Source: an uncultured Glaciecola sp. (lineage in GTDB: Bacteria > Pseudomonadota > Gammaproteobacteria > Enterobacterales > Alteromonadaceae). From it: 64,000 nt of DNA. Position 1 is the stretch's first letter, and every line of letters begins with the position of its first letter. Position numbers and translations under genes: made by a program. Shown here piece after piece: positions 1-64,000 of the stretch. Under the pieces are notes generated by a model that ran no database searches, was not told where the DNA came from, and saw only the letters and a program-made list of their open reading frames with translations. The stretch is from contig CAKZLI010000071.1 in NCBI GenBank assembly GCA_937125395.1, positions 18,299-82,298 on the forward strand. The letters are read 5' to 3'.

Positions 1-480
1 TTGAGGGTCAGCGACATAATGGGTCGGTTCACCATTTAAATAAAATTGGGTGTGCTGCTGCGGGTCTACTAACCCAGTAAGTACATCACCACTTTTTATA
101 TCAGGAAAAGCGCTTTCCATTGCCACTAACCATTGCGCTAAATATGCGACATCACGATAGCCAAGATCACGCATTTCATCAATTGAGCGATCTGCAATAT
201 CTCGGCCTTTAAAATCACGTAAATATGCCAGCGATAATGCAAAAGGTTGTTGCGGCGAATATTCTCCGTTTGGTGCGTATAACGTCGCATCATATATATC
301 AAAAAAGTAATAGGTAAAACGACTTTGCCCTAACGTTTTGGCTGAATCGAGTTGTTGCGAGATGAAGGATGGAATACTCGTAGTCGCCATCGCTTGATGA
401 CTGATGCTGACAGCGTACAAACCAATGAACAGCATCAGCCAGCTCAATCTTGATGAATGTGAAATGCGAAGCGTCGTCAT
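1..480 (-). CDS. Chalcone isomerase-like secreted protein (3' end beyond window)
   Basis: The ORF is open from the ATG at 480 to the window edge, giving 160 codons; the track omits it because no stop is present. The ATG follows a good ribosome site (GGAAGAG). The first ~32 residues form a signal peptide with an AMA cleavage site, so the protein is periplasmic. The mature start (SQQLDSAKTLGQSRFTYYFF, then IYDATLYAP) and the later LAQWLVAMESAFPDIKSGD and GLVDP segments resemble the bacterial chalcone-isomerase-like family (CHI_3 type). In bacteria this family has no settled function, and flavonoid chemistry should not be assumed. It is transcribed divergently from the PLP enzyme at 543. The family assignment is from remembered motifs and is moderately sure. 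Confidence 0.7.
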   Translation of the reverse strand, partial: MTTLRISHSSRLSWLMLFIGLYAVSISHQAMATTSIPSFISQQLDSAKTLGQSRFTYYFFDIYDATLYAPNGEYSPQQPFALSLAYLRDFKGRDIADRSIDEMRDLGYRDVAYLAQWLVAMESAFPDIKSGDVLTGLVDPQQHTQFYLNGEPTHYVADPQ

Positions 481-542
481 ACTCTCTTCCTTATTTGTTA
501 TATGTTAATATTTACCCAATAACTCATTGCTTTGATCACTTT

Positions 543-1562
543 ATGCCAACAAATATCCCACAGACTTTGCAGATCCAACTCCCATCGCCCCTTCAGCCCT
601 GTGCCGCTTTAAGCACCGAGAACAGCCAGGTGTGGATCAAAAGAGATGATCAAATCCATCCTATCATATCAGGTAATAAATGGCGTAAGTTGCAAGCCTT
701 CTTCACAACGGATAGAAACGATCACACGAGTTTACCTTCATCGATTGTTAGTTTCGGTGGTGGCCACTCAAACCATTTGCATGCATTAGGTTATATATGT
801 GGACAATTACATATCCCTTTTTATGCCATTATCCGTGGCAACTATGCAGCGAACATGACCCCTTGCTTACACGATTTAACCCAATGGGGGACTAATTTAG
901 TCTGGCACAGCAAATTACAATATCAACGCCGACACGACCCACAATACCTTGCGCAATTGCAACTTGACTATCCAAACGCATTAATCATTCCTGAAGGTGG
1001 ATCCGATGAGCAAGCGCTGAGTGGGGTCGGACAAAGCATTGCCGAAATCGCTCAACAATTATCTGCGCAGCATCTATCGCATCAACCCACTCGGAATTTG
1101 ATTATCCTGCCGGTCGCCACTGGCACCACCTTAGCAGGCATTATCCAAGCACTTCCGACGTATTTGCCCCTACGTAACCCCAAGCACAAATATGACGTCA
1201 TGGGGGTCGCAGTGCTCAAAAGTCACAGCAGCGCACCTAGTGACTATCTTGAAAGTATGACACGTAAGCTATTGGCCACGAATCACTCGGCGGTTTCTGA
1301 CTCACATACACCGGTAAAATGGTGGATTAACCATGCCTATCATATGGGCGGTTATGCCAAAACAAACAGTGATCTCAATGCATTTTGTGCAGCGTTTAGC
1401 GCGCCAGCTAGCGGATCTATTATCACACCCAGCATACCGATTGAGCCAATTTATTCCGGCAAGGCATTTTTTGCATTACACGATATGCTAAATAAGTGTG
1501 CACTTGATGATTATGATAATATAATCATTTTTCATACTGGCGGTTTGCAAGGTGCACGATGA
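543..1562 (+). CDS. D-cysteine desulfhydrase / ACC deaminase family PLP enzyme
   Basis: A 339-residue fold-type II PLP enzyme. SGNKWRKL near residues 43-50 carries the Schiff-base lysine (Lys46). FGGGHSNHLHALG (about 71-83) is the substrate-binding stretch, and LPVATGTTLAG is a phosphate-gripping loop. Family members release sulfide and ammonia from D-cysteine or open 1-aminocyclopropane-1-carboxylate; the substrate cannot be fixed by eye, though D-cysteine desulfhydrase is commoner in gammaproteobacteria. The track's start at 450 runs back into the divergent gene that starts at 480. The ATG at 543 fits the usual family N-terminus and leaves a promoter gap, although its ribosome site is weak. 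It lies 25 bases before the unknown 137-aa gene and may be cotranscribed with it. Confidence 0.8.
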   Translation: MPTNIPQTLQIQLPSPLQPCAALSTENSQVWIKRDDQIHPIISGNKWRKLQAFFTTDRNDHTSLPSSIVSFGGGHSNHLHALGYICGQLHIPFYAIIRGNYAANMTPCLHDLTQWGTNLVWHSKLQYQRRHDPQYLAQLQLDYPNALIIPEGGSDEQALSGVGQSIAEIAQQLSAQHLSHQPTRNLIILPVATGTTLAGIIQALPTYLPLRNPKHKYDVMGVAVLKSHSSAPSDYLESMTRKLLATNHSAVSDSHTPVKWWINHAYHMGGYAKTNSDLNAFCAAFSAPASGSIITPSIPIEPIYSGKAFFALHDMLNKCALDDYDNIIIFHTGGLQGAR

Positions 1563-1587
1563 TGTTATTGAGTAAAAGAGATTAACC

Positions 1588-2001
1588 ATGGCAATTGCTT
1601 ATTCCGAATTACCAACGGGCGTACATACAATGCTGAATACCAGCTTAGCGATGTGCCGTTCATTGTTGCGCAACACATCGAATTTTTATCCGTTTGCCGT
1701 GATCGAAGTGGATGGTATTGTTGAGCCGTTTTTTGTAGATGAATCGTATGATGAAACAGCCGAAGTGCCACTGATTGAATCATTAGATCAACAAATCCAT
1801 TACTACACATTAGATTTGCCAGAAGCGAATTCATTAATCATGTATATAGCCACTGTCGAAAGCGAATCTGAAGAGTTGAGTGATGTGTTGGTGGCTGATA
1901 TTTCACTTAATGATGGCACCTTACACGCTTTTTATTTTCCAGTTACATATGCTGCTGATAATGTCAGTATAGGAGCGCCTTTTACGCTCCACGCTTCTTA
2001 A
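1588..2001 (+). CDS. Uncharacterised 137-aa acidic protein
   Basis: I do not recognise this protein. It starts at an ATG with an upstream AAAGAG. It is acidic (ESESEEL, DESYDET), has no signal peptide, no membrane segment and no cysteine cluster, and looks like a small soluble cytoplasmic protein of mixed alpha/beta type. It sits 25 bases after the PLP enzyme and 73 bases before the carboxynorspermidine synthase, all on the same strand, so it may belong to that transcript. The 89-aa ORF on the opposite strand is its shadow. Function unknown. Confidence 0.7.
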   Translation: MAIAYSELPTGVHTMLNTSLAMCRSLLRNTSNFYPFAVIEVDGIVEPFFVDESYDETAEVPLIESLDQQIHYYTLDLPEANSLIMYIATVESESEELSDVLVADISLNDGTLHAFYFPVTYAADNVSIGAPFTLHAS

Positions 2002-2074
2002 ACACATTTGGCTATTGGCAAAAGACCAACTTTGCTGATAGGATGCGCGAAAATTAACACAGGGTTTATGTATT

Positions 2075-3277
2075 ATGTCTAAAGTATTGATCATTGGTGC
2101 AGGTGGCGTTGCTGCTGTTACCGTTAAAAAATGCGCACGATTAACGGCGCTTTTCTCTGAAATTTACCTGGCTTCACGTACGGTATCAAAATGCGAAGCG
2201 TTACAAGCTGAAGTCGGTATTGACCGCGTCAAAAAAGTCTACGCAGTTGATGCTGATCATGCCCACGAAGTCGAAGCGGTGATCAATGATTGCCAGCCAG
2301 ACTTAGTGGTTAACCTTGCGTTACCTTATCAAGATCTTGCAATCATGGACGCATGTCTAGCCTGTAATGTTGATTACCTTGATACAGCGAATTATGAACC
2401 TAAAGATGTTGCCAAGTTTGAATACTTTTGGCAGTGGGCATATCAAGAGCGCTTCGCCGAAAAAGGCCTGATGGCTTTACTTGGCAGTGGCTTTGATCCC
2501 GGTGTCACTAACGTATATACCGCCTATGCAGCCAAACATTATTTTGACGAAATCCACACCCTAGATATCGTCGATTGCAATGGCGGTGATCACGGTCAAG
2601 CCTTTGCGACAAACTTTAACCCCGAAATTAATATTCGCGAAATTACGCAACGTGGACGCTATTGGCAAGATGGACAGTGGCGAGAGACCGATCCATTGAG
2701 TGTGCGTGAAGACCTGCATTACCAAAATATTGGTACCCGTGCCTCATACTTAATGTATCACGAAGAACTAGAATCGTTGGTTAAGCATTTCCCTACCCTT
2801 ACCCGTGCGCGTTTTTGGATGACCTTTGGTGATGAATACCTGACGCATTTGCGTGTATTAGAAGGGATCGGCATGACCAGTATTGCGCCAATTGATTTTA
2901 ATGGTCAACAAATTGCGCCGTTAGAGTTCTTAAAAGCCGTGCTACCTAACCCAGGTTCACTGGCTGAAGGCTATACCGGCATGACCTGCATCGGCACATA
3001 CATTACAGGTATTAAAGACGGTCAGGAAAAAACTATCTTTATTTATAACAACTGTGAACATGCTGTATGTAATGATGAAGTCGGTGCACAAGCTGTTTCT
3101 TACACAACAGGCGTACCTGCAATGATTGGTGCAGCGTTAATGCTTGATGGTTCTTGGCGCAAAGCGGGTGTGGTTAACATGGAACAAATGGATCCAGACC
3201 CGTTTATGAAAATGCTAAATGAACATGGTTTACCGTGGCATGTCATGGAATGTGACACTAGCCCATTTAGTCAATAA
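2075..3277 (+). CDS. Carboxynorspermidine synthase (saccharopine dehydrogenase family)
   Basis: A 400-residue cytoplasmic oxidoreductase that reductively condenses L-aspartate beta-semialdehyde with 1,3-diaminopropane (or putrescine) to carboxynorspermidine (or carboxyspermidine), using NADPH. The N-terminus shows a Rossmann GxGxxA turn (IIGAGGVAAVTV), followed by the saccharopine-dehydrogenase-like body (GSGFDPGVTNVY, DCNGGDHG). The length is typical for this family in Vibrio and Alteromonadales. The next gene, 24 bases on, encodes the matching decarboxylase nspC, which fixes the role far better than homology to lysine-pathway saccharopine dehydrogenases would. Together they form the carboxy-polyamine route, an alternative to S-adenosylmethionine decarboxylase. 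No diaminobutyrate aminotransferase or decarboxylase gene is visible in the window. Confidence 0.92.
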   Translation: MSKVLIIGAGGVAAVTVKKCARLTALFSEIYLASRTVSKCEALQAEVGIDRVKKVYAVDADHAHEVEAVINDCQPDLVVNLALPYQDLAIMDACLACNVDYLDTANYEPKDVAKFEYFWQWAYQERFAEKGLMALLGSGFDPGVTNVYTAYAAKHYFDEIHTLDIVDCNGGDHGQAFATNFNPEINIREITQRGRYWQDGQWRETDPLSVREDLHYQNIGTRASYLMYHEELESLVKHFPTLTRARFWMTFGDEYLTHLRVLEGIGMTSIAPIDFNGQQIAPLEFLKAVLPNPGSLAEGYTGMTCIGTYITGIKDGQEKTIFIYNNCEHAVCNDEVGAQAVSYTTGVPAMIGAALMLDGSWRKAGVVNMEQMDPDPFMKMLNEHGLPWHVMECDTSPFSQ

Positions 3278-3301
3278 TTCGCGTTAAAGGAAATACACAC
3301 C

Positions 3302-4438
3302 ATGCCACATTGGACCAATAACCCGGCGATCCCGAGTCCTTGTTATGTACTTGAAGAGGCCAAGTTAATTGCTAATCTTGAGTTGATGCAAGACGTGCAA
3401 CAGGCGACGGGTGTCGATATTATTTTGGCCTTAAAAGGCTTTTCGATGTGGTCATGTTTTGCTTTGGTCAGTAAGTACTTACAAGGCGGTACAGCTAGTG
3501 CATTATGGGAAGCGAAGCTAGCAAAACGCATAGGCAAACAAGTTCATGCATTTTCGCCAGCATTCAAAACCACAGAGATGCCAGAAATAGTTCAAGAAGT
3601 GGATCATATTTCATTTAACAGCATCGCGCAGTTTTTACTACACAAAGACGTTTGTGCTCAAGCCAATGTCAGTATGGGATTACGGGTTAATCCTGAACAC
3701 CAAGAAGCGGATACACCGCTATATGATCCTTGCGCCCCTGGCTCTCGCTTGGGGATCACTGCCGCACAACTTGAAGGTCAAGATTTGAGTGACGTTGAGG
3801 GCTTTCATATTCACGCCTTATGCGAGTGTGATTCATATGCCACTGAACGCATGCTAAATGCTATTGACACTCAGTTTTCGCGATATTTTGCGAAGCTAAA
3901 ATGGCTGAATCTTGGTGGTGGTCATTTAATGACACAAGACGGTTATGACGTAGCGCATCTGATCAAGGTACTAAATGATTTTAAAGCTAAATACCCACAT
4001 TTGCATATTGTATTAGAGCCAGGTTCTGCGGTTGCATGGCAGACTGGTCCGTTGATTGCTGAGATTGTCGATATTGTCGAAAACAACGGCCCAATTGCCA
4101 TACTGGATATCTCCGTTACTGCACACATGCCAGATGTACTTGAGATGCCTTACCGGCCGACTATCAAAGACGCGCAGCACGCAGGTGAATTGGCATACAC
4201 ATATCGCCTTGGCGGTAATTCGTGTTTGGCTGGTGATGTGTTGCCTGAATATAGCTTTGCCGAGCCATTGGCAGTTGGTCAGCGCATTGTGTTCGAGGAC
4301 ATGATGCATTACACCATGGTTAAAACTTCATTTTTTAATGGCGTTCAGCACCCTGCAATCGGGATTTTACGCCAAGAGGGTGAATTTGAGCTAGTCCGAG
4401 AATTTACGTATGAGGATTTTTTGGCTCGCTTATCTTAG
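3302..4438 (+). CDS. nspC: Carboxynorspermidine decarboxylase
   Basis: A 378-residue PLP-dependent decarboxylase of the alanine-racemase fold. It removes CO2 from carboxynorspermidine or carboxyspermidine to give norspermidine or spermidine. LALKGFSMW (about 43-50) contains the PLP lysine (Lys45), and HALCECDSY, LGGGH and EPGSAV supply the phosphate-binding and active-site loops. The C-terminal FEDMMHYTMVKTSFFNG is characteristic. A good ribosome site (AAGGA) precedes the ATG. It is cotranscribed with the carboxynorspermidine synthase and ends five bases from the convergent rsmI. Norspermidine influences biofilm formation in Vibrio; whether it does here is unknown. Confidence 0.95.
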   Translation: MPHWTNNPAIPSPCYVLEEAKLIANLELMQDVQQATGVDIILALKGFSMWSCFALVSKYLQGGTASALWEAKLAKRIGKQVHAFSPAFKTTEMPEIVQEVDHISFNSIAQFLLHKDVCAQANVSMGLRVNPEHQEADTPLYDPCAPGSRLGITAAQLEGQDLSDVEGFHIHALCECDSYATERMLNAIDTQFSRYFAKLKWLNLGGGHLMTQDGYDVAHLIKVLNDFKAKYPHLHIVLEPGSAVAWQTGPLIAEIVDIVENNGPIAILDISVTAHMPDVLEMPYRPTIKDAQHAGELAYTYRLGGNSCLAGDVLPEYSFAEPLAVGQRIVFEDMMHYTMVKTSFFNGVQHPAIGILRQEGEFELVREFTYEDFLARLS

Positions 4439-4443
4439 ACCTA

Positions 4444-5274
4444 TTATTCTAGACTCCACTGATACACTGCGTTTTTCTTTAATCCATAATGCTCAGCCAC
4501 AATACCAGCTGCTTTTTTGGGTGGCAATTGAGTCTGCAAACTGCGCATTAATGCCTGCGCTGCCAATGAAATATCACTTGTGTCTTTTTCTGCAGGTCCC
4601 ACCATCAAGACAAATTCACCTTTTTGATGGGCTGGGGATGCCTCGAGCCAAGCAATAATCGTTGATGCATTGCCACTAATAAACGTTTCAAAAGTCTTGC
4701 TGATTTCTTTAGCCATCACGATGGTGATCGTATCGGGTAAGCATTGTTCCATCATTTTCATCGTGTCCAGCACTCGACGTGGCGCTTCATAAAATACACT
4801 CGTACAATATGAGTGCAACAGTGCTTCAATCGCCTGTTGTTTGGCTTGTTGTTTGACCGGTAAAAACCCACGAAAAGTAAATTGGTCAGTGGGCAAACCC
4901 GCACCAGACAGAGCGGTAATGGCTGCACATGGACCTGGTAAGGCAACCACGTTTGCCCCAGCTAAACGACACGCATGCACTAACACATAACCGGGATCGC
5001 TGATTAAAGGGGTGCCCGCATCCGAAATTAACGCAACAGAATGACCTTTTTCTAGCCTTTGGATCACTTTATCTACCATCATCGATTCGTTATGATCATG
5101 CACAGCAAACGTCGGTTTATCGATACTAAAATGCTGTAACAGAATACGACTATGACGGGTATCTTCGCACGCAATCGCATCAACTGATTGTAAGATAGAT
5201 AATGCACGTAATGTAATATCTTGCAGATTACCAATGGGCGTTGGGACGATATACAGACAACCAGGTTGAGACAT
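4444..5274 (-). CDS. rsmI: 16S rRNA 2'-O-ribose C1402 methyltransferase
   Basis: A 276-residue SAM-dependent tetrapyrrole-methylase-fold enzyme that methylates the ribose of C1402 in the 16S decoding centre. The N-terminal VPTPIGNLQDITLRAL, then IACEDTRHS, ISDAGTPLISDPG and ALPGPCAAITALSGAGLP, are the family signatures. The gene is divergent from lpoA across only 48 bases, the same arrangement as in E. coli. The ATG at 5274 sits about 30 bases below a perfect TATAAT on this strand. Confidence 0.96.
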   Translation of the reverse strand: MSQPGCLYIVPTPIGNLQDITLRALSILQSVDAIACEDTRHSRILLQHFSIDKPTFAVHDHNESMMVDKVIQRLEKGHSVALISDAGTPLISDPGYVLVHACRLAGANVVALPGPCAAITALSGAGLPTDQFTFRGFLPVKQQAKQQAIEALLHSYCTSVFYEAPRRVLDTMKMMEQCLPDTITIVMAKEISKTFETFISGNASTIIAWLEASPAHQKGEFVLMVGPAEKDTSDISLAAQALMRSLQTQLPPKKAAGIVAEHYGLKKNAVYQWSLE

Positions 5275-5307
5275 AATGCGAAACTTTTAAAAATACAGTA
5301 TGATGGC

Positions 5308-5315
5308 ATTATACA
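5308..5315. promoter_or_regulatory. Overlapping divergent -10 elements (rsmI / lpoA)
   Basis: The 48-base gap between rsmI and lpoA contains TATAAT on the minus strand (5308-5313) and TATACA on the plus strand (5310-5315), overlapping each other. Neither has a convincing -35 at the expected spacing. Two polymerases could not occupy both sites at once, so the divergent genes would compete. If the plus -10 is used, transcription starts almost at the first lpoA ATG. Inferred from sequence only. Confidence 0.35.
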
Positions 5316-5322
5316 CTGATGT

Positions 5323-7281
5323 ATGACTTTGACTCACTCGTTTTTCATGGATTTAAATGTGACCACTACAATTTCACAATCGACACATTACCGCACACGA
5401 CCAGTGAGGTCTGGTCAATCCTTGCATGCCATTCGATTTTTTACCTATGTAAGCGCCACATTACTTGCATTGTTTACCTTGCTTGGTTGCGGCTCTACCG
5501 GTTCATCACCCGCGGTTCAGCGTCCTGTGCCAAGCACAACTATACCAACAAAGCCGATTAACGATTTTGCGGATTACCTAGAACAAGCACGTGTAGCTGA
5601 GATTAACAATGACTTAACAGCTCGTAATCAATTCTTATTACAAGCGGTAGCAGATGATATTGCCAAGCAACAATGCCACCGTGTCCATCCTGTTCTCACG
5701 CCTATTTATGCACAATTACAAGGTGAACAGTTAGCACAGGCAGCCATATATCGAGCTACTTGTCCACATCCCGAAGATACCTTTGCAGAACGTCTGGCAC
5801 TGTTACAATTACCGACTTATTCTAGCGCATTACAACGACAACAATGGCAACAACAAGCCTTTATACATGAGCAACTCTTTGCTTACCCTGAAGCATTAGA
5901 AGCCCATATCAATAGCCAAGATTATGCCTTAGAGCGTGCTTGGTCGATTGCACAACAGATCCCTGATAAAGCCTTAATACTCAAAGGCAGACAGGACTAT
6001 GATGGCTTTATTCGACTGACTCAGATCCTCAGAAAACATGGTTTAGATCGATATGCGCTGGCTGGCGCCTTAACTCGCTTTCAATATAATTATGTTAATC
6101 ATCCTTTAGTAATTGATTTACCAGCACAAATCATCGCCTTACTGAATGAAACACTTACCGACTCTAAACGCATTGCAGTATTACTCCCTCTAAGTGGACG
6201 TCTACGCAATCAAGCACAACAAATAAAACAAGGGATCCTGGCTGCATACTTAGCTTCCTTAGCGGCACCTAATACCGATAATAACCCATCTCAATCATTG
6301 TATTTTATTGACACAAACAAAACCCAAGACGATGAGTTAACATCGCAAATTGCAACAGCAGATATTATTATTGGTCCGTTATTAAAACCAACATTAGACA
6401 AGGTCATGCAAGCATTATTGCCGCATCAACAATTGCTTGGTCTAAATCGCTTGGACACGCCAACCCTTGACCCGTCAATCGAGACCGTCATTCAAGCAAC
6501 CCCGTCCGAACGCTATTTTTTTGCACTCTCTCCTGAAGACGAAGCACAACAAATCGCACAATATATGTTTACCCAGCAATATCAGCAGCCTATTCTAATC
6601 CATGCCTCGGATCGTGTTGCAACCCGAATGGCTAAGGCTTTTGCTGACACATGGCAACAACTGCAAACCGATGCACAGCTGACAGAGTTAACCTTCACGG
6701 ACAACAAATCAATGCGCAGAGCAATCAGCTCTGCACTTGGGGTTGACCAGAGTAGATCTCGGATCACCACCCTAGAGCGATATTTAGGCCAGGAAATGTT
6801 TAGTGTCACCAGAAACCGTCGAGACATAGATGCATTTGTCGTCTTTGCCAATGCCAAACAGACCGAACTCATTAATCCGATGATAGAGGCGAGTATTAGT
6901 TCTTTTTCGACCAATATCACACCCGTATTTGCAAGCTCACGCAGCTATAACCACAAGCTCAATCAAAACTCGTTACGAGACCTACAGAATGTGATATTTA
7001 CTGATATGCCTTGGCTCATTGATGAGCAAACTAATGGCCCGTTATTAGCGCAATACGACGCCGTGTTCAGTGAAGCATCGACCCCACAAAAACGGTTATT
7101 TGCGTTTGGCTATGATGCCTTTGCTTTAGTCGGTAAAATCACTAAATTACGCTTAGTCAATGGCCTAAACCTAGCCGGGTTAACGGGTATTCTTACGATT
7201 AATGATAAGAATCAAGTGACACGCGCATTACCACGTGCCAAAATAACATCCAGCAAAATTACCCTGCTCAGTGGCCAATAG
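5323..7281 (+). CDS. lpoA: Penicillin-binding protein activator LpoA (outer-membrane lipoprotein)
   Basis: A 652-residue outer-membrane lipoprotein that reaches through the periplasm to activate the class A peptidoglycan synthase PBP1A. A hydrophobic segment ends in a lipobox (TLLGC). The first half of the mature protein is a helical TPR-like region. The second half, from about residue 285 (IAVLLPLSGRLRNQAQQIKQG), is a periplasmic-binding-protein fold. E. coli LpoA is of similar length (678). The start is uncertain: the region before the lipobox is unusually long (~45 residues), and neither the ATG at 5323 nor that at 5347 has a clear ribosome site. The stop overlaps yraN by 11 bases, implying translational coupling. 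Confidence 0.92.
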   Translation: MTLTHSFFMDLNVTTTISQSTHYRTRPVRSGQSLHAIRFFTYVSATLLALFTLLGCGSTGSSPAVQRPVPSTTIPTKPINDFADYLEQARVAEINNDLTARNQFLLQAVADDIAKQQCHRVHPVLTPIYAQLQGEQLAQAAIYRATCPHPEDTFAERLALLQLPTYSSALQRQQWQQQAFIHEQLFAYPEALEAHINSQDYALERAWSIAQQIPDKALILKGRQDYDGFIRLTQILRKHGLDRYALAGALTRFQYNYVNHPLVIDLPAQIIALLNETLTDSKRIAVLLPLSGRLRNQAQQIKQGILAAYLASLAAPNTDNNPSQSLYFIDTNKTQDDELTSQIATADIIIGPLLKPTLDKVMQALLPHQQLLGLNRLDTPTLDPSIETVIQATPSERYFFALSPEDEAQQIAQYMFTQQYQQPILIHASDRVATRMAKAFADTWQQLQTDAQLTELTFTDNKSMRRAISSALGVDQSRSRITTLERYLGQEMFSVTRNRRDIDAFVVFANAKQTELINPMIEASISSFSTNITPVFASSRSYNHKLNQNSLRDLQNVIFTDMPWLIDEQTNGPLLAQYDAVFSEASTPQKRLFAFGYDAFALVGKITKLRLVNGLNLAGLTGILTINDKNQVTRALPRAKITSSKITLLSGQ

Positions 7282-7624
7282 AACTCAATCTTACGAAGTT
7301 GGCTTAGCCGTTGAGCAAAAAGTAAAACGTTATTTAATTCAGCAAGGATTGCTGTTTGTCACCGCAAATTACAGAGCAAAATGCGGTGAAATAGATCTCA
7401 TAATGCGTGATGGTGCATGTTGGGTGTTTATCGAAGTCAAATATCGAGCTAAAGCCAGTCATGGTCAAGCTGCAGAGATGCTTACAGAGATTAAACGCAA
7501 AAAAATCACCCGCGCAATGTACTTGTTTATGGCGCAGAATTCGTTGAACCCACATCATGTGGCCCACCGAATTGACTTAGTCGCGATAGATGGAACATCA
7601 GCCAAATGGCACAAAAGTGTCTAA
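7271..7624 (+). CDS. yraN: YraN family endonuclease-fold protein (UPF0102)
   Basis: A 117-residue member of the UPF0102 family, which has a restriction-endonuclease-like fold. The core CGEIDLIMRDGACWVFIEVKYR shows the E-x-D...E-V-K arrangement of this nuclease fold, preceded by YRAKCGEIDLI as in Holliday-junction-resolvase-like proteins. The biochemical role is not established. It overlaps the end of lpoA by 11 bases and is followed 15 bases later by diaA, matching the conserved lpoA-yraN-diaA-dolP order of gammaproteobacteria. Confidence 0.93.
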   Translation: MANRTQSYEVGLAVEQKVKRYLIQQGLLFVTANYRAKCGEIDLIMRDGACWVFIEVKYRAKASHGQAAEMLTEIKRKKITRAMYLFMAQNSLNPHHVAHRIDLVAIDGTSAKWHKSV

Positions 7625-8227
<603 letters not shown>

Positions 8228-8259
8228 TCAATATGACCGATAATAAGGGATCTGTGTCT

Positions 8260-8850
8260 ATGAAAGCACGCCGCTCTAACTTACTTTCATTCGTATTAAT
8301 TGCAGTGATGACCAGCTCATTGAGTGGCTGTACCGCTGTTGCCATTGGTACGATTGCGACTATCGGTGCTGCCGCTAGCCAAGATCCTCGTTCTCTTGGC
8401 ACCCAGCTTGATGACACCAATGCCGTTGCACGGGTCTCTAACACATTGTCTAACATTGATGGGTTAGATGCCGTATCGAATATAGATATTGAGGTATTTA
8501 ACCGTCAACTGCTACTGACAGGGCGTGTCGATGCGGCTAAATGGCAAACCAAAATCAATGACGCCATTAAACAAGATCCCTATTTACGCAAACATCATAA
8601 TCAAATTCGCGTTGGCTTAACGCCCAGTGCAGCAATACAAGCTAAAGACATTTTGATAGCCAATACCTTACGCGCAAAATACATCGCCAATGATGTGATT
8701 GAATCGAGTCGGATCAATGTTGTCGTTAACGCTGGTGAAGTGTTTTTGATGGGTTTAGTGAACAATCAGCAAGCAACTCAAGCCGTCGAAATCGCCCGTA
8801 ACATTAACAATGTTAAAGGCGTCATCAGAGTATTTGAAATAATTCAGTAA
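8260..8850 (+). CDS. dolP: Division/outer-membrane lipoprotein DolP (two BON domains)
   Basis: A lipoprotein of 196 residues from the ATG at 8260. The signal ends with the lipobox LSGC (SSLSGCTAVAIG). Two BON domains follow, the first around IDGLDAVSNIDIEVFNRQLLLTGRV and the second around SRINVVVNAGEVFLMGLVNN. In E. coli DolP (YraP) binds anionic phospholipid at the division site and supports outer-membrane integrity. I prefer the ATG at 8260 because AAGGGA lies upstream and the signal then has a normal basic start (MKARRSN); the upstream ATG at 8233 has no ribosome site. The gene ends four bases from convergent sspB. Confidence 0.92.
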   Translation: MKARRSNLLSFVLIAVMTSSLSGCTAVAIGTIATIGAAASQDPRSLGTQLDDTNAVARVSNTLSNIDGLDAVSNIDIEVFNRQLLLTGRVDAAKWQTKINDAIKQDPYLRKHHNQIRVGLTPSAAIQAKDILIANTLRAKYIANDVIESSRINVVVNAGEVFLMGLVNNQQATQAVEIARNINNVKGVIRVFEIIQ

Positions 8851-8853
8851 GAT

Positions 8854-9444
8854 TTATTTTACTATCGTAAATGTGGGTTTCTTTGATGGGGCTTTTTTGT
8901 TGTCTCTCGACGATACTGTCGCCTTATCATCGGTCGCTGGGCTATCTGGCCCTTGACCACTAGAGCCTTGGATTAAACCAAACTTTGGCGCTTTGGATTG
9001 ATGTGCTGCACCATTATCTTTGCCAGCATCTCGTATTACATCATCTAAGACACTTTCAGCAATATCCGACATATCTTCATCTGAATCAAACAATACGTCC
9101 TGAGCATCCTCAACAGAGGGGTCTGCAGGGGTAAATACAGTACCTGCACCATTTTCTCTAGCATAAATAGCTAATACAGCACGAGTAGGCATCGAGAGTT
9201 GATGAGGTTTACCACCAAATCGCGCTTGAAAACTAACGCCTTCTGGCGTAATTAACAAATGCATGCAAGCACCTGGGGATACATTCAGAACAATTTGACC
9301 ATCGTTCACATATTGTAAGGGTACTTGCACGTGTTCTGCTGTGGCATCTACGACAAGATGCGGAGTGAGTTCATTATCCACAATCCAATCATAGAATGCC
9401 TTTAGCAAATAAGGTTGATTGGATGTCATTGATAACTCACTCAT
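8854..9444 (-). CDS. sspB: ClpXP protease specificity-enhancing factor SspB
   Basis: A 196-residue adaptor that delivers ssrA-tagged proteins and other substrates to ClpXP. PYLLKAFYDWIVDNELTPHL, then QVPLQYVNDGQIVLN and AVLAIYARENGAG, are the tag-binding domain. A long flexible tail, acidic then lysine/serine-rich, ends in a ClpX-docking motif (TFTIVK, compare LRVVK in E. coli). The tail is about 30 residues longer than in E. coli. The start at 9444 gives the same ten residues before PYLL as E. coli. It lies downstream of sspA in the usual sspA-sspB pair. Confidence 0.94.
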   Translation of the reverse strand: MSELSMTSNQPYLLKAFYDWIVDNELTPHLVVDATAEHVQVPLQYVNDGQIVLNVSPGACMHLLITPEGVSFQARFGGKPHQLSMPTRAVLAIYARENGAGTVFTPADPSVEDAQDVLFDSDEDMSDIAESVLDDVIRDAGKDNGAAHQSKAPKFGLIQGSSGQGPDSPATDDKATVSSRDNKKAPSKKPTFTIVK

Positions 9445-9495
9445 ACCGGATGTATCTCTTTGTCGTGCTGCTGGTCTATTGATTAAAGTATAACC

Positions 9496-10128
9496 CTACA
9501 GTGGGTTATGCACTTCGCGTTCTTGGTCGGTCAATGAAGCAACAAACGATGAACGTTCAAATATACGTTTCATGTAGCCTAACACTTCTTTGCTGCCAGC
9601 GCCGGTTAGTGTGATATCAAGTGCTGGTAAACGCCATAATAAGGGCGCAAGGTAGCAATCAACCAAGCTAAACTCTTCTGACATAAAATACGGTGTTTCC
9701 GCGAATATTGGTGCAAGAGATAGCAACGTTTCACGTAAGTTGTTACGTAAAGCATCCGTATCGCCTTCGCCACGGAAAATCTGTGCGGCAAGTGAATACC
9801 AGTCTTGTTCGATGCGATGCATCATTAGACGGCTATTCCCACGAGCTACAGGGTAAACTGGCATTAATGGTGGATGCGGAAAACGCTCATCCAAATATTC
9901 CATAATGATATGTGATTTATATAGGTTTAAATCACGATCAACTAACGTAGGCAAAGTTCCATAAGGATTAAGCTCTAACATTTCTTCAGGTAAGTTGGCA
10001 GGATCAACATAATTAATATCAACTGTTACGCCTTTTTCTGCTAAGACGATGCGTACCTGATGACTATAAATATCAATCGTATCTGAAAATAAAGTCATGA
10101 TAGAACGTTTGTTCGTGGCTACTGCCAT
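9496..10128 (-). CDS. sspA: Stringent starvation protein A (GST-fold RNA polymerase partner)
   Basis: A 210-residue protein with the glutathione-S-transferase fold but no known transferase activity. In E. coli it binds sigma70-RNA polymerase and remodels transcription during starvation and acid stress. MAVATNKRSIMTLFS, the thioredoxin-like half with YSHQVRIVLAEKGV and GTLPTLVDRDL, and EYLDERFPHPPLMPVYPVARG match SspA very closely. A strong GGAGAA ribosome site precedes the ATG. It is separated from petC by an intrinsic terminator, so it has its own promoter. Length is normal. Confidence 0.96.
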   Translation of the reverse strand: MAVATNKRSIMTLFSDTIDIYSHQVRIVLAEKGVTVDINYVDPANLPEEMLELNPYGTLPTLVDRDLNLYKSHIIMEYLDERFPHPPLMPVYPVARGNSRLMMHRIEQDWYSLAAQIFRGEGDTDALRNNLRETLLSLAPIFAETPYFMSEEFSLVDCYLAPLLWRLPALDITLTGAGSKEVLGYMKRIFERSSFVASLTDQEREVHNPL

Positions 10129-10177
10129 GGATGTTTCTCCTATGAAAAAATGCTAACGCAGATTTTATTACTTGCAT

Positions 10178-10207
10178 TAAAAAAAGGGGCGCATTGCCCC
10201 TTTTTTT
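10178..10207 (-). terminator. Intrinsic terminator after petABC
   Basis: A GGGGC/GCCCC stem with a five-base loop (GCATT), flanked by seven A on one side and seven T on the other. It lies between the petC stop and sspA. Read on the minus strand it ends the petABC message just before the sspA promoter region. Confidence 0.88.
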
Positions 10208-10224
10208 GATTATACATGAATTTC

Positions 10225-10962
10225 TTATTTCTTCACATCTCGCCAGTAATCTTTTTTCAATAAATACGCAAACACAAAGAATATAAAGATAAATACCAAT
10301 ACGCCTTTACCTATTTTTTCAGACTCTAGACGTGATGGCTCACCGGTATACTGCAAATAGTTAACTAAGTCCAAAATAGCTTTATCATACTCATCAGGAC
10401 TCAACTCACCGTTGCCATCCGATTGAATGCCCACATATTGCTGGACCATCTCACCGTCAATCAGTGCTTCTTCATAAGAGATGCGCGGCGTACCTTGCAG
10501 CTCTTGCAGGACATGCGGCATGCCTACATTTGGAAACACTAAGTTGTTAACACCGAATGTCTTTGCATCATCAACGTAAAAAGTACGGAGATAAGTATAA
10601 ATCCAATCGGCACCACGCACGCGTGCTACCAATGTAAGATCCGGTGGTGGCGCACCAAACCAAACCGCTGCATCTTGGGCTGGCATTGGCGAGGTAATGT
10701 AATCAGTGACTTTTTCACCAGTAAATTGCAAATACTCTTGACCTAAATCATCAGGAATACCTAAATCAGCAAACGTACGTGAATAACGCTGATACTGCTG
10801 TTGGTGACAACCTAGGCAGTAGTTCATGAATATACGTGCCCCATTTTGCAATGACGCTTTGTCAGTAAGGTCGTAATCTGCACTGTCTAATGGATGCTTT
10901 GATCCTGCCGCAAATGCTAGACTAGGTAGCAATAACGCGATCGCTAATAGTAACTTCTTCAT
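10225..10962 (-). CDS. petC: Ubiquinol-cytochrome c reductase, cytochrome c1 subunit
   Basis: A 245-residue c-type cytochrome of the bc1 complex that passes electrons from the Rieske centre to soluble cytochrome c in the periplasm. A signal peptide (to about residue 18, AFA site) precedes the heme site CLGCH (Cys49, Cys52, His53). A C-terminal anchor (GVLVFIFIFFVFAYLL) is followed by a positively charged tail. The start overlaps the petB stop by four bases (ATGA), so translation is coupled. Confidence 0.96.
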   Translation of the reverse strand: MKKLLLAIALLLPSLAFAAGSKHPLDSADYDLTDKASLQNGARIFMNYCLGCHQQQYQRYSRTFADLGIPDDLGQEYLQFTGEKVTDYITSPMPAQDAAVWFGAPPPDLTLVARVRGADWIYTYLRTFYVDDAKTFGVNNLVFPNVGMPHVLQELQGTPRISYEEALIDGEMVQQYVGIQSDGNGELSPDEYDKAILDLVNYLQYTGEPSRLESEKIGKGVLVFIFIFFVFAYLLKKDYWRDVKK

Positions 10963-12224
10963 TTAGTGATCCTCTCAGGTACCGGCGTTGTTTTCTCATT
11001 CTTACTGTATATCCACAACAAGCCAAAGAAACCAAAATACATTACCGTTAAAATTTGTGATGCGACAATTTTCCAATCAGCTTGAGGTGTACCACCTAAA
11101 TAACCTAAGAAAACAAAGACAATCGCAAAGATAATCAAATTCCAAGTGTGTAAACCACTGCGATATCTCCAAGAGCGAACATTACCACGGTCAATCCACG
11201 GTAACGCAAACAGAGCTGCAATAGCACCAAACATCGCTAATACACCAAACAACTTATCAGGTACTGCTTTTAAGATTGCATAGAACGGTGTGAAATACCA
11301 AACAGGGAAAATATGTTCAGGTGTTTTCAACGGGTTAGCAATTTCAAAGTTTGGACGTTCTAAGAAATAACCGCCCATCTCAGGTAAGAAGAACATAATA
11401 AATGCAAAACCTGCCAAGAAGATACTAAACGCCACCAAATCTTTTAATACGATATGCGGGAAGAACGGCACAACATCATCTGCGATGTCATACTTATCTG
11501 TGTAGTATTCATGGATCTTGTATGGGGTTTTGTCTTCTTCAGCTAATGCGCCTTTTTTGTGTTTAATTGCAATACCATCTGGGTTATTCGAACCCACTTC
11601 GTGCAACGCAATGATATGTAAGAATACCAAGATAACAATCACCAATGGCAATGCAATTACATGTAAGGCGAAGAAACGATTCAGTGTGGCACCCGAGATA
11701 ACGTAGTCACCTTGGATCCAAATCACTAAATCAGGACCGATTACTGGTATAGCACTAAACAACGATACAATAACTTGCGCACCCCAATAGGACATTTGGC
11801 CCCAAGGTAGCACATAGCCCATGAAGGCTTCAGCCATTAACGCTAAATAAATCAACATACCAAATACCCACAACAATTCACGTGGCTTCTGGTAAGAGCC
11901 GTAAATCATGCCGCGGAACATGTGCATATAAACTACAATAAAGAACGCAGAGGCGCCCGTAGAGTGCATATATCGGATTAACCAACCGTAGTCGACTTCT
12001 CGCATAATATACTCTACTGAAGCAAATGCTCTTTCAGCCGAAGGCTCAAAACTCATTGTTAACCAAATACCGGTCACGATTTGGTTAACGAGTACAATCG
12101 TGGCTAAAAAACCAAAGACGTACCAAAAATTCATATTGACCGGTGCTGGATATTGAATTGCGTGCATATTTGCAACACGCATCATTGGGATACGTTGCTC
12201 AATCCACTTTAATAAACCATTCAT
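10959..12224 (-). CDS. petB: Cytochrome b subunit of the bc1 complex
   Basis: A 421-residue integral membrane protein carrying two b hemes and the quinol sites. Heme-ligand histidines appear in RYMHSTGASAFFIVVYMHMFRG and FFALHVIALPLVIVILVFLH. The quinol-oxidation motif is PVWY (FPVWYFTPFYAI) instead of the textbook PEWY; this variant is known from beta- and gammaproteobacteria. About eight to nine hydrophobic segments are visible, including the C-terminal ones of the fused bacterial form. Gene order petA-petB-petC with 12-base and -4-base junctions marks one operon. Confidence 0.96.
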   Translation of the reverse strand: MNGLLKWIEQRIPMMRVANMHAIQYPAPVNMNFWYVFGFLATIVLVNQIVTGIWLTMSFEPSAERAFASVEYIMREVDYGWLIRYMHSTGASAFFIVVYMHMFRGMIYGSYQKPRELLWVFGMLIYLALMAEAFMGYVLPWGQMSYWGAQVIVSLFSAIPVIGPDLVIWIQGDYVISGATLNRFFALHVIALPLVIVILVFLHIIALHEVGSNNPDGIAIKHKKGALAEEDKTPYKIHEYYTDKYDIADDVVPFFPHIVLKDLVAFSIFLAGFAFIMFFLPEMGGYFLERPNFEIANPLKTPEHIFPVWYFTPFYAILKAVPDKLFGVLAMFGAIAALFALPWIDRGNVRSWRYRSGLHTWNLIIFAIVFVFLGYLGGTPQADWKIVASQILTVMYFGFFGLLWIYSKNEKTTPVPERITK

Positions 12225-12236
12225 AATATTGTGCCC

Positions 12237-12857
12237 TTATGCATCTGAACCGATTAACAAAGTCGTGTCCGTCAAAAACTGATACGGCGGTACAACTAAG
12301 TTTAATGGTGCTGGAACGCCTTGAAATACGCGACCAGCCATATCGAATTTGGAACCGTGACAAGGACAGAAAAATCCTTCCGGTACGCCTTCAGCATATT
12401 CAGCAAATGCACCTTCAGTTAAATGCTGAGGTGAACAACCCAAATGGGTACATATACCCACTAAGACTAAATATTCTTCTTTAATCGAGCGATAACGATT
12501 TTGAGCGTAAGCAGGTTGCTGCTCTTGTTCAGAGTTTGGATCTCGTAGCTGCCCTTCAATTGACTCTAGGCTCTGTAACAGCTCTGGAGTTCGACGCACG
12601 ATCCATACCGGCTTAGAACGCCACATTACACGAATCAATTGACCTGGGGAAACACCACTGATATCGACTTCGATATCTGCACCAGCCGCTTTAGCTTTGG
12701 CACTTGGGTTCCATGAAGCAACAAACGGAACGGCTGCGCCAACGGCACCAACGCCACCAATCACAGAAGTCGCTACCGTTAAAAATTTGCGGCGATTACT
12801 GCTTTGGGGTTGTTCATTTGTAGCTGATTGCTTTGCATCTACAGACACATTACTCAT
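12237..12857 (-). CDS. petA: Rieske iron-sulfur subunit of the bc1 complex
   Basis: A 206-residue Rieske protein, first gene of petABC. The N-terminus has a twin-arginine signal (SNRRKFLTV) followed by a hydrophobic anchor, so the folded 2Fe-2S protein is exported by Tat and stays membrane-bound. Cluster ligands lie in CTHLGC and CPCHGS, with the disulfide cysteines in the same two loops. GVPAPLNLVVPPYQF is the usual ending. Confidence 0.96.
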   Translation of the reverse strand: MSNVSVDAKQSATNEQPQSSNRRKFLTVATSVIGGVGAVGAAVPFVASWNPSAKAKAAGADIEVDISGVSPGQLIRVMWRSKPVWIVRRTPELLQSLESIEGQLRDPNSEQEQQPAYAQNRYRSIKEEYLVLVGICTHLGCSPQHLTEGAFAEYAEGVPEGFFCPCHGSKFDMAGRVFQGVPAPLNLVVPPYQFLTDTTLLIGSDA

Positions 12858-13122
12858 CCACTTTTCTCCAAAATTTGGAATATACGTACTCAGGTGTAAA
12901 GAGTCACACGGGGTAGTAATACCAACCTAATATAATTTACTGCGCGAAATGGTAAAGAAAAGCCTTAATAAAAACAAGTCTATCAACGCATTTATCTACT
13001 AAAAACTGTTAAGACGTTCGTCTTTTATGGGTATTAAGCTTTACAAGAGCATAATAACTACCTGAACTATATAGATATCGGCTTAATATTGCATTGATTT
13101 ATCGTAATATTTTGTCTTAAGC
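12858..13122. other. Intergenic region between petA and rpsI
   Basis: The gap between petA and rpsI is about 316 bases, ending in the rpsI terminator. The half nearest petA carries a possible petABC promoter. The rest is AT-rich; I see no convincing ORF, RNA gene or repeat in it, and the 71- and 77-aa ORFs that touch it are shadows. Confidence 0.5.
12929..12956 (-). promoter_or_regulatory. Possible sigma70 promoter of petABC
   Basis: On the minus strand TTTACC (12951-12956) and TATATT (12929-12934) are separated by 16 bases, about 70 bases above the petA start. Matches are 4/6 and 5/6 to consensus. Plausible but unproven. Confidence 0.35.
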
Positions 13123-13154
13123 AAAAAAAATGCCACTCGTAAGTGGCATTTTTG
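13123..13154 (-). terminator. Intrinsic terminator of rplM-rpsI
   Basis: ATGCCACT and AGTGGCAT form an 8-bp stem with a short loop, flanked by an A-run and a T-run. It lies about 20 bases past the rpsI stop on the minus strand and gives a U-tract in that direction; the mirror U-tract could also act on plus-strand transcripts. Confidence 0.88.
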
Positions 13155-13173
13155 CAGAACTGTAAACGTAATA

Positions 13174-13566
13174 TTAACGTTTTGAGAACTGTGGACGCTT
13201 ACGCGCTTTGTGTAGACCCACTTTCTTACGCTCAACTTTACGCGCATCACGCGTAACGAAGCCTGCTTGACGAAGAGCTGGACGTAAAGTCTCATCAAAT
13301 TCCATCAATGCACGCGTAATACCGTGGCGTATAGCACCGGCTTGACCAGAAATACCACCACCGGCTACGGTGACGTATAGGTCAAATTTTTCTGTCATTT
13401 CAACTAGCTCTAACGGTTGACGAACAACCATACGTGCTGTTTCACGACCAAAGAATACATCAATTGGACGTTTGTTGATTACGATATTGCCTGTACCTGG
13501 ACGTAAGAAAACACGAGCGGTAGAGCTTTTGCGGCGACCTGTGCCGTAATATTGAGTATCTGCCAT
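13174..13566 (-). CDS. rpsI: 30S ribosomal protein S9
   Basis: A 130-residue ribosomal protein of the small-subunit head. [38 protein letters not shown] and the basic tail ending KRPQFSKR, which reaches the P-site tRNA, identify it. It follows rplM after 11 bases, the standard rplM-rpsI operon. Confidence 0.98.
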
Positions 13567-13577
13567 TGTCTCGCTCC

Positions 13578-14006
13578 TTAAATGTCTAGTACTTGAGGCT
13601 GTTGAGCCGCATGGTTATGTTCTGTTCCAGCATAAACTTTAAGTTTACGGAACATTGCACGACCTAGTGGGCCTTTTGGCAACATGCCTTTAATCGCTTT
13701 TTCCAAAACCATTTCTGGTTTATGTGCAATTAATTTTTCAAATGTAGTGTCTTTTAAGCCACCTGGATAACCAGAATGAGAATAATAGATTTTACCTTTG
13801 GCTTTGTTACCAGTAACAGTAATTTTTTCTGCATTTACGACAACAATATAGTCACCAGTATCCACGTGAGGTGTATACTCTGGCTTATGTTTTCCACGTA
13901 AACGTAGCGCGATTTCAGCCGCTAAGCGACCTAGAGTTTTGTCTGCAGCGTCAACTACATACCAGTCACGTTGAACTGTTTCTGGTTTTGCAACAAAAGT
14001 TTTCAT
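13578..14006 (-). CDS. rplM: 50S ribosomal protein L13
   Basis: A 142-residue early-assembly large-subunit protein. [60 protein letters not shown] and [14 protein letters not shown] align end to end with E. coli L13. The track starts four codons earlier; the ATG at 14006 matches E. coli exactly and is preferred. In E. coli L13 represses translation of its own operon through the mRNA leader, and a structured leader is present here too. Confidence 0.97.
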
Positions 14007-14151
14007 TGTTAAATTCACCCGAATTTTATAAACGTTACGAATGTACTTACACCATGTAAGAACACGCTAAATCAACATGTTGGCCCCTTCGAGCCAGATG
14101 ATCCTTCCATCTTCCCACAGATGGGTGTAACTGGGCAGGCGCAAAATTATA
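14007..14151 (-). promoter_or_regulatory. rplM promoter -10 and structured 5' leader
   Basis: A perfect TATAAT on the minus strand (14146-14151) lies in an AT-rich upstream tract and is followed by a discriminator containing TTTGCGCC. The roughly 130-base leader before rplM holds three short hairpins: CCATCT/AGATGG with a six-base loop, GGCTC/GGGCC with a GAAG loop (one wobble), and CTTACA/TGTAAG with a three-base loop closer to the start. In E. coli the L13 operon is autogenously controlled at its leader; I infer the same here from position and folding, not from a motif match. Confidence 0.6.
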
Positions 14152-14199
14152 CGCAAAAGCCAAGAAAAATAAAGTGTTATTTTAATTAGATGCTATGTG

Positions 14200-15030
14200 T
14201 TACGACTTTTCAGCCTGTTTAACGTGTTGCCACAGACTCTCTAATGCTTCTTGAGATGCCCCTGGTAACGCTACACCCGATTGTTTGGCGAGTGCTTCAA
14301 CAGCAGTAAAACGTTGGGTAAATTTTATATTCGCCTTCTGCAGTGCAGTCTCACTATTGATACCGGCGTGCCGAGCTACATTGACCACAGCAAAGAGTAA
14401 ATCACCTAATTCTTCCTCAAGTCGCACTTGTGATTCGGCTAGTGCGTCCCTGACTTCATCGACTTCTTCTTGAACTTTATCGAGTACCTGATGAATTTGT
14501 GACCAATCAAAGCCGACTTTCGCACAGGCTTTTTGAATTTTATGAGCTTGTAACAGCGGTGTCATCCCTGTGGGAATATTGGCTAAGATTGACGCAGGGA
14601 TCGGTGAACCGGTTTTTTCAGCTAGTTTAATCGCGTCCCATTGTGCTTCAACTTGTTGTGCCGTTAATCCTGATTGATCAGTAAATACATGAGGGTGACG
14701 CCGGATCAACTTATCACACATGCCTTGGGCAACATCATCAAATGAAAACCAACCTTGTTCTTGACCAAGCTGAGCATAAAACACCACTTGAAATAATAAA
14801 TCGCCTAGCTCTTCTTTAATGTGTTGTGGATCGCCAGCATAGATCGCATCTGCAACTTCGTAGGTTTCCTCAATCGTGTGAGGAATAATGCTCTGCATGG
14901 TTTGTTTAATATCCCATGGACATCCCGTTAACGGATCGCGCAACTGTTGCATAATCTTGACTAATGCGTTGACCGGCGCAGTCTGTGATAAATCGATAAA
15001 TTGTTGGCGTTGCTCATCTTGCACGTTCAA
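14200..15030 (-). CDS. mazG: Nucleoside triphosphate pyrophosphohydrolase MazG
   Basis: A 276-residue all-alpha NTP pyrophosphatase that hydrolyses (d)NTPs to monophosphates and can lower ppGpp signalling in E. coli. Two MazG repeats are visible: CPWDIKQT...TIEETYEVADAI...EELGDLLFQVVFYA, and EEVDEVRDAL...LEEELGDLLFAVVNVARH, each with the metal-binding E-x-x-E and E-x-x-D pattern. It starts at TTG with a strong AAGGGA ribosome site; an ATG just upstream in another frame is closed by a stop. It lies 15 bases after relA, as in E. coli. Confidence 0.95.
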   Translation of the reverse strand: MNVQDEQRQQFIDLSQTAPVNALVKIMQQLRDPLTGCPWDIKQTMQSIIPHTIEETYEVADAIYAGDPQHIKEELGDLLFQVVFYAQLGQEQGWFSFDDVAQGMCDKLIRRHPHVFTDQSGLTAQQVEAQWDAIKLAEKTGSPIPASILANIPTGMTPLLQAHKIQKACAKVGFDWSQIHQVLDKVQEEVDEVRDALAESQVRLEEELGDLLFAVVNVARHAGINSETALQKANIKFTQRFTAVEALAKQSGVALPGASQEALESLWQHVKQAEKS

Positions 15031-15045
15031 GTCATCCCTTATAGT

Positions 15046-17193
15046 TTAATGTTGCCGCTTGTAGGCATCTGTCACACTGCGGATTTTGCGTAACTTGGTC
15101 AGCAATAACATCAGTCTATTGAGGTCCTTTACCTCCACCGTTAATACGATCTCGCAGGTGTGTTGCGTCGTATCGCTATTGCTCTGGATCCCCAGCACTG
15201 GGATTTTGTCATTACTGAGCAAAGTCGATATATCTTTGAGGATGCCTGTCCGATCTTGGCATTTAACCATGATCTCCGCAGCAAATCCCATATCTAATTC
15301 ACCCGCCCAATTGACCTCTATTTCTCGTTCAGGATGCATCGTCAGCAAGTGCGCCAACTGATTGCATTGCACTTTATGAACGCTCACTCCCCGACCCTGA
15401 GTGATATAGCCTAAGATTGGCTCGCCAGGCAACGGTTGGCAGCAGGTTGCTAATTGACTCAGCAAATGCCCAACGCCTTCTACCTCGATGGTATTACTAC
15501 TGGTTTTTTTGGTGCGTTTGGGTCTGGAAGGCACTATGGGAGTGTCAGGTTCAGGATGCAGTAATTGCTGTAAAAAACGCACCAACGTCATCACCCGCAC
15601 ATCACCGGCACCGACCGCTGCAATTAAATCATCGGCGGTTTTCATATTAAATTTTTCGACCGCTTTGACGACATCTTTGATATGTAGTTGTAACTTACTT
15701 AATTCTCGTTCAAGTAATTCTTTACCAGCAGCAAAATGCTGATCTTTGTCTAGTTTTTTAAAATACGTGTGGATCTTGGCACGTGCTCGAGAAGAATGCA
15801 CATAGCCCAGGCCTGGATGCATCCAATCCCGTGAGGGATTCATCTGCTTACCCGTTAAAATTTCTATCTGATCGCCACTATTTAATTGGTATGTAAATGG
15901 CACGATCCGATTATCAACTTTGGCACCGATACAACGATGCCCTACATTAGAGTGAATATAATAAGCAAAATCCAGAGGGGTTGCCCCGACAGGTAAATCG
16001 ATCACATCGCCAGTTGGTGTAAACACATAGACTCGATCATCAAACACCTGCGAACGAAATTCTTCAACGATATCGCCGGACTCCGCGACTTCTTCTTGCC
16101 ATGCCAAGATTTTGCGTAACCAGTTAATCCGTTCCTCAGCCGCGGACAACTTAGCCGTATGCTCTTCTTTATACTTCCAATGTGCAGCCACGCCTAACTC
16201 GGCGTCATCATGCATTGTTTGTGTACGGATCTGGATCTCAATCGTTCGCCCTTCAGGGCCTTTAATCACGGTATGAATAGATTGATAACCATTGGGTTTT
16301 GGTGTCGCAATATAATCATCGAATTCTTTCGGGATATGCTGCCATGTTGCATGCACTTCGCCAAGGACGGCATAACAATCTTGCAATGTGGCTGCGATGA
16401 TCCGCACCGCCCGAATATCATAGAGCTGTTCAAAGGTGAGTTGTTTTTTTTGCATTTTTTTAAAAATACTAAAAATATGCTTGGGTCGGCCAAAAACATG
16501 AGCCTGAACGTTTTGATCCGCTAATCGCTGAGTAAGGCCTGCAACAAACTCATTTATATACCCTTGTCTGTCTGCGCGTTTTTCGTCTAACCAATGCGCG
16601 ATTTCCATATAACGCTTTGGATGCAAATACCGAAATGCTAGATCTTCAAGCTCCCATTTGAGTTGCCCAATTCCCAACCGATTAGCCAGCGGTGCGTAAA
16701 TAGCAGTACACTCTCGAGCCACGAGAACACGGGTTTCTTCATCGGCATCTTTGACTTGTTGTAAGGTGCAAATACGTTCAGCCATCTTAATCACAACCGC
16801 ACGCACGTCAGCCACCATAGAGATGAGCATCTTCCGAATATTATCGACTTGTTGTTCATCGTGTTGATGCCGAGCATGCAATGCTTTAATCGCATCCATC
16901 CGTCGAACACCTTCAACCAACTCGGCAATCGATGTACCAAATTCTGCAGCAACGTCCTCTTGATTGAGCATATGCATTTCACAATATGGGAATACCAACG
17001 CAGCTTGTAACGTCTCATCATCCATATTCAGCTCGTGTAAAATCTCGACCATTTCTTGGCCGGTTAGAAGCTGTTCAGGTTGTTCTGAAATACTAGCAAG
17101 CTTACCGCGAGTCTCATCAGACACCGATAAACCAGCGAGCCAATCAACAAATGATGGGCGTTGGGGAAGATGTACACTGCGAATCGTAACCAA
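15046..17193 (-). CDS. relA: GTP pyrophosphokinase RelA, (p)ppGpp synthetase I
   Basis: A 715-residue ribosome-associated enzyme that makes (p)ppGpp when uncharged tRNA enters the A site. In order: a degenerate hydrolase domain without the HD metal motif; the synthetase domain with YDIRAVRII, EFDDYIATPKPNGYQSIHT and EIQIRTQTMH; TGS (VYVFTPTGDVIDLPVGATPLDFAY); helical and zinc-finger regions; and a C-terminal ACT domain. EFDD is the RelA-type synthetase loop (bifunctional SpoT enzymes carry an RxKD type), so this is the synthetase-only paralogue. The start is a TTG behind AGGATT, giving MVTIRSVH, which aligns with E. coli MVAVRSAH. Confidence 0.96.
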   Translation of the reverse strand: MVTIRSVHLPQRPSFVDWLAGLSVSDETRGKLASISEQPEQLLTGQEMVEILHELNMDDETLQAALVFPYCEMHMLNQEDVAAEFGTSIAELVEGVRRMDAIKALHARHQHDEQQVDNIRKMLISMVADVRAVVIKMAERICTLQQVKDADEETRVLVARECTAIYAPLANRLGIGQLKWELEDLAFRYLHPKRYMEIAHWLDEKRADRQGYINEFVAGLTQRLADQNVQAHVFGRPKHIFSIFKKMQKKQLTFEQLYDIRAVRIIAATLQDCYAVLGEVHATWQHIPKEFDDYIATPKPNGYQSIHTVIKGPEGRTIEIQIRTQTMHDDAELGVAAHWKYKEEHTAKLSAAEERINWLRKILAWQEEVAESGDIVEEFRSQVFDDRVYVFTPTGDVIDLPVGATPLDFAYYIHSNVGHRCIGAKVDNRIVPFTYQLNSGDQIEILTGKQMNPSRDWMHPGLGYVHSSRARAKIHTYFKKLDKDQHFAAGKELLERELSKLQLHIKDVVKAVEKFNMKTADDLIAAVGAGDVRVMTLVRFLQQLLHPEPDTPIVPSRPKRTKKTSSNTIEVEGVGHLLSQLATCCQPLPGEPILGYITQGRGVSVHKVQCNQLAHLLTMHPEREIEVNWAGELDMGFAAEIMVKCQDRTGILKDISTLLSNDKIPVLGIQSNSDTTQHTCEIVLTVEVKDLNRLMLLLTKLRKIRSVTDAYKRQH

Positions 17194-17279
17194 AACTAAT
17201 CCTTATGTTCTGCGCATAAATGCTCTTAATATTAATGACAATAATAATGCTTGTTTGTTACGGCAGCATCCCCAAATAA

Positions 17280-18839
17280 TTACATTGAAGATGGACGCAC
17301 AAACACACTAAGTAGTTCTGTATGAGTTGTTCCTTTAAACATATCAAAGCTTTGTAAGTGTTGCAAAACAAACCCTTGCGCTACAATCAACGCCATATCA
17401 TGTAACCATGTTTGAGGGTTACAAGACACATAGACAATTGTCTCAATATCAGCATAATCTAACTGCAACAAGCTCTCATGGGCACCATCGCGGGAAGGAT
17501 CTAATAAAATTTTATTGACCTTCGCGGCTTTGATAGCGGCTTGGGCATCACGGGTTGTCAGATCCGCATGGATAAATTCAATGTTATCTAACTGGTTATC
17601 TAAAGCAGCTTGCTGTGCCTGTTGCACCATCGTGCTTACCCCTTCAACACCTAGTACATAGTCAGCTTGTTGCGCGATAGGCAGTGAAAAATTCCCAGCG
17701 CCACAAAATAAATCGAGAACGCGGTCTTGCTTGCTCAACGCCAATGCATCCAATGCACCTTGCACCATGTGCATATTCAGTTCACGGTTAACTTGGACAA
17801 AATCATCCAAGCTGACGGGATAACGACAACCATTGACCGAACTTAAATGTAAATCTAATGAGGCAAACGAATAGCGTGATGCATCATTTGCAGCATGACT
17901 GACTAATAAATACCACTGCTGCTCATCTGCAGAGATAGTGACAGCCTCTGTTGAGACCCCTTTGTGATGGATTGCAACTCCCACCGGCAAAGCTGAAGTT
18001 GCACTCAGTGTTTCAGCTAACTCAGACAGATCTTGTAATGCCTGATGGCTCAAATTTTGCTGAGCATTTACCGCTAAGACTGTCATTTCATCGGCCGCGA
18101 GCAAGGTCAAATGACCGACATTTTTTAGCCATGGCCATTGTTGGCAATGCGCTTGAATATGCGCATATACAGCCTGCAATGTTGGTACTAACACTTGACA
18201 TTGAGTGATGGGCAGTACTTGATTGCTATGCGCTTGGCGAAAGCCGACTTTGATGTGTTCTGGATTACGTGCATCAATCGCTAGTCGCGCTTTGCGACGA
18301 TAGGCATCGGCACCCGTTGCTGCTTGTACCCATGGTAACGACTCAAGCCCTATTTGCGCTTTAGCATACTCATCAATCGCCGTTTGCTTGATGCTCAACA
18401 ATGCAGCAGGTTCAACAAACTGTAACTGGCAACCGCCACAATGACTTTGTTGTTTCGTTGGCTGTGGCGAATGCCCAATGGCGAAGGGGCACGCAGAGCT
18501 AATCCGCTGTGCATGGGGTGTATGGATATGCGTTAATTGTGCAAACCAGACTTTTTTTCTTTTTTCGGTAATACGAACTCGTACTGCTTCACCAGGCAAA
18601 GCGCCATCAACAAAAATAATAGGTTGGTGGGATTTGCATAGCCCCTGCCCTTGCAGCGTAAAACTATCAATCGTAATATCCATCATGTCTTTGCCAAGCG
18701 ATTGGGTCGCAGAGGAAGCTGCAGCAACCGATATCGCTGAAGAGGTGACGGATGGCGTGGATAACTGTTGGACTCGCGCAGCTGCACGTTGCCGAGCTGA
18801 CGCACTGATTGGTTTTTTGTTGAGAACAAATTTGGCCAT
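17280..18839 (-). CDS. rlmD: 23S rRNA (uracil1939-C5)-methyltransferase
   Basis: A 519-residue SAM-dependent RNA methyltransferase. Domains: an N-terminal TRAM domain (about residues 52-115), a 4Fe-4S cluster site (CPFAIGH...HCGGCQLQF), and a C-terminal Rossmann methylase with LDLFCGAGNFSLPIA and the catalytic-cysteine loop VSCNPQTW. It is longer than E. coli RlmD (433) mainly because of about 50 low-complexity Ala/Ser/Thr-rich residues before MMDITIDSF. The far N-terminus (MAKFVLNKK) still resembles the E. coli start, so the extension may be an insertion and not a misplaced start. Its ATG overlaps the acpS stop by one base. Downstream is relA, as in E. coli. Confidence 0.95.
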   Translation of the reverse strand: MAKFVLNKKPISASARQRAAARVQQLSTPSVTSSAISVAAASSATQSLGKDMMDITIDSFTLQGQGLCKSHQPIIFVDGALPGEAVRVRITEKRKKVWFAQLTHIHTPHAQRISSACPFAIGHSPQPTKQQSHCGGCQLQFVEPAALLSIKQTAIDEYAKAQIGLESLPWVQAATGADAYRRKARLAIDARNPEHIKVGFRQAHSNQVLPITQCQVLVPTLQAVYAHIQAHCQQWPWLKNVGHLTLLAADEMTVLAVNAQQNLSHQALQDLSELAETLSATSALPVGVAIHHKGVSTEAVTISADEQQWYLLVSHAANDASRYSFASLDLHLSSVNGCRYPVSLDDFVQVNRELNMHMVQGALDALALSKQDRVLDLFCGAGNFSLPIAQQADYVLGVEGVSTMVQQAQQAALDNQLDNIEFIHADLTTRDAQAAIKAAKVNKILLDPSRDGAHESLLQLDYADIETIVYVSCNPQTWLHDMALIVAQGFVLQHLQSFDMFKGTTHTELLSVFVRPSSM

Positions 18840-19219
18840 TATTGGGCTTCTAATATAACTGTGGCGACAGCATAATCTTGCTCATCGCTGATTGAAGTAT
18901 GGCTGTGTGTGACACCTAGCTGTAGTGCTATTGCCAAAAAACCATCAGTGTAACGCAATTGAGGCTGACCTTTATCAGTGTGTTCTAACCAGATATGTTG
19001 CCAACTCACGCCGTGTCCAATCCCAGTACCTAATGCTTTGACTGCCGCTTCTTTTACCGCAAATCGCTTGGCCAAGAACCGATGTGGATGCGCTTGTTGC
19101 ATATATTGTTCAAGCTCACTTGGAGTGAGTATTTTTTTGGCTAAGCCGGTTGGCTGGTGCGCTTGACCTGCAAATCGTGAAATTTGCACAATATCTGTAC
19201 CCAACCCAATAATGGCCAT
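18839..19219 (-). CDS. acpS: Holo-[acyl-carrier-protein] synthase
   Basis: A 126-residue phosphopantetheinyl transferase that activates acyl carrier protein from coenzyme A. IIGLGTDIVQISRF and RFAVKEAAVKALGTGI carry the Mg-binding Asp and Glu. The stop and the rlmD start share a base (TAATG), and pdxJ ends one base upstream, so pdxJ-acpS-rlmD is tightly coupled. Confidence 0.96.
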   Translation of the reverse strand: MAIIGLGTDIVQISRFAGQAHQPTGLAKKILTPSELEQYMQQAHPHRFLAKRFAVKEAAVKALGTGIGHGVSWQHIWLEHTDKGQPQLRYTDGFLAIALQLGVTHSHTSISDEQDYAVATVILEAQ

Positions 19220-19220
19220 C

Positions 19221-19982
19221 TTAACGTCCTAACTCAAGTAATCCTTGCATCCGGGCTTCTTGCATCAATTCACGCATATCACTGACGGCTTTGCCTAATC
19301 CATCAAACATCGCTCGAGCCATAATCGCATGACCAATATTTAATTCAACAATCTCAGGTAACGCTGCGATCGGTTTGACATTGTGATAATGCAATCCATG
19401 ACCGGCATTGACCTGTAGTCCTTTGCGATGGGCATATTGGATCCCAGCGGTTAATTTTGCTAATTCTTGCGCTTGCTGATCAAGACTTTTTGCGTCTGCG
19501 TATTGGCCGGTATGAATTTCGATATACGGCGCTTGGCAAGCAACCGCCGCTTCAATTTGTGCAGGTTCAGCATCAATAAATAATGACACAATAATATTTT
19601 GTTCAGCCAATAAAGCACACGCATCTTGCATTCTACTTAAATTACCAGCCACATCCAAACCACCTTCAGTGGTTAACTCCGCTCGTTTTTCAGGGACCAA
19701 ACAACAAAATGTAGGTTGTGTCTTTGTCGCAATTTTGAGCATTTCATCCGTCACCGCCATCTCAAGATTCATGCGGGTGTTGATCGTGCGAGCCAAAATT
19801 TCAACATCACGATCATTAATATGGCGACGGTCTTCACGTAAATGTACTGTAATACCATCAGCACCAGCACGTTCAGCGATATCCGCAGCATGCACGGGAT
19901 CAGGGTATGAAGTGCCTCGGGCATTACGTAATGTTGCGACGTGATCAATATTCACGCCTAATAAAACTTCTCGGATATGCAT
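19221..19982 (-). CDS. pdxJ: Pyridoxine 5'-phosphate synthase
   Basis: A 253-residue TIM-barrel enzyme that condenses 1-deoxy-D-xylulose 5-phosphate with 3-amino-2-oxopropyl phosphate to form pyridoxine phosphate. [30 protein letters not shown] and [11 protein letters not shown] are the family motifs. The partner enzyme PdxA, which supplies the second substrate, is also in this window (29.2 kb). The recO-pdxJ-acpS order is conserved. Confidence 0.97.
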
Positions 19983-20029
19983 GGAAAACTGCCTTGTGAT
20001 AATAACTTAATACGATTATCGCTTAATCG

Positions 20030-20794
20030 TTATTTTGATACAAACAATTCGCGACTTTTTAACGGTTTACTGCCAAGTAATGGTTGCAACGCTTGACGCG
20101 TGATCCATTTACTGATTTTTAAACTGTCTGGATGCCAATGTTGATTGAGAATATCATGCAAGATTTGTCCAGAAAAAGCCGGCAAGTGAGGATTAAATTG
20201 CTTGAGCATGACTCCTTTATCTGCCACAAACACATACTCCATGTCCATTTCAATTTCTCGCTGCGTCTTCGCATCCGCGCTAAAATCAGGCATGTACCCC
20301 AACTCATCTAACAAGGCTAATTCAAACATCCGCAAGGCTGCTTCATGGTGCCTGGCTAAGCTATTTGAGGGGATAGCGTCAACGTTCGCATGTTCAGCAT
20401 GGGTGATGCTCAACTGCGTAATTGCTTGGTGATATTGCGCCAATAAATCAGGACATGGAATATTGGCTGGTAAGCAGCGATTAAGTAACTCATTGACATA
20501 CATGCCGCAAAACAACGCACTGTGCTTTAAGGGGACAGTTTTGCCCTGCATATCCGCGTTACGCAGTGATTTTAATTCACCGCTTCCGGCTAACTCACAA
20601 GTAACCAGCTGAAACGGTTGCAATACACTTTTACGGTCTGATTTAGCACTGCGCATTCCTCGTGCTACAAATCGTATTTTACCCAATTCTACGGATAACA
20701 TATCAACCAAAAAGCTACTTTCTTGATACGCTCGACGGTGCAAGACAAAGCCTGTAACGGGCTGCACATTTCCACTGGACATGGCTCGTTTCAT
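20030..20794 (-). CDS. recO: DNA repair protein RecO
   Basis: A 254-residue recombination mediator that loads RecA onto SSB-coated gaps with RecR. The N-terminal OB fold (GFVLHRRAYQESSFLVDMLS, KIRFVARGMRS) and the helical part with FCGMYVNELLNRCLP and LARHHEAALRMFELALLDELGY are typical. Vertebrate-like zinc cysteines are absent, as in many gammaproteobacteria. The second in-frame ATG (20782) is an alternative start. It is preceded after two bases by the unknown 90-aa gene. Confidence 0.93.
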   Translation of the reverse strand: MKRAMSSGNVQPVTGFVLHRRAYQESSFLVDMLSVELGKIRFVARGMRSAKSDRKSVLQPFQLVTCELAGSGELKSLRNADMQGKTVPLKHSALFCGMYVNELLNRCLPANIPCPDLLAQYHQAITQLSITHAEHANVDAIPSNSLARHHEAALRMFELALLDELGYMPDFSADAKTQREIEMDMEYVFVADKGVMLKQFNPHLPAFSGQILHDILNQHWHPDSLKISKWITRQALQPLLGSKPLKSRELFVSK

Positions 20795-20796
20795 CG

Positions 20797-21069
20797 TTAA
20801 GCCCGCTTGATCCGTACGACTCGCATTTGTTCCATAGTAAAGCCGGCTACTGCAACGGAACTGGGATAATAGGTTAAGTTCACCCGCGCACCTTGTAAGC
20901 TTTGGTAGCGTTTTTTGCGTTTAAATACAAACGGGACATCGACGTCTTTAAGCATGATCGTATGTATAATCCAATCATCGCTTGCTCGTTGCACATGCGA
21001 TTCAACCTGCATATCTTCAGAATGGGTAAGTTGCGGGTGATTGCTTAATAATTTATCGAGCTGGGCCAA
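20797..21069 (-). CDS. Small uncharacterised protein between recJ and recO
   Basis: A 90-residue basic protein with no signal peptide or membrane span. The second half (VPFVFKRKKRYQSLQGARVNLTYY cut short here, then MEQMRVVRIKRA) looks like a small beta-rich fold. Its start overlaps the recJ stop region by 17 bases, and its stop is two bases from recO, so it would be translated as part of a recJ-orf-recO message. I have the impression that similar ORFs occur at this place in other Alteromonadales but cannot confirm it. No function can be assigned; a role beside RecJ or RecO is only suggested by position. Confidence 0.75.
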   Translation of the reverse strand: MAQLDKLLSNHPQLTHSEDMQVESHVQRASDDWIIHTIMLKDVDVPFVFKRKKRYQSLQGARVNLTYYPSSVAVAGFTMEQMRVVRIKRA

Positions 21070-22840
21070 ATTTCACCACCATACATTGCACGGTCTGCTG
21101 ACCACGAAACTCATTAATGTTAAGCTTGTAAGCAACATGCACCTGTTCAACATGCTGATTGGGCCACTCAGCAGTATCGACATTAAAAGCAATCGCATCA
21201 ATGCTTAAATGCGCGAGTTGCAATACCATTTTGAGGTGTTTTTCACCGACGATCCGTTGACTAACCAAGGTAAACACATTATCAAAAATCGGCTCATCAA
21301 AGCCCTGCCCCCAAGGTCCAGATTGGTTCAGTGTATGCGCAAAATCCAACGATAAATGATGACTCGATAACTGCCCATCGCTTAGTACTTGTGCTTCTTT
21401 GGGAATTTGTGCCATATGACGCGCGAGTACATCATTAAACGCTTGCGTAAACGCGCTTAATTGTTCAGGAGCAATCGATAATCCAGCCGCCATCGCATGG
21501 CCACCAAATTTATTAATAATGTGCGGAAAACGGGTGTTTATTTCATCCAGCACATCCCGAATATGCACGCCAGGTAGTGAACGTGCTGAGCCTTTTAATT
21601 CTTCTTCATCTTGTAACGCAAACACAATTGTCGGACGATAATATTGTTCTTTAATTCGACCAGCCACAATGCCAATCACACCTTGATGAAAATCAGGGTC
21701 AAATAACACTAACCCATCGGGTAATGCATCTTGGTCAAGCTGTAACGATGCGAGGGTTTGTTCGGCGCTTTCGCGCATCTCGGTCTCTATTTCTCGGCGT
21801 TGACGATTGAGTGAATCCAGTGTGTGTGCCATCCCGCGAGCAGTCTCATAATCATCAGCCAACAAGCACTCAATTCCTTGCGCCATGTCTTCTAGACGAC
21901 CAGCAGCATTGAGCCTAGGGCCCAGAATAAAGCCAAGATCAGTCGCGTTGATTTTATCCACAGGTTTGCCAGCCACATCCAGTAATGCTCGGATCCCAGG
22001 ACGGCATTGACCTGAACGAATACGCTGCAACCCTTGATAGACAAATATCCGGTTATTTTTATCTAATTTAACCACATCCGCCACAGTCCCCAATGCAACA
22101 ATATCCAAATATTGTGCTAAATTAGGCGCAGGGCGCGTATCGCTAAACCACTGTTGCTGCACTAAATGAGTTTTAAGGGCGCTCAAGACATAAAACGCCA
22201 CTCCCACTCCCGCTAAATGCTTAGATCCAAATTCACAATGAGCTTGGTTTGGATTCACAATCGCATCGGCGTCAGGCAAGGTCTCAGCCGGTAAATGATG
22301 ATCGGTAATGATCACTTGTAATCCCTGTGCTTTGGCGTGGTTGACGCCAGCATGACAGGCTATGCCATTATCGACGGTTAACAACACATCAGGATTAAAC
22401 TGTGCAATCGCGACATCGACTATTTCAGGTGATAATCCATAACCAAAATCAAATCGATTCGGCACTAAATAATTGACATTATTAAGCCCTAAATCACGCA
22501 AACTGAGCATACACAATGCAGTACTAGTTGCACCGTCAGCATCAAAATCACCGATAATAACCACTCGGCGTTGTTGGATAATACACTGAGCCAGTAAATC
22601 CACCGCAGCAGCAATACCATCGAGTTGATTAAAATGCAGTAGATCCTTTGCCCCTGTCGCTAAATCTGATAAACAATGAATGCCACGTGATTGATAGATA
22701 TTCGCTAAGATATCACCATATTGACCGACAAAATCAGCACTGCTTAGTGACGAATTCGCCATATCGGACATGCTATTTGGGGTAAACTCAGCACGATTGA
22801 CGATCGCCAAATCTGATGGTCTTGCAGCTAATGTTGTCAA
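21053..22840 (-). CDS. recJ: Single-stranded-DNA-specific 5'-3' exonuclease RecJ
   Basis: A 595-residue DHH-family exonuclease used in RecF-pathway recombination and mismatch repair. Metal-binding motifs appear in order: VVIIGDFDADGATSTAL, LLTVDNGIA, VIITDHHLP and ALGTVADVV, then the DHHA1 motif GGHAMAAGLS and a C-terminal OB domain. The track start is a TTG one base past the dsbC stop. It has no clear ribosome site, and the in-frame ATG at 22771 is a possible alternative. Gene order xerD-dsbC-recJ is the standard gammaproteobacterial arrangement. Confidence 0.95.
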   Translation of the reverse strand: MTTLAARPSDLAIVNRAEFTPNSMSDMANSSLSSADFVGQYGDILANIYQSRGIHCLSDLATGAKDLLHFNQLDGIAAAVDLLAQCIIQQRRVVIIGDFDADGATSTALCMLSLRDLGLNNVNYLVPNRFDFGYGLSPEIVDVAIAQFNPDVLLTVDNGIACHAGVNHAKAQGLQVIITDHHLPAETLPDADAIVNPNQAHCEFGSKHLAGVGVAFYVLSALKTHLVQQQWFSDTRPAPNLAQYLDIVALGTVADVVKLDKNNRIFVYQGLQRIRSGQCRPGIRALLDVAGKPVDKINATDLGFILGPRLNAAGRLEDMAQGIECLLADDYETARGMAHTLDSLNRQRREIETEMRESAEQTLASLQLDQDALPDGLVLFDPDFHQGVIGIVAGRIKEQYYRPTIVFALQDEEELKGSARSLPGVHIRDVLDEINTRFPHIINKFGGHAMAAGLSIAPEQLSAFTQAFNDVLARHMAQIPKEAQVLSDGQLSSHHLSLDFAHTLNQSGPWGQGFDEPIFDNVFTLVSQRIVGEKHLKMVLQLAHLSIDAIAFNVDTAEWPNQHVEQVHVAYKLNINEFRGQQTVQCMVVKFGPAR

Positions 22841-22841
22841 A

Positions 22842-23612
22842 TTATTGGCCTAAGCGTTTTTTGATTTCATTCAAAAGCGCACCTGCAGGTTGATATCCGC
22901 CAATTATGCTACCATTGGATAACACAATATTCGGCGTACCACTGACACCCACAGCACCACCTGTTGTGTAGTGCTCAGCAACGGCATTACTGCACGATTG
23001 TGTTGCTACGGTCGAGCCACCCTTCGCCTCATCCATCGCCATTTGTGGATTATCAGCACACCAGATAGACTGCATTTGTTGATACACATCACCATTGAGT
23101 CCTTCTCGAGGGTAGGCTAAATAGCGAATCGAGATGCCAGCATCCAAATAATCTTGCATTTCACGATGCAATTTACGGCAATACCCGCACGTAATATCAG
23201 TAAATACATTGACCATGTATTGCTCATTGGGTGACTTGTAGACAATGCCTGTAGATTCAATCGCAGCGACTTTGGCTTTACGCAAGCCATTCATTGCTAC
23301 GTCGGTTTCATTTAACATGCCTTTATCCATATTAAAAATCACGGCATTCATAAAATACTGACCATCTTTAGAAAAATAAAATATTCCTCGGTCTGTGGTG
23401 ACTTGATACAAACTATCAATCGGCGATTGTGCTACTCCTAAAATCGTCAGACGCGTGTTTCGTTGAAACTTATCGATTAACTCATCACTCAACACTATAT
23501 TTGCCGAATTAGCCGTACTCGATTCTTCTTGTGCGCACGCACTGATACTAAAGCCCAGTAAGAAGGTACAAAGTAGTTTACTTATGTTCATCAGTTTCAT
23601 CATTTTTTCCAT
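22842..23612 (-). CDS. dsbC: Periplasmic thiol:disulfide isomerase DsbC
   Basis: A dimeric V-shaped isomerase that reshuffles wrong disulfides in the periplasm and is kept reduced by DsbD. The N-terminal dimerization domain is followed by a thioredoxin fold with the active site CGYC (DITCGYCRKLH) and a second cysteine pair (IWCADNP, TQSCSNAV) as in E. coli. The signal ends FSISACAQEE, which could be cut before AQEE or, with ISAC as a lipobox, make a lipoprotein. Start is uncertain: in-frame ATGs occur at 23642, 23612 and a little downstream, where GGAA precedes a double ATG. I list the 23612 start. Confidence 0.92.
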   Translation of the reverse strand: MEKMMKLMNISKLLCTFLLGFSISACAQEESSTANSANIVLSDELIDKFQRNTRLTILGVAQSPIDSLYQVTTDRGIFYFSKDGQYFMNAVIFNMDKGMLNETDVAMNGLRKAKVAAIESTGIVYKSPNEQYMVNVFTDITCGYCRKLHREMQDYLDAGISIRYLAYPREGLNGDVYQQMQSIWCADNPQMAMDEAKGGSTVATQSCSNAVAEHYTTGGAVGVSGTPNIVLSNGSIIGGYQPAGALLNEIKKRLGQ

Positions 23613-23653
23613 GTTAGATTCAGTCGTTATCGTTAATAGCATACCACAAGGGG

Positions 23654-24565
23654 TTATCCTCGTGGATGATGGCTTTGAATAATATGGGTTAAACGCTCTG
23701 TCGCCACATGCGTGTAGATTTGCGTAGTGGATAAATCACTGTGGCCTAGTAACAGTTGTACAACCCGTAAATCTGCACCATGATTTAACAGGTGCGTCGC
23801 AAAAGCATGTCTCAACGTATGTGGAGAAAGATGCACATTTATCCCTGCTATCGTCGCATATAATTTAATCCGATGCCAAAATGTCTGGCGCGTCATCAAT
23901 GTGCCTCTAGCACTTGGAAATAGCACATCACTACTGTGCCTTAGTAATTCAGGACGGCCTGTTTTTACAAAGGTTTCAATGGCTTGTACGGCAGGTTCAC
24001 CTAAAGGGACTAATCTTTCTTTATTGCCCTTACCAATGACTCGCACCACTCCTTGCAACAAGGAAACTTGATCCATGCGTAAACTAATTAATTCTGTGAC
24101 GCGCAACCCTGTCGCATACAACACTTCCAACATCGCTTGATCACGTAACCCCACAGCTTGAGAGACATCAGGCGCAGCTAGCAACGCATCAATTTGTTGC
24201 TCAGTAAGACTATCTGGTAAGGCAACTTGGAGCTTAGGTGGTTTGATATGCGCTAACGGATCATCTTCGCGAATTTTTTCGGCCAAACAATATTTAATAA
24301 ATGTTTTTAACGATGATAAACACCGAGCGGTGCTGCGGGCTGCTAACGATTTGCTATGACGGTGACCTAGATATTGACGAATTTGGTATTCATTAATATC
24401 GATTAACCGAAACTCAGGATCCAAACAGGCCAGATATTCACATAATTTAGCCAAGTCCGTTTGATACGCACTTAAGGTATTATCGCTCAGGCCTTTTTCT
24501 AAATACAGCACTTGCAAAAAAGCCGTCAGGGTTTGTTCGTTATCTACCGACAGATGAAGTGACAC
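23654..24565 (-). CDS. xerD: Site-specific tyrosine recombinase XerD
   Basis: A 303-residue tyrosine recombinase that with XerC resolves chromosome dimers at dif. An N-terminal SAM-like DNA-binding domain is followed by the catalytic domain with ATGLRVTELI (Arg), VIGKGNKERLVPLG (Lys), HTLRHAFATHLL (His, Arg), LLGHSDLSTTQIYTHV (His and the Tyr nucleophile). It starts at GTG. Placement upstream of dsbC and recJ on the same strand supports XerD over XerC. Confidence 0.95.
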   Translation of the reverse strand: MSLHLSVDNEQTLTAFLQVLYLEKGLSDNTLSAYQTDLAKLCEYLACLDPEFRLIDINEYQIRQYLGHRHSKSLAARSTARCLSSLKTFIKYCLAEKIREDDPLAHIKPPKLQVALPDSLTEQQIDALLAAPDVSQAVGLRDQAMLEVLYATGLRVTELISLRMDQVSLLQGVVRVIGKGNKERLVPLGEPAVQAIETFVKTGRPELLRHSSDVLFPSARGTLMTRQTFWHRIKLYATIAGINVHLSPHTLRHAFATHLLNHGADLRVVQLLLGHSDLSTTQIYTHVATERLTHIIQSHHPRG

Positions 24566-24589
24566 GCGATTAACTACCTTTAATAAATG

Positions 24590-25525
24590 CTATTTACGAG
24601 ACTGTTTGACTATTTCATACGCAGCTTGAATATGCTGCGTCTTGGTTTTGGCCATTTGCAACGCTTGCTCAGGCAACCCTTTAGCCATTAATTTATCGGG
24701 ATGATGTTCATTCATTGCTTTTTTGTAAGCACGCTTTAAGGTTTTGTCTTCCACATTCGCTGCGACCCCCAATATTCGATAAGCATCGGCTAATGTTTGT
24801 TGCTCAGTATAAGCACTGCCTTGAGAATATTGTCCTGACCCAGAGTGGCGCGACTGCTGTTGGCGTTGTTGATTTTGTTGATACCATGCATTTGCTTGCT
24901 CTTGGGCATGTGAACGCGCCTGCTCACGTGCTTGACTGAACGCATCTTGACGTTGACGAAAACGCATTTCAGCTTCAAAGCGTCGGATCAATTTGTCGAG
25001 TTCTTTGTGTGTAAACCCCAATTCACTGGCAACACTATCTAATACTTCGACCTCGCTGACTGATAATTGACCATCTGCAAAAGAAGTTTGGATCAGGATC
25101 TCTAAAAACACGGTCAGTACATCCTTTCGGCCATGCAAATCGTGTTTTAAGTCCTTGAGAATATTGCGCAATGGAAAATTGGCATCTTTACCTTCACGAA
25201 ATGCTTGCTGCGCTTCTTGGCGGTCATTCTCGTTAAGGTTCATGTCATCCATCAAGCCCAGTGCCACGTCAATTTCGGCTTGAGTAACGGCACCATCAGC
25301 TTTGGCAATGTGCCCTAAACTAGCAAACAATGCATGAAAAAAAATAGCACTGGATTGTAATCGTTCATCATTAGCAAAAAATCGACCAAATCCCCCTGAG
25401 CGAGAAAAATCATTACTGATACCCTTATCAAACAGATGCCCAACCAACAAACCTAATAGTGCACCAGGAAACCTGAGCAATAAAAACCCAAATACAAATC
25501 CCAGTACTTTTCCCATATATGGCAT
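24590..25525 (-). CDS. djlA: Co-chaperone DjlA (membrane-anchored J-domain protein)
   Basis: A type III inner-membrane J-protein that stimulates DnaK. The N-terminal anchor (GKVLGFVFGFLLLRFPGALLGLLVG) carries glycine spacing thought to mediate dimerization. A TerB-like helical domain follows, then an Arg/Gln-rich linker with a Q-rich stretch, then a C-terminal J domain with the HPD motif (EHHPDKLM). I chose the ATG at 25525 because MPYMGK aligns with MQYWGK in E. coli; the track's first codon is a TTG. It is divergent from lptD, as in E. coli. At 311 residues it is longer than E. coli DjlA, mostly in the linker. Confidence 0.93.
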   Translation of the reverse strand: MPYMGKVLGFVFGFLLLRFPGALLGLLVGHLFDKGISNDFSRSGGFGRFFANDERLQSSAIFFHALFASLGHIAKADGAVTQAEIDVALGLMDDMNLNENDRQEAQQAFREGKDANFPLRNILKDLKHDLHGRKDVLTVFLEILIQTSFADGQLSVSEVEVLDSVASELGFTHKELDKLIRRFEAEMRFRQRQDAFSQAREQARSHAQEQANAWYQQNQQRQQQSRHSGSGQYSQGSAYTEQQTLADAYRILGVAANVEDKTLKRAYKKAMNEHHPDKLMAKGLPEQALQMAKTKTQHIQAAYEIVKQSRK

Positions 25526-25672
25526 AATATTCATCAATCCGTATAACTATTAATGCACACTATAACCGTCACTGATTACCGGATAAACCATTTTTACTTA
25601 AAAAACATGGATATTTAGCCACAAACCGTTAAAATCTCGAATACTTGCAAACAGGATACCCGTTACCCCTTC

Positions 25673-27910
25673 ATGAAATACGCTGTCATTATCATTTTTT
25701 CCTTTTTTGCATACAGTTTTCCTGTAGATATTCGCGCACAAGAGACCCCTCTCTTACAACAATGTATCAACCCTGCACTGTTTGCGGCACAACACAATTC
25801 TTTAACGCCGCTCCCCACACCCAAAAGTGTGGTGGTAACTGCCGATTCAGCCATTATTGCTTTAGCTCAAAAAGCCAAATTTGCTGGCAATGTTGCGATC
25901 AGTAGTGCCAGCGGTCAGATATTTGCTGATGAAGCTACCGTCACTGATGATGGCAATGGGGTAGTCGCAGTTGGCAAAGTGGGTTTTATTAATGAACAAA
26001 TGCAGGTCAAAAGCGCACAAATATCATTGGATGCACAAACTAATTCTTTTGCTATCAGCCAAGCGCGTTATCAGTTAAACCATGTCAATGGCAATGGCGT
26101 TGCCGACCAAATCATCATTAATGGTCAAGATGGCTTAGTGCTGGAAGATGTTAGCTTTTCTACATGCCCACTCAATCAACTCGACTGGCAAATCAAAGCC
26201 TCTGAAATGAATATCGGCCAAGCTGGCAATTTAGGTCAGGCGTTTAATACCCGATTTTATGTTGCTGGCGTGCCGATTTTATATTTACCGTATTTTGCAT
26301 TTCCGGTGACCTCGCAACGTCAATCTGGCTTATTGTTCCCTAATATTTCATCATCAAGCAGGAATGGGGTCGATATCTCACAACCTTATTACTGGAACAT
26401 TGCACCGAATTACGATGCCACGTTCGCTCCGCGTTTGTTAACCAATCGAGGACTGCAATTTAATACTGAATTGCGCTACTTAAGTGACCAACAACAAGGG
26501 CAAATGACAGTGGAATATCTGGCTTCGGATGACGAGTATGAAAATAATGATCCTCGGTATTTTGTGCGCTGGGAGCATACCGGACAGCTCAACAAACAAT
26601 GGCAATGGTTTGTTGATTTTAACCAAATCAGTGATGATAACTACATTGTTGATTTGGGCTCTGATTTTTATAACCGAGCAGATACCTATGTAAATCGTGC
26701 CCTAGGTTTGTCCTACCACAATGAACAACTGAGTGTTGCAGCGACGTTTCAAGATTTTGATGTGATTGGTGAACAAGCCAATAATTATCGCGCGCTGCCC
26801 CACATCGATTTGTCATACAGCACCGATTTAAGTACGCATTGGCAATTCGATATTGAGTCTGAATTTAGTTACTTTGATAACCAAAATCCCAACGTTCCCA
26901 CTGCAACTCGCGCACATTTCGCGCCCACAATTGGCTATCAAATGACCACGCCGGGCACCGCAATCGCAGCTGATTTTACCTGGTATGCCACTTACTACCA
27001 GCAACGGAATATTGACAATACCGATTTGGCCCGCAACATCAATCGTAATATTGGCCAAGCGCGATTATTTGCCGCTGCGTATTTTGAGCGTGAGCAAAGT
27101 ATCACTGAGTCCTCAGGGACAATTACCCTAGAGCCCAAGGTACAGTATTTGTATACCTCTTATGCTGATCAAAATAACATCGGTCTATACGATTCGGCGC
27201 AATTGCTCAATAACGTCAACGGCTTATTCAGAGGGCAAACCTTCACCGGTTTGGATCGCATCAGTGATAACAATCAACTCACTGTCGGCCTGACCTCTCG
27301 CATCCTAGATGGGAATAGCTTGGAACGAGGCTCAGTCGGGATTGGCCAAATTTTTTATTTTGACGATTCACAAGTCATCAATCAAAATCGATCTATTCAA
27401 CGGTCATCGATTGCCGCAGAATTTGATTTTAGACTGTCTAGTCGATGGTTTACACACTCACAACTTCAACTCAGTACCAAAGTAGACAAAGTAGAACGCA
27501 GCAGTGTTGCATTAGAATACCGCAGAGATGCGCAAAGTCTGGTACAATTATCCCATCGGTATGTGCGTAACTTATCGCAAGAAACCATTAATCAGCTCGG
27601 GCTCAGTGCTGCTTGGCCGATTAACGAGCAGTGGCGTTGGGTTGGTCGTTGGTATAAAGATCGTACTTTGTCGCGAACTATTGAAGCATATGCAGGTCTT
27701 CAGTATGAGTCATGTTGTTGGGCCGTCAAAATTATTGCCCAGCGTCACTTGGCTAACCGCTATAGCATGAACGGTACGCAAGACATCAATGAGTTTGATT
27801 CAGGCGTTGCGGTACAGTTTAGTTTTAAAGGTATTTCGTCAAACCGACGCAGTACTAGTATGTTACAAGATGGTATGTTTGGTTACCGCCAACCCTACCT
27901 CTTTAATTAA
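25673..27910 (+). CDS. lptD: LPS-assembly protein LptD
   Basis: A 745-residue outer-membrane protein that with LptE inserts lipopolysaccharide into the outer leaflet. A signal peptide ends near residue 22 (IRA). The periplasmic beta-jellyroll domain (about 55-190) is followed by a large beta-barrel of alternating strands. The four cysteines needed for the activating disulfides are present: Cys31, Cys165 and the adjacent pair 681-682 (ESCCW), matching the E. coli pattern. It starts a rightward operon with surA, pdxA, rsmA, apaG and apaH. I did not find a convincing sigmaE promoter upstream, although E. coli lptD has one. Confidence 0.96.
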   Translation: MKYAVIIIFSFFAYSFPVDIRAQETPLLQQCINPALFAAQHNSLTPLPTPKSVVVTADSAIIALAQKAKFAGNVAISSASGQIFADEATVTDDGNGVVAVGKVGFINEQMQVKSAQISLDAQTNSFAISQARYQLNHVNGNGVADQIIINGQDGLVLEDVSFSTCPLNQLDWQIKASEMNIGQAGNLGQAFNTRFYVAGVPILYLPYFAFPVTSQRQSGLLFPNISSSSRNGVDISQPYYWNIAPNYDATFAPRLLTNRGLQFNTELRYLSDQQQGQMTVEYLASDDEYENNDPRYFVRWEHTGQLNKQWQWFVDFNQISDDNYIVDLGSDFYNRADTYVNRALGLSYHNEQLSVAATFQDFDVIGEQANNYRALPHIDLSYSTDLSTHWQFDIESEFSYFDNQNPNVPTATRAHFAPTIGYQMTTPGTAIAADFTWYATYYQQRNIDNTDLARNINRNIGQARLFAAAYFEREQSITESSGTITLEPKVQYLYTSYADQNNIGLYDSAQLLNNVNGLFRGQTFTGLDRISDNNQLTVGLTSRILDGNSLERGSVGIGQIFYFDDSQVINQNRSIQRSSIAAEFDFRLSSRWFTHSQLQLSTKVDKVERSSVALEYRRDAQSLVQLSHRYVRNLSQETINQLGLSAAWPINEQWRWVGRWYKDRTLSRTIEAYAGLQYESCCWAVKIIAQRHLANRYSMNGTQDINEFDSGVAVQFSFKGISSNRRSTSMLQDGMFGYRQPYLFN

Positions 27911-27946
27911 AGTGTTTTAACCACACAAACAATAAAAAGAGTGTTT

Positions 27947-29242
27947 ATGAAGTTCTTACGTATAGTAATTGGATGTATTTGTTTAACCACGAGCATCAAT
28001 CTTGCAGCACAGACTGTGTTGGATAAAGTCTCTGTGATTGTTGACCAAGGCGTTATTTTGGAAAGTGAAATCAATGAACTCATCCAGACAGTCAAAGACA
28101 GTGCGAGCAAAAACGGTCAATCTCTACCTTCTGACCGCGCGTTACGCACTCAAGCTATTGAACGCCTAATTCTGGATAATCTGCAAATGCAAACCGCAGA
28201 TAGAATGGGGATCCGTGTCTCTGATCCGCAGTTAGAGCAGACTATTGCGAATATTGCCAAAAACCAAAACAGCAGCATTGATACCCTGCGTCAGTCTATT
28301 CAGCAAGCGGGTTTAGATTACGACAATTACCGTGAATCAGTGCGCAAAGAATTAATTACAGGTGAAGTGCGTCGCGCCAATGTGCGTCGTCGCATCTATA
28401 TCACTCCTCAAGAAATTGCTAATTTGGTCACACTGATTGATGAGCAAGGAAACGAACAAGCTGAGTATCGGTTAGGACACATCTTGATTGGATTTCCGCC
28501 AGAACCAACTGACGAAGATATTACTGCTGCCCGTGACCGTGCTGAAAAGGTCTTAAACTTACTCAACACTGGTTCTGAATTTGCCAAGATCGCTATCGCT
28601 TCTTCATCTGGTGGTAAAGCCCTAGACGGTGGTGATATGGGTTGGTTAAATATTAACTCCATGCCAACGTTATTTGCAGAAGTGGTACAAGGTAAAGAAA
28701 AAGACCAGCTAGTTGGTCCCATTCGCAGTGGTGCCGGTTTCCACATATTAAAAGTTATCGATACCCGTGGTGTTGAAGTCGCAAAATTAGAAGAGATTAA
28801 TTCTCGCCACATTCTAATCAAGCCTTCCATTATTTTGTCAGAACAAAAAGCCCAAGCGATGCTACTTGAGTTCAAAGCACAGATACTCGAGGGAACAGCG
28901 ACATTTGCAGATTTGGCCAAACAGCATTCTGAAGATCCTGGATCTGCCGCTAGAGGTGGAGACTTGGGTTGGGCAGATCCCAATATGTATGTCCCAGCCT
29001 TTAAAGATGGGCTGGTTAAGCTAGCCAAAGACGAGATATCTGAGCCCATCCGCTCTACCCATGGTTGGCATTTAATGCAATTAATCGACCGTCGTATTGA
29101 TGATGTCACTGACCGTAAAAAAGAAGATAAAGCCTACCAGTTAATTTTTAATCGTAAATTTTCTGAAGAAACCGATGCATGGCTACGTGAAATGCGCGAA
29201 GAAGCTTACATTGAAGTGCTCGATGAAGGTAATACGGATTAA
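27947..29242 (+). CDS. surA: Periplasmic chaperone / peptidyl-prolyl isomerase SurA
   Basis: A 431-residue chaperone that escorts outer-membrane proteins, including LptD, to the BAM complex. A signal peptide (to AAQ) is followed by the chaperone core ([19 protein letters not shown]), two parvulin domains ([12 protein letters not shown]... and [11 protein letters not shown]...[16 protein letters not shown]) and a C-terminal helix. The track starts at GTG (27941), but the ATG two codons later lies behind AAAGAG and is preferred. The stop and the pdxA ATG share a base. Confidence 0.96.
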
Positions 29243-30225
29243 TGACTAGCTTGAGCAAAATCGCAGTTACCCCTGGCGAACCGGCCGGGATAGGTCCTGA
29301 CCTTATTGTACAGTTGGCTCATCAGCATTGGGATGCAGTATTAGTGATATATGCCGACAAGCAGATGCTTGCCGAACGCGCTCATTTACTCGATATTGCC
29401 TTAACGTTGATTGATTATACGGATCAAACAGAAAAAGCCCCTTTGGGTAGCTTGTATGTCAAACACATTGACTGTGCTGTACCTGTGGTGCCCGGCGTAT
29501 TATCACCTGACAATGGTAAATACGTTGTAGAAACACTCAAACAAGCGTGTGATGCTAATATGCGTCAGGATTTTGATGCTGTTGTGACAGGTCCTGTGCA
29601 CAAAGGCATTATCAATGATGCAGGTATATCATTTAGCGGTCACACAGAGTATTTTGCGTCTCAATCTAATACCAATGATGTCGTAATGATGCTGTCAACT
29701 GAGGGTTTGCGTGTGACACTTGCCACTACGCATATTCCACTAGCGTATGTCGCTAAGGCCATTACTCAAGAACGAATCGATAAAGTAATTCATATCATTC
29801 ATACCGATCTGACCTTAAAGTTTGGCATTGAGCAGCCACATATTTATGTCTGTGGCTTGAATCCACATGCAGGTGAAGATGGTCACTTAGGCCGTGAAGA
29901 AATTGATATCATTATCCCTGCATTAAATAAATTACGTGAGGCCGGGATTAAGATCACAGGTCCATTACCTGCTGATACTATTTTTAATCCTAAGTATCTA
30001 GCCGATGCTGACACTGTATTGGCAATGTACCATGACCAAGGCTTACCTGTTTTAAAATACAAAGGGTTTGGTCAAGCGGTCAATATTACACTAGGCTTGC
30101 CTTTTATCCGTACCTCGGTAGACCATGGCACAGCCATCGATTTAGCTGGCAAAGGTGAAGCCGATCCAGGCAGCTTGCATCGTGCCATTTTAAAAGCAAT
30201 CAAATTAGCAAATAGGCAACTATGA
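29242..30225 (+). CDS. pdxA: 4-hydroxythreonine-4-phosphate dehydrogenase
   Basis: A 327-residue NAD-dependent, metal-dependent dehydrogenase that makes 3-amino-2-oxopropyl phosphate for Pdx[13 protein letters not shown]-like [16 protein letters not shown] opens it. Metal histidines lie in [22 protein letters not shown] and [15 protein letters not shown]. It overlaps rsmA by four bases (ATGA). The placement inside the lptD-apaH operon is the usual one. Confidence 0.97.
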
Positions 30226-31022
30226 GTAACGTACACTTAGGACATAAAGCACGAAAACGCTTTGGCCAAAACTTTTTAAATGACAATTACGTTATCGATC
30301 AAATCGTCAGTGCGATTGCGCCGACTAACGACGATGTTATGGTTGAAATTGGACCCGGTTTAGGTGCATTAACTGAGCCGGTCTGTGAGATCATTGATCA
30401 ACTGACTGTCGTAGAATTGGATAGAGATCTGGCTAAGCGCCTGCGCCAACATCCTTTTATGTCAAGTAAATTGACCGTCATTGAAGCCGATGCATTGCAA
30501 TATGATTTTAGCGAACTGGCTAAGCAAGGTTCATTAAAAGTGTTCGGGAATTTACCCTACAATATCTCGACCCCGTTAATGTTCCACCTGTTCACGTTTA
30601 CTAACCAAATTAAAGAAATGCACTTTATGTTGCAAAAAGAAGTCGTGAATCGCTTAGCAGCTCGACCTGGACATAAAAACTACGGCCGCTTATCGGTCAT
30701 GGCGCAATATTATTGTACCGTCGTACCGGTGCTTGAAGTGCCGCCGCATGCATTCACCCCTGCACCCAAAGTAGATAGTGCAGTTGTCCGTTTGATCCCG
30801 CACCAAACACCACCCGTGCAGGTTAATGATTTAAAAGCCCTTGAAAAAGTCACTGCAATGGCCTTCGGACAGCGGCGTAAAACGATCCGCAACAGTTTAA
30901 AAGCCGCGATATCGGTAGAAGATTTAGAAAGTATTGATATCAACCCAACGTGGCGAGCTGAAGGTTTGTCGCTGGCTCAATTTGCAGCCATTGCTAACAA
31001 AGCCACATTTACAGAAGCCTAA
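30222..31022 (+). CDS. rsmA: 16S rRNA (adenine1518/1519-N6) dimethyltransferase
   Basis: A 266-residue SAM-dependent enzyme (KsgA) that dimethylates two adenines in helix 45 late in small-subunit assembly. [23 protein letters not shown] and the catalytic [16 protein letters not shown] are diagnostic. Translation is coupled to pdxA by a four-base overlap. Confidence 0.97.
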
Positions 31023-31024
31023 CA

Positions 31025-31402
31025 ATGCAAGAGACTCGTTCAATCACGTGTGATGTGATCACGCAATTTTTACCCGAACAATCGCTAGCCAGTGAAGACC
31101 GGTTTACGTTTGCGTATCAGATCACTATTACCAATACCGGCAGTGAAACGATGCAGCTACGCAATCGCTATTGGTTAATTACAGACGGTAATGGTGCTGA
31201 ACAAGAGGTGTCTGGTCCCGGTGTTATTGGTGAAGAACCAATACTTGCAAGTGGTGTGGCATTTACTTATACCAGCGGCGCGGTGTTAACCACCCCAGTA
31301 GGCACTATGCAAGGCCATTACGAATTTGAAAACAGGCATGGCGAATTACTCAAAGCTCCTATACCGTTATTTAGTCTCGCTGTTGCAAACGTAGTCAACT
31401 AA
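31025..31402 (+). CDS. apaG: ApaG protein
   Basis: A 125-residue immunoglobulin-like beta-sandwich protein. FAYQITITNTGSETMQLRNRYW, GVIGEEPILASG and FTYTSGAVLTTPVGTMQGHYEF are typical. Its cellular role is not well defined; it is almost always found between rsmA and apaH, as here, with gaps of two and eight bases. Confidence 0.95.
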   Translation: MQETRSITCDVITQFLPEQSLASEDRFTFAYQITITNTGSETMQLRNRYWLITDGNGAEQEVSGPGVIGEEPILASGVAFTYTSGAVLTTPVGTMQGHYEFENRHGELLKAPIPLFSLAVANVVN

Positions 31403-31410
31403 GCACAACC

Positions 31411-32217
31411 ATGACCGATTATGTAGTAGGTGATATCCAAGGTTGTTACGCCGGTCTTAAACAGCTGTTACACACAATTGACTTCAACCCCAGCAAAGAT
31501 CATCTCTATGCCGTTGGCGACTTAGTCGCAAGAGGAGAGGATTCTCTTGGCGTTATCCAACTTTGTTATGGACTTGGTGACAGTTTTACTAGTGTTTTAG
31601 GTAACCACGACCTGCATCTACTCGCGATCCATCATGGATTAAAAAAAGCCAAACCCAGCGATAACTTAGATGCTTTGCTCAATCACAAGCACATTAATAA
31701 ATACATCGATTGGTTGCGTGCTTGGCCACTAGCGCATTGTTATAACAACAACACTTTGATAACCCATGCTGGCCTCTATCCAAGTTGGTCCATAGCACAA
31801 GCTAACATGATGTCTGATGAAATCCATGCGCAACTTATCCATAAAAAATACCCAAAATTATTGGCCAAAATGTATGGCAACCAACCGTATTCATGGCATA
31901 GCAACTTAGCTGGAATGGAACGCAACCGATTTATCATCAATGCGTTTACGCGAATGCGTTATGTGTCGACCCACGGCGCATTAGATTTTGCATCCAAAAT
32001 GCATCCAAATGACGCACCTAATACGGTTACGCCGTGGTTTGAACACTTTAACCCGCAGTTACGCCCACACCAGCAAGTGATTTTTGGGCATTGGGCGAGT
32101 TTGTTAGGGGTAACGCATCAAGCACAATTTATTGCACTTGATACCGGTTACGTATGGGGTAATAAAATGTCTTGTTTGAACTTAACTGACCACACTATCA
32201 TCGCGGTCAACGCTTAA
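31411..32217 (+). CDS. apaH: Symmetrical diadenosine tetraphosphatase ApaH
   Basis: A 268-residue metallophosphatase that splits Ap4A into two ADP; it also removes Np4 caps from RNA in E. coli. Metal motifs are VGDIQGCYAGL, VGDLVARGEDSL and LGNHDLHLLA, with later histidines in THAGLYPSW and FGHWASL. It is the last gene of the lptD operon and runs into convergent lysC after five bases with no obvious hairpin terminator. Confidence 0.96.
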   Translation: MTDYVVGDIQGCYAGLKQLLHTIDFNPSKDHLYAVGDLVARGEDSLGVIQLCYGLGDSFTSVLGNHDLHLLAIHHGLKKAKPSDNLDALLNHKHINKYIDWLRAWPLAHCYNNNTLITHAGLYPSWSIAQANMMSDEIHAQLIHKKYPKLLAKMYGNQPYSWHSNLAGMERNRFIINAFTRMRYVSTHGALDFASKMHPNDAPNTVTPWFEHFNPQLRPHQQVIFGHWASLLGVTHQAQFIALDTGYVWGNKMSCLNLTDHTIIAVNA

Positions 32218-32222
32218 CTCGA

Positions 32223-33572
32223 CTATTCAAATAATACTCGGTGCAATTGTTTAACAACCTCTGTGCTGTCCTTCTCATTCACCAAAAACGACATGTTATG
32301 TGGATTAGCCCCAAAGCAAATCATCCGTAATTGATAATCAGTGACTGCGCTAAGTATTGTGCTACTTACACCAACGGATGTTTGCATATTATTGCCCACA
32401 ACAGTAATTAGATCAAAACCACGCTCTACCGTTACATCGCAGATATCTTGTAGCTCTACAATGGTTTCGCGATTGAGTCGCTCAGCAACCGAATTAGGTG
32501 GGTTGTCTAAGGTAAATGATACCGAGATCTCCGATGTCGTTACCAAATCAACACTCAGCTCATGTTTCGCTATAATTTCAAACACTTTAGCCAAAAAGCC
32601 TTGTGCATAGAGCATTTTGGGGGTTTTGACCGTCACCATGACTTGCTCTTTGCGACGGGTAATGGCACGGTAAGGTGGCTCAACCTCGCAATCACGTACA
32701 ATGATAGTGCCGCCTTTTTCAGGCTCTTTGGATGATCCCACAAACACTTTAATGTCTTGGCGTAAGGCCGGCTCCATGGTTGCTGGATGCAATACTTTGG
32801 CACCGAAGGTCGCCATTTCGGCCGCTTCTTCAAAACTCAGTTCAGGTAAGGGTTTGGCTTTATCGGTGATACGCGGATCAGTAGTATAAACACCTATCAC
32901 ATCCGTCCATATTTGGCATAACTGTGCACCGAGCGCTTCAGCTAACAATGCCGCAGTAAAATCTGAACCACCGCGGCCCAGTGTCGTCGTGCGACCTTGA
33001 TCATCTGCACCTACGAATCCTTGAGTAACTTGAACATGAGAGGCTAGTTTGGGTGCTAAATGGGTTTTGGCTAAGGTTTTGATTTGTGCTAATTCAGGAC
33101 TGGCTGCACCAAAATTAGAATCGGTACGCATGACCTCTTTAACATCAAATACTTCGGCTGATACCTGGTGGGCTTTTAACACATCAGTAAATAACAATGA
33201 AGACAAACGCTCGCCCATAGATAACACTTGCTCTTTGAGCATATCATTGGTGCGTAACGAGGGTTGTTTCGCTAATAAGGATAATTCTGCCAGTAATGCG
33301 CTCAGCGCACTGCTGCGTTGCTCACATTGTGGTAAGTGTTTTTCAATTGCATATTGAATAGCTGCAATCGCATCGATGATATTATCAATTTGCGTTGCAT
33401 CAAGCTCATCATGGCAGAGTGTCACCAGATGATTGGTCACCCCAGCAGACGCACTGACGACCACCACGCGGGTGTCACTTTGCTGAGCGATAATTGAGGC
33501 GCACGCACTCATTGCTTGATAGTTGGCAACGCTGGTACCACCAAATTTGGCAATCGTTAAAGCTGAATTCAT
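32223..33572 (-). CDS. lysC: Lysine-sensitive-type aspartokinase III
   Basis: A 449-residue aspartate kinase, first step towards lysine, threonine, methionine and diaminopimelate. The amino-acid-kinase domain starts IAKFGGTSVAN, with TLGRGGSDFTAALLAEAL and WTDVIGVYTTDPRI. Two ACT domains follow (MVTVKTPKMLYAQGFLAKVFEI; DLITVVGNNM). Length and the absence of a homoserine-dehydrogenase domain fit the LysC type. It also supplies the aspartate semialdehyde used by the carboxynorspermidine synthase at 2 kb. The 117-base upstream gap shows no lysine riboswitch structure that I can recognise. Confidence 0.94.
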   Translation of the reverse strand: MNSALTIAKFGGTSVANYQAMSACASIIAQQSDTRVVVVSASAGVTNHLVTLCHDELDATQIDNIIDAIAAIQYAIEKHLPQCEQRSSALSALLAELSLLAKQPSLRTNDMLKEQVLSMGERLSSLLFTDVLKAHQVSAEVFDVKEVMRTDSNFGAASPELAQIKTLAKTHLAPKLASHVQVTQGFVGADDQGRTTTLGRGGSDFTAALLAEALGAQLCQIWTDVIGVYTTDPRITDKAKPLPELSFEEAAEMATFGAKVLHPATMEPALRQDIKVFVGSSKEPEKGGTIIVRDCEVEPPYRAITRRKEQVMVTVKTPKMLYAQGFLAKVFEIIAKHELSVDLVTTSEISVSFTLDNPPNSVAERLNRETIVELQDICDVTVERGFDLITVVGNNMQTSVGVSSTILSAVTDYQLRMICFGANPHNMSFLVNEKDSTEVVKQLHRVLFE

Positions 33573-33689
33573 GTTGTGTGTTTTCCGTAAAAATTGAGTC
33601 GAATCTGTCGCGGTGCTTGTTACTCAATTCACCCCATTATTTATTTTTATTACTTTGACAATGGGCTAGAGAGACTAGTATAAAACGAT

Positions 33690-34187
33690 TTAGTTTTTAG
33701 GCATAGCAGAAATAAACCTTACGCTGTCTCCAGCCTTAATTTTGTGCTGTGCAAACCAGCCAATATTCATCTCTATAGCATAGCGCACCGCAGCATTTGA
33801 ATGATGGGCTTGAAGTGTATGTGGCTGCATTTGTTCGATATTAATGATGATGCCTTGAGGATCAATATAAGCAACATCTAATGGGATATTGGTGTTTTTC
33901 ATCCACATGCCCACATATCGAGATTGTACAAAATCAAATAACATACCGCAGTTAGCACATAGCTCAGTGCGATACATTAACCCACGGGCGCGTTGTTGAT
34001 CATTGGCAGCAAACTCTAAGGTGTACACTTGATTGGCTAGTTTAACTTTGGCTTGCCCAAACGTCACACTGTCGACGCCAGCCGGGACATCCCCATTAGC
34101 TGCTGAGGTTGCAGCAGCATCAGGTAATGCACAGCTCAAGAGTAGACACATACTTAATAATACAATAGCACGAACGGGCAAAGTCAC
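33690..34187 (-). CDS. DUF192 family lipoprotein
   Basis: A small exported DUF192 protein, 165 residues from the GTG at 34187, chosen because GAGG lies about seven bases upstream; the track's start is a TTG four codons earlier. The N-terminus is a lipoprotein signal ending LLLSC. The DUF192 core includes YTLEFAANDQQRARGLMYR, the CANCGMLF pair, MWMKNTNIPLDVAYID and VRYAIEMNIGWF. The family's function is not established. It sits downstream of acnB behind a strong terminator, so it has its own promoter. Confidence 0.85.
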   Translation of the reverse strand: MTLPVRAIVLLSMCLLLSCALPDAAATSAANGDVPAGVDSVTFGQAKVKLANQVYTLEFAANDQQRARGLMYRTELCANCGMLFDFVQSRYVGMWMKNTNIPLDVAYIDPQGIIINIEQMQPHTLQAHHSNAAVRYAIEMNIGWFAQHKIKAGDSVRFISAMPKN

Positions 34188-34237
34188 AGGGCGCCTCAAA
34201 GGGTTATTAGTTCACATATGTTAGATAATAACAAAAA

Positions 34238-34265
34238 AGCCAACTAAGTATTACCTTAGTTGGCT
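34238..34265 (-). terminator. Intrinsic terminator after acnB
   Basis: A perfect 11-bp stem (AGCCAACTAAG/CTTAGTTGGCT) with a six-base loop, followed on the minus strand by six T. It lies about 36 bases past the acnB stop and ends that transcript before the DUF192 gene. Confidence 0.9.
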
Positions 34266-34301
34266 TCATATTTTACTGCTACTAATTACGGCTAATAGAT
34301 A

Positions 34302-36908
34302 TTAAGCAATATTTAGTGCCGGAATGATCGACGCTTTAGCTTTTTCTTCAGCAGCTTTGAACGACTCAATACGGTCGAAGTTTAAGTATTTATACACTTC
34401 ACCTGCCATTGAATCGATCTTAGAGGCATATTCCATGTATTCTGCTGCTGTTGGGATCTTACCAACAATCGCACCTACTGCTGCCATTTCAGCAGAGCAT
34501 AAGTATACATTTGCACCATCACCTAAACGGTTAGGGAAGTTACGAGTAGACGTCGATAACACTGTTGCACCAGCAAGTACTCGTGCTTGGTTACCCATGC
34601 ATAATGAACAACCTGGCATTTCAGTTCGCACACCAGCGCGTCCATAAATGTTATAGAAACCTTCTTCCATTAAGACTGCTTTGTCCATCTTAGTCGGAGG
34701 AGACATCCATAAACGAGTGGGTAACGTACCACCAAATTCTTCGAGTAATTTACCTGCTGCCCGGAAATGACCAATGTTAGTCATACATGAACCGATGAAT
34801 ACTTCATCAATCTTGTCACCCGCAACGTCTGATAATGTTTTGGCATCATCTGGATCATTTGGACAACATAAGATTGGCTCTTTAATGTCAGCTAGATCAA
34901 TTTCAATTACTTCTGCGTACTCAGCATCGGCATCAGCTTGCATTAAGTCTGGCTGTGCTAACCATTCTTCCATCTTGCGTGCACGACGCTCTAATGTACG
35001 AGGATCACCGTAACCTTCAGCAATCATCCAACGTAACATGGTGATGTTCGAGGTTAAGTATTCTGCAATAGATTCATCAGATAGCTTAATCGTACAACCT
35101 GCTGCTGAACGCTCAGCAGATGCATCTGATAATTCAAACGCTTGCTCAACGGTTAAGTCAGTCAATCCTTCAATCTCTAAGATACGACCAGAGAATGCGT
35201 TGATTTTGCCTTTCTTAGCAACGGTTAATAGTCCTTGCTTGATACCATATAAAGGAATGGCATGAACAAGGTCACGTAATGTGATACCTGGTTGCATTTC
35301 ACCTTTAAAACGTACCAAAATCGACTCAGGCATATCCAATGGCATGACACCAGTTGCCGCTGCGAATGCAACTAAACCAGATCCAGCTGGGAATGAAATA
35401 CCCATAGGGAAACGCGTATGTGAATCACCACCTGTACCGACAGTATCGGGTAACAACATGCGGTTTAACCATGAGTGAATGATACCGTCACCTGGACGTA
35501 GTGATACACCACCACGATTCATCATAAAATCAGGTAATGTGTGCTGTGTATCGATATCAACAGGCTTAGGATAAGCGGCTGTGTGACAGAACGATTGCAT
35601 GGTCAAATCCGCAGAGAAACCTAAACAAGCGAGATCTTTAAGTTCATCACGCGTCATTGGACCGGTCGTATCTTGCGAACCAACGGTTGTCATCTTAGGT
35701 TCACAATATGTACCAGGGCGAATACCCTCAACACCACATGCTCTACCCACCATTTTTTGGGCTAAGGTATAACCTTTATTAGATGTAATGGGTTGTTCTG
35801 GCTTACGGAATAAATCCGCTGCGCCTAAACCTAATGACTCACGTGCTTTGTCTGTCAAACCACGACCGATGATGAGGTTGATACGGCCACCGGCACGCAC
35901 TTCATCTAATAATACGTCAGATTTGTATTCATATTCAGCGATAGTTTCGCCGTTTTTGGTGATTTTGCCTGTGAATGGATAAATCTCTATCACGTCACCC
36001 ATGTTCATTTGTTCAACATCGGATTCAAATACTAATGCACCGGCATCTTCCATCGTGTTGTAAAAAATCGGAGCCACTTTAGAACCGATACAAATACCAC
36101 CACCGCGTTTATTTGGTACACCTGGCAAGTCATCACCAAAGAACCACAATACAGAGTTTGTCGCTGATTTACGTGAAGAACCAGTACCGACAACATCACC
36201 GACAAATGCGACTTCATGACCTTTGGCTTTTATCGCTTCGATTTGTGCTAAAGGACCGACTTCACCGTGCTTTTCAGGCTCTAAGCCATCACGTGTCATC
36301 TTGAATGCAGCTTTAGCATGTAATGGGATATCAGGACGTGACCATGCATCTGGTGCTGGTGATAAATCATCGGTGTTAGTTTCACCCGTGACTTTAAATA
36401 CAGTCGCGGTGATTTTTTCTTGAAGGTCATCACGTGAAGTAAACCATTCTGCTTCAGCCCATGAATGCATGACGTCTGTTGCGAATTTATTACCCGCTTT
36501 GTGCTTTTCTTCCACATCGTGGAATGCATCAAACATCAACAAAGTGTGCTTTAATTCTTCAGCAGCCAATTCAGCTAACTCAGCATCATCTAACAAATCA
36601 ACTAGCGTGACGATGTTATATCCACCGTGCATGTTACCCAGTAACTGGACAGCAGCATCTTTGGAAATGAGTGGCGAAGTAACTTCACCCTTAACGATTG
36701 CACTTAAAAAACCTGCTTTTACATATGCCGCTTCATCAACACCCGGAGGAACGCGGTCAGAAATCAGTTCGATTAAAAACGTTTCTTCACCTGCTGGTGG
36801 ATTTTTTAATAATTCAACTAAACCAGTAACTTGTTCTGGGTTAAGTGGCTTGGGTGGGATCCCCTCGGCAGCACGGGCTGCGACGTGTTCACGATATTCT
36901 ACTAACAC
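34302..36908 (-). CDS. acnB: Bifunctional aconitate hydratase 2 / 2-methylisocitrate dehydratase
   Basis: An 868-residue 4Fe-4S enzyme of the citric acid cycle (citrate to isocitrate) and methylcitrate cycle. An N-terminal HEAT-like domain (about 1-160) precedes the swivel domain with [20 protein letters not shown] and the aconitase core. Cluster cysteines lie in [19 protein letters not shown] and [10 protein letters not shown]. Near-identity to E. coli AcnB is visible throughout. Apo-AcnB of E. coli binds mRNAs when iron is low; the same domain is present here. The start is GTG behind AGAGAGGA. Confidence 0.97.
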
Positions 36909-36984
36909 GATGATGTCCTCTCTTCGTTGTGGTTTAACGTTTAATGATTTAGAACGCTAAAATTAAGTAATGTATAACCCTATT

Positions 36985-36990
36985 ATTATA
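36985..36990 (-). promoter_or_regulatory. acnB promoter -10
   Basis: A perfect TATAAT on the minus strand lies about 77 bases above the acnB GTG. The -35 at the expected spacing is poor (TTCATT), suggesting an activator-dependent promoter. The rest of the gap up to 37192 is very AT-rich and holds a 7-bp inverted repeat (TAAACTA, 16 bases, TAGTTTA) and a GTTGCAG/CTGCAAC hairpin of unknown role. Confidence 0.5.
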
Positions 36991-37192
36991 GCGTTTACAG
37001 CGGAAAAAATGAATATAGGACTGGTTTTGTTAAACAATACCGGCCATTCATCATAATGATATAAATTGATGCTGTTATATTTTTATCAATATAATACTTA
37101 ACACTAATAGTAAACTATCTCTATAAATAACGGTAGTTTAATCATGCAGCACCGTTGCAGTAAATGCTGCAACCCATCTCAGCCCACTAGCC

Positions 37193-38494
37193 TTACTGTA
37201 ACGGCTGAGTAATGACTTGTTTTAATTGTAATAATTGCCCCGAGTCTCCATCGGATAAAATCAGAATCTGCCCCGTTGACGTATGTGTAATATCCCGCAA
37301 TCTTGGCGTCGCCGCTAATTCATTGAATTCTCTGGCATCGTTATTCAGTGATATCGGCGGCTTAATTCGGGTTTGATTAATTACCTGATCATCAGCGATC
37401 TGTACGATGTAAATCGCACGGTCTTTTAGACTGGTCACCATAAAATGCCCCTCTAATTCAGGAAACAACAAACCTTGATAATAACTCATCCCGGATGGTG
37501 CGATGGATGGCGTCCAATTCACGATTGGATTGTGCATATCGGGATAGTCAGCAAACGGAGAAATTATTGCCCCTGAGTAATCAATTCCTTGCGTGACCAC
37601 CGGCCAACCAAAATTTGCACCGGAGCGAATAAGATTAATTTCATCGCCACCAGCAGGGCCATGCTCATTTGACCATACCTGACCTGTATGATCGACTAAT
37701 AAACCTTGTGCGTTACGATGCCCCATTGAATAGACCCATGCAACAGCTGAGTTCTTAGCCGTATTCTGATCGGATGCCATGCCATAATATGGATTATCAG
37801 GCAGTGCTTGACCCTGCACATCAAAACGGAGCACTTTGCCTAATGGCGAATGAATATTCTGTGCTTGTTCTCGCCAATCAAAGCCGTCTCCCACTGTGAG
37901 CAAGATGCTGGCATCGGGTAACTGAGCCAATCGAGCCCCATAATGCACCGGCGTCGATTTTGTCTGAGGGACTGTAAATATTGATTGCTGCTGGGCAACA
38001 ACCCACAAATTCTGCGCGTCATTCCACTCCATATCAACCTGCACTACGGAGACAGCATTAGCTTCTTCAGTGCCTTTGGCATAAGTGAATAATAACTGTT
38101 TGTGAAATTCTGTCGAACTATCAAGAATCAATACATCCATCAATCCTCCCTGACCAGCAAGATATAATTGCGGTAACTCAAGACGGATAATTTGCTGCTG
38201 CACACTGTTTTTGTCATAAAAAGGGGTAATAGGTGTCGTCACGATCAACTGCCCTGACAGCAAAGTGATCCATGCACGAGATTGGGCATCAGTTTTAATT
38301 GCCCAAGGCGCATTTAACTCCAATAAAACTGGGGTCAGAGTATATTGCATCGAGTCAATTGGTGGATTAGGTAAGAGCAGATCGTCAGATTGGGCTATGA
38401 CATTGTTCACTTGCAAACACGCCACGATCATCAACAAGACTAGCGCTTGTCTGCTATTTAAACGCATTTGATAGGGCGATGAGAGATGACTCAT
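37193..38494 (-). CDS. PQQ-dependent aldose sugar dehydrogenase-like protein (YliI type)
   Basis: A periplasmic six-bladed beta-propeller of the soluble glucose/sorbosone dehydrogenase family; members oxidise aldoses with pyrroloquinoline quinone and Ca2+. LNAPWAIKTDAQSRAWIT, GQGGLMDVLIL, LLTVGDGFDWREQAQN, SPLGKVLRFD, HRNAQGLLVD and SNEHGPAGGDEINLI are the signatures. A signal peptide (QALVLLMIVACLQVNNVIA) lies behind MRLNS. The start is unclear among GTG 38515, ATG 38494 and ATG 38467, none with a good ribosome site. No PQQ biosynthesis genes are in the window. It is divergent from the small membrane protein at 38572. Confidence 0.85.
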   Translation of the reverse strand: MSHLSSPYQMRLNSRQALVLLMIVACLQVNNVIAQSDDLLLPNPPIDSMQYTLTPVLLELNAPWAIKTDAQSRAWITLLSGQLIVTTPITPFYDKNSVQQQIIRLELPQLYLAGQGGLMDVLILDSSTEFHKQLLFTYAKGTEEANAVSVVQVDMEWNDAQNLWVVAQQQSIFTVPQTKSTPVHYGARLAQLPDASILLTVGDGFDWREQAQNIHSPLGKVLRFDVQGQALPDNPYYGMASDQNTAKNSAVAWVYSMGHRNAQGLLVDHTGQVWSNEHGPAGGDEINLIRSGANFGWPVVTQGIDYSGAIISPFADYPDMHNPIVNWTPSIAPSGMSYYQGLLFPELEGHFMVTSLKDRAIYIVQIADDQVINQTRIKPPISLNNDAREFNELAATPRLRDITHTSTGQILILSDGDSGQLLQLKQVITQPLQ

Positions 38495-38571
38495 TGTGAT
38501 GTTGGTGATTGACACAATCTTGTCCTTAACTATTATGTAATGCTGTCAGTAATTATAAGGATACACGCCAA

Positions 38572-39030
38572 ATGCAAAATATAACACAATGGCCATGGCG
38601 TAAATTTACATTAGCATGGTTTACGACCTTTACATTAGCCAGTATCTGCCACTCACAATTTAATATCTGGCAATTACAACAAGTCAATATTGTCATGCCA
38701 TGGAGCGAACGCCTATCAATGACGGGGCAAGATTGGTTAGGTTTATTACCTACTTATGGCCTCATTCTACTAGTGGGTTTATTGTTAGCATGGTGGTTTA
38801 ATTTCTGCATCATACATTGGCTCAATACGCCTACCACGACCCAGCGTTGGTTTTATATCTTCAGCGGGGGGGCTGCGATTTTGACAATCCACACCGCGAT
38901 GTATCCGATTTTAAATGTTACCCTCATTGCAGGGGCGAGAGAATGGGGTCTTTACCTGCAAGTCATCTGCGGGATGATCGGGGGTGCTATTTATTACAGT
39001 GATAACGCAATAGCAAAAAAAGAAATGTAA
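38572..39030 (+). CDS. Uncharacterised four-helix membrane protein
   Basis: A 152-residue protein with four hydrophobic segments at roughly residues 13-30, 58-82, 92-112 and 120-140, so an inner-membrane protein. The first loop contains SICHSQFNIWQLQ and PWSERLSMTGQDWLG. I do not recognise the family. A good ribosome site (AAGGA) precedes the ATG. It is divergent from the sugar dehydrogenase and is followed 90 bases later by the acyl-CoA ligase, which probably has its own promoter. Confidence 0.8.
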   Translation: MQNITQWPWRKFTLAWFTTFTLASICHSQFNIWQLQQVNIVMPWSERLSMTGQDWLGLLPTYGLILLVGLLLAWWFNFCIIHWLNTPTTTQRWFYIFSGGAAILTIHTAMYPILNVTLIAGAREWGLYLQVICGMIGGAIYYSDNAIAKKEM

Positions 39031-39120
39031 AATCAATGTTAAATCGCACCACTCTCTGGCATTATTATTACCAACAATTATGTACTTATCTTAAAACAAT
39101 AACAGCAACAAGGGTGTCAT

Positions 39121-40698
39121 ATGCCTAACGATACAGATTTTATTCCAGCCAATACTTCGTCAATCGGTGATTTTATTGAACGCATGCTTGTTGAGCATGC
39201 CGATGTCCCCGCATATACTTCTATCGGACAGACTTATAGTTATGCGCAAATTGACCGTGCATCAGCCCATTTTGCTAGCTTTTGTATTCACCAGTTAGGC
39301 TTAAAGTCCGGCGATAGAATTGCGATACAACTACCCAATTTGTTACAAAATCCCATTGCTGTTTATGGTGCATTTCGGGCCGGCTTAGTCGTCGTCAACA
39401 CCAACCCTTTGTATACCCCTAGAGAGATGCAACATCAATTCAATGACTCAGGTGCAAAAGCGCTGGTTATACTATCGGATTTTTTACCTAAATATGATGA
39501 AATCGCAACTGATACTAAGATTGAATCGGTGATTATCACCTCTGCGACAGAATTATTAATGCCTAATACGGCACCAGAACATGCTACCCACAGTAATTTT
39601 ACGCAAGTGCTTGAGCAAGGTAGCCTGCAGGTATTGCCGGTGCGAACGTCTGTTCAATTAGATGATGTTGCAGCATTGCAATACACCGGTGGTACAACGG
39701 GTGTATCAAAAGGAGCTGCGTTATCACACCGAAATATCATTGCTAATTGCAACCAAACATTACATCGCTTAGGCAGTAATTTTGTAGTACAAGCTGAATC
39801 AGTCGTATGCCCATTACCGCTGTATCACATTTATGCTTTTACCGTGTGTATGATGGCATTTGCTTCACGAGGTGCTCACATATTATTGATCCCTAATCCG
39901 CGCGATCCAGATGCCTTTATCGCTGCGATTAAACCACATCAATTTACGACTTTCGCAGGGATCAATACATTGTTTGTTGGGATGGCTGCTCATCCAGACT
40001 TTAGGGCCTGTGACTTTACTAAATTAAAGTTAACCATTTCAGGCGGAACAGCATTGACCACCGGCGCTGTTGACGCTTGGCGTGCTGTTACGGGCTGTGA
40101 AATTACTGAAGGCTATGGCTTATCAGAGACAGCACCAGTTGCGGCATTTAATGAAGTCGGGAATGAACAATATGGAACCGTCGGATTACCTGTTGATGGC
40201 ACTGATATCGCTATCTTAGGGGAAGATGGGACACATTTGCCACAAGGTGAAGCCGGCGAGATTGCAGTGCGAGGACCACAAGTTATGATGGGGTATTGGC
40301 AACGCCCTGATGCAACAGCTGAAGTCATGACACATGATGGTTATTTTAAAACTGGGGATGTAGGGATCGTATTAGAAAATGGCTGCATTCAGATTGTCGA
40401 TCGGTTAAAAGACATGATCATCGTATCTGGCTTTAATGTCTATCCTAACGAAATAGAAGATATATTAACGCAACATCCGGCGGTACTTGAAGCGGCAGTC
40501 ATTGGTAAACCCGATGATAAATCCGGTGAACGTGTGTGCGCATATATATCATTAAGCAGCTCAGCTGATATTGCTGATATTGAAGCGCATTGCCGCAAGC
40601 AGCTAACCCCGTACAAAGTCCCTAAGGAATTTCATGTACTTGATGAACTGCCAAAATCGAGTGTTGGCAAATTACTGCGACGGATGCTCCGCGATTAA
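39121..40698 (+). CDS. fadD: Long-chain fatty-acid-CoA ligase
   Basis: A 525-residue AMP-forming ligase that activates fatty acids to acyl-CoA for beta-oxidation. The AMP-binding core YTGGTTGVSKGAALSHRN, GYGLSETAPV, GYFKTGDVG and KDMIIVSGFNVYPNEIED is complete, and the C-terminal domain ends with the catalytic lysine loop (PKSSVGKLLRRMLRD). It is slightly shorter than E. coli FadD (561) but has all motifs. A fitting partner, an acyl-CoA dehydrogenase with a FadR-like operator, is at 59 kb; I see no clear FadR site in the 90 bases above fadD. Confidence 0.92.
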   Translation: MPNDTDFIPANTSSIGDFIERMLVEHADVPAYTSIGQTYSYAQIDRASAHFASFCIHQLGLKSGDRIAIQLPNLLQNPIAVYGAFRAGLVVVNTNPLYTPREMQHQFNDSGAKALVILSDFLPKYDEIATDTKIESVIITSATELLMPNTAPEHATHSNFTQVLEQGSLQVLPVRTSVQLDDVAALQYTGGTTGVSKGAALSHRNIIANCNQTLHRLGSNFVVQAESVVCPLPLYHIYAFTVCMMAFASRGAHILLIPNPRDPDAFIAAIKPHQFTTFAGINTLFVGMAAHPDFRACDFTKLKLTISGGTALTTGAVDAWRAVTGCEITEGYGLSETAPVAAFNEVGNEQYGTVGLPVDGTDIAILGEDGTHLPQGEAGEIAVRGPQVMMGYWQRPDATAEVMTHDGYFKTGDVGIVLENGCIQIVDRLKDMIIVSGFNVYPNEIEDILTQHPAVLEAAVIGKPDDKSGERVCAYISLSSSADIADIEAHCRKQLTPYKVPKEFHVLDELPKSSVGKLLRRMLRD

Positions 40699-40727
40699 AC
40701 TTGGTTGATGCAGAGTAGTCTCATAGA

Positions 40728-41474
40728 TCATAGTATACTAGGGAATATACCATCTACGGTAAATTGAGCTTGGGTAAATATTACTGGAAAATCTTTATCG
40801 GTTTTTACCGTAATACGATCCCTTGCTTGATTAATTTGCATTATCACTGTGCGTTTAAGTATGGGTTCATCACTTATAATTACGTTAGGGTTATCTATGG
40901 CGACATTAATTCCAAACAGGTCTCGTGCGCTGGGATAACGAATAACATCAATGTCGTTATTGCGACATTCACGACCAATTTTATGTGTTTGAGTATAATC
41001 ATCTACTGAGGTAATCACCGATAATAAGTTGCTGTCTGTCACTTGCGTAAAATCCGCGCAGGCATCACTCGTAACCGACACACTAAATAAGCAATGTTCC
41101 GTTAGCACCGGTATACTGAAATTCGATGCTTTACCTGCAAAAAACACAAATCGATAATACACCGATTCAGTAATACAAGTTGCACTAGACTCGCTGGCAT
41201 AAAAAAAACTGTGTTCGAAGCGTTGACCAAACCTCGATCCCCAAGGTAACGGCGGATATCGAAAGGGACTAGCAATCAAGTAATGTCTATGTTGTAGTTG
41301 TGGGTCTGCGTAGGGAGGTTTGTATTCATCTAATAACGACTCTAGTGCAGATTGTTTTTCAATATTCTGCATTAACGCCATGGTTGCTGTATCTGCTTGG
41401 GTTTCTACAATACGATACACATCTTTAGTCAAGCCAACAGGACGCGCTATTACGTCTGAGAATAACGATCCCAC
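40728..41474 (-). CDS. RES-domain toxin of a RES-Xre toxin-antitoxin pair
   Basis: A 248-residue protein with a central RES domain: SPFRYPPLPWGSRFG supplies conserved arginines, ATCITESVYYRF the conserved glutamate, and RYPSARDLFGINVAI the conserved serine region. Characterised RES toxins (MbcT, ParT and relatives) consume NAD+ or ADP-ribosylate a target. The start is a GTG that shares its G with the antitoxin stop (TAGTG), so translation is coupled. The protein is longer than many RES toxins, with about 60 extra residues before the RES core. It runs convergently into fadD. Confidence 0.85.
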   Translation of the reverse strand: MGSLFSDVIARPVGLTKDVYRIVETQADTATMALMQNIEKQSALESLLDEYKPPYADPQLQHRHYLIASPFRYPPLPWGSRFGQRFEHSFFYASESSATCITESVYYRFVFFAGKASNFSIPVLTEHCLFSVSVTSDACADFTQVTDSNLLSVITSVDDYTQTHKIGRECRNNDIDVIRYPSARDLFGINVAIDNPNVIISDEPILKRTVIMQINQARDRITVKTDKDFPVIFTQAQFTVDGIFPSIL

Positions 41475-41833
41475 TAAGCTTTGCCGCGCATGGCATCTAA
41501 ATAATCATTAAGGTGAACGATGCCTTTAATGCGCATGCACAATTCTCGGGGAATAGCACCTAAATGGAGATTATGATCATCAAACCACTCTCGCATTGCC
41601 AGCTGATTACCGCCAAGCAGTGAGTATAAAGACCGATACACCAGCACAAACATCACTTGAATTTCAAACTCTTTGGTGTTTTCGGCAAAGCCACTTTTAT
41701 TACGATGCAGTGTGTTACGACCGACTCCTAGTATTTTTGCTTGCTCTTCCTTACCTAAACCAAACCAATCACAAGCAGCACTGTATGCTTCAAACATCAG
41801 TTCACTATTTTGTGTTTTTTGCACCGCAGACAT
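41474..41833 (-). CDS. Xre/MbcA/ParS-type antitoxin
   Basis: The antitoxin of the RES pair, 119 residues from the ATG at 41833 (the track uses a GTG four codons earlier). The N-terminal helix-turn-helix region (AACDWFGLGKEEQAKILGVG, NTLHRNKSG) is followed by the DUF2384-type toxin-binding domain (LVYRSLYSLLGGNQLAMREW, then PRELCMRIKGIVHLNDYLDA). Such antitoxins usually bind and repress their own promoter. The upstream 90 bases are AT-rich with TATA-like stretches. phoR is transcribed towards it from upstream on the same strand. Confidence 0.83.
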   Translation of the reverse strand: MSAVQKTQNSELMFEAYSAACDWFGLGKEEQAKILGVGRNTLHRNKSGFAENTKEFEIQVMFVLVYRSLYSLLGGNQLAMREWFDDHNLHLGAIPRELCMRIKGIVHLNDYLDAMRGKA

Positions 41834-41939
41834 ATCGTTACCCACATGATCTATAAAGAATATATATTAACTATAGCAATCAGCACCCCATTTGTCACAT
41901 TTAACAAGCAAAATACCCATATGGTGCAAGCGTATCGAA

Positions 41940-43259
41940 TTAACACTCTGTTTGAGCCTCACTACTTGAAATGAATTCAGGACCTAGCGTAAACGAAAAC
42001 TCACTGCCCTCGCCCACAACACTGTGTATGTGTAACGCAGCATTATGATGATTTAAAGCGTGTTTAACAATCGACAAACCCAAACCAGACCCGCCAGTTT
42101 TACGTGAACGGGCTTTATCGACTCGATAAAAACGCTCCGTTAAGCGGTCAATATCGTCAGGTTCAATACCCTGCCCATTATCCGTTACCACAAACCGAGC
42201 CCGTCCATCTTGTTGAGTCCAATACACATCAATAACCCCTTGTTCAGGTGTATAATGCAGCGCATTAAAAATCAAATTAGAACAAACCGAACGCAGCTCT
42301 GTTTCTACCCCATACACGAATAAATCAGGTTCTATATGAAACTGTATTTGATGCTGTTTATCGCAATTAAGATGCAATGCTTCCATACGGATAACGTCCA
42401 ACATCCTAGGCATATCTACAATATGATCATAAATACTTTCAGAACTGGACTGTATGCGGGATAAAACTAACAAATCCTCAATAAGATTTTGCATGCGTTG
42501 CGTCTGGGTATTCATTTCGTAAAGCGCTTTTTGTGCAAGTGCATCTGCAGCAAAAGCGGTATCGGGTAATAGCTCTAAATATCCATTTATTACCGTTAAT
42601 GGGGTGCGCATCTCGTGCGATACATTTGCAACAAAATCTCGTCGCATACCTTCCAATTGGGCAACATGCGTCACATCCCTAGAAATCAATAATAGGTTAT
42701 CATCACCATACGGTATGACTCTGTATTCATTGGTTTTGTTTGGATTAACTGGCGCTGGCAGTTCTATTGGATAGGTAAAATCACCCTTGTTAATATACTG
42801 AACAAATTGTGTAAATGGTAATAAATCGACTAATGGCATGCCTAAATTATCGGGCCACACAACCCCCAACTCGAGACGCGCGAGACGATTACACCACATA
42901 ATCGATAAGTCTTTATCAATCACGATCACCGCATCAGGAAATGCCTCAGCCCTGTTACGATAACGCTCAACCAATTTACTGAGTTTTTTTCGTTTTTTTC
43001 GTTGTCTTCGATGTGCTTGATAGATATTGTCATACAGATATCCCCACGCACCATGTACCTGAGGGGGAGAACGTTTTTTGCTATCTCGTAGCCATATATT
43101 CAAGCTGTACAATTGATAATAGTTGACCAGTAACATGACCAGTGCCACTACTAAACAAGCGATGACATAATCATCTGACCACGCCGCGAGCAAGCATAAT
43201 AAGCTAATGTAGAAAGTGTATTTTAGTAGTGTTTTTAACCAGGATTGCAACGCATTCAT
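41940..43259 (-). CDS. phoR: Phosphate-regulon sensor histidine kinase PhoR
   Basis: A 439-residue inner-membrane kinase/phosphatase for PhoB. Two membrane helices near the N-terminus (about 12-27 and 32-50) with hardly any periplasmic loop are followed by a basic stretch, a PAS domain (about 105-200, AFPDAVIVIDKDLSIMWCN), the HisKA box VANVSHEMRTPL with the phosphorylated His215, and the ATPase motifs NLIFNALHYT, DNGQGIEP and GGSGLGLSIVKH. It lies 15 bases after phoB. Lack of a sensor loop fits PhoR sensing through the Pst transporter and PhoU. Confidence 0.95.
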   Translation of the reverse strand: MNALQSWLKTLLKYTFYISLLCLLAAWSDDYVIACLVVALVMLLVNYYQLYSLNIWLRDSKKRSPPQVHGAWGYLYDNIYQAHRRQRKKRKKLSKLVERYRNRAEAFPDAVIVIDKDLSIMWCNRLARLELGVVWPDNLGMPLVDLLPFTQFVQYINKGDFTYPIELPAPVNPNKTNEYRVIPYGDDNLLLISRDVTHVAQLEGMRRDFVANVSHEMRTPLTVINGYLELLPDTAFAADALAQKALYEMNTQTQRMQNLIEDLLVLSRIQSSSESIYDHIVDMPRMLDVIRMEALHLNCDKQHQIQFHIEPDLFVYGVETELRSVCSNLIFNALHYTPEQGVIDVYWTQQDGRARFVVTDNGQGIEPDDIDRLTERFYRVDKARSRKTGGSGLGLSIVKHALNHHNAALHIHSVVGEGSEFSFTLGPEFISSSEAQTEC

Positions 43260-43274
43260 CTCATCAGTAACTCG

Positions 43275-43964
43275 TTAGGGTTTCGCTGAAAAACGATAGC
43301 CAGCACCACGTACAGTTTGCACATAGCTATCATGCCCATGCAGCGATATGGCTTTGCGTAATCGACGAATATGCACATCCACCGTGCGATCTTCAACGTA
43401 TACATTTGTTCCCCAAATATTATCGAGCAATTGCTCACGGGAATACACACGCTCAGGATGAGCCATAAAAAAATGTAATAACTTAAACTCAGTCGGTCCC
43501 ATGTCAACATTATCAGCACGGACCGTCACGCGATGAGTCACCGGGTCAAGTCTCAACCCGTCAAACTCAATGGCTGCCTCTTTAGTCATTGGGCTGACAC
43601 GGCGTAAGACAGCATTAATCCGTGCAACTAATTCTTTGGGAGAAAAAGGTTTCGTCACATAATCATCTGCACCAGATTCTAATCCGCGAATTTTATCTTC
43701 TTCTTCACCTCGCGCAGTCAGCATAATAATAGGAATGTCACGCGTAAAATCATGCTCTTTTAGTTTTCGAGCAAGCTGAACACCGCTGCCACCTGGTAGC
43801 ATCCAATCGAGCAAAACTAAATCAGGATAGGGTTCAACCATGCGTGCTAGCGCGCTATCAAAGTCTCCAGCTTCAATCACATCAAACTCAGCTTGGTGTA
43901 ATATAATAGTGAGCATCTCTCTAATCGGGGCTTCATCTTCAATGACTAAAATGGTTCGAGACAT
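43275..43964 (-). CDS. phoB: Phosphate-regulon response regulator PhoB
   Basis: A 229-residue OmpR/PhoB-class regulator. The receiver has the acidic pocket (VIEDEAP), the phosphorylated Asp53 (LLDWMLPGG) and Lys in [11 protein letters not shown]. The winged-helix DNA-binding domain includes [25 protein letters not shown] and [17 protein letters not shown] Pho box upstream indicates autoregulation. It is the first gene of phoBR. Confidence 0.97.
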
Positions 43965-44007
43965 GGTTAATCCTGTGTGGCGACGCTTGATAGGTAAATA
44001 AATACCA

Positions 44008-44042
44008 ATTATTCACTGCTTATGTGACAGTTTTATGAAAAC
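44008..44042 (-). promoter_or_regulatory. Pho box and -10 of the phoBR promoter
   Basis: On the minus strand 44042-44022 read TTTTCATAAAACTGTCACAT with one flanking base, two direct heptamer-like repeats 11 bases apart, very close to the E. coli phoB Pho box (TTTTCATAAATCTGTCAT). An AATAAT -10-like element (44013-44008) lies about eight bases further down, the spacing of PhoB-activated promoters in which the Pho box replaces the -35. Confidence 0.8.
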
Positions 44043-44135
44043 CATCATACTAATTACATCTGGAACTTATTTGTCAACACTAGCAAATATTGGTAATCTT
44101 CGCGCCCCTTTTTTCATTTTAGAGTTGTATGCATC

Positions 44136-45032
44136 ATGTGGTTCAAAAACGCCAAACTTTACCAACTTACCCAGCCATTAACTTTTTCCGATGACAACTT
44201 ACAAGACTGTCTCACGAATGTCATTTTTCGCCCATGCGGTTCACAAGAACTGGCAACTATGGGATTTACTCCACCTCTAGCTGACTCACAACAGTTGTTT
44301 CATGTAGCCAATGGGCGCTATTTATTTACGCTTAAAAAACAAGAACGAATCTTACCCGCTGCGGTTATCAATGCCGAGCTAGCTGAAAAAGTCGCTCAAC
44401 TTGAACAAGAAACAGGCAGCCCTGTAGGTAAAAAAGCGCAACAAGATCTGAAACAAGACATCATTGCCCGCTTATTACCACAAGCTTTTACCAAAAACTC
44501 GTATTCTCATGGGTTTATCTGCCTCACAAATAAACTCGTGGTGATTGATGCGTCTGCCGATGGCAAAGCTGAAACACTCTTGGCAATGCTTCGTAAAGCT
44601 CTTGGTTCATTGCCGGTTGTACCGTTATGCCGCTCAGGGATCCAAACCTACCTGACTAATTGGGTAACGGATAATCCTCCAGAAAAAATTCAATTATTAA
44701 CTGATATCGAACTCAAAGCACAAGATGATGAAGCGGCAGTGGCACGCTGTAAGAATCAAGATGTACAAGCAGAAGAAGTGTTGCGCCACATTGATGCCGG
44801 TAAATGGGTTGAAAAGCTAGGCATTGATTATAGCGAGCAGTTAACGTGTATGATTGAAAGCGATGGCTCAATCAAACGCATCAAATATGCGGATGCGTTA
44901 AAAGACGAAAATCAAGACATCCCTAAAGACCAAATGGCTGCCCGTTTAGATGCTGATTTTGTGTTAATGTCTAGTGAGTTGATTGATTTTGCTAATTACC
45001 TGATCGACGTATTAGAGTTAGATCAAGACTAA
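44136..45032 (+). CDS. rdgC: Recombination-associated protein RdgC
   Basis: A 298-residue DNA-binding protein that forms a ring-shaped dimer around double-stranded DNA and restrains RecA-mediated recombination in E. coli. MWFKNAKLYQLTQP, FRPCGSQELATMGFTPPL, YLFTLKKQERILPAAVIN and the C-terminal QMAARLDADFVLMSSELIDF are characteristic; length matches E. coli (303). It is divergent from phoB and convergent with the HIT protein. Confidence 0.95.
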   Translation: MWFKNAKLYQLTQPLTFSDDNLQDCLTNVIFRPCGSQELATMGFTPPLADSQQLFHVANGRYLFTLKKQERILPAAVINAELAEKVAQLEQETGSPVGKKAQQDLKQDIIARLLPQAFTKNSYSHGFICLTNKLVVIDASADGKAETLLAMLRKALGSLPVVPLCRSGIQTYLTNWVTDNPPEKIQLLTDIELKAQDDEAAVARCKNQDVQAEEVLRHIDAGKWVEKLGIDYSEQLTCMIESDGSIKRIKYADALKDENQDIPKDQMAARLDADFVLMSSELIDFANYLIDVLELDQD

Positions 45033-45036
45033 GCAA

Positions 45037-45402
45037 CTAGCCTTGCTTGATGGTCGCTTGATAGGGCGGCCATCCTAATGGTTTACCCGCCAACACATGC
45101 AAATGAATATGATACACCGTCTGACCACCATATTCATTACAGTTCATCACTGTACGAAATCCTTGTTCTGCCATCCCTTGCTGGGCAACAATCTCCGCAG
45201 CCACACCCGATAATTTTCCGACAACCTGATAGTCTGCAGGGGTAATATCATTGATGGTCGCAATAGGCTTTTTGGGTATCACCAAAAAATGTAACGGTGC
45301 TTGAGGATTAATGTCCCTAAATGCCAGTACCTCATCATCTTCATATAAAATATCGGCTGGAATGGATTTATTTATGATATGCGTAAAAATTGTCTCGTTC
45401 AT
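45037..45402 (-). CDS. hinT: HIT-family purine nucleoside phosphoramidase
   Basis: A 121-residue histidine-triad hydrolase that cleaves adenosine 5'-phosphoramidates. IFTHIINKSIPADILYEDD, AFRDINPQAPLHFLVIPKKPI and the triad HIHLHVLAGKPLGWPP identify a HinT-type protein. It lies 12 bases after uppP on the same strand; the functional link between the two is unknown. Confidence 0.93.
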   Translation of the reverse strand: MNETIFTHIINKSIPADILYEDDEVLAFRDINPQAPLHFLVIPKKPIATINDITPADYQVVGKLSGVAAEIVAQQGMAEQGFRTVMNCNEYGGQTVYHIHLHVLAGKPLGWPPYQATIKQG

Positions 45403-45414
45403 TATTGCTCTCCG

Positions 45415-46215
45415 TTACATATAAATGAAATAAATTAACACCGCGCCTAGCAGTAATCGATAAATGACAAATGGCAGCATGCCAATGCGATTAATCCAAG
45501 TTAAGAATAACGTAATGCACAGATACGCTGACACAAATGAAAATAACACACCGTATGCCATGGCTGACCAGTCTACAGCAGCCGGGGCGTTAATCAGATC
45601 CAGGGTCGCAAGTAAACCGGCTCCAAGAATAACCGGAATAGATAATAAAAAAGAAAAACGTGCACTACTTTCTCGATCATAACCAAGCAACAAGCCCGTC
45701 GTCATGGTTATCCCCGAACGCGATGTACCTGGAATTAACGCAATTGCTTGTGATAAACCTATCAACAAACTATGCCGCCATGTCATCTGGACCACAACTC
45801 GGTTAAGCTTAGCCGTGCGATCGGCATACCACAGTAACAAACCAAACACGATTGTCGTTGCTGCGATCACCGTGCCTGAACGGGCATACACTTCAATAAA
45901 CGATTTGAACGCAAAGCCAATTAGTATTGCTGGTAACGTTGCCAACACCACAAACCAAGCGAGCTTACTATTGTTTGTTTGTGTTCGGGTAAAACCAAAT
46001 TTAAACCAATCTAGGGTCATAGCAATAATATCAGCACGAAAATATATGATCACCGCAAAGAGGCTACCAACATGCACAGCAACATCAAATGCTAATCCTT
46101 GACTATCCCAACCAAGCAATGCTTCCGGCAAAATCAAATGCGCCGAAGAAGAAATCGGTAAAAACTCAGTGATCCCTTGAATGATCGCCAACATCACTAT
46201 TTCAAAAAACGTCAT
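45415..46215 (-). CDS. uppP: Undecaprenyl-diphosphate phosphatase
   Basis: A 266-residue inner-membrane enzyme (BacA type) that recycles the undecaprenyl carrier for peptidoglycan and O-antigen synthesis. GITEFLPISSSAHLILP and PGTSRSGITMTTGLLLG are the two catalytic motifs, with about eight hydrophobic segments. It begins one base after folK ends. Confidence 0.96.
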   Translation of the reverse strand: MTFFEIVMLAIIQGITEFLPISSSAHLILPEALLGWDSQGLAFDVAVHVGSLFAVIIYFRADIIAMTLDWFKFGFTRTQTNNSKLAWFVVLATLPAILIGFAFKSFIEVYARSGTVIAATTIVFGLLLWYADRTAKLNRVVVQMTWRHSLLIGLSQAIALIPGTSRSGITMTTGLLLGYDRESSARFSFLLSIPVILGAGLLATLDLINAPAAVDWSAMAYGVLFSFVSAYLCITLFLTWINRIGMLPFVIYRLLLGAVLIYFIYM

Positions 46216-46216
46216 A

Positions 46217-46753
46217 TCAAACTAGACTCCATGTTATATCTACTGTCCATAATTTTTGTTCAGGGCGATCAAATTCTGTCCATAGCTTGGCATAGGATTG
46301 ACCGTTACTCGGATGAATCATCTCAGGTACTAATTCTGCCAATGGTTGTAACACAAACGCATGATAATCAATTTCAGGGCGGGGTAATACGACCGGCTCA
46401 ACGCAAATGGTATCGTCAAACGTTAACAAGTCTATGTCTAAGGTGCGTGGTGCAAATTTGATATCTGTGCGCAAGCGACCATTGGCATGTTCAATGTCTT
46501 TAAAAAAGCGACATACTTGTGCTATATCCATATCGGTATAAGCACTCATCACGAGATTGTAAAATGGTGCGCCAGCAAAACCCACCGCCTCACTTTCGTA
46601 AGTCGAAGACAGCGTAATTCCAGTTAACCGTTGTGCTAGGGCAATGATGCCTTTTTGGGTATGCTGCTGACGATCAACATTCGATCCTAAGCTAATTAAA
46701 ATATGATGACGCTTGGGCTTGGCAGCGTTAGATAAGGGATTAGTTGACATCAT
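46217..46753 (-). CDS. folK: 6-hydroxymethyl-7,8-dihydropterin pyrophosphokinase
   Basis: A 178-residue folate-pathway kinase that transfers pyrophosphate from ATP to hydroxymethyl-dihydropterin. ISLGSNVDRQQH, TYESEAVGFAGAPFYN, GRLRTDIKFAPRTLDIDLLTFDD and LPRPEIDYHAFVLQPLAEL are the signatures. It follows folB by five bases, so consecutive folate steps are made from one message. Confidence 0.95.
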   Translation of the reverse strand: MMSTNPLSNAAKPKRHHILISLGSNVDRQQHTQKGIIALAQRLTGITLSSTYESEAVGFAGAPFYNLVMSAYTDMDIAQVCRFFKDIEHANGRLRTDIKFAPRTLDIDLLTFDDTICVEPVVLPRPEIDYHAFVLQPLAELVPEMIHPSNGQSYAKLWTEFDRPEQKLWTVDITWSLV

Positions 46754-46758
46754 ATCGC

Positions 46759-47148
46759 TCAGCTTCGCACTCGAGAAATAGCAATGGCGACGTTCACACT
46801 ATTAGGCATGATATCAGGCTTGTGCAACGTAATATCTATCTGCGCTACGCTTGGGTAATCATGCAATATTCGCTGGGCTACGTTTTCACCTAGCGCTTCG
46901 AGTAATTGGTAGGCGCTTTTATCACAGATATCAGTGATTAGCTGTGTAACCTTGCCATAATCCACGGCATCAGATACATCATCACTGCGTCCGGCAATGT
47001 GACAATCCGTATGCAAATCGACCTCAAAAATTACCCGCTGGGGTGCATCACGTTCAAAATCATAGACACCGATAAGCACATTTAATTGTAAGTTGCGGAT
47101 TAAAACACGGTCACTGCGCAATGGATTGGTTATCATAAAGTTAGTCAT
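46759..47148 (-). CDS. folB: Dihydroneopterin aldolase
   Basis: A 129-residue enzyme that converts dihydroneopterin to 6-hydroxymethyl-dihydropterin, the substrate of FolK. VLIRNLQLNVLIGVYDFERDAPQRVIFEVDL, VDYGKVTQLI and LHKPDIMPNSVNVAI are typical. An alternative ATG lies four codons in (47136). It is divergent from plsY across about 70 bases. Confidence 0.94.
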   Translation of the reverse strand: MTNFMITNPLRSDRVLIRNLQLNVLIGVYDFERDAPQRVIFEVDLHTDCHIAGRSDDVSDAVDYGKVTQLITDICDKSAYQLLEALGENVAQRILHDYPSVAQIDITLHKPDIMPNSVNVAIAISRVRS

Positions 47149-47220
47149 CGTTGTGGTAGTAATACACGAATTAATTTAGTAAATTGGCAATAGTGTAGCG
47201 TGAATTTAGGGAGTAAGTAC

Positions 47221-47799
47221 ATGGAAATCATGATATTGCTGATGATTTGTGGCGCCTATCTGATAGGTGCATGTGCTAGTGCGATTATCATTGCACAAAT
47301 ATTTGGCATACCCGACCCTAGAACTCATGGTTCAAATAACCCAGGGGCGACAAATATTTACCGATTAGGTGGCCGCCTGCCTGCTATTTTGGTGTTGTTA
47401 TTTGATTTACTCAAGGGCACTGTGATGGTATACGGTGGGTATTTATTGCAAATCGAACCAGTATGGCTCGGTGTCATTGCCATCGCTGCATGCCTAGGTC
47501 ACATGTACCCTATTTATTATCAATTTGCAGGTGGTAAAGGAGTGGCAACCGCCTTTGGTTGTTTATTACCTTTAGGGATCCCTGTGAGCGCGTCATTGCT
47601 CGTTGTATGGCTAGTGACTTATTGGGTATTTCGCTATTCGTCACTGGCCGCATTAGTCACGGTTTGCACTGCACCGCTAGTTTGTTATTGGTTTAAACCT
47701 GACTACACAATCGCGGTGACTATGCTGTCTGGTTTAATTATCTGGCGACATCACGCCAATATTCGCCGTCTAATACAAGGGATAGAGCCTAAAACTTAG
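47221..47799 (+). CDS. plsY: Glycerol-3-phosphate acyltransferase PlsY
   Basis: A 192-residue inner-membrane enzyme that acylates glycerol 3-phosphate using acyl-phosphate. GSNNPGATNIYRLGG, GHMYPIYYQFAGGKGVATAFG and IIWRHHANIRRL are the conserved loops, with five hydrophobic spans. The ATG at 47221 follows AGGGAG and is preferred to the track's earlier start. PlsY lying divergent to folB and beside tsaD is the usual gammaproteobacterial context. Confidence 0.95.
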   Translation: MEIMILLMICGAYLIGACASAIIIAQIFGIPDPRTHGSNNPGATNIYRLGGRLPAILVLLFDLLKGTVMVYGGYLLQIEPVWLGVIAIAACLGHMYPIYYQFAGGKGVATAFGCLLPLGIPVSASLLVVWLVTYWVFRYSSLAALVTVCTAPLVCYWFKPDYTIAVTMLSGLIIWRHHANIRRLIQGIEPKT

Positions 47800-47810
47800 C
47801 GCCGACACGG

Positions 47811-48830
47811 TTATTTTAATGCTGGCAACGTATCTAGCGGCCAACGTGGTTGTACCTTGGTATCTAAACTATCAAATTGCCCAGCTTTAAGACGCTGCAT
47901 GCCTGCATAGGCGATCATCGCACCGTTATCAGTACAAAACGCCAACGAAGGATAAAACACATGCTCGCCACTGGCACCAATGTGCGTCTCAAACTTCTCA
48001 CGCAAGAACCGATTAGCCGATACCCCACCGGCAATCACCACGCGCTGATAACCGGTTTGCTGTAACGCTCGTTTACACTTGATGAGTAAGGTATCCACCA
48101 CGGCTTCTTGAAATGCAAAAGCAATGTTAGCACGAGTCTCTGGCGAATCATCGGCAGCCCGGATAGTATTCGCAGCAAAGGTTTTTAAGCCACTAAATGA
48201 CATGTTTAAACCAGGTTTGTTAGTCATCGGACGAGGAAATTGGTAATGCCCTGCACTGCCTTGTTCGGCCAATTTGGCTAACAAAGGCCCACCAGGATAA
48301 TCAAGTCCCATTAATTTAGCTGTTTTATCAAATGCCTCGCCTGCAGCATCATCGACTGATTCACCCAGTACGGTGTATTCACCGATACCTTTGACATCCA
48401 CGATCATGCTATGCCCACCGGAGACCAATAAAGCAATAAAGGGATAATCTGGGTTGTTGTCTTTTTCTAGCATGGGGGCTAATAAATGCCCCTCCATATG
48501 ATGGACACCAACAATAGGCTTATCCCACGCAAAGGCCAAACTACGTGCCACCGATGAGCCTACGAGTAAGGCACCTATCAAACCTGGGCCACGTGTATAA
48601 GCAATCGCATCCAAATCGGCAGCGCTAGTCTGTGCTTCAGCTAAGGTTGCTTTGATTAAGGGAATAATTTTGCGAACGTGATCGCGTGAAGCAAGTTCAG
48701 GAACAACACCACCATAATCAGCATGAAGCTTTACTTGTGAATACAATTGATGGCCAAGTAAGCCTTGTTCGTCATCATAAACTGCAATACCTGTCTCGTC
48801 ACAGGATGTTTCAAAACCTAAAATTCGCAT
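47811..48830 (-). CDS. tsaD: tRNA N6-adenosine threonylcarbamoyltransferase TsaD
   Basis: A 339-residue Kae1/TsaD protein that transfers the threonylcarbamoyl group to A37 of ANN-decoding tRNAs with TsaB and Tsa[17 protein letters not shown] opens it; HHMEGHL holds the metal histidines; [25 protein letters not shown] and [13 protein letters not shown] complete the ATP-binding fold. It is divergent from rpsU, the common arrangement next to the macromolecular-synthesis operon. Confidence 0.97.
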
Positions 48831-48942
48831 TTGGGGGTATCTATCTATATAATCAAATTGGCTATCAGGGTGAGGATTTTACGCATTTGTGAAAGACATG
48901 ACCAGTGAAACCAAAAAATTAAGCTGATTTCGCAATTTACCC

Positions 48943-48971
48943 TTTACAACCCTTCCTAGAATGTTTACTAT
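48943..48971 (+). promoter_or_regulatory. Likely sigma70 promoter of rpsU-yqeY-dnaG
   Basis: TTTACA (48943-48948) and TACTAT (48966-48971) with 17-base spacing, followed by a GC-rich discriminator (TGCGCACC) of the kind that makes a promoter sensitive to ppGpp. The start would be about 120 bases above rpsU, leaving a leader of that length. Rest of the tsaD-rpsU gap shows nothing else that I can name. Confidence 0.5.
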
Positions 48972-49100
48972 TGCGCACCATTTTTAGCCAGAGTGACTTT
49001 TCTGGTGATGCAATAACGACCTATTACTATTGAGTGATTTGTCACCATCACCACTATAAAACTCGCTCTGAAGATTTATTATTATTGAGGTTTACATTTA

Positions 49101-49316
49101 ATGCCTATCGTTAAAGTTAGAGAGAACGAACCGTTTGACGTAGCACTTCGTCGTTTTAAACGTTCATGTGAAAAAGCAGGTGTCTTATCAGAAGTACGCA
49201 AGCGCGAATTTTTTGAAAAGCCAACTTGGGAACGTAAGCGTAAGAAAGCTGCAGCGAAAAAGCGTCATTTGAAGAAGCTATCTCGTGAAAACGCTCGTCG
49301 CGTTAAACTTTACTAA
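49101..49316 (+). CDS. rpsU: 30S ribosomal protein S21
   Basis: A 71-residue basic protein, the standard S21: [36 protein letters not shown]-type run (here [20 protein letters not shown]) and the ending [11 protein letters not shown]. It opens the macromolecular-synthesis operon. Translation initiation of some mRNAs depends on S21. Confidence 0.98.
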
Positions 49317-49336
49317 GACCTCTTTTAGTAAAATAT

Positions 49337-49387
49337 CATTCCTGCGGGAATGAATTATATCAAGGCAGCCATCGGGTTGCCTTTTTA
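49337..49387 (+). terminator. rpsU hairpin and attenuating terminator
   Basis: Two hairpins follow rpsU. A perfect CATTCC/GGAATG stem with a TGCG loop (49337-49352) may protect or mark a processing site. A second stem, GGCAGCC/GGTTGCC with one wobble and followed by TTTTT (about 49362-49387), is an intrinsic terminator. In E. coli a terminator and an RNase E cut after rpsU let S21 be made in excess of DnaG; the same design is likely here. Confidence 0.75.
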
Positions 49388-49407
49388 GTTTGTTTAGGGA
49401 AAAAATC

Positions 49408-49851
49408 ATGACATTAATCGACACGTTAAAAGAAGAACAAAAAGTATCAATGCGCGCCAAAGACAAATTGCGTCTGGGGACCATTCGCATGACGCTAGCC
49501 GCGGTTAAGCAGCGTGAAATCGATGAACGAATTGAATTAACCGACGCAGATGTATTGGGTATTATTACCAAAATGGTAAAGCAACGCAAAGATGCAGCAC
49601 AACAGTTTACTGATGCACAACGTCAAGACCTTGCAGATAAAGAACTAGCCGAAATTGTCATTTTAGAAAGCTTTTTACCACAGCCATTAACCGCTGATGA
49701 AGTCGATGCCTTGATCACTCAAGCCATTGCTGCAACAGGTGCTGCTGGCATGCAAGATATGGGTAAAGTCATGGGCGTACTCAAACCGCAACTACAAGGC
49801 CGTGCGGATATGGGTAAAGTCAGTGGATTAATCAAAGCGCAATTAAGCTAA
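49408..49851 (+). CDS. yqeY: GatB/YqeY domain protein
   Basis: A 147-residue helical protein related to the tRNA-binding tail of GatB. TLIDTLKEEQKVSMRAKDK, RLGTIRMTLAAVKQREIDER, LPQPLTADEVDALI and MGKVMGVLKPQLQGRADMGKV are typical. Its molecular job is unclear; association with glutamine-dependent tRNA amidation is only by homology. The ATG at 49408 follows AGGGA and is preferred over the track start. It is inserted between rpsU and dnaG, nine bases before the latter, as in many gammaproteobacteria. Confidence 0.93.
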   Translation: MTLIDTLKEEQKVSMRAKDKLRLGTIRMTLAAVKQREIDERIELTDADVLGIITKMVKQRKDAAQQFTDAQRQDLADKELAEIVILESFLPQPLTADEVDALITQAIAATGAAGMQDMGKVMGVLKPQLQGRADMGKVSGLIKAQLS

Positions 49852-49860
49852 GTCACTATT

Positions 49861-51642
49861 ATGGCTGGGCGTATCCCACGGGATTTCATTGATGATTTGA
49901 TTGCACGTACCGATATCGTTGATATCGTTGATAGTCGTGTCAAATTAAAAAAAGCAGGTAAAAATTACCAAGCCTGCTGTCCTTTTCATAATGAAAAGTC
50001 TCCTTCATTCACCGTCTCAGCCGAAAAACAGTTTTACCATTGCTTTGGCTGTGGCGAACATGGCAATGCGTTATCATTTATTATGGAATTTGATCGCTTA
50101 GAGTTTGTCGAAGCTATTGAAGAACTTGCAAGTTTTCATGCCATCGACGTGCCGCGTGAACAATCGATACAACCATTTAATAAAGCCGCTTCTCAAGAAA
50201 AAAAACAACAACGTGAAAACGACTATGAGTTGATGGAAAAAGCCGCGAAGTTTTTTCAACATCAGCTCAAGCATCATGCCAATTCCAGTAAAGTCATTAG
50301 TTATCTCAAAGATCGCGGGTTGAGCGGTGAGATCGTTAAATCCTGGGAAATGGGTTATGCCCCTGCCGAATGGCAAGGTTTAGCGGATGCGTTAGGTAAA
50401 ACGCCAGAGCAAGCTCAGCAATGTGTCGATTTAAAAATCATGACGCAGAACGACAATGGTAAACGGTTTGATTTTTTTCGTGACCGGTTAATGTTTCCCA
50501 TCCGTGACAAACGTGGTCGAGTTATCGGTTTTGGTGGCCGAGTGATTGACCCAGAACAAAGTCCAAAATATTTAAACTCTCCAGAGACGCGGATATTTTT
50601 TAAAGGCAGTGAGCTATATGGTCTGTACCGTGCACGGAACATGCAACGTCATATTGACCGAATCATTGTTGTAGAAGGCTACATGGACGTGGTGGCATTA
50701 AGCCAATTTGATATTAATTACGCAGTCGCGTCACTTGGTACAGCAACGACCCCAGAACATGTGCAGTTAATGTTACGCAATACCGATGAAATCGTGTGCT
50801 GTTATGATGGTGACAAAGCAGGACGCGGCGCAGCATGGCGCACGATGGAAAACGCCCTACCAATGCTCAAGGACGGAAAGTCCATGAAGTTTATGTTTTT
50901 GCCCGATGGTGAAGACCCCGATACTATGGTTCGGCAAATCGGTAAAACAGCGCTAGAAGAACAGTTTGTGCAGGCAATGCCATTATCTCAGTTTTTGTTT
51001 GATAACCTGTTGCAACGCCATAATGTTGCGTCTGTTGAGGGCAAAGCCGCCTTGCGTGCAGAAGCGCAACCGATCATCGCATCCGTTGCCGGCGATATTC
51101 AAAAAGAAATACTGCAAGGTGAATTAAGTAAACTGCTAGGAGACTATGACCGCTACCAACTGGACCGTGACATCAACCGGGCGAATCAACACAGCACCAA
51201 AATGCCTAAGCCATCGAGTAATGCCCCACAAAAGCTTTCGCAAACCCCAGTACGGATGTTAATTCAACTATTGATTGATAACCCTCAACTAGCGCATCAA
51301 GTGCCACAAGTTAACCCGCAAGCATTAGCCGAAGCACAATTACCTGGATTGGTTTTTTTAATTGAGCTGCATCAGTTTTGTCACCATCAACCAGGACTTA
51401 ATACAGCAGCAGTCTTTGAGCATTTTCGTCATCACGAATTTGCAGGGCACCTACAAACCTTGCTTGCGCAAGAATGGCTAGTGGATGATGCTGACAAAAA
51501 AATGGTATACGTCAGTACGTTTAAGCGCTTAGTTGATCAGTTCTTAGCCGGACAGAGTGATGCATTAATTGCAAAATCAAGGCATGTTGGGCTCACTGCA
51601 GAAGAAAAAATCACCCTGCAAAAATTATTAATGAAAAAATAA
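49861..51642 (+). CDS. dnaG: DNA primase DnaG
   Basis: A 593-residue primase. The zinc-binding domain has Cys40, His43, Cys61 and Cys64 (CPFHNEKSPSF, HCFGCGEHGNA). The RNA-polymerase core includes RLMFPIRDKRGRVIGFGGRV and the TOPRIM motif VVEGYMDVVAL (about 267-277), then CYDGDKAGRGAAW. A C-terminal helicase-binding domain contacts DnaB. Length is normal. Confidence 0.97.
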   Translation: MAGRIPRDFIDDLIARTDIVDIVDSRVKLKKAGKNYQACCPFHNEKSPSFTVSAEKQFYHCFGCGEHGNALSFIMEFDRLEFVEAIEELASFHAIDVPREQSIQPFNKAASQEKKQQRENDYELMEKAAKFFQHQLKHHANSSKVISYLKDRGLSGEIVKSWEMGYAPAEWQGLADALGKTPEQAQQCVDLKIMTQNDNGKRFDFFRDRLMFPIRDKRGRVIGFGGRVIDPEQSPKYLNSPETRIFFKGSELYGLYRARNMQRHIDRIIVVEGYMDVVALSQFDINYAVASLGTATTPEHVQLMLRNTDEIVCCYDGDKAGRGAAWRTMENALPMLKDGKSMKFMFLPDGEDPDTMVRQIGKTALEEQFVQAMPLSQFLFDNLLQRHNVASVEGKAALRAEAQPIIASVAGDIQKEILQGELSKLLGDYDRYQLDRDINRANQHSTKMPKPSSNAPQKLSQTPVRMLIQLLIDNPQLAHQVPQVNPQALAEAQLPGLVFLIELHQFCHHQPGLNTAAVFEHFRHHEFAGHLQTLLAQEWLVDDADKKMVYVSTFKRLVDQFLAGQSDALIAKSRHVGLTAEEKITLQKLLMKK

Positions 51643-51783
51643 CGACCTGCCTCGTTGACGTTCAGCTGCGTTAATATGGTGCGTAAATTTGACATTTTCA
51701 AAATACCAGTAATATTTAAAGTATATAAAATTAGAAATATCCGCATAGTGGCAATTTGTATCTAGTATATTTACTACAAATTC

Positions 51784-51792
51784 TGCTATAAT
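51784..51792 (+). promoter_or_regulatory. Extended -10 promoter of rpoD
   Basis: TGCTATAAT in the 272-base dnaG-rpoD gap is a perfect extended -10 (TGnTATAAT). There is no good -35 at standard spacing, as often with extended -10 promoters. The start would be near 51799, about 115 bases above rpoD, allowing sigma70 to be made independently of rpsU-dnaG readthrough. Confidence 0.6.
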
Positions 51793-51914
51793 TACCTATT
51801 CGTTAACGTCTCAGTGAAGAGTATCGTTTCCAAAATCAACGAGCCAATGATCCATAGCATCGGATGCTAGGATAAGTCGTTTTACATCGGTTCGCATGAG
51901 AAGTGTAAATATTT

Positions 51915-53747
51915 ATGCAAAGTAAGCAGTCTCAGATCAAACTTCTGATTGTCAAAGGTAAAGAGCAAGGGTATCTAACTTTTGCCGAAGTCAACGACCA
52001 CCTACCACAAGACATCGTTGATTCAGACCAAATCGAAGATATCATCCGTATGATCAATGACATGGGTATTCAAGTATTTGAATCTGCCCCTGATGCTGAT
52101 GAATTACTTATGGCCGAAACGACCGCTGATGAAGAAGTCGCAGAAGCAGCAGCACAAGCACTCGCCACCGTCGAAAGCGAGATTGGTCGCACTACAGATC
52201 CAGTTCGTATGTACATGCGTGAAATGGGTACCGTTGAGCTATTGACTCGCCAAGGTGAGATCGAGATTGCCAAGCGTATCGAAGATGGTATTAATCAGGT
52301 ACAGTGCTCTGTTGCTGAATACCCTGAAGCCATTACTCATTTGCTTGACCAATGGGACTTGTACGAAGCTGAAGAGATTCGTTTGAGTGATATCATTGTC
52401 GGATTTGTTGATCCGAATGAAGAAGCTGACCTAGCTCCCACAGCTACGCACATTGGTTCGGACTTGTCTGAAGAAGAATTAAAAGATGAAGATGATGATT
52501 CTGAAGGTGACGAAGAGGAAGAAGAGGAAGATACAGGTGTTGATCCTGAACTAGCACGTGAAAAATTTGACGCCTTGCGTAAGCAATACTTCAAAGCACG
52601 TGAAGTGATCGAGGCAAAAGGTCGTTCAAGTGCAGCAGCTAAGAAGCAACTTGCTAACCTATCAGAAGTATTTAAAGAATTTCGCTTAATACCTAAGCAG
52701 TTTGACCGTATGGTCAAAAATATGCGCAACATGATGGACCGCATTCGCATTCAAGAACGTTTGATTATGAAGCACTGTGTTGCTCAGGCCAAAATGCCCA
52801 AAAAGGACTTCATCAAAGCCTTTGCTGGTAATGAAACCTCTACTGATTGGTATTTCAAGCTCATCAAAACCAATAAGCCATATGTGCTTGTTTTGGAAAC
52901 ATTCCAAGAAGATATTGAACGCAGTGTCGGTAAGATGAACGCTGTTGAAGCTGAGACGGGTTTATGTATTGCTGATATCAAAGATATTAACCGTCGCATG
53001 TCGATCGGTGAAGCAAAAGCGCGTCGTGCCAAAAAAGAAATGGTCGAAGCTAACCTTCGTCTAGTTATCTCAATCGCCAAAAAATACACTAACCGTGGTT
53101 TACAGTTCTTGGATCTGATCCAAGAAGGTAACATCGGTTTGATGAAAGCAGTCGATAAGTTTGAGTACCGCCGTGGTTATAAGTTTTCAACTTATGCTAC
53201 TTGGTGGATACGTCAAGCGATTACGCGTTCAATTGCCGATCAGGCTCGCACCATCCGTATTCCAGTACATATGATCGAAACGATTAACAAACTCAATCGT
53301 ATTTCTCGTCAAATGCTACAAGAGATGGGTCGTGAACCAACGCCTGAAGAATTATCCGAACGCATGATTATGCCAGAAGATAAGATCCGTAAGGTACTCA
53401 AGATTGCTAAAGAGCCAATCTCAATGGAAACGCCGATTGGTGATGATGAAGATTCACACTTAGGTGACTTTATTGAAGATAGCACTATTATTCAGCCGCT
53501 TGATTCAGCGACTGGCGGTAGTCTTAAAGATGCAACCCAAGATGTACTTGCTGGGTTAACACAACGTGAAGCAAAAGTTCTGCGGATGCGTTTTGGTATC
53601 GACATGAATACTGACCATACCTTGGAAGAAGTCGGTAAGCAGTTTGATGTAACCCGCGAACGTATTCGTCAAATCGAAGCTAAAGCGTTACGTAAATTAC
53701 GCCATCCAAGCCGTTCTGAGCAACTTAGAAGTTTCTTAGACGAATAA
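51915..53747 (+). CDS. rpoD: RNA polymerase sigma factor sigma70 (RpoD)
   Basis: A 610-residue primary sigma factor. Region 1.1 (about 1-80), region 1.2 ([22 protein letters not shown]), a long non-conserved insert with a very acidic run ([10 protein letters not shown]) near residue 200, then regions 2 ([27 protein letters not shown] and [12 protein letters not shown]), 3 and 4 ([24 protein letters not shown]) are all visible. It ends the macromolecular-synthesis operon. Confidence 0.98.
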
Positions 53748-53773
53748 TTATTGATACAACAATAACTACACAA

Positions 53774-53806
53774 CAGCCCTGAACTTTGCTGCTCAGGGCT
53801 TTTTTA
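53774..53806 (+). terminator. Intrinsic terminator after rpoD
   Basis: AGCCCTGA and TCAGGGCT form a perfect 8-bp stem with a ten-base loop, followed by six T, 27 bases past the rpoD stop. Confidence 0.92.
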
Positions 53807-53822
53807 TATGTGACATAAAAAT

Positions 53823-54107
53823 ATGATTGAATTAGTAGGTTATACCGCTGCGGTTTGTACGTCGTTATCGTTTTTACCCCAAGCACTCAAAGTCCTTAAA
53901 ACTAAAGACACACAGTCCTTGTCACTGGTAATGTACAGTGTATTTACGTTTGGTGTGATGATGTGGTTAAGCTATGGGATATTGTTAAACGATTTGCCAA
54001 TGATTTTAGCGAATGTGCTCACATTTATATTGGCATTCTTTATATTGTTGATGAAAATCAAAAATAACAAAAAAGATAAACTGGCAGACCAGGCGGGCCA
54101 CCAGTAA
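53823..54107 (+). CDS. SemiSWEET-type sugar transporter (PQ-loop)
   Basis: A 94-residue membrane protein with three hydrophobic helices and the PQ motif in the first (SFLPQALKVLKTKDTQSLS), which is the minimal SemiSWEET unit; two copies dimerize to form a sugar pore. GYTAAVCTSLSFLPQ and MWLSYGILLNDLPMILANVL are typical. The substrate cannot be read from the sequence. It sits alone between the rpoD terminator and the convergent RND permease. Confidence 0.88.
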   Translation: MIELVGYTAAVCTSLSFLPQALKVLKTKDTQSLSLVMYSVFTFGVMMWLSYGILLNDLPMILANVLTFILAFFILLMKIKNNKKDKLADQAGHQ

Positions 54108-54132
54108 TTATCTTGCATTTAGCGCGATGAGT

Positions 54133-57100
54133 TTATACTTCATCGCCTTTACGATATGGCATCGCTTGCTCATATGCTTCTACTTGTTGTTTTAATGCTT
54201 CTGGTGAAGCGGTATTCTTTGCCAAAATATAATACATGGTAGGGACAACAAACAACGTCAAGAATGTTGAGAACAACACGCCAGCAAAGATAACCATACC
54301 GATCACTGCCCTACTCTCCGACCCTGGCCCTGACGCTAAGACTAAGGGTAATGCACTAAATACAGTGGTAAAGCCGGTCATAACTATCGGGCGTAATCGT
54401 TGCGTAGCCGCAGTACATAGCGCGGTTTTAAATTCCATACCTGCATCACGAAGCTGATTGGTAAATTCAACAATCAGGATGCCATTTTTGGCCGCCAGGC
54501 CAATCAACATTACCAGACCAATCTGGCTGTAGATATTCAATGACATACCACTCAAGTACAGCCCAATATAAGCCCCTACAAGTGCTAGCGGGACAGTTAA
54601 CATAATGACTAAAGGATGTATCCAACTTTCAAATTGTGCGGCTAACACTAAGTATGTGACCGCTAACGCCATTGCGAATATAAATATGAATGAGTTACCT
54701 GATTCTTGGTATAACAACGACTCACCTTTATAATCAATGGCGACGTCCTCAGGCAAATCAGTGGCAACGATATTCTCTAGATAGGCTAACGCTTCACCAA
54801 TCGTGTACCCTTCTGCTAAATTGGCTGAGATTGTGATTGAACGCATGCGATTATAGCGGTTTAAGGTAGATGAAGTTGCTTCTTCATCGACACTGACCAA
54901 ATTATCCATCGGAATAAGTTGATTGCTAGTATTAGAGCGAACAAAAATATTATCAATACTATTAGGGCTAGTAAAATCACTGTCTTTCCCCTCCAGAATG
55001 ACCTCATACTCTTGCCCTCGGTCAAGATAGCGCGATACTCTGCGCTGTCCAAGCATCGTTTCTAACGTTCGACCTATTTCAGAGATGGATACCCCTAAAT
55101 CGGCAGCTCGCTCACGATCAATATTGACATTAATCTGCGGTGTTGTTTCTTTATAATCTGAATCTAAACGCAGTAAATTGCGGTTTTCTGAGGCTTTTTC
55201 TAACAACGTATCACGCCATTGTACTAATTCCTCATAGGTATTTCCTTGTAGCACAAACTGCACCGGCCGGCCTACACCCCTGCCGCCCAATGCTGAACGC
55301 ATCAAGGCAAAAGCGCGCACATCCGGGATCCCCTGTAACTTGCCAGTGACTTCATTCATCAAATCAAACGTGCTACGTTTACGATCATCCCAGTTTGCAG
55401 CGCCAACAATTGCAATACCTGCAGAGCCACCAAATCCAGGAGTACGAACCAACACCCGACGCACTTCACCTGTATCTAAATACGGGAGTAGCACATCTTC
55501 GATTTTTTTAAGATTGTCACTATTTGATTCATAACTAGCCCCTTGTTGGGCTTGCATAAGCACAAAGAAATTACCGCGATCTTCTTTTGGAACAAATTCT
55601 TTAGGCAATAAACCATTTAATTGATATAACGCGACAAGACTGGTCGCTATCAAAATAAACACCAATATGGGTTGATGAACGGTAACTTGTAAGCGCTGAT
55701 TATACGCTTGTTCTATTTTTTTGAATACTGCGTCGACCCATGCACCAAAACCACTGCTACGGCTGCGTTTTTTTAGTAACAATGAACTCAACATTGGCGA
55801 TAACGTCAGTGCTGTGAAGCTTGAAAATGCAACCGCAGCGGCAATTGCCAATGCAAACTCCGTAAATAACCGTCCAATATTACCTTCCAAAAACACCAAT
55901 GGCACAAATACCGAAATCAATACTAACGTTGTGGCAATAACCGCAAAGCCCACTTCTCTAGCACCACGATACGAGGCCAATAGTGGTGGCTCTCCCATTT
56001 CAATCCGTCGATAAATATTCTCAAGCACCACGATCGCATCATCAACCACTAATCCTATCGCTAACACTAGGGCTAATAAGGTCAACAAGTTAATAGAGAA
56101 GCCTAATGCATACATGACAATAAATGCAGCAACCAGTGACACCGGAACCGTAATAGCCGGGATAATGGTGGCTCTGATATTACCTAAGAAAATATATATC
56201 ACTACCACTACCATCAACATTGCGATAGCCAGCGTGTTGTATACTTCGTTAATGGATTCTTCAATGAACACCGATGAATCATAGCTCGGTACAATAAAAA
56301 TATTATCTGGTAATGTTTGTGTGATTTGTGCAATCTCCGCCTTGGCATTGCGCGCGACTTCCAAGGTATTTGCTTTAGATTGTTTGACAATACCCAAACC
56401 AATCATATTAACGCCATCACCACGAAAATCGGTTTCATCGTCCTCAGCGGCAAGTTCTACTGTCGCAACTTCAGATAATCGCACCAAATAACCGTCCACA
56501 TTGGATTTGATCGTTAAGCGGGCAAAGTCATCTGGTGTTAAAAATGAACGTGCCACGCGCACTTCAAAATCACGCGATGCGGACTCAACGCGTCCAGCGG
56601 GTAATTCGACATTTTCGCTACGAATTACGCGTTCAACGTCTGCTACCGTGACGCCTCGTGCAGCCATTGCTTGTTTATCTAACCATACTTTCATGGCATA
56701 GCTTCGACCACCGCCTATTCGAACACGCGCCACACCATCAACAGTCGATAGTTGATCGGCAATAAAGCGATCCGCGTAATCTGTCAATTCCATAACAGAC
56801 AAATTACTAGAGCGAAGGTTGTACCATACAATCACATCTTCATTTGAGCCCGCTTTAGATACTTCTGGTGGAAAAGCTTGATCTGGTAAGTTATTCAGCG
56901 CACGACTAATGCGCTCTCGAACATCATTGGAGGCGGCATCGATGTCACGTGATAAATTAAATTCAATCGAAATACTCGAGCGTCCATTGCGGGATGATGA
57001 TGAGATGTTTTTTATTCCTTCAATACCACTAATACGATCTTCCAGTAACTGCGTGATACGGGTTTCAATAATGGTTGCTGAAGCCCCAGGATAGCTGGTA

Positions 57101-57243
57101 CTAACAGACACAATGGGTGGGTCAATATCAGGATATTCACGCAGCGATAATAAGCTAATCGCAACAATCCCAAACACAATTAATAATAAATTAACGACAC
57201 TTGCAAATACCGGTCGTTTAACGGATAAATCAGACAATAACAT
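54133..57243 (-). CDS. RND efflux permease (HAE-1 family)
   Basis: A 1036-residue proton-driven inner-membrane pump. The N-terminus (LSVKRPVFASVVNLLLIVFG), SYPGASATIIETRITQLLEDRISGIEGI, the proton-relay motif GLVVDDAIVVLENIYRR with paired aspartates, and GLAAKNGILIVEFTNQLRD with the relay lysine fit a drug-type RND protein; twelve membrane spans and two large periplasmic loops are evident. It follows its adaptor gene after five bases. No outer-membrane channel gene lies nearby, so it presumably uses TolC from elsewhere. The substrate is unknown. Confidence 0.94.
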   Translation of the reverse strand: MLLSDLSVKRPVFASVVNLLLIVFGIVAISLLSLREYPDIDPPIVSVSTSYPGASATIIETRITQLLEDRISGIEGIKNISSSSRNGRSSISIEFNLSRDIDAASNDVRERISRALNNLPDQAFPPEVSKAGSNEDVIVWYNLRSSNLSVMELTDYADRFIADQLSTVDGVARVRIGGGRSYAMKVWLDKQAMAARGVTVADVERVIRSENVELPAGRVESASRDFEVRVARSFLTPDDFARLTIKSNVDGYLVRLSEVATVELAAEDDETDFRGDGVNMIGLGIVKQSKANTLEVARNAKAEIAQITQTLPDNIFIVPSYDSSVFIEESINEVYNTLAIAMLMVVVVIYIFLGNIRATIIPAITVPVSLVAAFIVMYALGFSINLLTLLALVLAIGLVVDDAIVVLENIYRRIEMGEPPLLASYRGAREVGFAVIATTLVLISVFVPLVFLEGNIGRLFTEFALAIAAAVAFSSFTALTLSPMLSSLLLKKRSRSSGFGAWVDAVFKKIEQAYNQRLQVTVHQPILVFILIATSLVALYQLNGLLPKEFVPKEDRGNFFVLMQAQQGASYESNSDNLKKIEDVLLPYLDTGEVRRVLVRTPGFGGSAGIAIVGAANWDDRKRSTFDLMNEVTGKLQGIPDVRAFALMRSALGGRGVGRPVQFVLQGNTYEELVQWRDTLLEKASENRNLLRLDSDYKETTPQINVNIDRERAADLGVSISEIGRTLETMLGQRRVSRYLDRGQEYEVILEGKDSDFTSPNSIDNIFVRSNTSNQLIPMDNLVSVDEEATSSTLNRYNRMRSITISANLAEGYTIGEALAYLENIVATDLPEDVAIDYKGESLLYQESGNSFIFIFAMALAVTYLVLAAQFESWIHPLVIMLTVPLALVGAYIGLYLSGMSLNIYSQIGLVMLIGLAAKNGILIVEFTNQLRDAGMEFKTALCTAATQRLRPIVMTGFTTVFSALPLVLASGPGSESRAVIGMVIFAGVLFSTFLTLFVVPTMYYILAKNTASPEALKQQVEAYEQAMPYRKGDEV

Positions 57244-57248
57244 ACGGT

Positions 57249-58337
57249 TTATCCTTGTGAACGTTCAAGCGCGGGTGCTGGGTTGGCCGTTGCATTTAAT
57301 ACACGCAATGTCGACCCATTTCTGATCCTAAGCGTCCCCTGCACGACGACCTCATCACCACTGTCTAGACCGGATAGTATCTGTACGGTTCCTGGGCGGC
57401 GCTCACCTATTAGTACTTGTGTTTTTAATGCTTTGCCATCTGTGACTTTAAATACAAACTGATCCTTGTGATCAGGTACAAGGGCTTTTTCATCGATGAC
57501 TAATGCACTCAGTACACGTTTTTGTAAGGTCACCGTTAACAACATACCGGGTCTTAATTGACCTGATTCGTTATTGATCACCGTGCGAATATTGATCGAA
57601 CGTGTTGCTGGGTCGATGCGTGAATCAACATTGGTAATAATTCCACTAAATTGCACACCTGGGTATGCCACTGATTCTGCAAAAACCGTCTGCCCATCGG
57701 CTACACTGGGTAAATGACGCTCAGAGATAGCAAAATCAACTTTTATGGTTGCCAAATCATCCAATGTTGTCAGTACATCGCCGGGACGAACAAACGCACC
57801 TAAGGACACCTGACGTAGGCCTAACTTGCCAGAAAACGGAGCCGTGATCAGGGTTTTATTTAAATTTTCTTGCGCGACTTCTCGTTGCGCTGTTAATGCT
57901 TTGACTCGCGCTTGGCGTTCATCTAGTAACTGTTTCGAGGTTGAATTACTCAAGGATAAATTTTCAAAGCGTGCTAATTGACGTTGAGCTTCAGCTAGGT
58001 TGATGTCAATTTCATTGAGCTTTGCTTGTTGTTCTTTATTGTTTAAGCGTGCCAGTAAACTGCCTTTTTCGACTTGTTGTCCATCACTAAAATGTAACTC
58101 AGTAATCACATCGGCTTGCTGCGGGGTAATCATCACAGATTCATTTGCTTTAGCGGTGCCTAACGCTTGCAGAGTAATCGCAAATGGCTCGATGCCGGCA
58201 ATCTGTGTCATTACAGGTGTTGCTCTGCTGCCGCGCTGCTGATCAACTGACGCTTTGGGTAAATTGATATAAATTAAAAAACCAACAATGGCGATAACAC
58301 CAATTAATAGCGGAGAAAAACCAAGACGTTTAAACAT
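57249..58337 (-). CDS. RND efflux periplasmic adaptor subunit
   Basis: A membrane-fusion protein of 362 residues from the ATG at 58337, which follows AGGA by five bases (the track starts at a TTG 15 bases earlier). A single N-terminal anchor (FSPLLIGVIAIVGFLIYI) is followed by the first half of a lipoyl domain (ITPQQADVITELHFSDGQQVEKGSLLA in two pieces), an alpha-helical hairpin, the second lipoyl half (APFSGKLGLRQVSLGAFVRPGD) and the beta-barrel domain. It is first in a two-gene operon with the permease and has a long anchor in place of a lipobox. No regulator gene is adjacent. Confidence 0.93.
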   Translation of the reverse strand: MFKRLGFSPLLIGVIAIVGFLIYINLPKASVDQQRGSRATPVMTQIAGIEPFAITLQALGTAKANESVMITPQQADVITELHFSDGQQVEKGSLLARLNNKEQQAKLNEIDINLAEAQRQLARFENLSLSNSTSKQLLDERQARVKALTAQREVAQENLNKTLITAPFSGKLGLRQVSLGAFVRPGDVLTTLDDLATIKVDFAISERHLPSVADGQTVFAESVAYPGVQFSGIITNVDSRIDPATRSINIRTVINNESGQLRPGMLLTVTLQKRVLSALVIDEKALVPDHKDQFVFKVTDGKALKTQVLIGERRPGTVQILSGLDSGDEVVVQGTLRIRNGSTLRVLNATANPAPALERSQG

Positions 58338-58378
58338 AAAATTCCTAATCAATGTAAAAAATAATATCGCCTAATAAT

Positions 58379-58441
58379 GTACATATTGGTGCAATATTTT
58401 GAAATAACAGCGTATTATATAATGAATTACATAATATGTAC
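58379..58441. promoter_or_regulatory. Divergent promoter region with 9-bp inverted repeat
   Basis: Between the RND operon and the Nudix gene, GTACATATT (58379-58387) and AATATGTAC (58433-58441) form a perfect inverted repeat with a 45-base spacer. Inside it, ATTATATAAT (58414-58423) gives a TATAAT -10 in both directions. The layout suggests one regulator dimer pair or looped complex controlling both genes. No DNA-binding protein gene is adjacent, so the regulator is unknown. Confidence 0.5.
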
Positions 58442-58449
58442 TGTTTTTG

Positions 58450-59028
58450 ATGTTATTTAGATTGATTTGGATCGTGTTTATTCTAGTTATTGTCGTAGGT
58501 TGTTACCCTGCGCATCCTAACTTGCCCCATTGTCGAACCCAAACGCCTGAAAATGCAAATACTCAAGTGGTATCAAAAAATACATTTAACATACCTGTTG
58601 ATGCTAAATATGCAGGCTGTTTAATCCGTCTAGACCAGCGCGTACTATTGATATCACATCGTATTAGTGATCGTTTAGATATTCCAGGTGGGATGGCTCA
58701 ACCAACAGAAGCATTAGCTTGTGCAGCTCACCGCGAAACGTTTGCAGAAACGGGTATTAATGTTGAAGTGCGCGACGCATTGCAGCAAACAGCCAATGGC
58801 ATGGTCATCTTTGCTTGTGTGGCAGATAATGTTGTGAATCCAACGTTTTTTCCACGTACAGCCCCAAGCTTTGCCCAATATGAAGCTAGCGAATTACATT
58901 TACATGACCCTTATTTATTGGATAAAGATATGTTGCGCTTTGCTGATGATTTGATCCCCCTACGCGATGCCTTTGTCATAACGCCAAGCTCAATCCCAGT
59001 AACGCAGATCAACTCCGTTTCTGAATAA
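58450..59028 (+). CDS. Nudix hydrolase domain lipoprotein
   Basis: A 192-residue protein. The N-terminal hydrophobic stretch ends in a lipobox (VIVVGC), so it should be exported and lipid-anchored. The rest is a Nudix domain: AGCLIRLDQRVLLISHR, then a Nudix box GMAQPTEALACAAHRETFAETGI. In the consensus GX5EX7REUXEEXGU the first glutamate of the EE pair is replaced by alanine here (RETFAETG), so activity may be altered. Nudix enzymes normally act on cytoplasmic nucleoside diphosphate derivatives, which makes this location odd. The ATG at 58450 replaces the track's TTG; no clear ribosome site is seen. It is divergent from the RND operon. Confidence 0.78.
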   Translation: MLFRLIWIVFILVIVVGCYPAHPNLPHCRTQTPENANTQVVSKNTFNIPVDAKYAGCLIRLDQRVLLISHRISDRLDIPGGMAQPTEALACAAHRETFAETGINVEVRDALQQTANGMVIFACVADNVVNPTFFPRTAPSFAQYEASELHLHDPYLLDKDMLRFADDLIPLRDAFVITPSSIPVTQINSVSE

Positions 59029-59112
59029 ATCAGCTACGCACGTAAATTCAGTACTATCATTATAATTGATTCAAAATTCCCTTTTATTTGCCCAATTAAT
59101 CATCTAGTATCT

Positions 59113-59133
59113 TGGTATAATCTGGTCTAACCA
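59113..59133 (+). promoter_or_regulatory. Extended -10 promoter with FadR-like operator
   Basis: TGGTATAAT (59113-59121) is a perfect extended -10. Overlapping its end and the expected start point is CTGGTCTAACCAC, with the FadR half-sites CTGGT and ACCA in the right spacing (the consensus is CTGGTNNNACCAG; only the last base differs). A repressor there would block the acyl-CoA dehydrogenase, as FadR blocks fad genes when long-chain acyl-CoA is absent. Confidence 0.55.
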
Positions 59134-59168
59134 CCAGCGTTTTACTCTGCACAATGTAAGGATTTATG

Positions 59169-60929
59169 ATGACCCAATATCGCGCTCCGCTAGATGATTT
59201 TTCGTTTTTGTTACATGATTGGCTGGGCCTTGACGGTCATTATCAACGCATCGGTGCAACCGGAATGGATGCGGATTTAGCACAAGAAATTTTAGCTCAG
59301 GGCGCTAAATTTGCAGAGCAAGAAATTGCGCCTTTAAACCAATCAGGTGATGAGCAAGGCTGTCGCTTGGTGGATGGACAAGTTGCCACTCCAGATGGTT
59401 TTGCTCAGGCATACCAAACTTATATTGCCAACGGTTGGAATGCAATGCTCGGTAACCCCGATTTTGAGGGGCAAGATCTACCTTATTCTATGGCTGTGCC
59501 AGTTCATGAAATGCTCAATTCTGCGAATTTAAGTTGGCGTTTAACCACCATGCTGACCGAAAGTGCGGTGTTAGCCGTAAACCGTCACGCCACTGATGAG
59601 CTAAAACAAACATACCTCAGCAAAATTACAACCGGTGAATGGACTGGTACCATGAACCTGACCGAACCGCATGCCGGCAGTGATCTGAGTTTGTTGACTA
59701 GTAAAGCAACGCCACAAGAGGACGGGTCTTATCGAGTAAGTGGAAATAAAATATTTATTACCGGTGGCGACCACGATTGGACGGAGAATATTATTCATAT
59801 GGTACTGGCTAGACTACCTGGTGCGCCTGAGGGCGTAAAAGGCATTAGTTTATTTTTGGTACCCAAAATCATGGTAAATGCAGATGGTTCACTGGGTGCG
59901 CCGAATCGCGTCAGCGTTGGCAGCATCGAAAAGAAAATGGGGATCAAAGGCTCCCCAACTTGTGTGATGAATTATGATGACGCAGTCGGTTATCTTGTCG
60001 GTGAAGAAAATGCAGGCCTAGCGTGTATGTTTACGATGATGAATGATGCGCGTTTTCAAGTGGGCTTACAGGGCTTGGGTGTTGCTGAAGCTGCTTATCA
60101 AGGTGCGTTGGAATATGCTGTTGAGCGCTTACAGTCTCGCGCTCCGCAAGGTGTACAAGCTGCCGATAAAAAAGCCGATCCGATTATATGCCAACCCGAT
60201 GTCAAACGTATGTTATTAACCCAACGCGCATTGACTGAGGGTTCACGCGCATTGTCTATCTTGTATGCTCAGTACATGGATATCGAAAAATACACCGACG
60301 GTGCCGAACAAGCAGAAGCAGCGACCGTATTAGCGTATTTGACCCCAGTCTGTAAGGCATTTTTTACCGACATGGCTACCGAAGTCTCTAACTACGGCAT
60401 TCAAGTGTATGGCGGTCATGGTTATATTCGTGAATGGGGTATGGAGCAGTTAGTGCGAGATACTCGCATCGCGCAGTTATATGAAGGGACCAATGGGATA
60501 CAAGCCGCAGATTTGATTGGACGTAAGTTAACACGCAGCAACGCCAGCATGATGCAAGCTACGTATGACGTGTTCAATCGCGTAGTCGCCAAGATATCAA
60601 ACACGGACAAACAACGCCAAGCCCAAGCACTGCTCAATGAGTGGCAGACGTTATCAAACGATTTGTTGGGCGCAACACCTGAACACTGTGCTGCCATTGC
60701 GTGTGATTATCTGCAGTATGTGTCATACACGCTTATCGGGGTGTTATGGTTGAGTATGCTTGACAAGCTACCAACGCTAGATAACCAATCATTTGCTGCA
60801 GGAAAAATCAAAACAGGTGAGTTTTATCTAGCTTATATATTGCCTCGTGCTCAACAGCATAAACACATTATTATGCATGCTGCTGAGACGGTGTATAACA
60901 CGGATATAAGTGATTTTATCACTGACTAG
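59169..60929 (+). CDS. Acyl-CoA dehydrogenase (FadE-type, long form)
   Basis: A 586-residue FAD-dependent dehydrogenase for the first oxidative step of beta-oxidation. Domain order: an N-terminal extension, helical domain, beta-domain with MNLTEPHAGSDLSLLTSKA and GNKIFITGGDHDWTENI, then the C-terminal helical domain with YGGHGYIREWGMEQLVRDTRIAQLYEGTNGIQA, where the glutamate of YEGTNG is the usual catalytic base. A further C-terminal domain makes it longer than the ~380-aa short-chain forms. The second ATG (59169) sits six bases after AAGGA and is preferred over the first (59166). A FadR-like operator lies at its promoter. fadD is at 39 kb. Confidence 0.92.
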   Translation: MTQYRAPLDDFSFLLHDWLGLDGHYQRIGATGMDADLAQEILAQGAKFAEQEIAPLNQSGDEQGCRLVDGQVATPDGFAQAYQTYIANGWNAMLGNPDFEGQDLPYSMAVPVHEMLNSANLSWRLTTMLTESAVLAVNRHATDELKQTYLSKITTGEWTGTMNLTEPHAGSDLSLLTSKATPQEDGSYRVSGNKIFITGGDHDWTENIIHMVLARLPGAPEGVKGISLFLVPKIMVNADGSLGAPNRVSVGSIEKKMGIKGSPTCVMNYDDAVGYLVGEENAGLACMFTMMNDARFQVGLQGLGVAEAAYQGALEYAVERLQSRAPQGVQAADKKADPIICQPDVKRMLLTQRALTEGSRALSILYAQYMDIEKYTDGAEQAEAATVLAYLTPVCKAFFTDMATEVSNYGIQVYGGHGYIREWGMEQLVRDTRIAQLYEGTNGIQAADLIGRKLTRSNASMMQATYDVFNRVVAKISNTDKQRQAQALLNEWQTLSNDLLGATPEHCAAIACDYLQYVSYTLIGVLWLSMLDKLPTLDNQSFAAGKIKTGEFYLAYILPRAQQHKHIIMHAAETVYNTDISDFITD

Positions 60930-60953
60930 AATACGACAGGCCTAAGTTGTAAT

Positions 60954-61517
60954 TTACACCGTAAAGTTCTTTTTGAACCATTTACGGAGCATGTTTTTTT
61001 CGTATTTAAGCGAATCCGAACTAAACAGCGGATTATGACCTGAAATAAATGACATATCTTTGAGCTCTACGGTGTCGCTACTAAGGACGTTGCCAGCGGC
61101 ATCGACATAAGTGTAACTAAACGCTATGCGCGGAATATCGATTTGCTTAATCAGACGTATATCCTCAGTAGAATGTAAGCCTAATCCAACAAAACTACCA
61201 GGTAATACCCGTCCAGCCAAATCTAAGTTCGTCACATCGATATTTAATACATGACCTTGCGGTAAATCTTGCGCGAGTTTAACAAGATATTTATCGATTG
61301 AACGGAAGGTGCGTTCAGCGAATTTTTTACGTGATTCATTCGCTGATTTAACATCAGTAAAGGTTTTATAATCGCCCCATTTAACGGTGATGTTGGGCGG
61401 AATAGCTTGGCTATCAGATTCAGATGATGCGAAAACAGTACCGCTGTGTGTCAAAAATCCGAGCATAAAACAAATGCATAGTGCATTTAACTGCTGACGT
61501 AAATGAGTGGTTTTCAT
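60954..61517 (-). CDS. DUF3016 family exported protein
   Basis: A 187-residue protein with a signal peptide ending near VFA (residues 1-30). The mature part has ITVKWGDYKTFTDVKSANES, YLVKLAQDLPQGHVLNIDVTNLDLAG and PRIAFSYTYVD, which fit DUF3016, a periplasmic family with no known function common in Alteromonadales. It ends in a basic tail (NMLRKWFKKNFTV). It is convergent with the acyl-CoA dehydrogenase and divergent from ccoG. Confidence 0.8.
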   Translation of the reverse strand: MKTTHLRQQLNALCICFMLGFLTHSGTVFASSESDSQAIPPNITVKWGDYKTFTDVKSANESRKKFAERTFRSIDKYLVKLAQDLPQGHVLNIDVTNLDLAGRVLPGSFVGLGLHSTEDIRLIKQIDIPRIAFSYTYVDAAGNVLSSDTVELKDMSFISGHNPLFSSDSLKYEKNMLRKWFKKNFTV

Positions 61518-61634
61518 GAAGTATCCTTAACAGTGAAGCACTGAAGTCGATAAGTGTTATTAATAAATATAACACAACCATTTCGCTTAATACTAATCGC
61601 TGAGCATCGCATTTATGTAATAAACCATTAAACA

Positions 61635-61676
61635 TTGATATACTTCAATAAAAGGACAACAGGATCATTTTATACT
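61635..61676 (+). promoter_or_regulatory. FNR/Anr box and -10 of the ccoG promoter
   Basis: TTGATATACTTCAA (61635-61648) matches the FNR consensus TTGATNNNNATCAA at nine of ten fixed positions. TATACT (61671-61676) is a good -10; the inferred start near 61683 puts the box centre at about -41.5, the classic position for FNR activation. GGATCAT (61662-61668) and ATGATCC (61688-61694) form an inverted repeat around the -10. ccoG belongs to cbb3 oxidase assembly, which is FNR-controlled in many proteobacteria. Confidence 0.7.
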
Positions 61677-61710
61677 AACCAGATACGATGATCCGACAAA
61701 GGCAATGACC

Positions 61711-62223
61711 ATGAGCGAACAGATCCCCATTAAAGTTATCCCAGCAGAACCTAAAGCTGGCAAAGCGATCCCCAAAAAAATTACGATCCAACCTGCTGAT
61801 GATTCAGGTGTTGATATTTATCCTGCTCGTTCACGAATCTATGTCCGTGCTGTTAAAGGCACCATCGAAAACGCGCGTCGTTTTTTTGGGTTTATATTCT
61901 TAGCGTTATTTGCGGTGATCCCATGGCTACAATATAACGGTCAACAAGCTATTTTGTTTGATATCCCTGAACAACGTTTTAACTTGTTTGCTATCACGTT
62001 ATGGCCTCAAGATCTGACAGTACTCGCCTATATATTTATTGTTGCCGCATTCGCGTTATTCTTTGTCACGACTTTTGCAGGGCGTGTTTGGTGCGGATTT
62101 ATGTGCCCGCAAACCACTTGGACTTATATGTATATTTGGCTTGAAGAAAAAATCGAAGGCAGTGCCAACAAACGTATCAAATTAGACCAACGACAGTTAG
62201 ATTTTGACAAATTTTGGCGCAAA
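61711..62223 (+). pseudogene. ccoG: CcoG cbb3-oxidase accessory protein, truncated at an artificial join
   Basis: The N-terminal ~171 residues of CcoG (RdxA/FixG family), a membrane protein with two 4Fe-4S clusters that helps assemble cbb3-type oxidase, probably in copper handling. Present are a cytoplasmic start, two membrane spans (FFGFIFLALFAVIPWL and LTVLAYIFIVAAFALFFVT) and the first cluster motif CGFMCPQTTWTYMYIW. The protein normally runs to about 470 residues with a second ferredoxin-like domain; here homology stops after LDFDKFWRK and nine alien residues precede a stop. I prefer the ATG at 61711 (AAAGG upstream) over 61705. The break is the first of several joins in the chimeric tail, so the real gene is probably intact in the organism. 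Confidence 0.85.
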
Positions 62224-62466
62224 CTTGGAATACCCAGAGGCAAGAGGCCTTACTAAAACAGAATCTACCACTGTGTTGAATTCATGAATCGGACGATTCA
62301 AACCCATCAAAGGATCAGTATTTTCCTTGGCATAGTTCTTCTCTGAGCCAAATAATGCAATCGACAAACAAGCGATCAGGGCAAGCGTCCTACAGGTGTT
62401 TCTGTTGGGGGAAACACTTAGCAAAGCGCTAAATCTGGAATTCAAATAGTGACTCTTCTCGGGCCT
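62206..62466 (-). pseudogene. mlaA: MlaA (VacJ) lipoprotein fragment, N-terminal half
   Basis: On the minus strand NTDPLMGLNRPIHEFNTVVD and LVRPLASGYSKFAPKFVK match the N-terminal region of MlaA, the outer-membrane lipoprotein that removes surface phospholipid in the Mla pathway. A hydrophobic stretch (LALIACLSIALFG) before it serves as signal. The fragment begins near 62466 without an evident start codon and ends at about 62206 where ccoG sequence takes over. The rest of MlaA (over 120 residues) is missing. It looks gammaproteobacterial but need not come from the same genome. Confidence 0.7.
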
Positions 62467-62666
62467 CACGACCATTCTCCTTTCTTGTTGGTAATGGTGC
62501 CAACAACCTGATTTAGGTTTACCACATGAACACTTTCCATGGCATCATCGGTTTGTGCGTTGATAACGATGGCCTTGAACTCACGATTTTCACCATTTTC
62601 GCTGTTTTCTTGGGAAAATCCGGAGAAACTAAAAACTATAAAAAGGAGGAGTAGGTTTTTTTTCAT
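62466..62666 (-). pseudogene. Bacteroidetes carboxypeptidase-regulatory-like protein, N-terminal fragment
   Basis: The minus-strand ATG at 62666 opens MKKNLLLLFIVFSFSGFSQ, a typical Flavobacteriia signal peptide, followed by FKAIVINAQTDDAMESVHVV and VGTITNKKGEWS, the start of a CarboxypepD_reg-like beta-sandwich domain. Proteins of this kind in Bacteroidetes are exported and often precede TonB-dependent or DUF5686-type regions. The sequence breaks off at about 62466. Such a gene is out of place in a gammaproteobacterial chromosome. Confidence 0.7.
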
Positions 62667-62679
62667 TAACATAAAATCC

Positions 62680-63625
62680 AATCTTAAAGATACTAAACAA
62701 AACAAAAAAATACGCCAAGCTATTAAAAAACAAAAACCCTGCCAGACCATTTTGCGCAATTACCGAAAAGATGGCTCCCTTTTCTATAACGAACTGACCA
62801 TTACGCCCGTTTTCAACGACTTGGGCAAAACGACTCATTTTATAGGTGTTCAAAACGATGTGACCGATCGAAAGAAAGACGAGGTCTTTAAAGGCCATAT
62901 CAGAAAAGTTTTGGAAATGGTCGCTCAACATAAGTCGCTTAAAATCGTCGGTATGGAAATTGTAAAAACGATGGAATCAAGTATCAAAGAAGGTATAGCC
63001 TCCATTCTTACATTGGATTCTAAAAAAAATACCCTGCATAAACTGGTAGCCCCGAATTTACCCGAATCGTTCAGCAATGCAATTGAGGGGATTGGCATCG
63101 GTCCAAAGGTAGGTTCATGTGGTACGGCGGCCCATCTTAAAAAAGCTATTATCGTAACCGATGTTGCAAAGGATCCCCGCTGGAAAGATTTTAAGGACCT
63201 TGCCCTAGAAAACGGACTTCGTGCCTGTTGGTCGTTTCCCGTTCTTTCTTCGGACAAAAAGGTTTTGGGCACTTTTGCCATCTATCATAAAACGATAAAA
63301 ACGCCCACCAAAGGTCAAAAAGAAATTATTGCCAACTTAGTGCAGCTTACCAGTATCGCCCTTGAGCAACACCACGGCCGAAAAGAATTGGAAAGAAGCC
63401 GCTGGCTATTACAAGACTACGCAAGCGAATTAGAACTTAAAGTCGCTGAACGTACCGACGAACTCAAGGTTACCGTAAAAAAACTGGTCGAGGCCAATCT
63501 AAACCTCGAAGATCAGGTTCTGGAAACCAAGGCTGCCGAGAACAAGGCTTTAGAGAGCCAAGCAATGTTTACTGCTATTTCAAGAAATTTTCCAAAGGGT
63601 GTTATCATAGTCTTCAATTCTGATT
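62680..63625 (+). pseudogene. PAS-GAF sensor kinase fragment (Bacteroidetes-like)
   Basis: An open frame with neither true start nor end. The first ~60 residues (KIRQAIKKQKPCQTILRNYR, DGSLFYNELTITPVF, THFIGVQNDVTDRK) are the second half of a PAS domain resembling LOV-type PAS, but the flavin-binding NCRFLQ half is absent. A GAF domain follows (EGIASILTLDSKKNTLHKL, GSCGTAAHLKKAIIVTDVAK, DPRW, SFPVLSSDKKVLGTFAIYHK), then a coiled-coil linker rich in Glu/Lys and the beginning of a second PAS domain (AMFTAISRNFPKGVIIVFNSD), where it breaks. The style is that of Flavobacteriia multi-sensor histidine kinases. Confidence 0.7.
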
Positions 63626-63631
63626 TTGGTA

Positions 63632-64000
63632 ATTGATGGCGTTGCATATGTTGATAATGTAAATAAAGGAGTAATATCAGCGATATTGTTAAATGGATCC
63701 AAAGATATATCAACAGTATTAGCTCCAATTGTTCCATCTACACCAGCAGCACTGAAAGTTAAAATATCTTTTTCCGTTGAAGCTACTAGATTATTTGTAA
63801 CATCTACTGTCCATGCTTGCGAAGTACCATCTTGAGAAATCACATCGTAAGTAAATGTAGAAGTAAAGTCGTTAATAGACACTCCACTTTCCTGCTGAAC
63901 ACCACCTACGTGAGGCGCTGAACCTGCTGAAGTAGTAAATGTTGGCGCTAGAGTTGTTAAGTCAGTAGCAAATCCAACCTCAATAGTAATCGTATGTGCT
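63632..64000 (-). pseudogene. Repeat-rich Bacteroidetes surface protein, internal fragment
   Basis: The minus strand is open from the window edge: AHTITIEVGFATDLTTLAPT, TTSAGSAPHVGGVQQESGVS, INDFTSTFTYDVISQDGTSQ, AWTVDVTNN, then KDILTFSAAGVDGTIGANTV and DISLDPFNNIADITPLFTLS. This is the end of one domain and the beginning of the next in a tandem repeat of about 90 residues that I associate with DUF5018-like beta-sandwich domains of secreted Bacteroidetes proteins. It is partial at both ends: it runs off the window and is cut by a join near 63625-63635. Confidence 0.6.

Follow-up and report, generated by a model that had tools for sequence, protein, structure and literature searches.

Foreign Gene Fragments Joined to a Broken ccoG at the End of a Glaciecola Draft-Genome Contig

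One end of a contig from an uncultured Glaciecola sp. consists of a row of partial genes, which raises the question of whether this DNA belongs to the chromosome of the organism or was joined to it in error. The window, i.e., the whole stretch of 64,000 nucleotides that was analyzed, corresponds to bases 18,299-82,298 of contig C71; this contig is 82,298 bp in length, and therefore the end of the window is also the end of the contig. The assembly is a draft genome of 3.26 Mb in 71 contigs.

A first-pass annotation had described five pieces at this end (ccoG, MlaA, carboxypeptidase-regulatory-like, PAS-GAF, and surface repeat), which follow each other on alternating strands and are each broken in mid-domain. 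All five pieces were recovered in that order and with those breaks (Table 1). The strand order was + - - + -, indicating alternation at most joins, but it is not strict because the MlaA and carboxypeptidase-regulatory-like pieces are both on the minus strand. The patchwork itself is real, but its start had been placed at 62,203, approximately 20 bases ahead of the last host base, 62,223. The terminal ~1.78 kb (62,224-64,000) is almost certainly a false extension of the draft-genome contig. It comprises four unrelated gene fragments on a broken host ccoG and is not the DNA of a single organism.

Table 1. Pieces and joins at the end of contig C71 (positions in the window)
Feature	Position	Strand	Basis
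Host ccoG (N-terminal ~173 codons), where the host sequence of C71 ends	61705..62223	+	Family model and relatives
Join ccoG/MlaA	~62,223	+/-	End of match to relatives
Foreign piece 1: start of MlaA-type lipoprotein gene, cut mid-domain	62224..62475	-	Pfam MlaA, E 1.6e-8
Join MlaA/carboxypeptidase-regulatory-like	~62,474-62,483	-/-	Start of many flavobacterial matches
Foreign piece 2 (Flavobacteriaceae member): carboxypeptidase-regulatory-like protein, initial ~70 codons with signal peptide and upstream region	62474..62720	-	DNA matches
Join carboxypeptidase-regulatory-like/PAS-GAF	~62,709-62,720	-/+	Best-defined join
Foreign piece 3 (Flavobacteriaceae member): PAS-GAF part of a sensor protein, truncated on both sides	62709..63628	+	DNA and amino acid identity, Pfam
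Join PAS-GAF/DUF5018-like repeat	~63,628	+/-	Common end in five relatives
Foreign piece 4: DUF5018-like surface-protein repeat, cut off by the contig end	63629..64000	-	Pfam DUF5018, E 1.8e-4, below cut-off

Host ccoG divided between two contigs

The ccoG sequence of C71 showed 74-80% DNA identity to nine genomes of the same genus, and the match to these relatives stopped at 62,223, in the middle of the gene. A family-model search of the same genome placed positions 3-121 of TIGR02745 (ccoG) in the window and 144-434 at bases 1,251-2,126 of contig C34, with the host ccoG sequence beginning near C34:1,258. On C34, the remainder of ccoG lies near the contig start and is followed by a gene that we take, from a reading of its sequence, to encode a YihE/SrkA-type kinase. 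Both halves of ccoG matched the same three closest relatives at approximately 86-91% amino acid identity. Each of the ten relatives examined, nine from this genus and one from the same family, had an unbroken ccoG with the kinase gene directly after it. Therefore, only about 80 bases, as measured against the three closest relatives, are missing between the two halves, and C71 and C34 are neighbors in the real chromosome. The true host continuation, comprising the remaining part of ccoG and the gene expected after it, is present elsewhere in the same assembly, in agreement with the earlier proposal of a misassembled contig end.

The same break carries a different foreign head on C34. The first ~1.2 kb of this contig is mostly GC-rich (0.56-0.59 in the first kilobase) and contains an ECF sigma factor of a Planctomycetaceae-specific subfamily (TIGR02984, E 6.5e-54, just below the curated cut-off). 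Along C34:1-1258 (locus L038, C34:1-20000), the planctomycete-type ECF sigma factor and a kinase-like fragment are followed by a short unrelated stretch and then by host ccoG. Both contig ends at the ccoG gap thus carry unrelated DNA of other bacteria, and no other contig of the assembly shares the C71 tail.

Affiliation of the tail pieces and their joins

The GC content of the pieces (0.36-0.45) was barely distinct from that of the host, and two of the four pieces scored as typical host sequence. A comparison of composition, which had been put forward as a means of telling the pieces from the host, was therefore dropped as evidence. The best matches of each piece, the other means put forward, were informative, and it was homology that decided the matter.

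The first-pass annotation had called the last three families typical of Bacteroidetes, in line with the matches: the carboxypeptidase-regulatory-like and PAS-GAF pieces belong to Flavobacteriaceae, and the repeat matched sequences in Bacteroidia. For most of its length, the carboxypeptidase-regulatory-like piece matched the DNA of Flavobacteriaceae genomes at 68-71%, and many of these matches began at 62,474-62,476 and ended at 62,715-62,724; the Pfam match to CarbopepD_reg_2 was weak and under the cut-off (E 0.028). The PAS-GAF piece, with Pfam matches to GAF_2 (E 2.6e-13) and PAS_9 (E 4.8e-11), showed 76.6% DNA and 76% amino acid identity to a Pricia sp. LH_M77 MAG (L140), and lower identity to Maribacter and other Flavobacteriaceae. 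These relatives were found using a shorter conserved stretch as the query; the whole piece as the query gave no match in genome contigs, and the search against plasmids gave distant matches only. Five relatives of this piece (L140, L141, L142, L144, and L147) all ceased matching exactly at 63,628, in the middle of the gene. In 5 of 295 Bacteroidia genomes, the DUF5018-like piece matched repeats in very large ORFs (up to 2,596 amino acids).

The MlaA piece is of the proteobacterial type, yet it is not derived from the host. The host's own MlaA gene was considered as its source and rejected, as contig C54 carries it intact and it shares only 39% identity with the piece over 41 residues. The donor was not found among 369 Gammaproteobacteria genomes, in which the best match was 44%.

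The joins were placed where independent relatives cease matching. At ~62,709-62,720, ATACGCCAAGC can be read as part of the terminator-like region that lies upstream of the flavobacterial gene and equally as the conserved I-R-x-A codons of the PAS piece. The bases ATTCTCCTTT at ~62,474-62,483 were found in several flavobacterial relatives, with the MlaA start codon at their edge, and the sequence at 62,206-62,223 is plausible as both ccoG and MlaA. Approximately 7-17 bases were compatible with both neighbors at three joins, judged on the sequences of relatives in place of those of the true donors. None of the genomes searched (30 relatives, 4 donor-like genomes, and 301 Flavobacteriaceae genomes) gave a match that crosses a join. 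Pieces that adjoin in the tail stem from different organisms and were neighbors in none of the searched genomes, among which the exact donors of the tail pieces were not found. In the two flavobacterial genomes in which both the carboxypeptidase-regulatory-like and the PAS-GAF piece were found (G031 and G033), these are located on separate contigs.

Other contig ends of the assembly

A composition scan of all contig ends flagged those that are GC-rich. For contigs of at least 20 kb, 10% of the ends had their first 500 bases within the lowest 1% of host-likeness, a share that includes some ordinary sequence of odd composition. The flagged GC-rich ends were not all counted as chimeras because several of them resemble prophage, repeat, or tRNA-bearing sequence.

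At the 3' end of C32, the 5' side of carA is broken and runs into unrelated sequence, after which comes a tsaB fragment on the opposite strand. At the 5' end of C64, carA breaks off at approximately residue 284, where it adjoins a fragment that matches CBM9_1 weakly. The two copies (L125 and L101, respectively) differ, with 79% DNA identity over 770 bases. The presence of two distinct broken carA copies in one assembly suggests a mixture of two related organisms in the bin.

Several duplicated or repetitive sequences were also observed. Two copies of rplB occur in the one genome, at the 3' end of C23 (L274) and at C65:58396-59199 (L273), and their regions continue alike at ~70% DNA identity; the C23 copy, at the contig end, opens with GC-rich sequence (0.57-0.64). 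One of the two copies may be contamination or a chimera. C40 (L077) and C41 (L078), each of 4,205 bases and carrying galT-like, LacI-like, and halogenase-like genes, are 93% identical and are probably strain variants of one locus that were kept apart. The small-contig pairs C11/C17 (L049/L055), C33/C36 (L071/L073), and C58/C69 (L095/L106) are 76-93% alike over much of their length and are perhaps related prophages, plasmids, or strain variants. A tandem repeat with a period of ~24 bases occupies positions ~1-230 of C27 (L065), at the very end of the contig.

The C71 tail is an ordinary sequencing or assembly error without biological meaning of its own. It is an artefact and not a real feature, and its arrangement gives no functional information, so that the use of this result is limited to quality control. 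Before gene content or gene transfer is analyzed, the contig ends of the assembly should be trimmed, because a naive scan would yield Bacteroidetes and Planctomycetes genes in a gammaproteobacterium, together with a broken ccoG and spurious fused genes.

Origin of the chimeric end

Host coverage may have failed or become ambiguous at the ccoG gap, upon which both contigs would have been prolonged into foreign DNA. The prolongation could have followed chimeric molecules that arose by template switching when the DNA was amplified or the library was made, or it could have run through short, false overlaps among reads that came at low coverage from other members of the community. The short matches at the joins fit template switching and false short assembler overlaps alike.

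There is about an even chance that no chimeric molecule existed and that the assembler, working with a small k, joined low-coverage reads of different organisms by short false overlaps at the end of the host contig. The bases that look shared at the joins are in line with this account, as are the several affected ends of the assembly and the near-duplicate contigs in the bin, such as C40/C41, which suggest a strain mixture. However, the best-defined join apparently shares only 11-17 bases, which is short for usual k-mer sizes, and the shared bases were inferred from relatives rather than from true donor sequences.

A physical chimera formed before sequencing, by strand switching at short matches during multiple displacement amplification (MDA) or PCR and then followed by the assembler, has slightly less than an even probability. 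The bases compatible with both neighbors and the strand changes at the joins are expected of such molecules, and in MDA chimeras 2-21 complementary bases were found at the junctions in >70% of cases (PMC1855051, Lasken and Stockwell 2007). On the other hand, MDA chimeras mostly arise as inversions inside a single template over distances of <10 kb, with joins between separate molecules being less common (PMC1855051); the overlaps at C71 were, moreover, judged from relatives.

A real insertion in a living strain, in which a multi-phylum composite lies inside ccoG with the C71 tail and C34 head as its two ends, would account for foreign DNA on both sides of the break but is extremely improbable, since its pieces come from several phyla and are each cut mid-gene, no integrase, transposase, or flanking repeat was seen in the tails, comparable breaks occur at other contig ends, and it would disrupt a gene that is intact in every relative examined. 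With regard to a horizontally acquired cluster or genomic island, every piece was truncated mid-gene, and no mobility gene was present among the ORFs and family matches of the tail.

The error that produced the C71 tail can be compared with two known kinds of artefact. Like the inter-species chimeric contigs of metagenome and amplified-DNA assemblies, C71 has unrelated pieces joined mid-gene at a contig end and adjoins a gap beyond which the true sequence continues on another contig; its four pieces in 1.8 kb make it more fragmented than one false join would, but it is otherwise alike. Its joins resemble those of MDA chimeras in their strand changes and in the short sequence that appears to fit both sides, whereas its pieces come from different organisms and those of MDA chimeras mostly come from neighboring places in one genome (PMC1855051).
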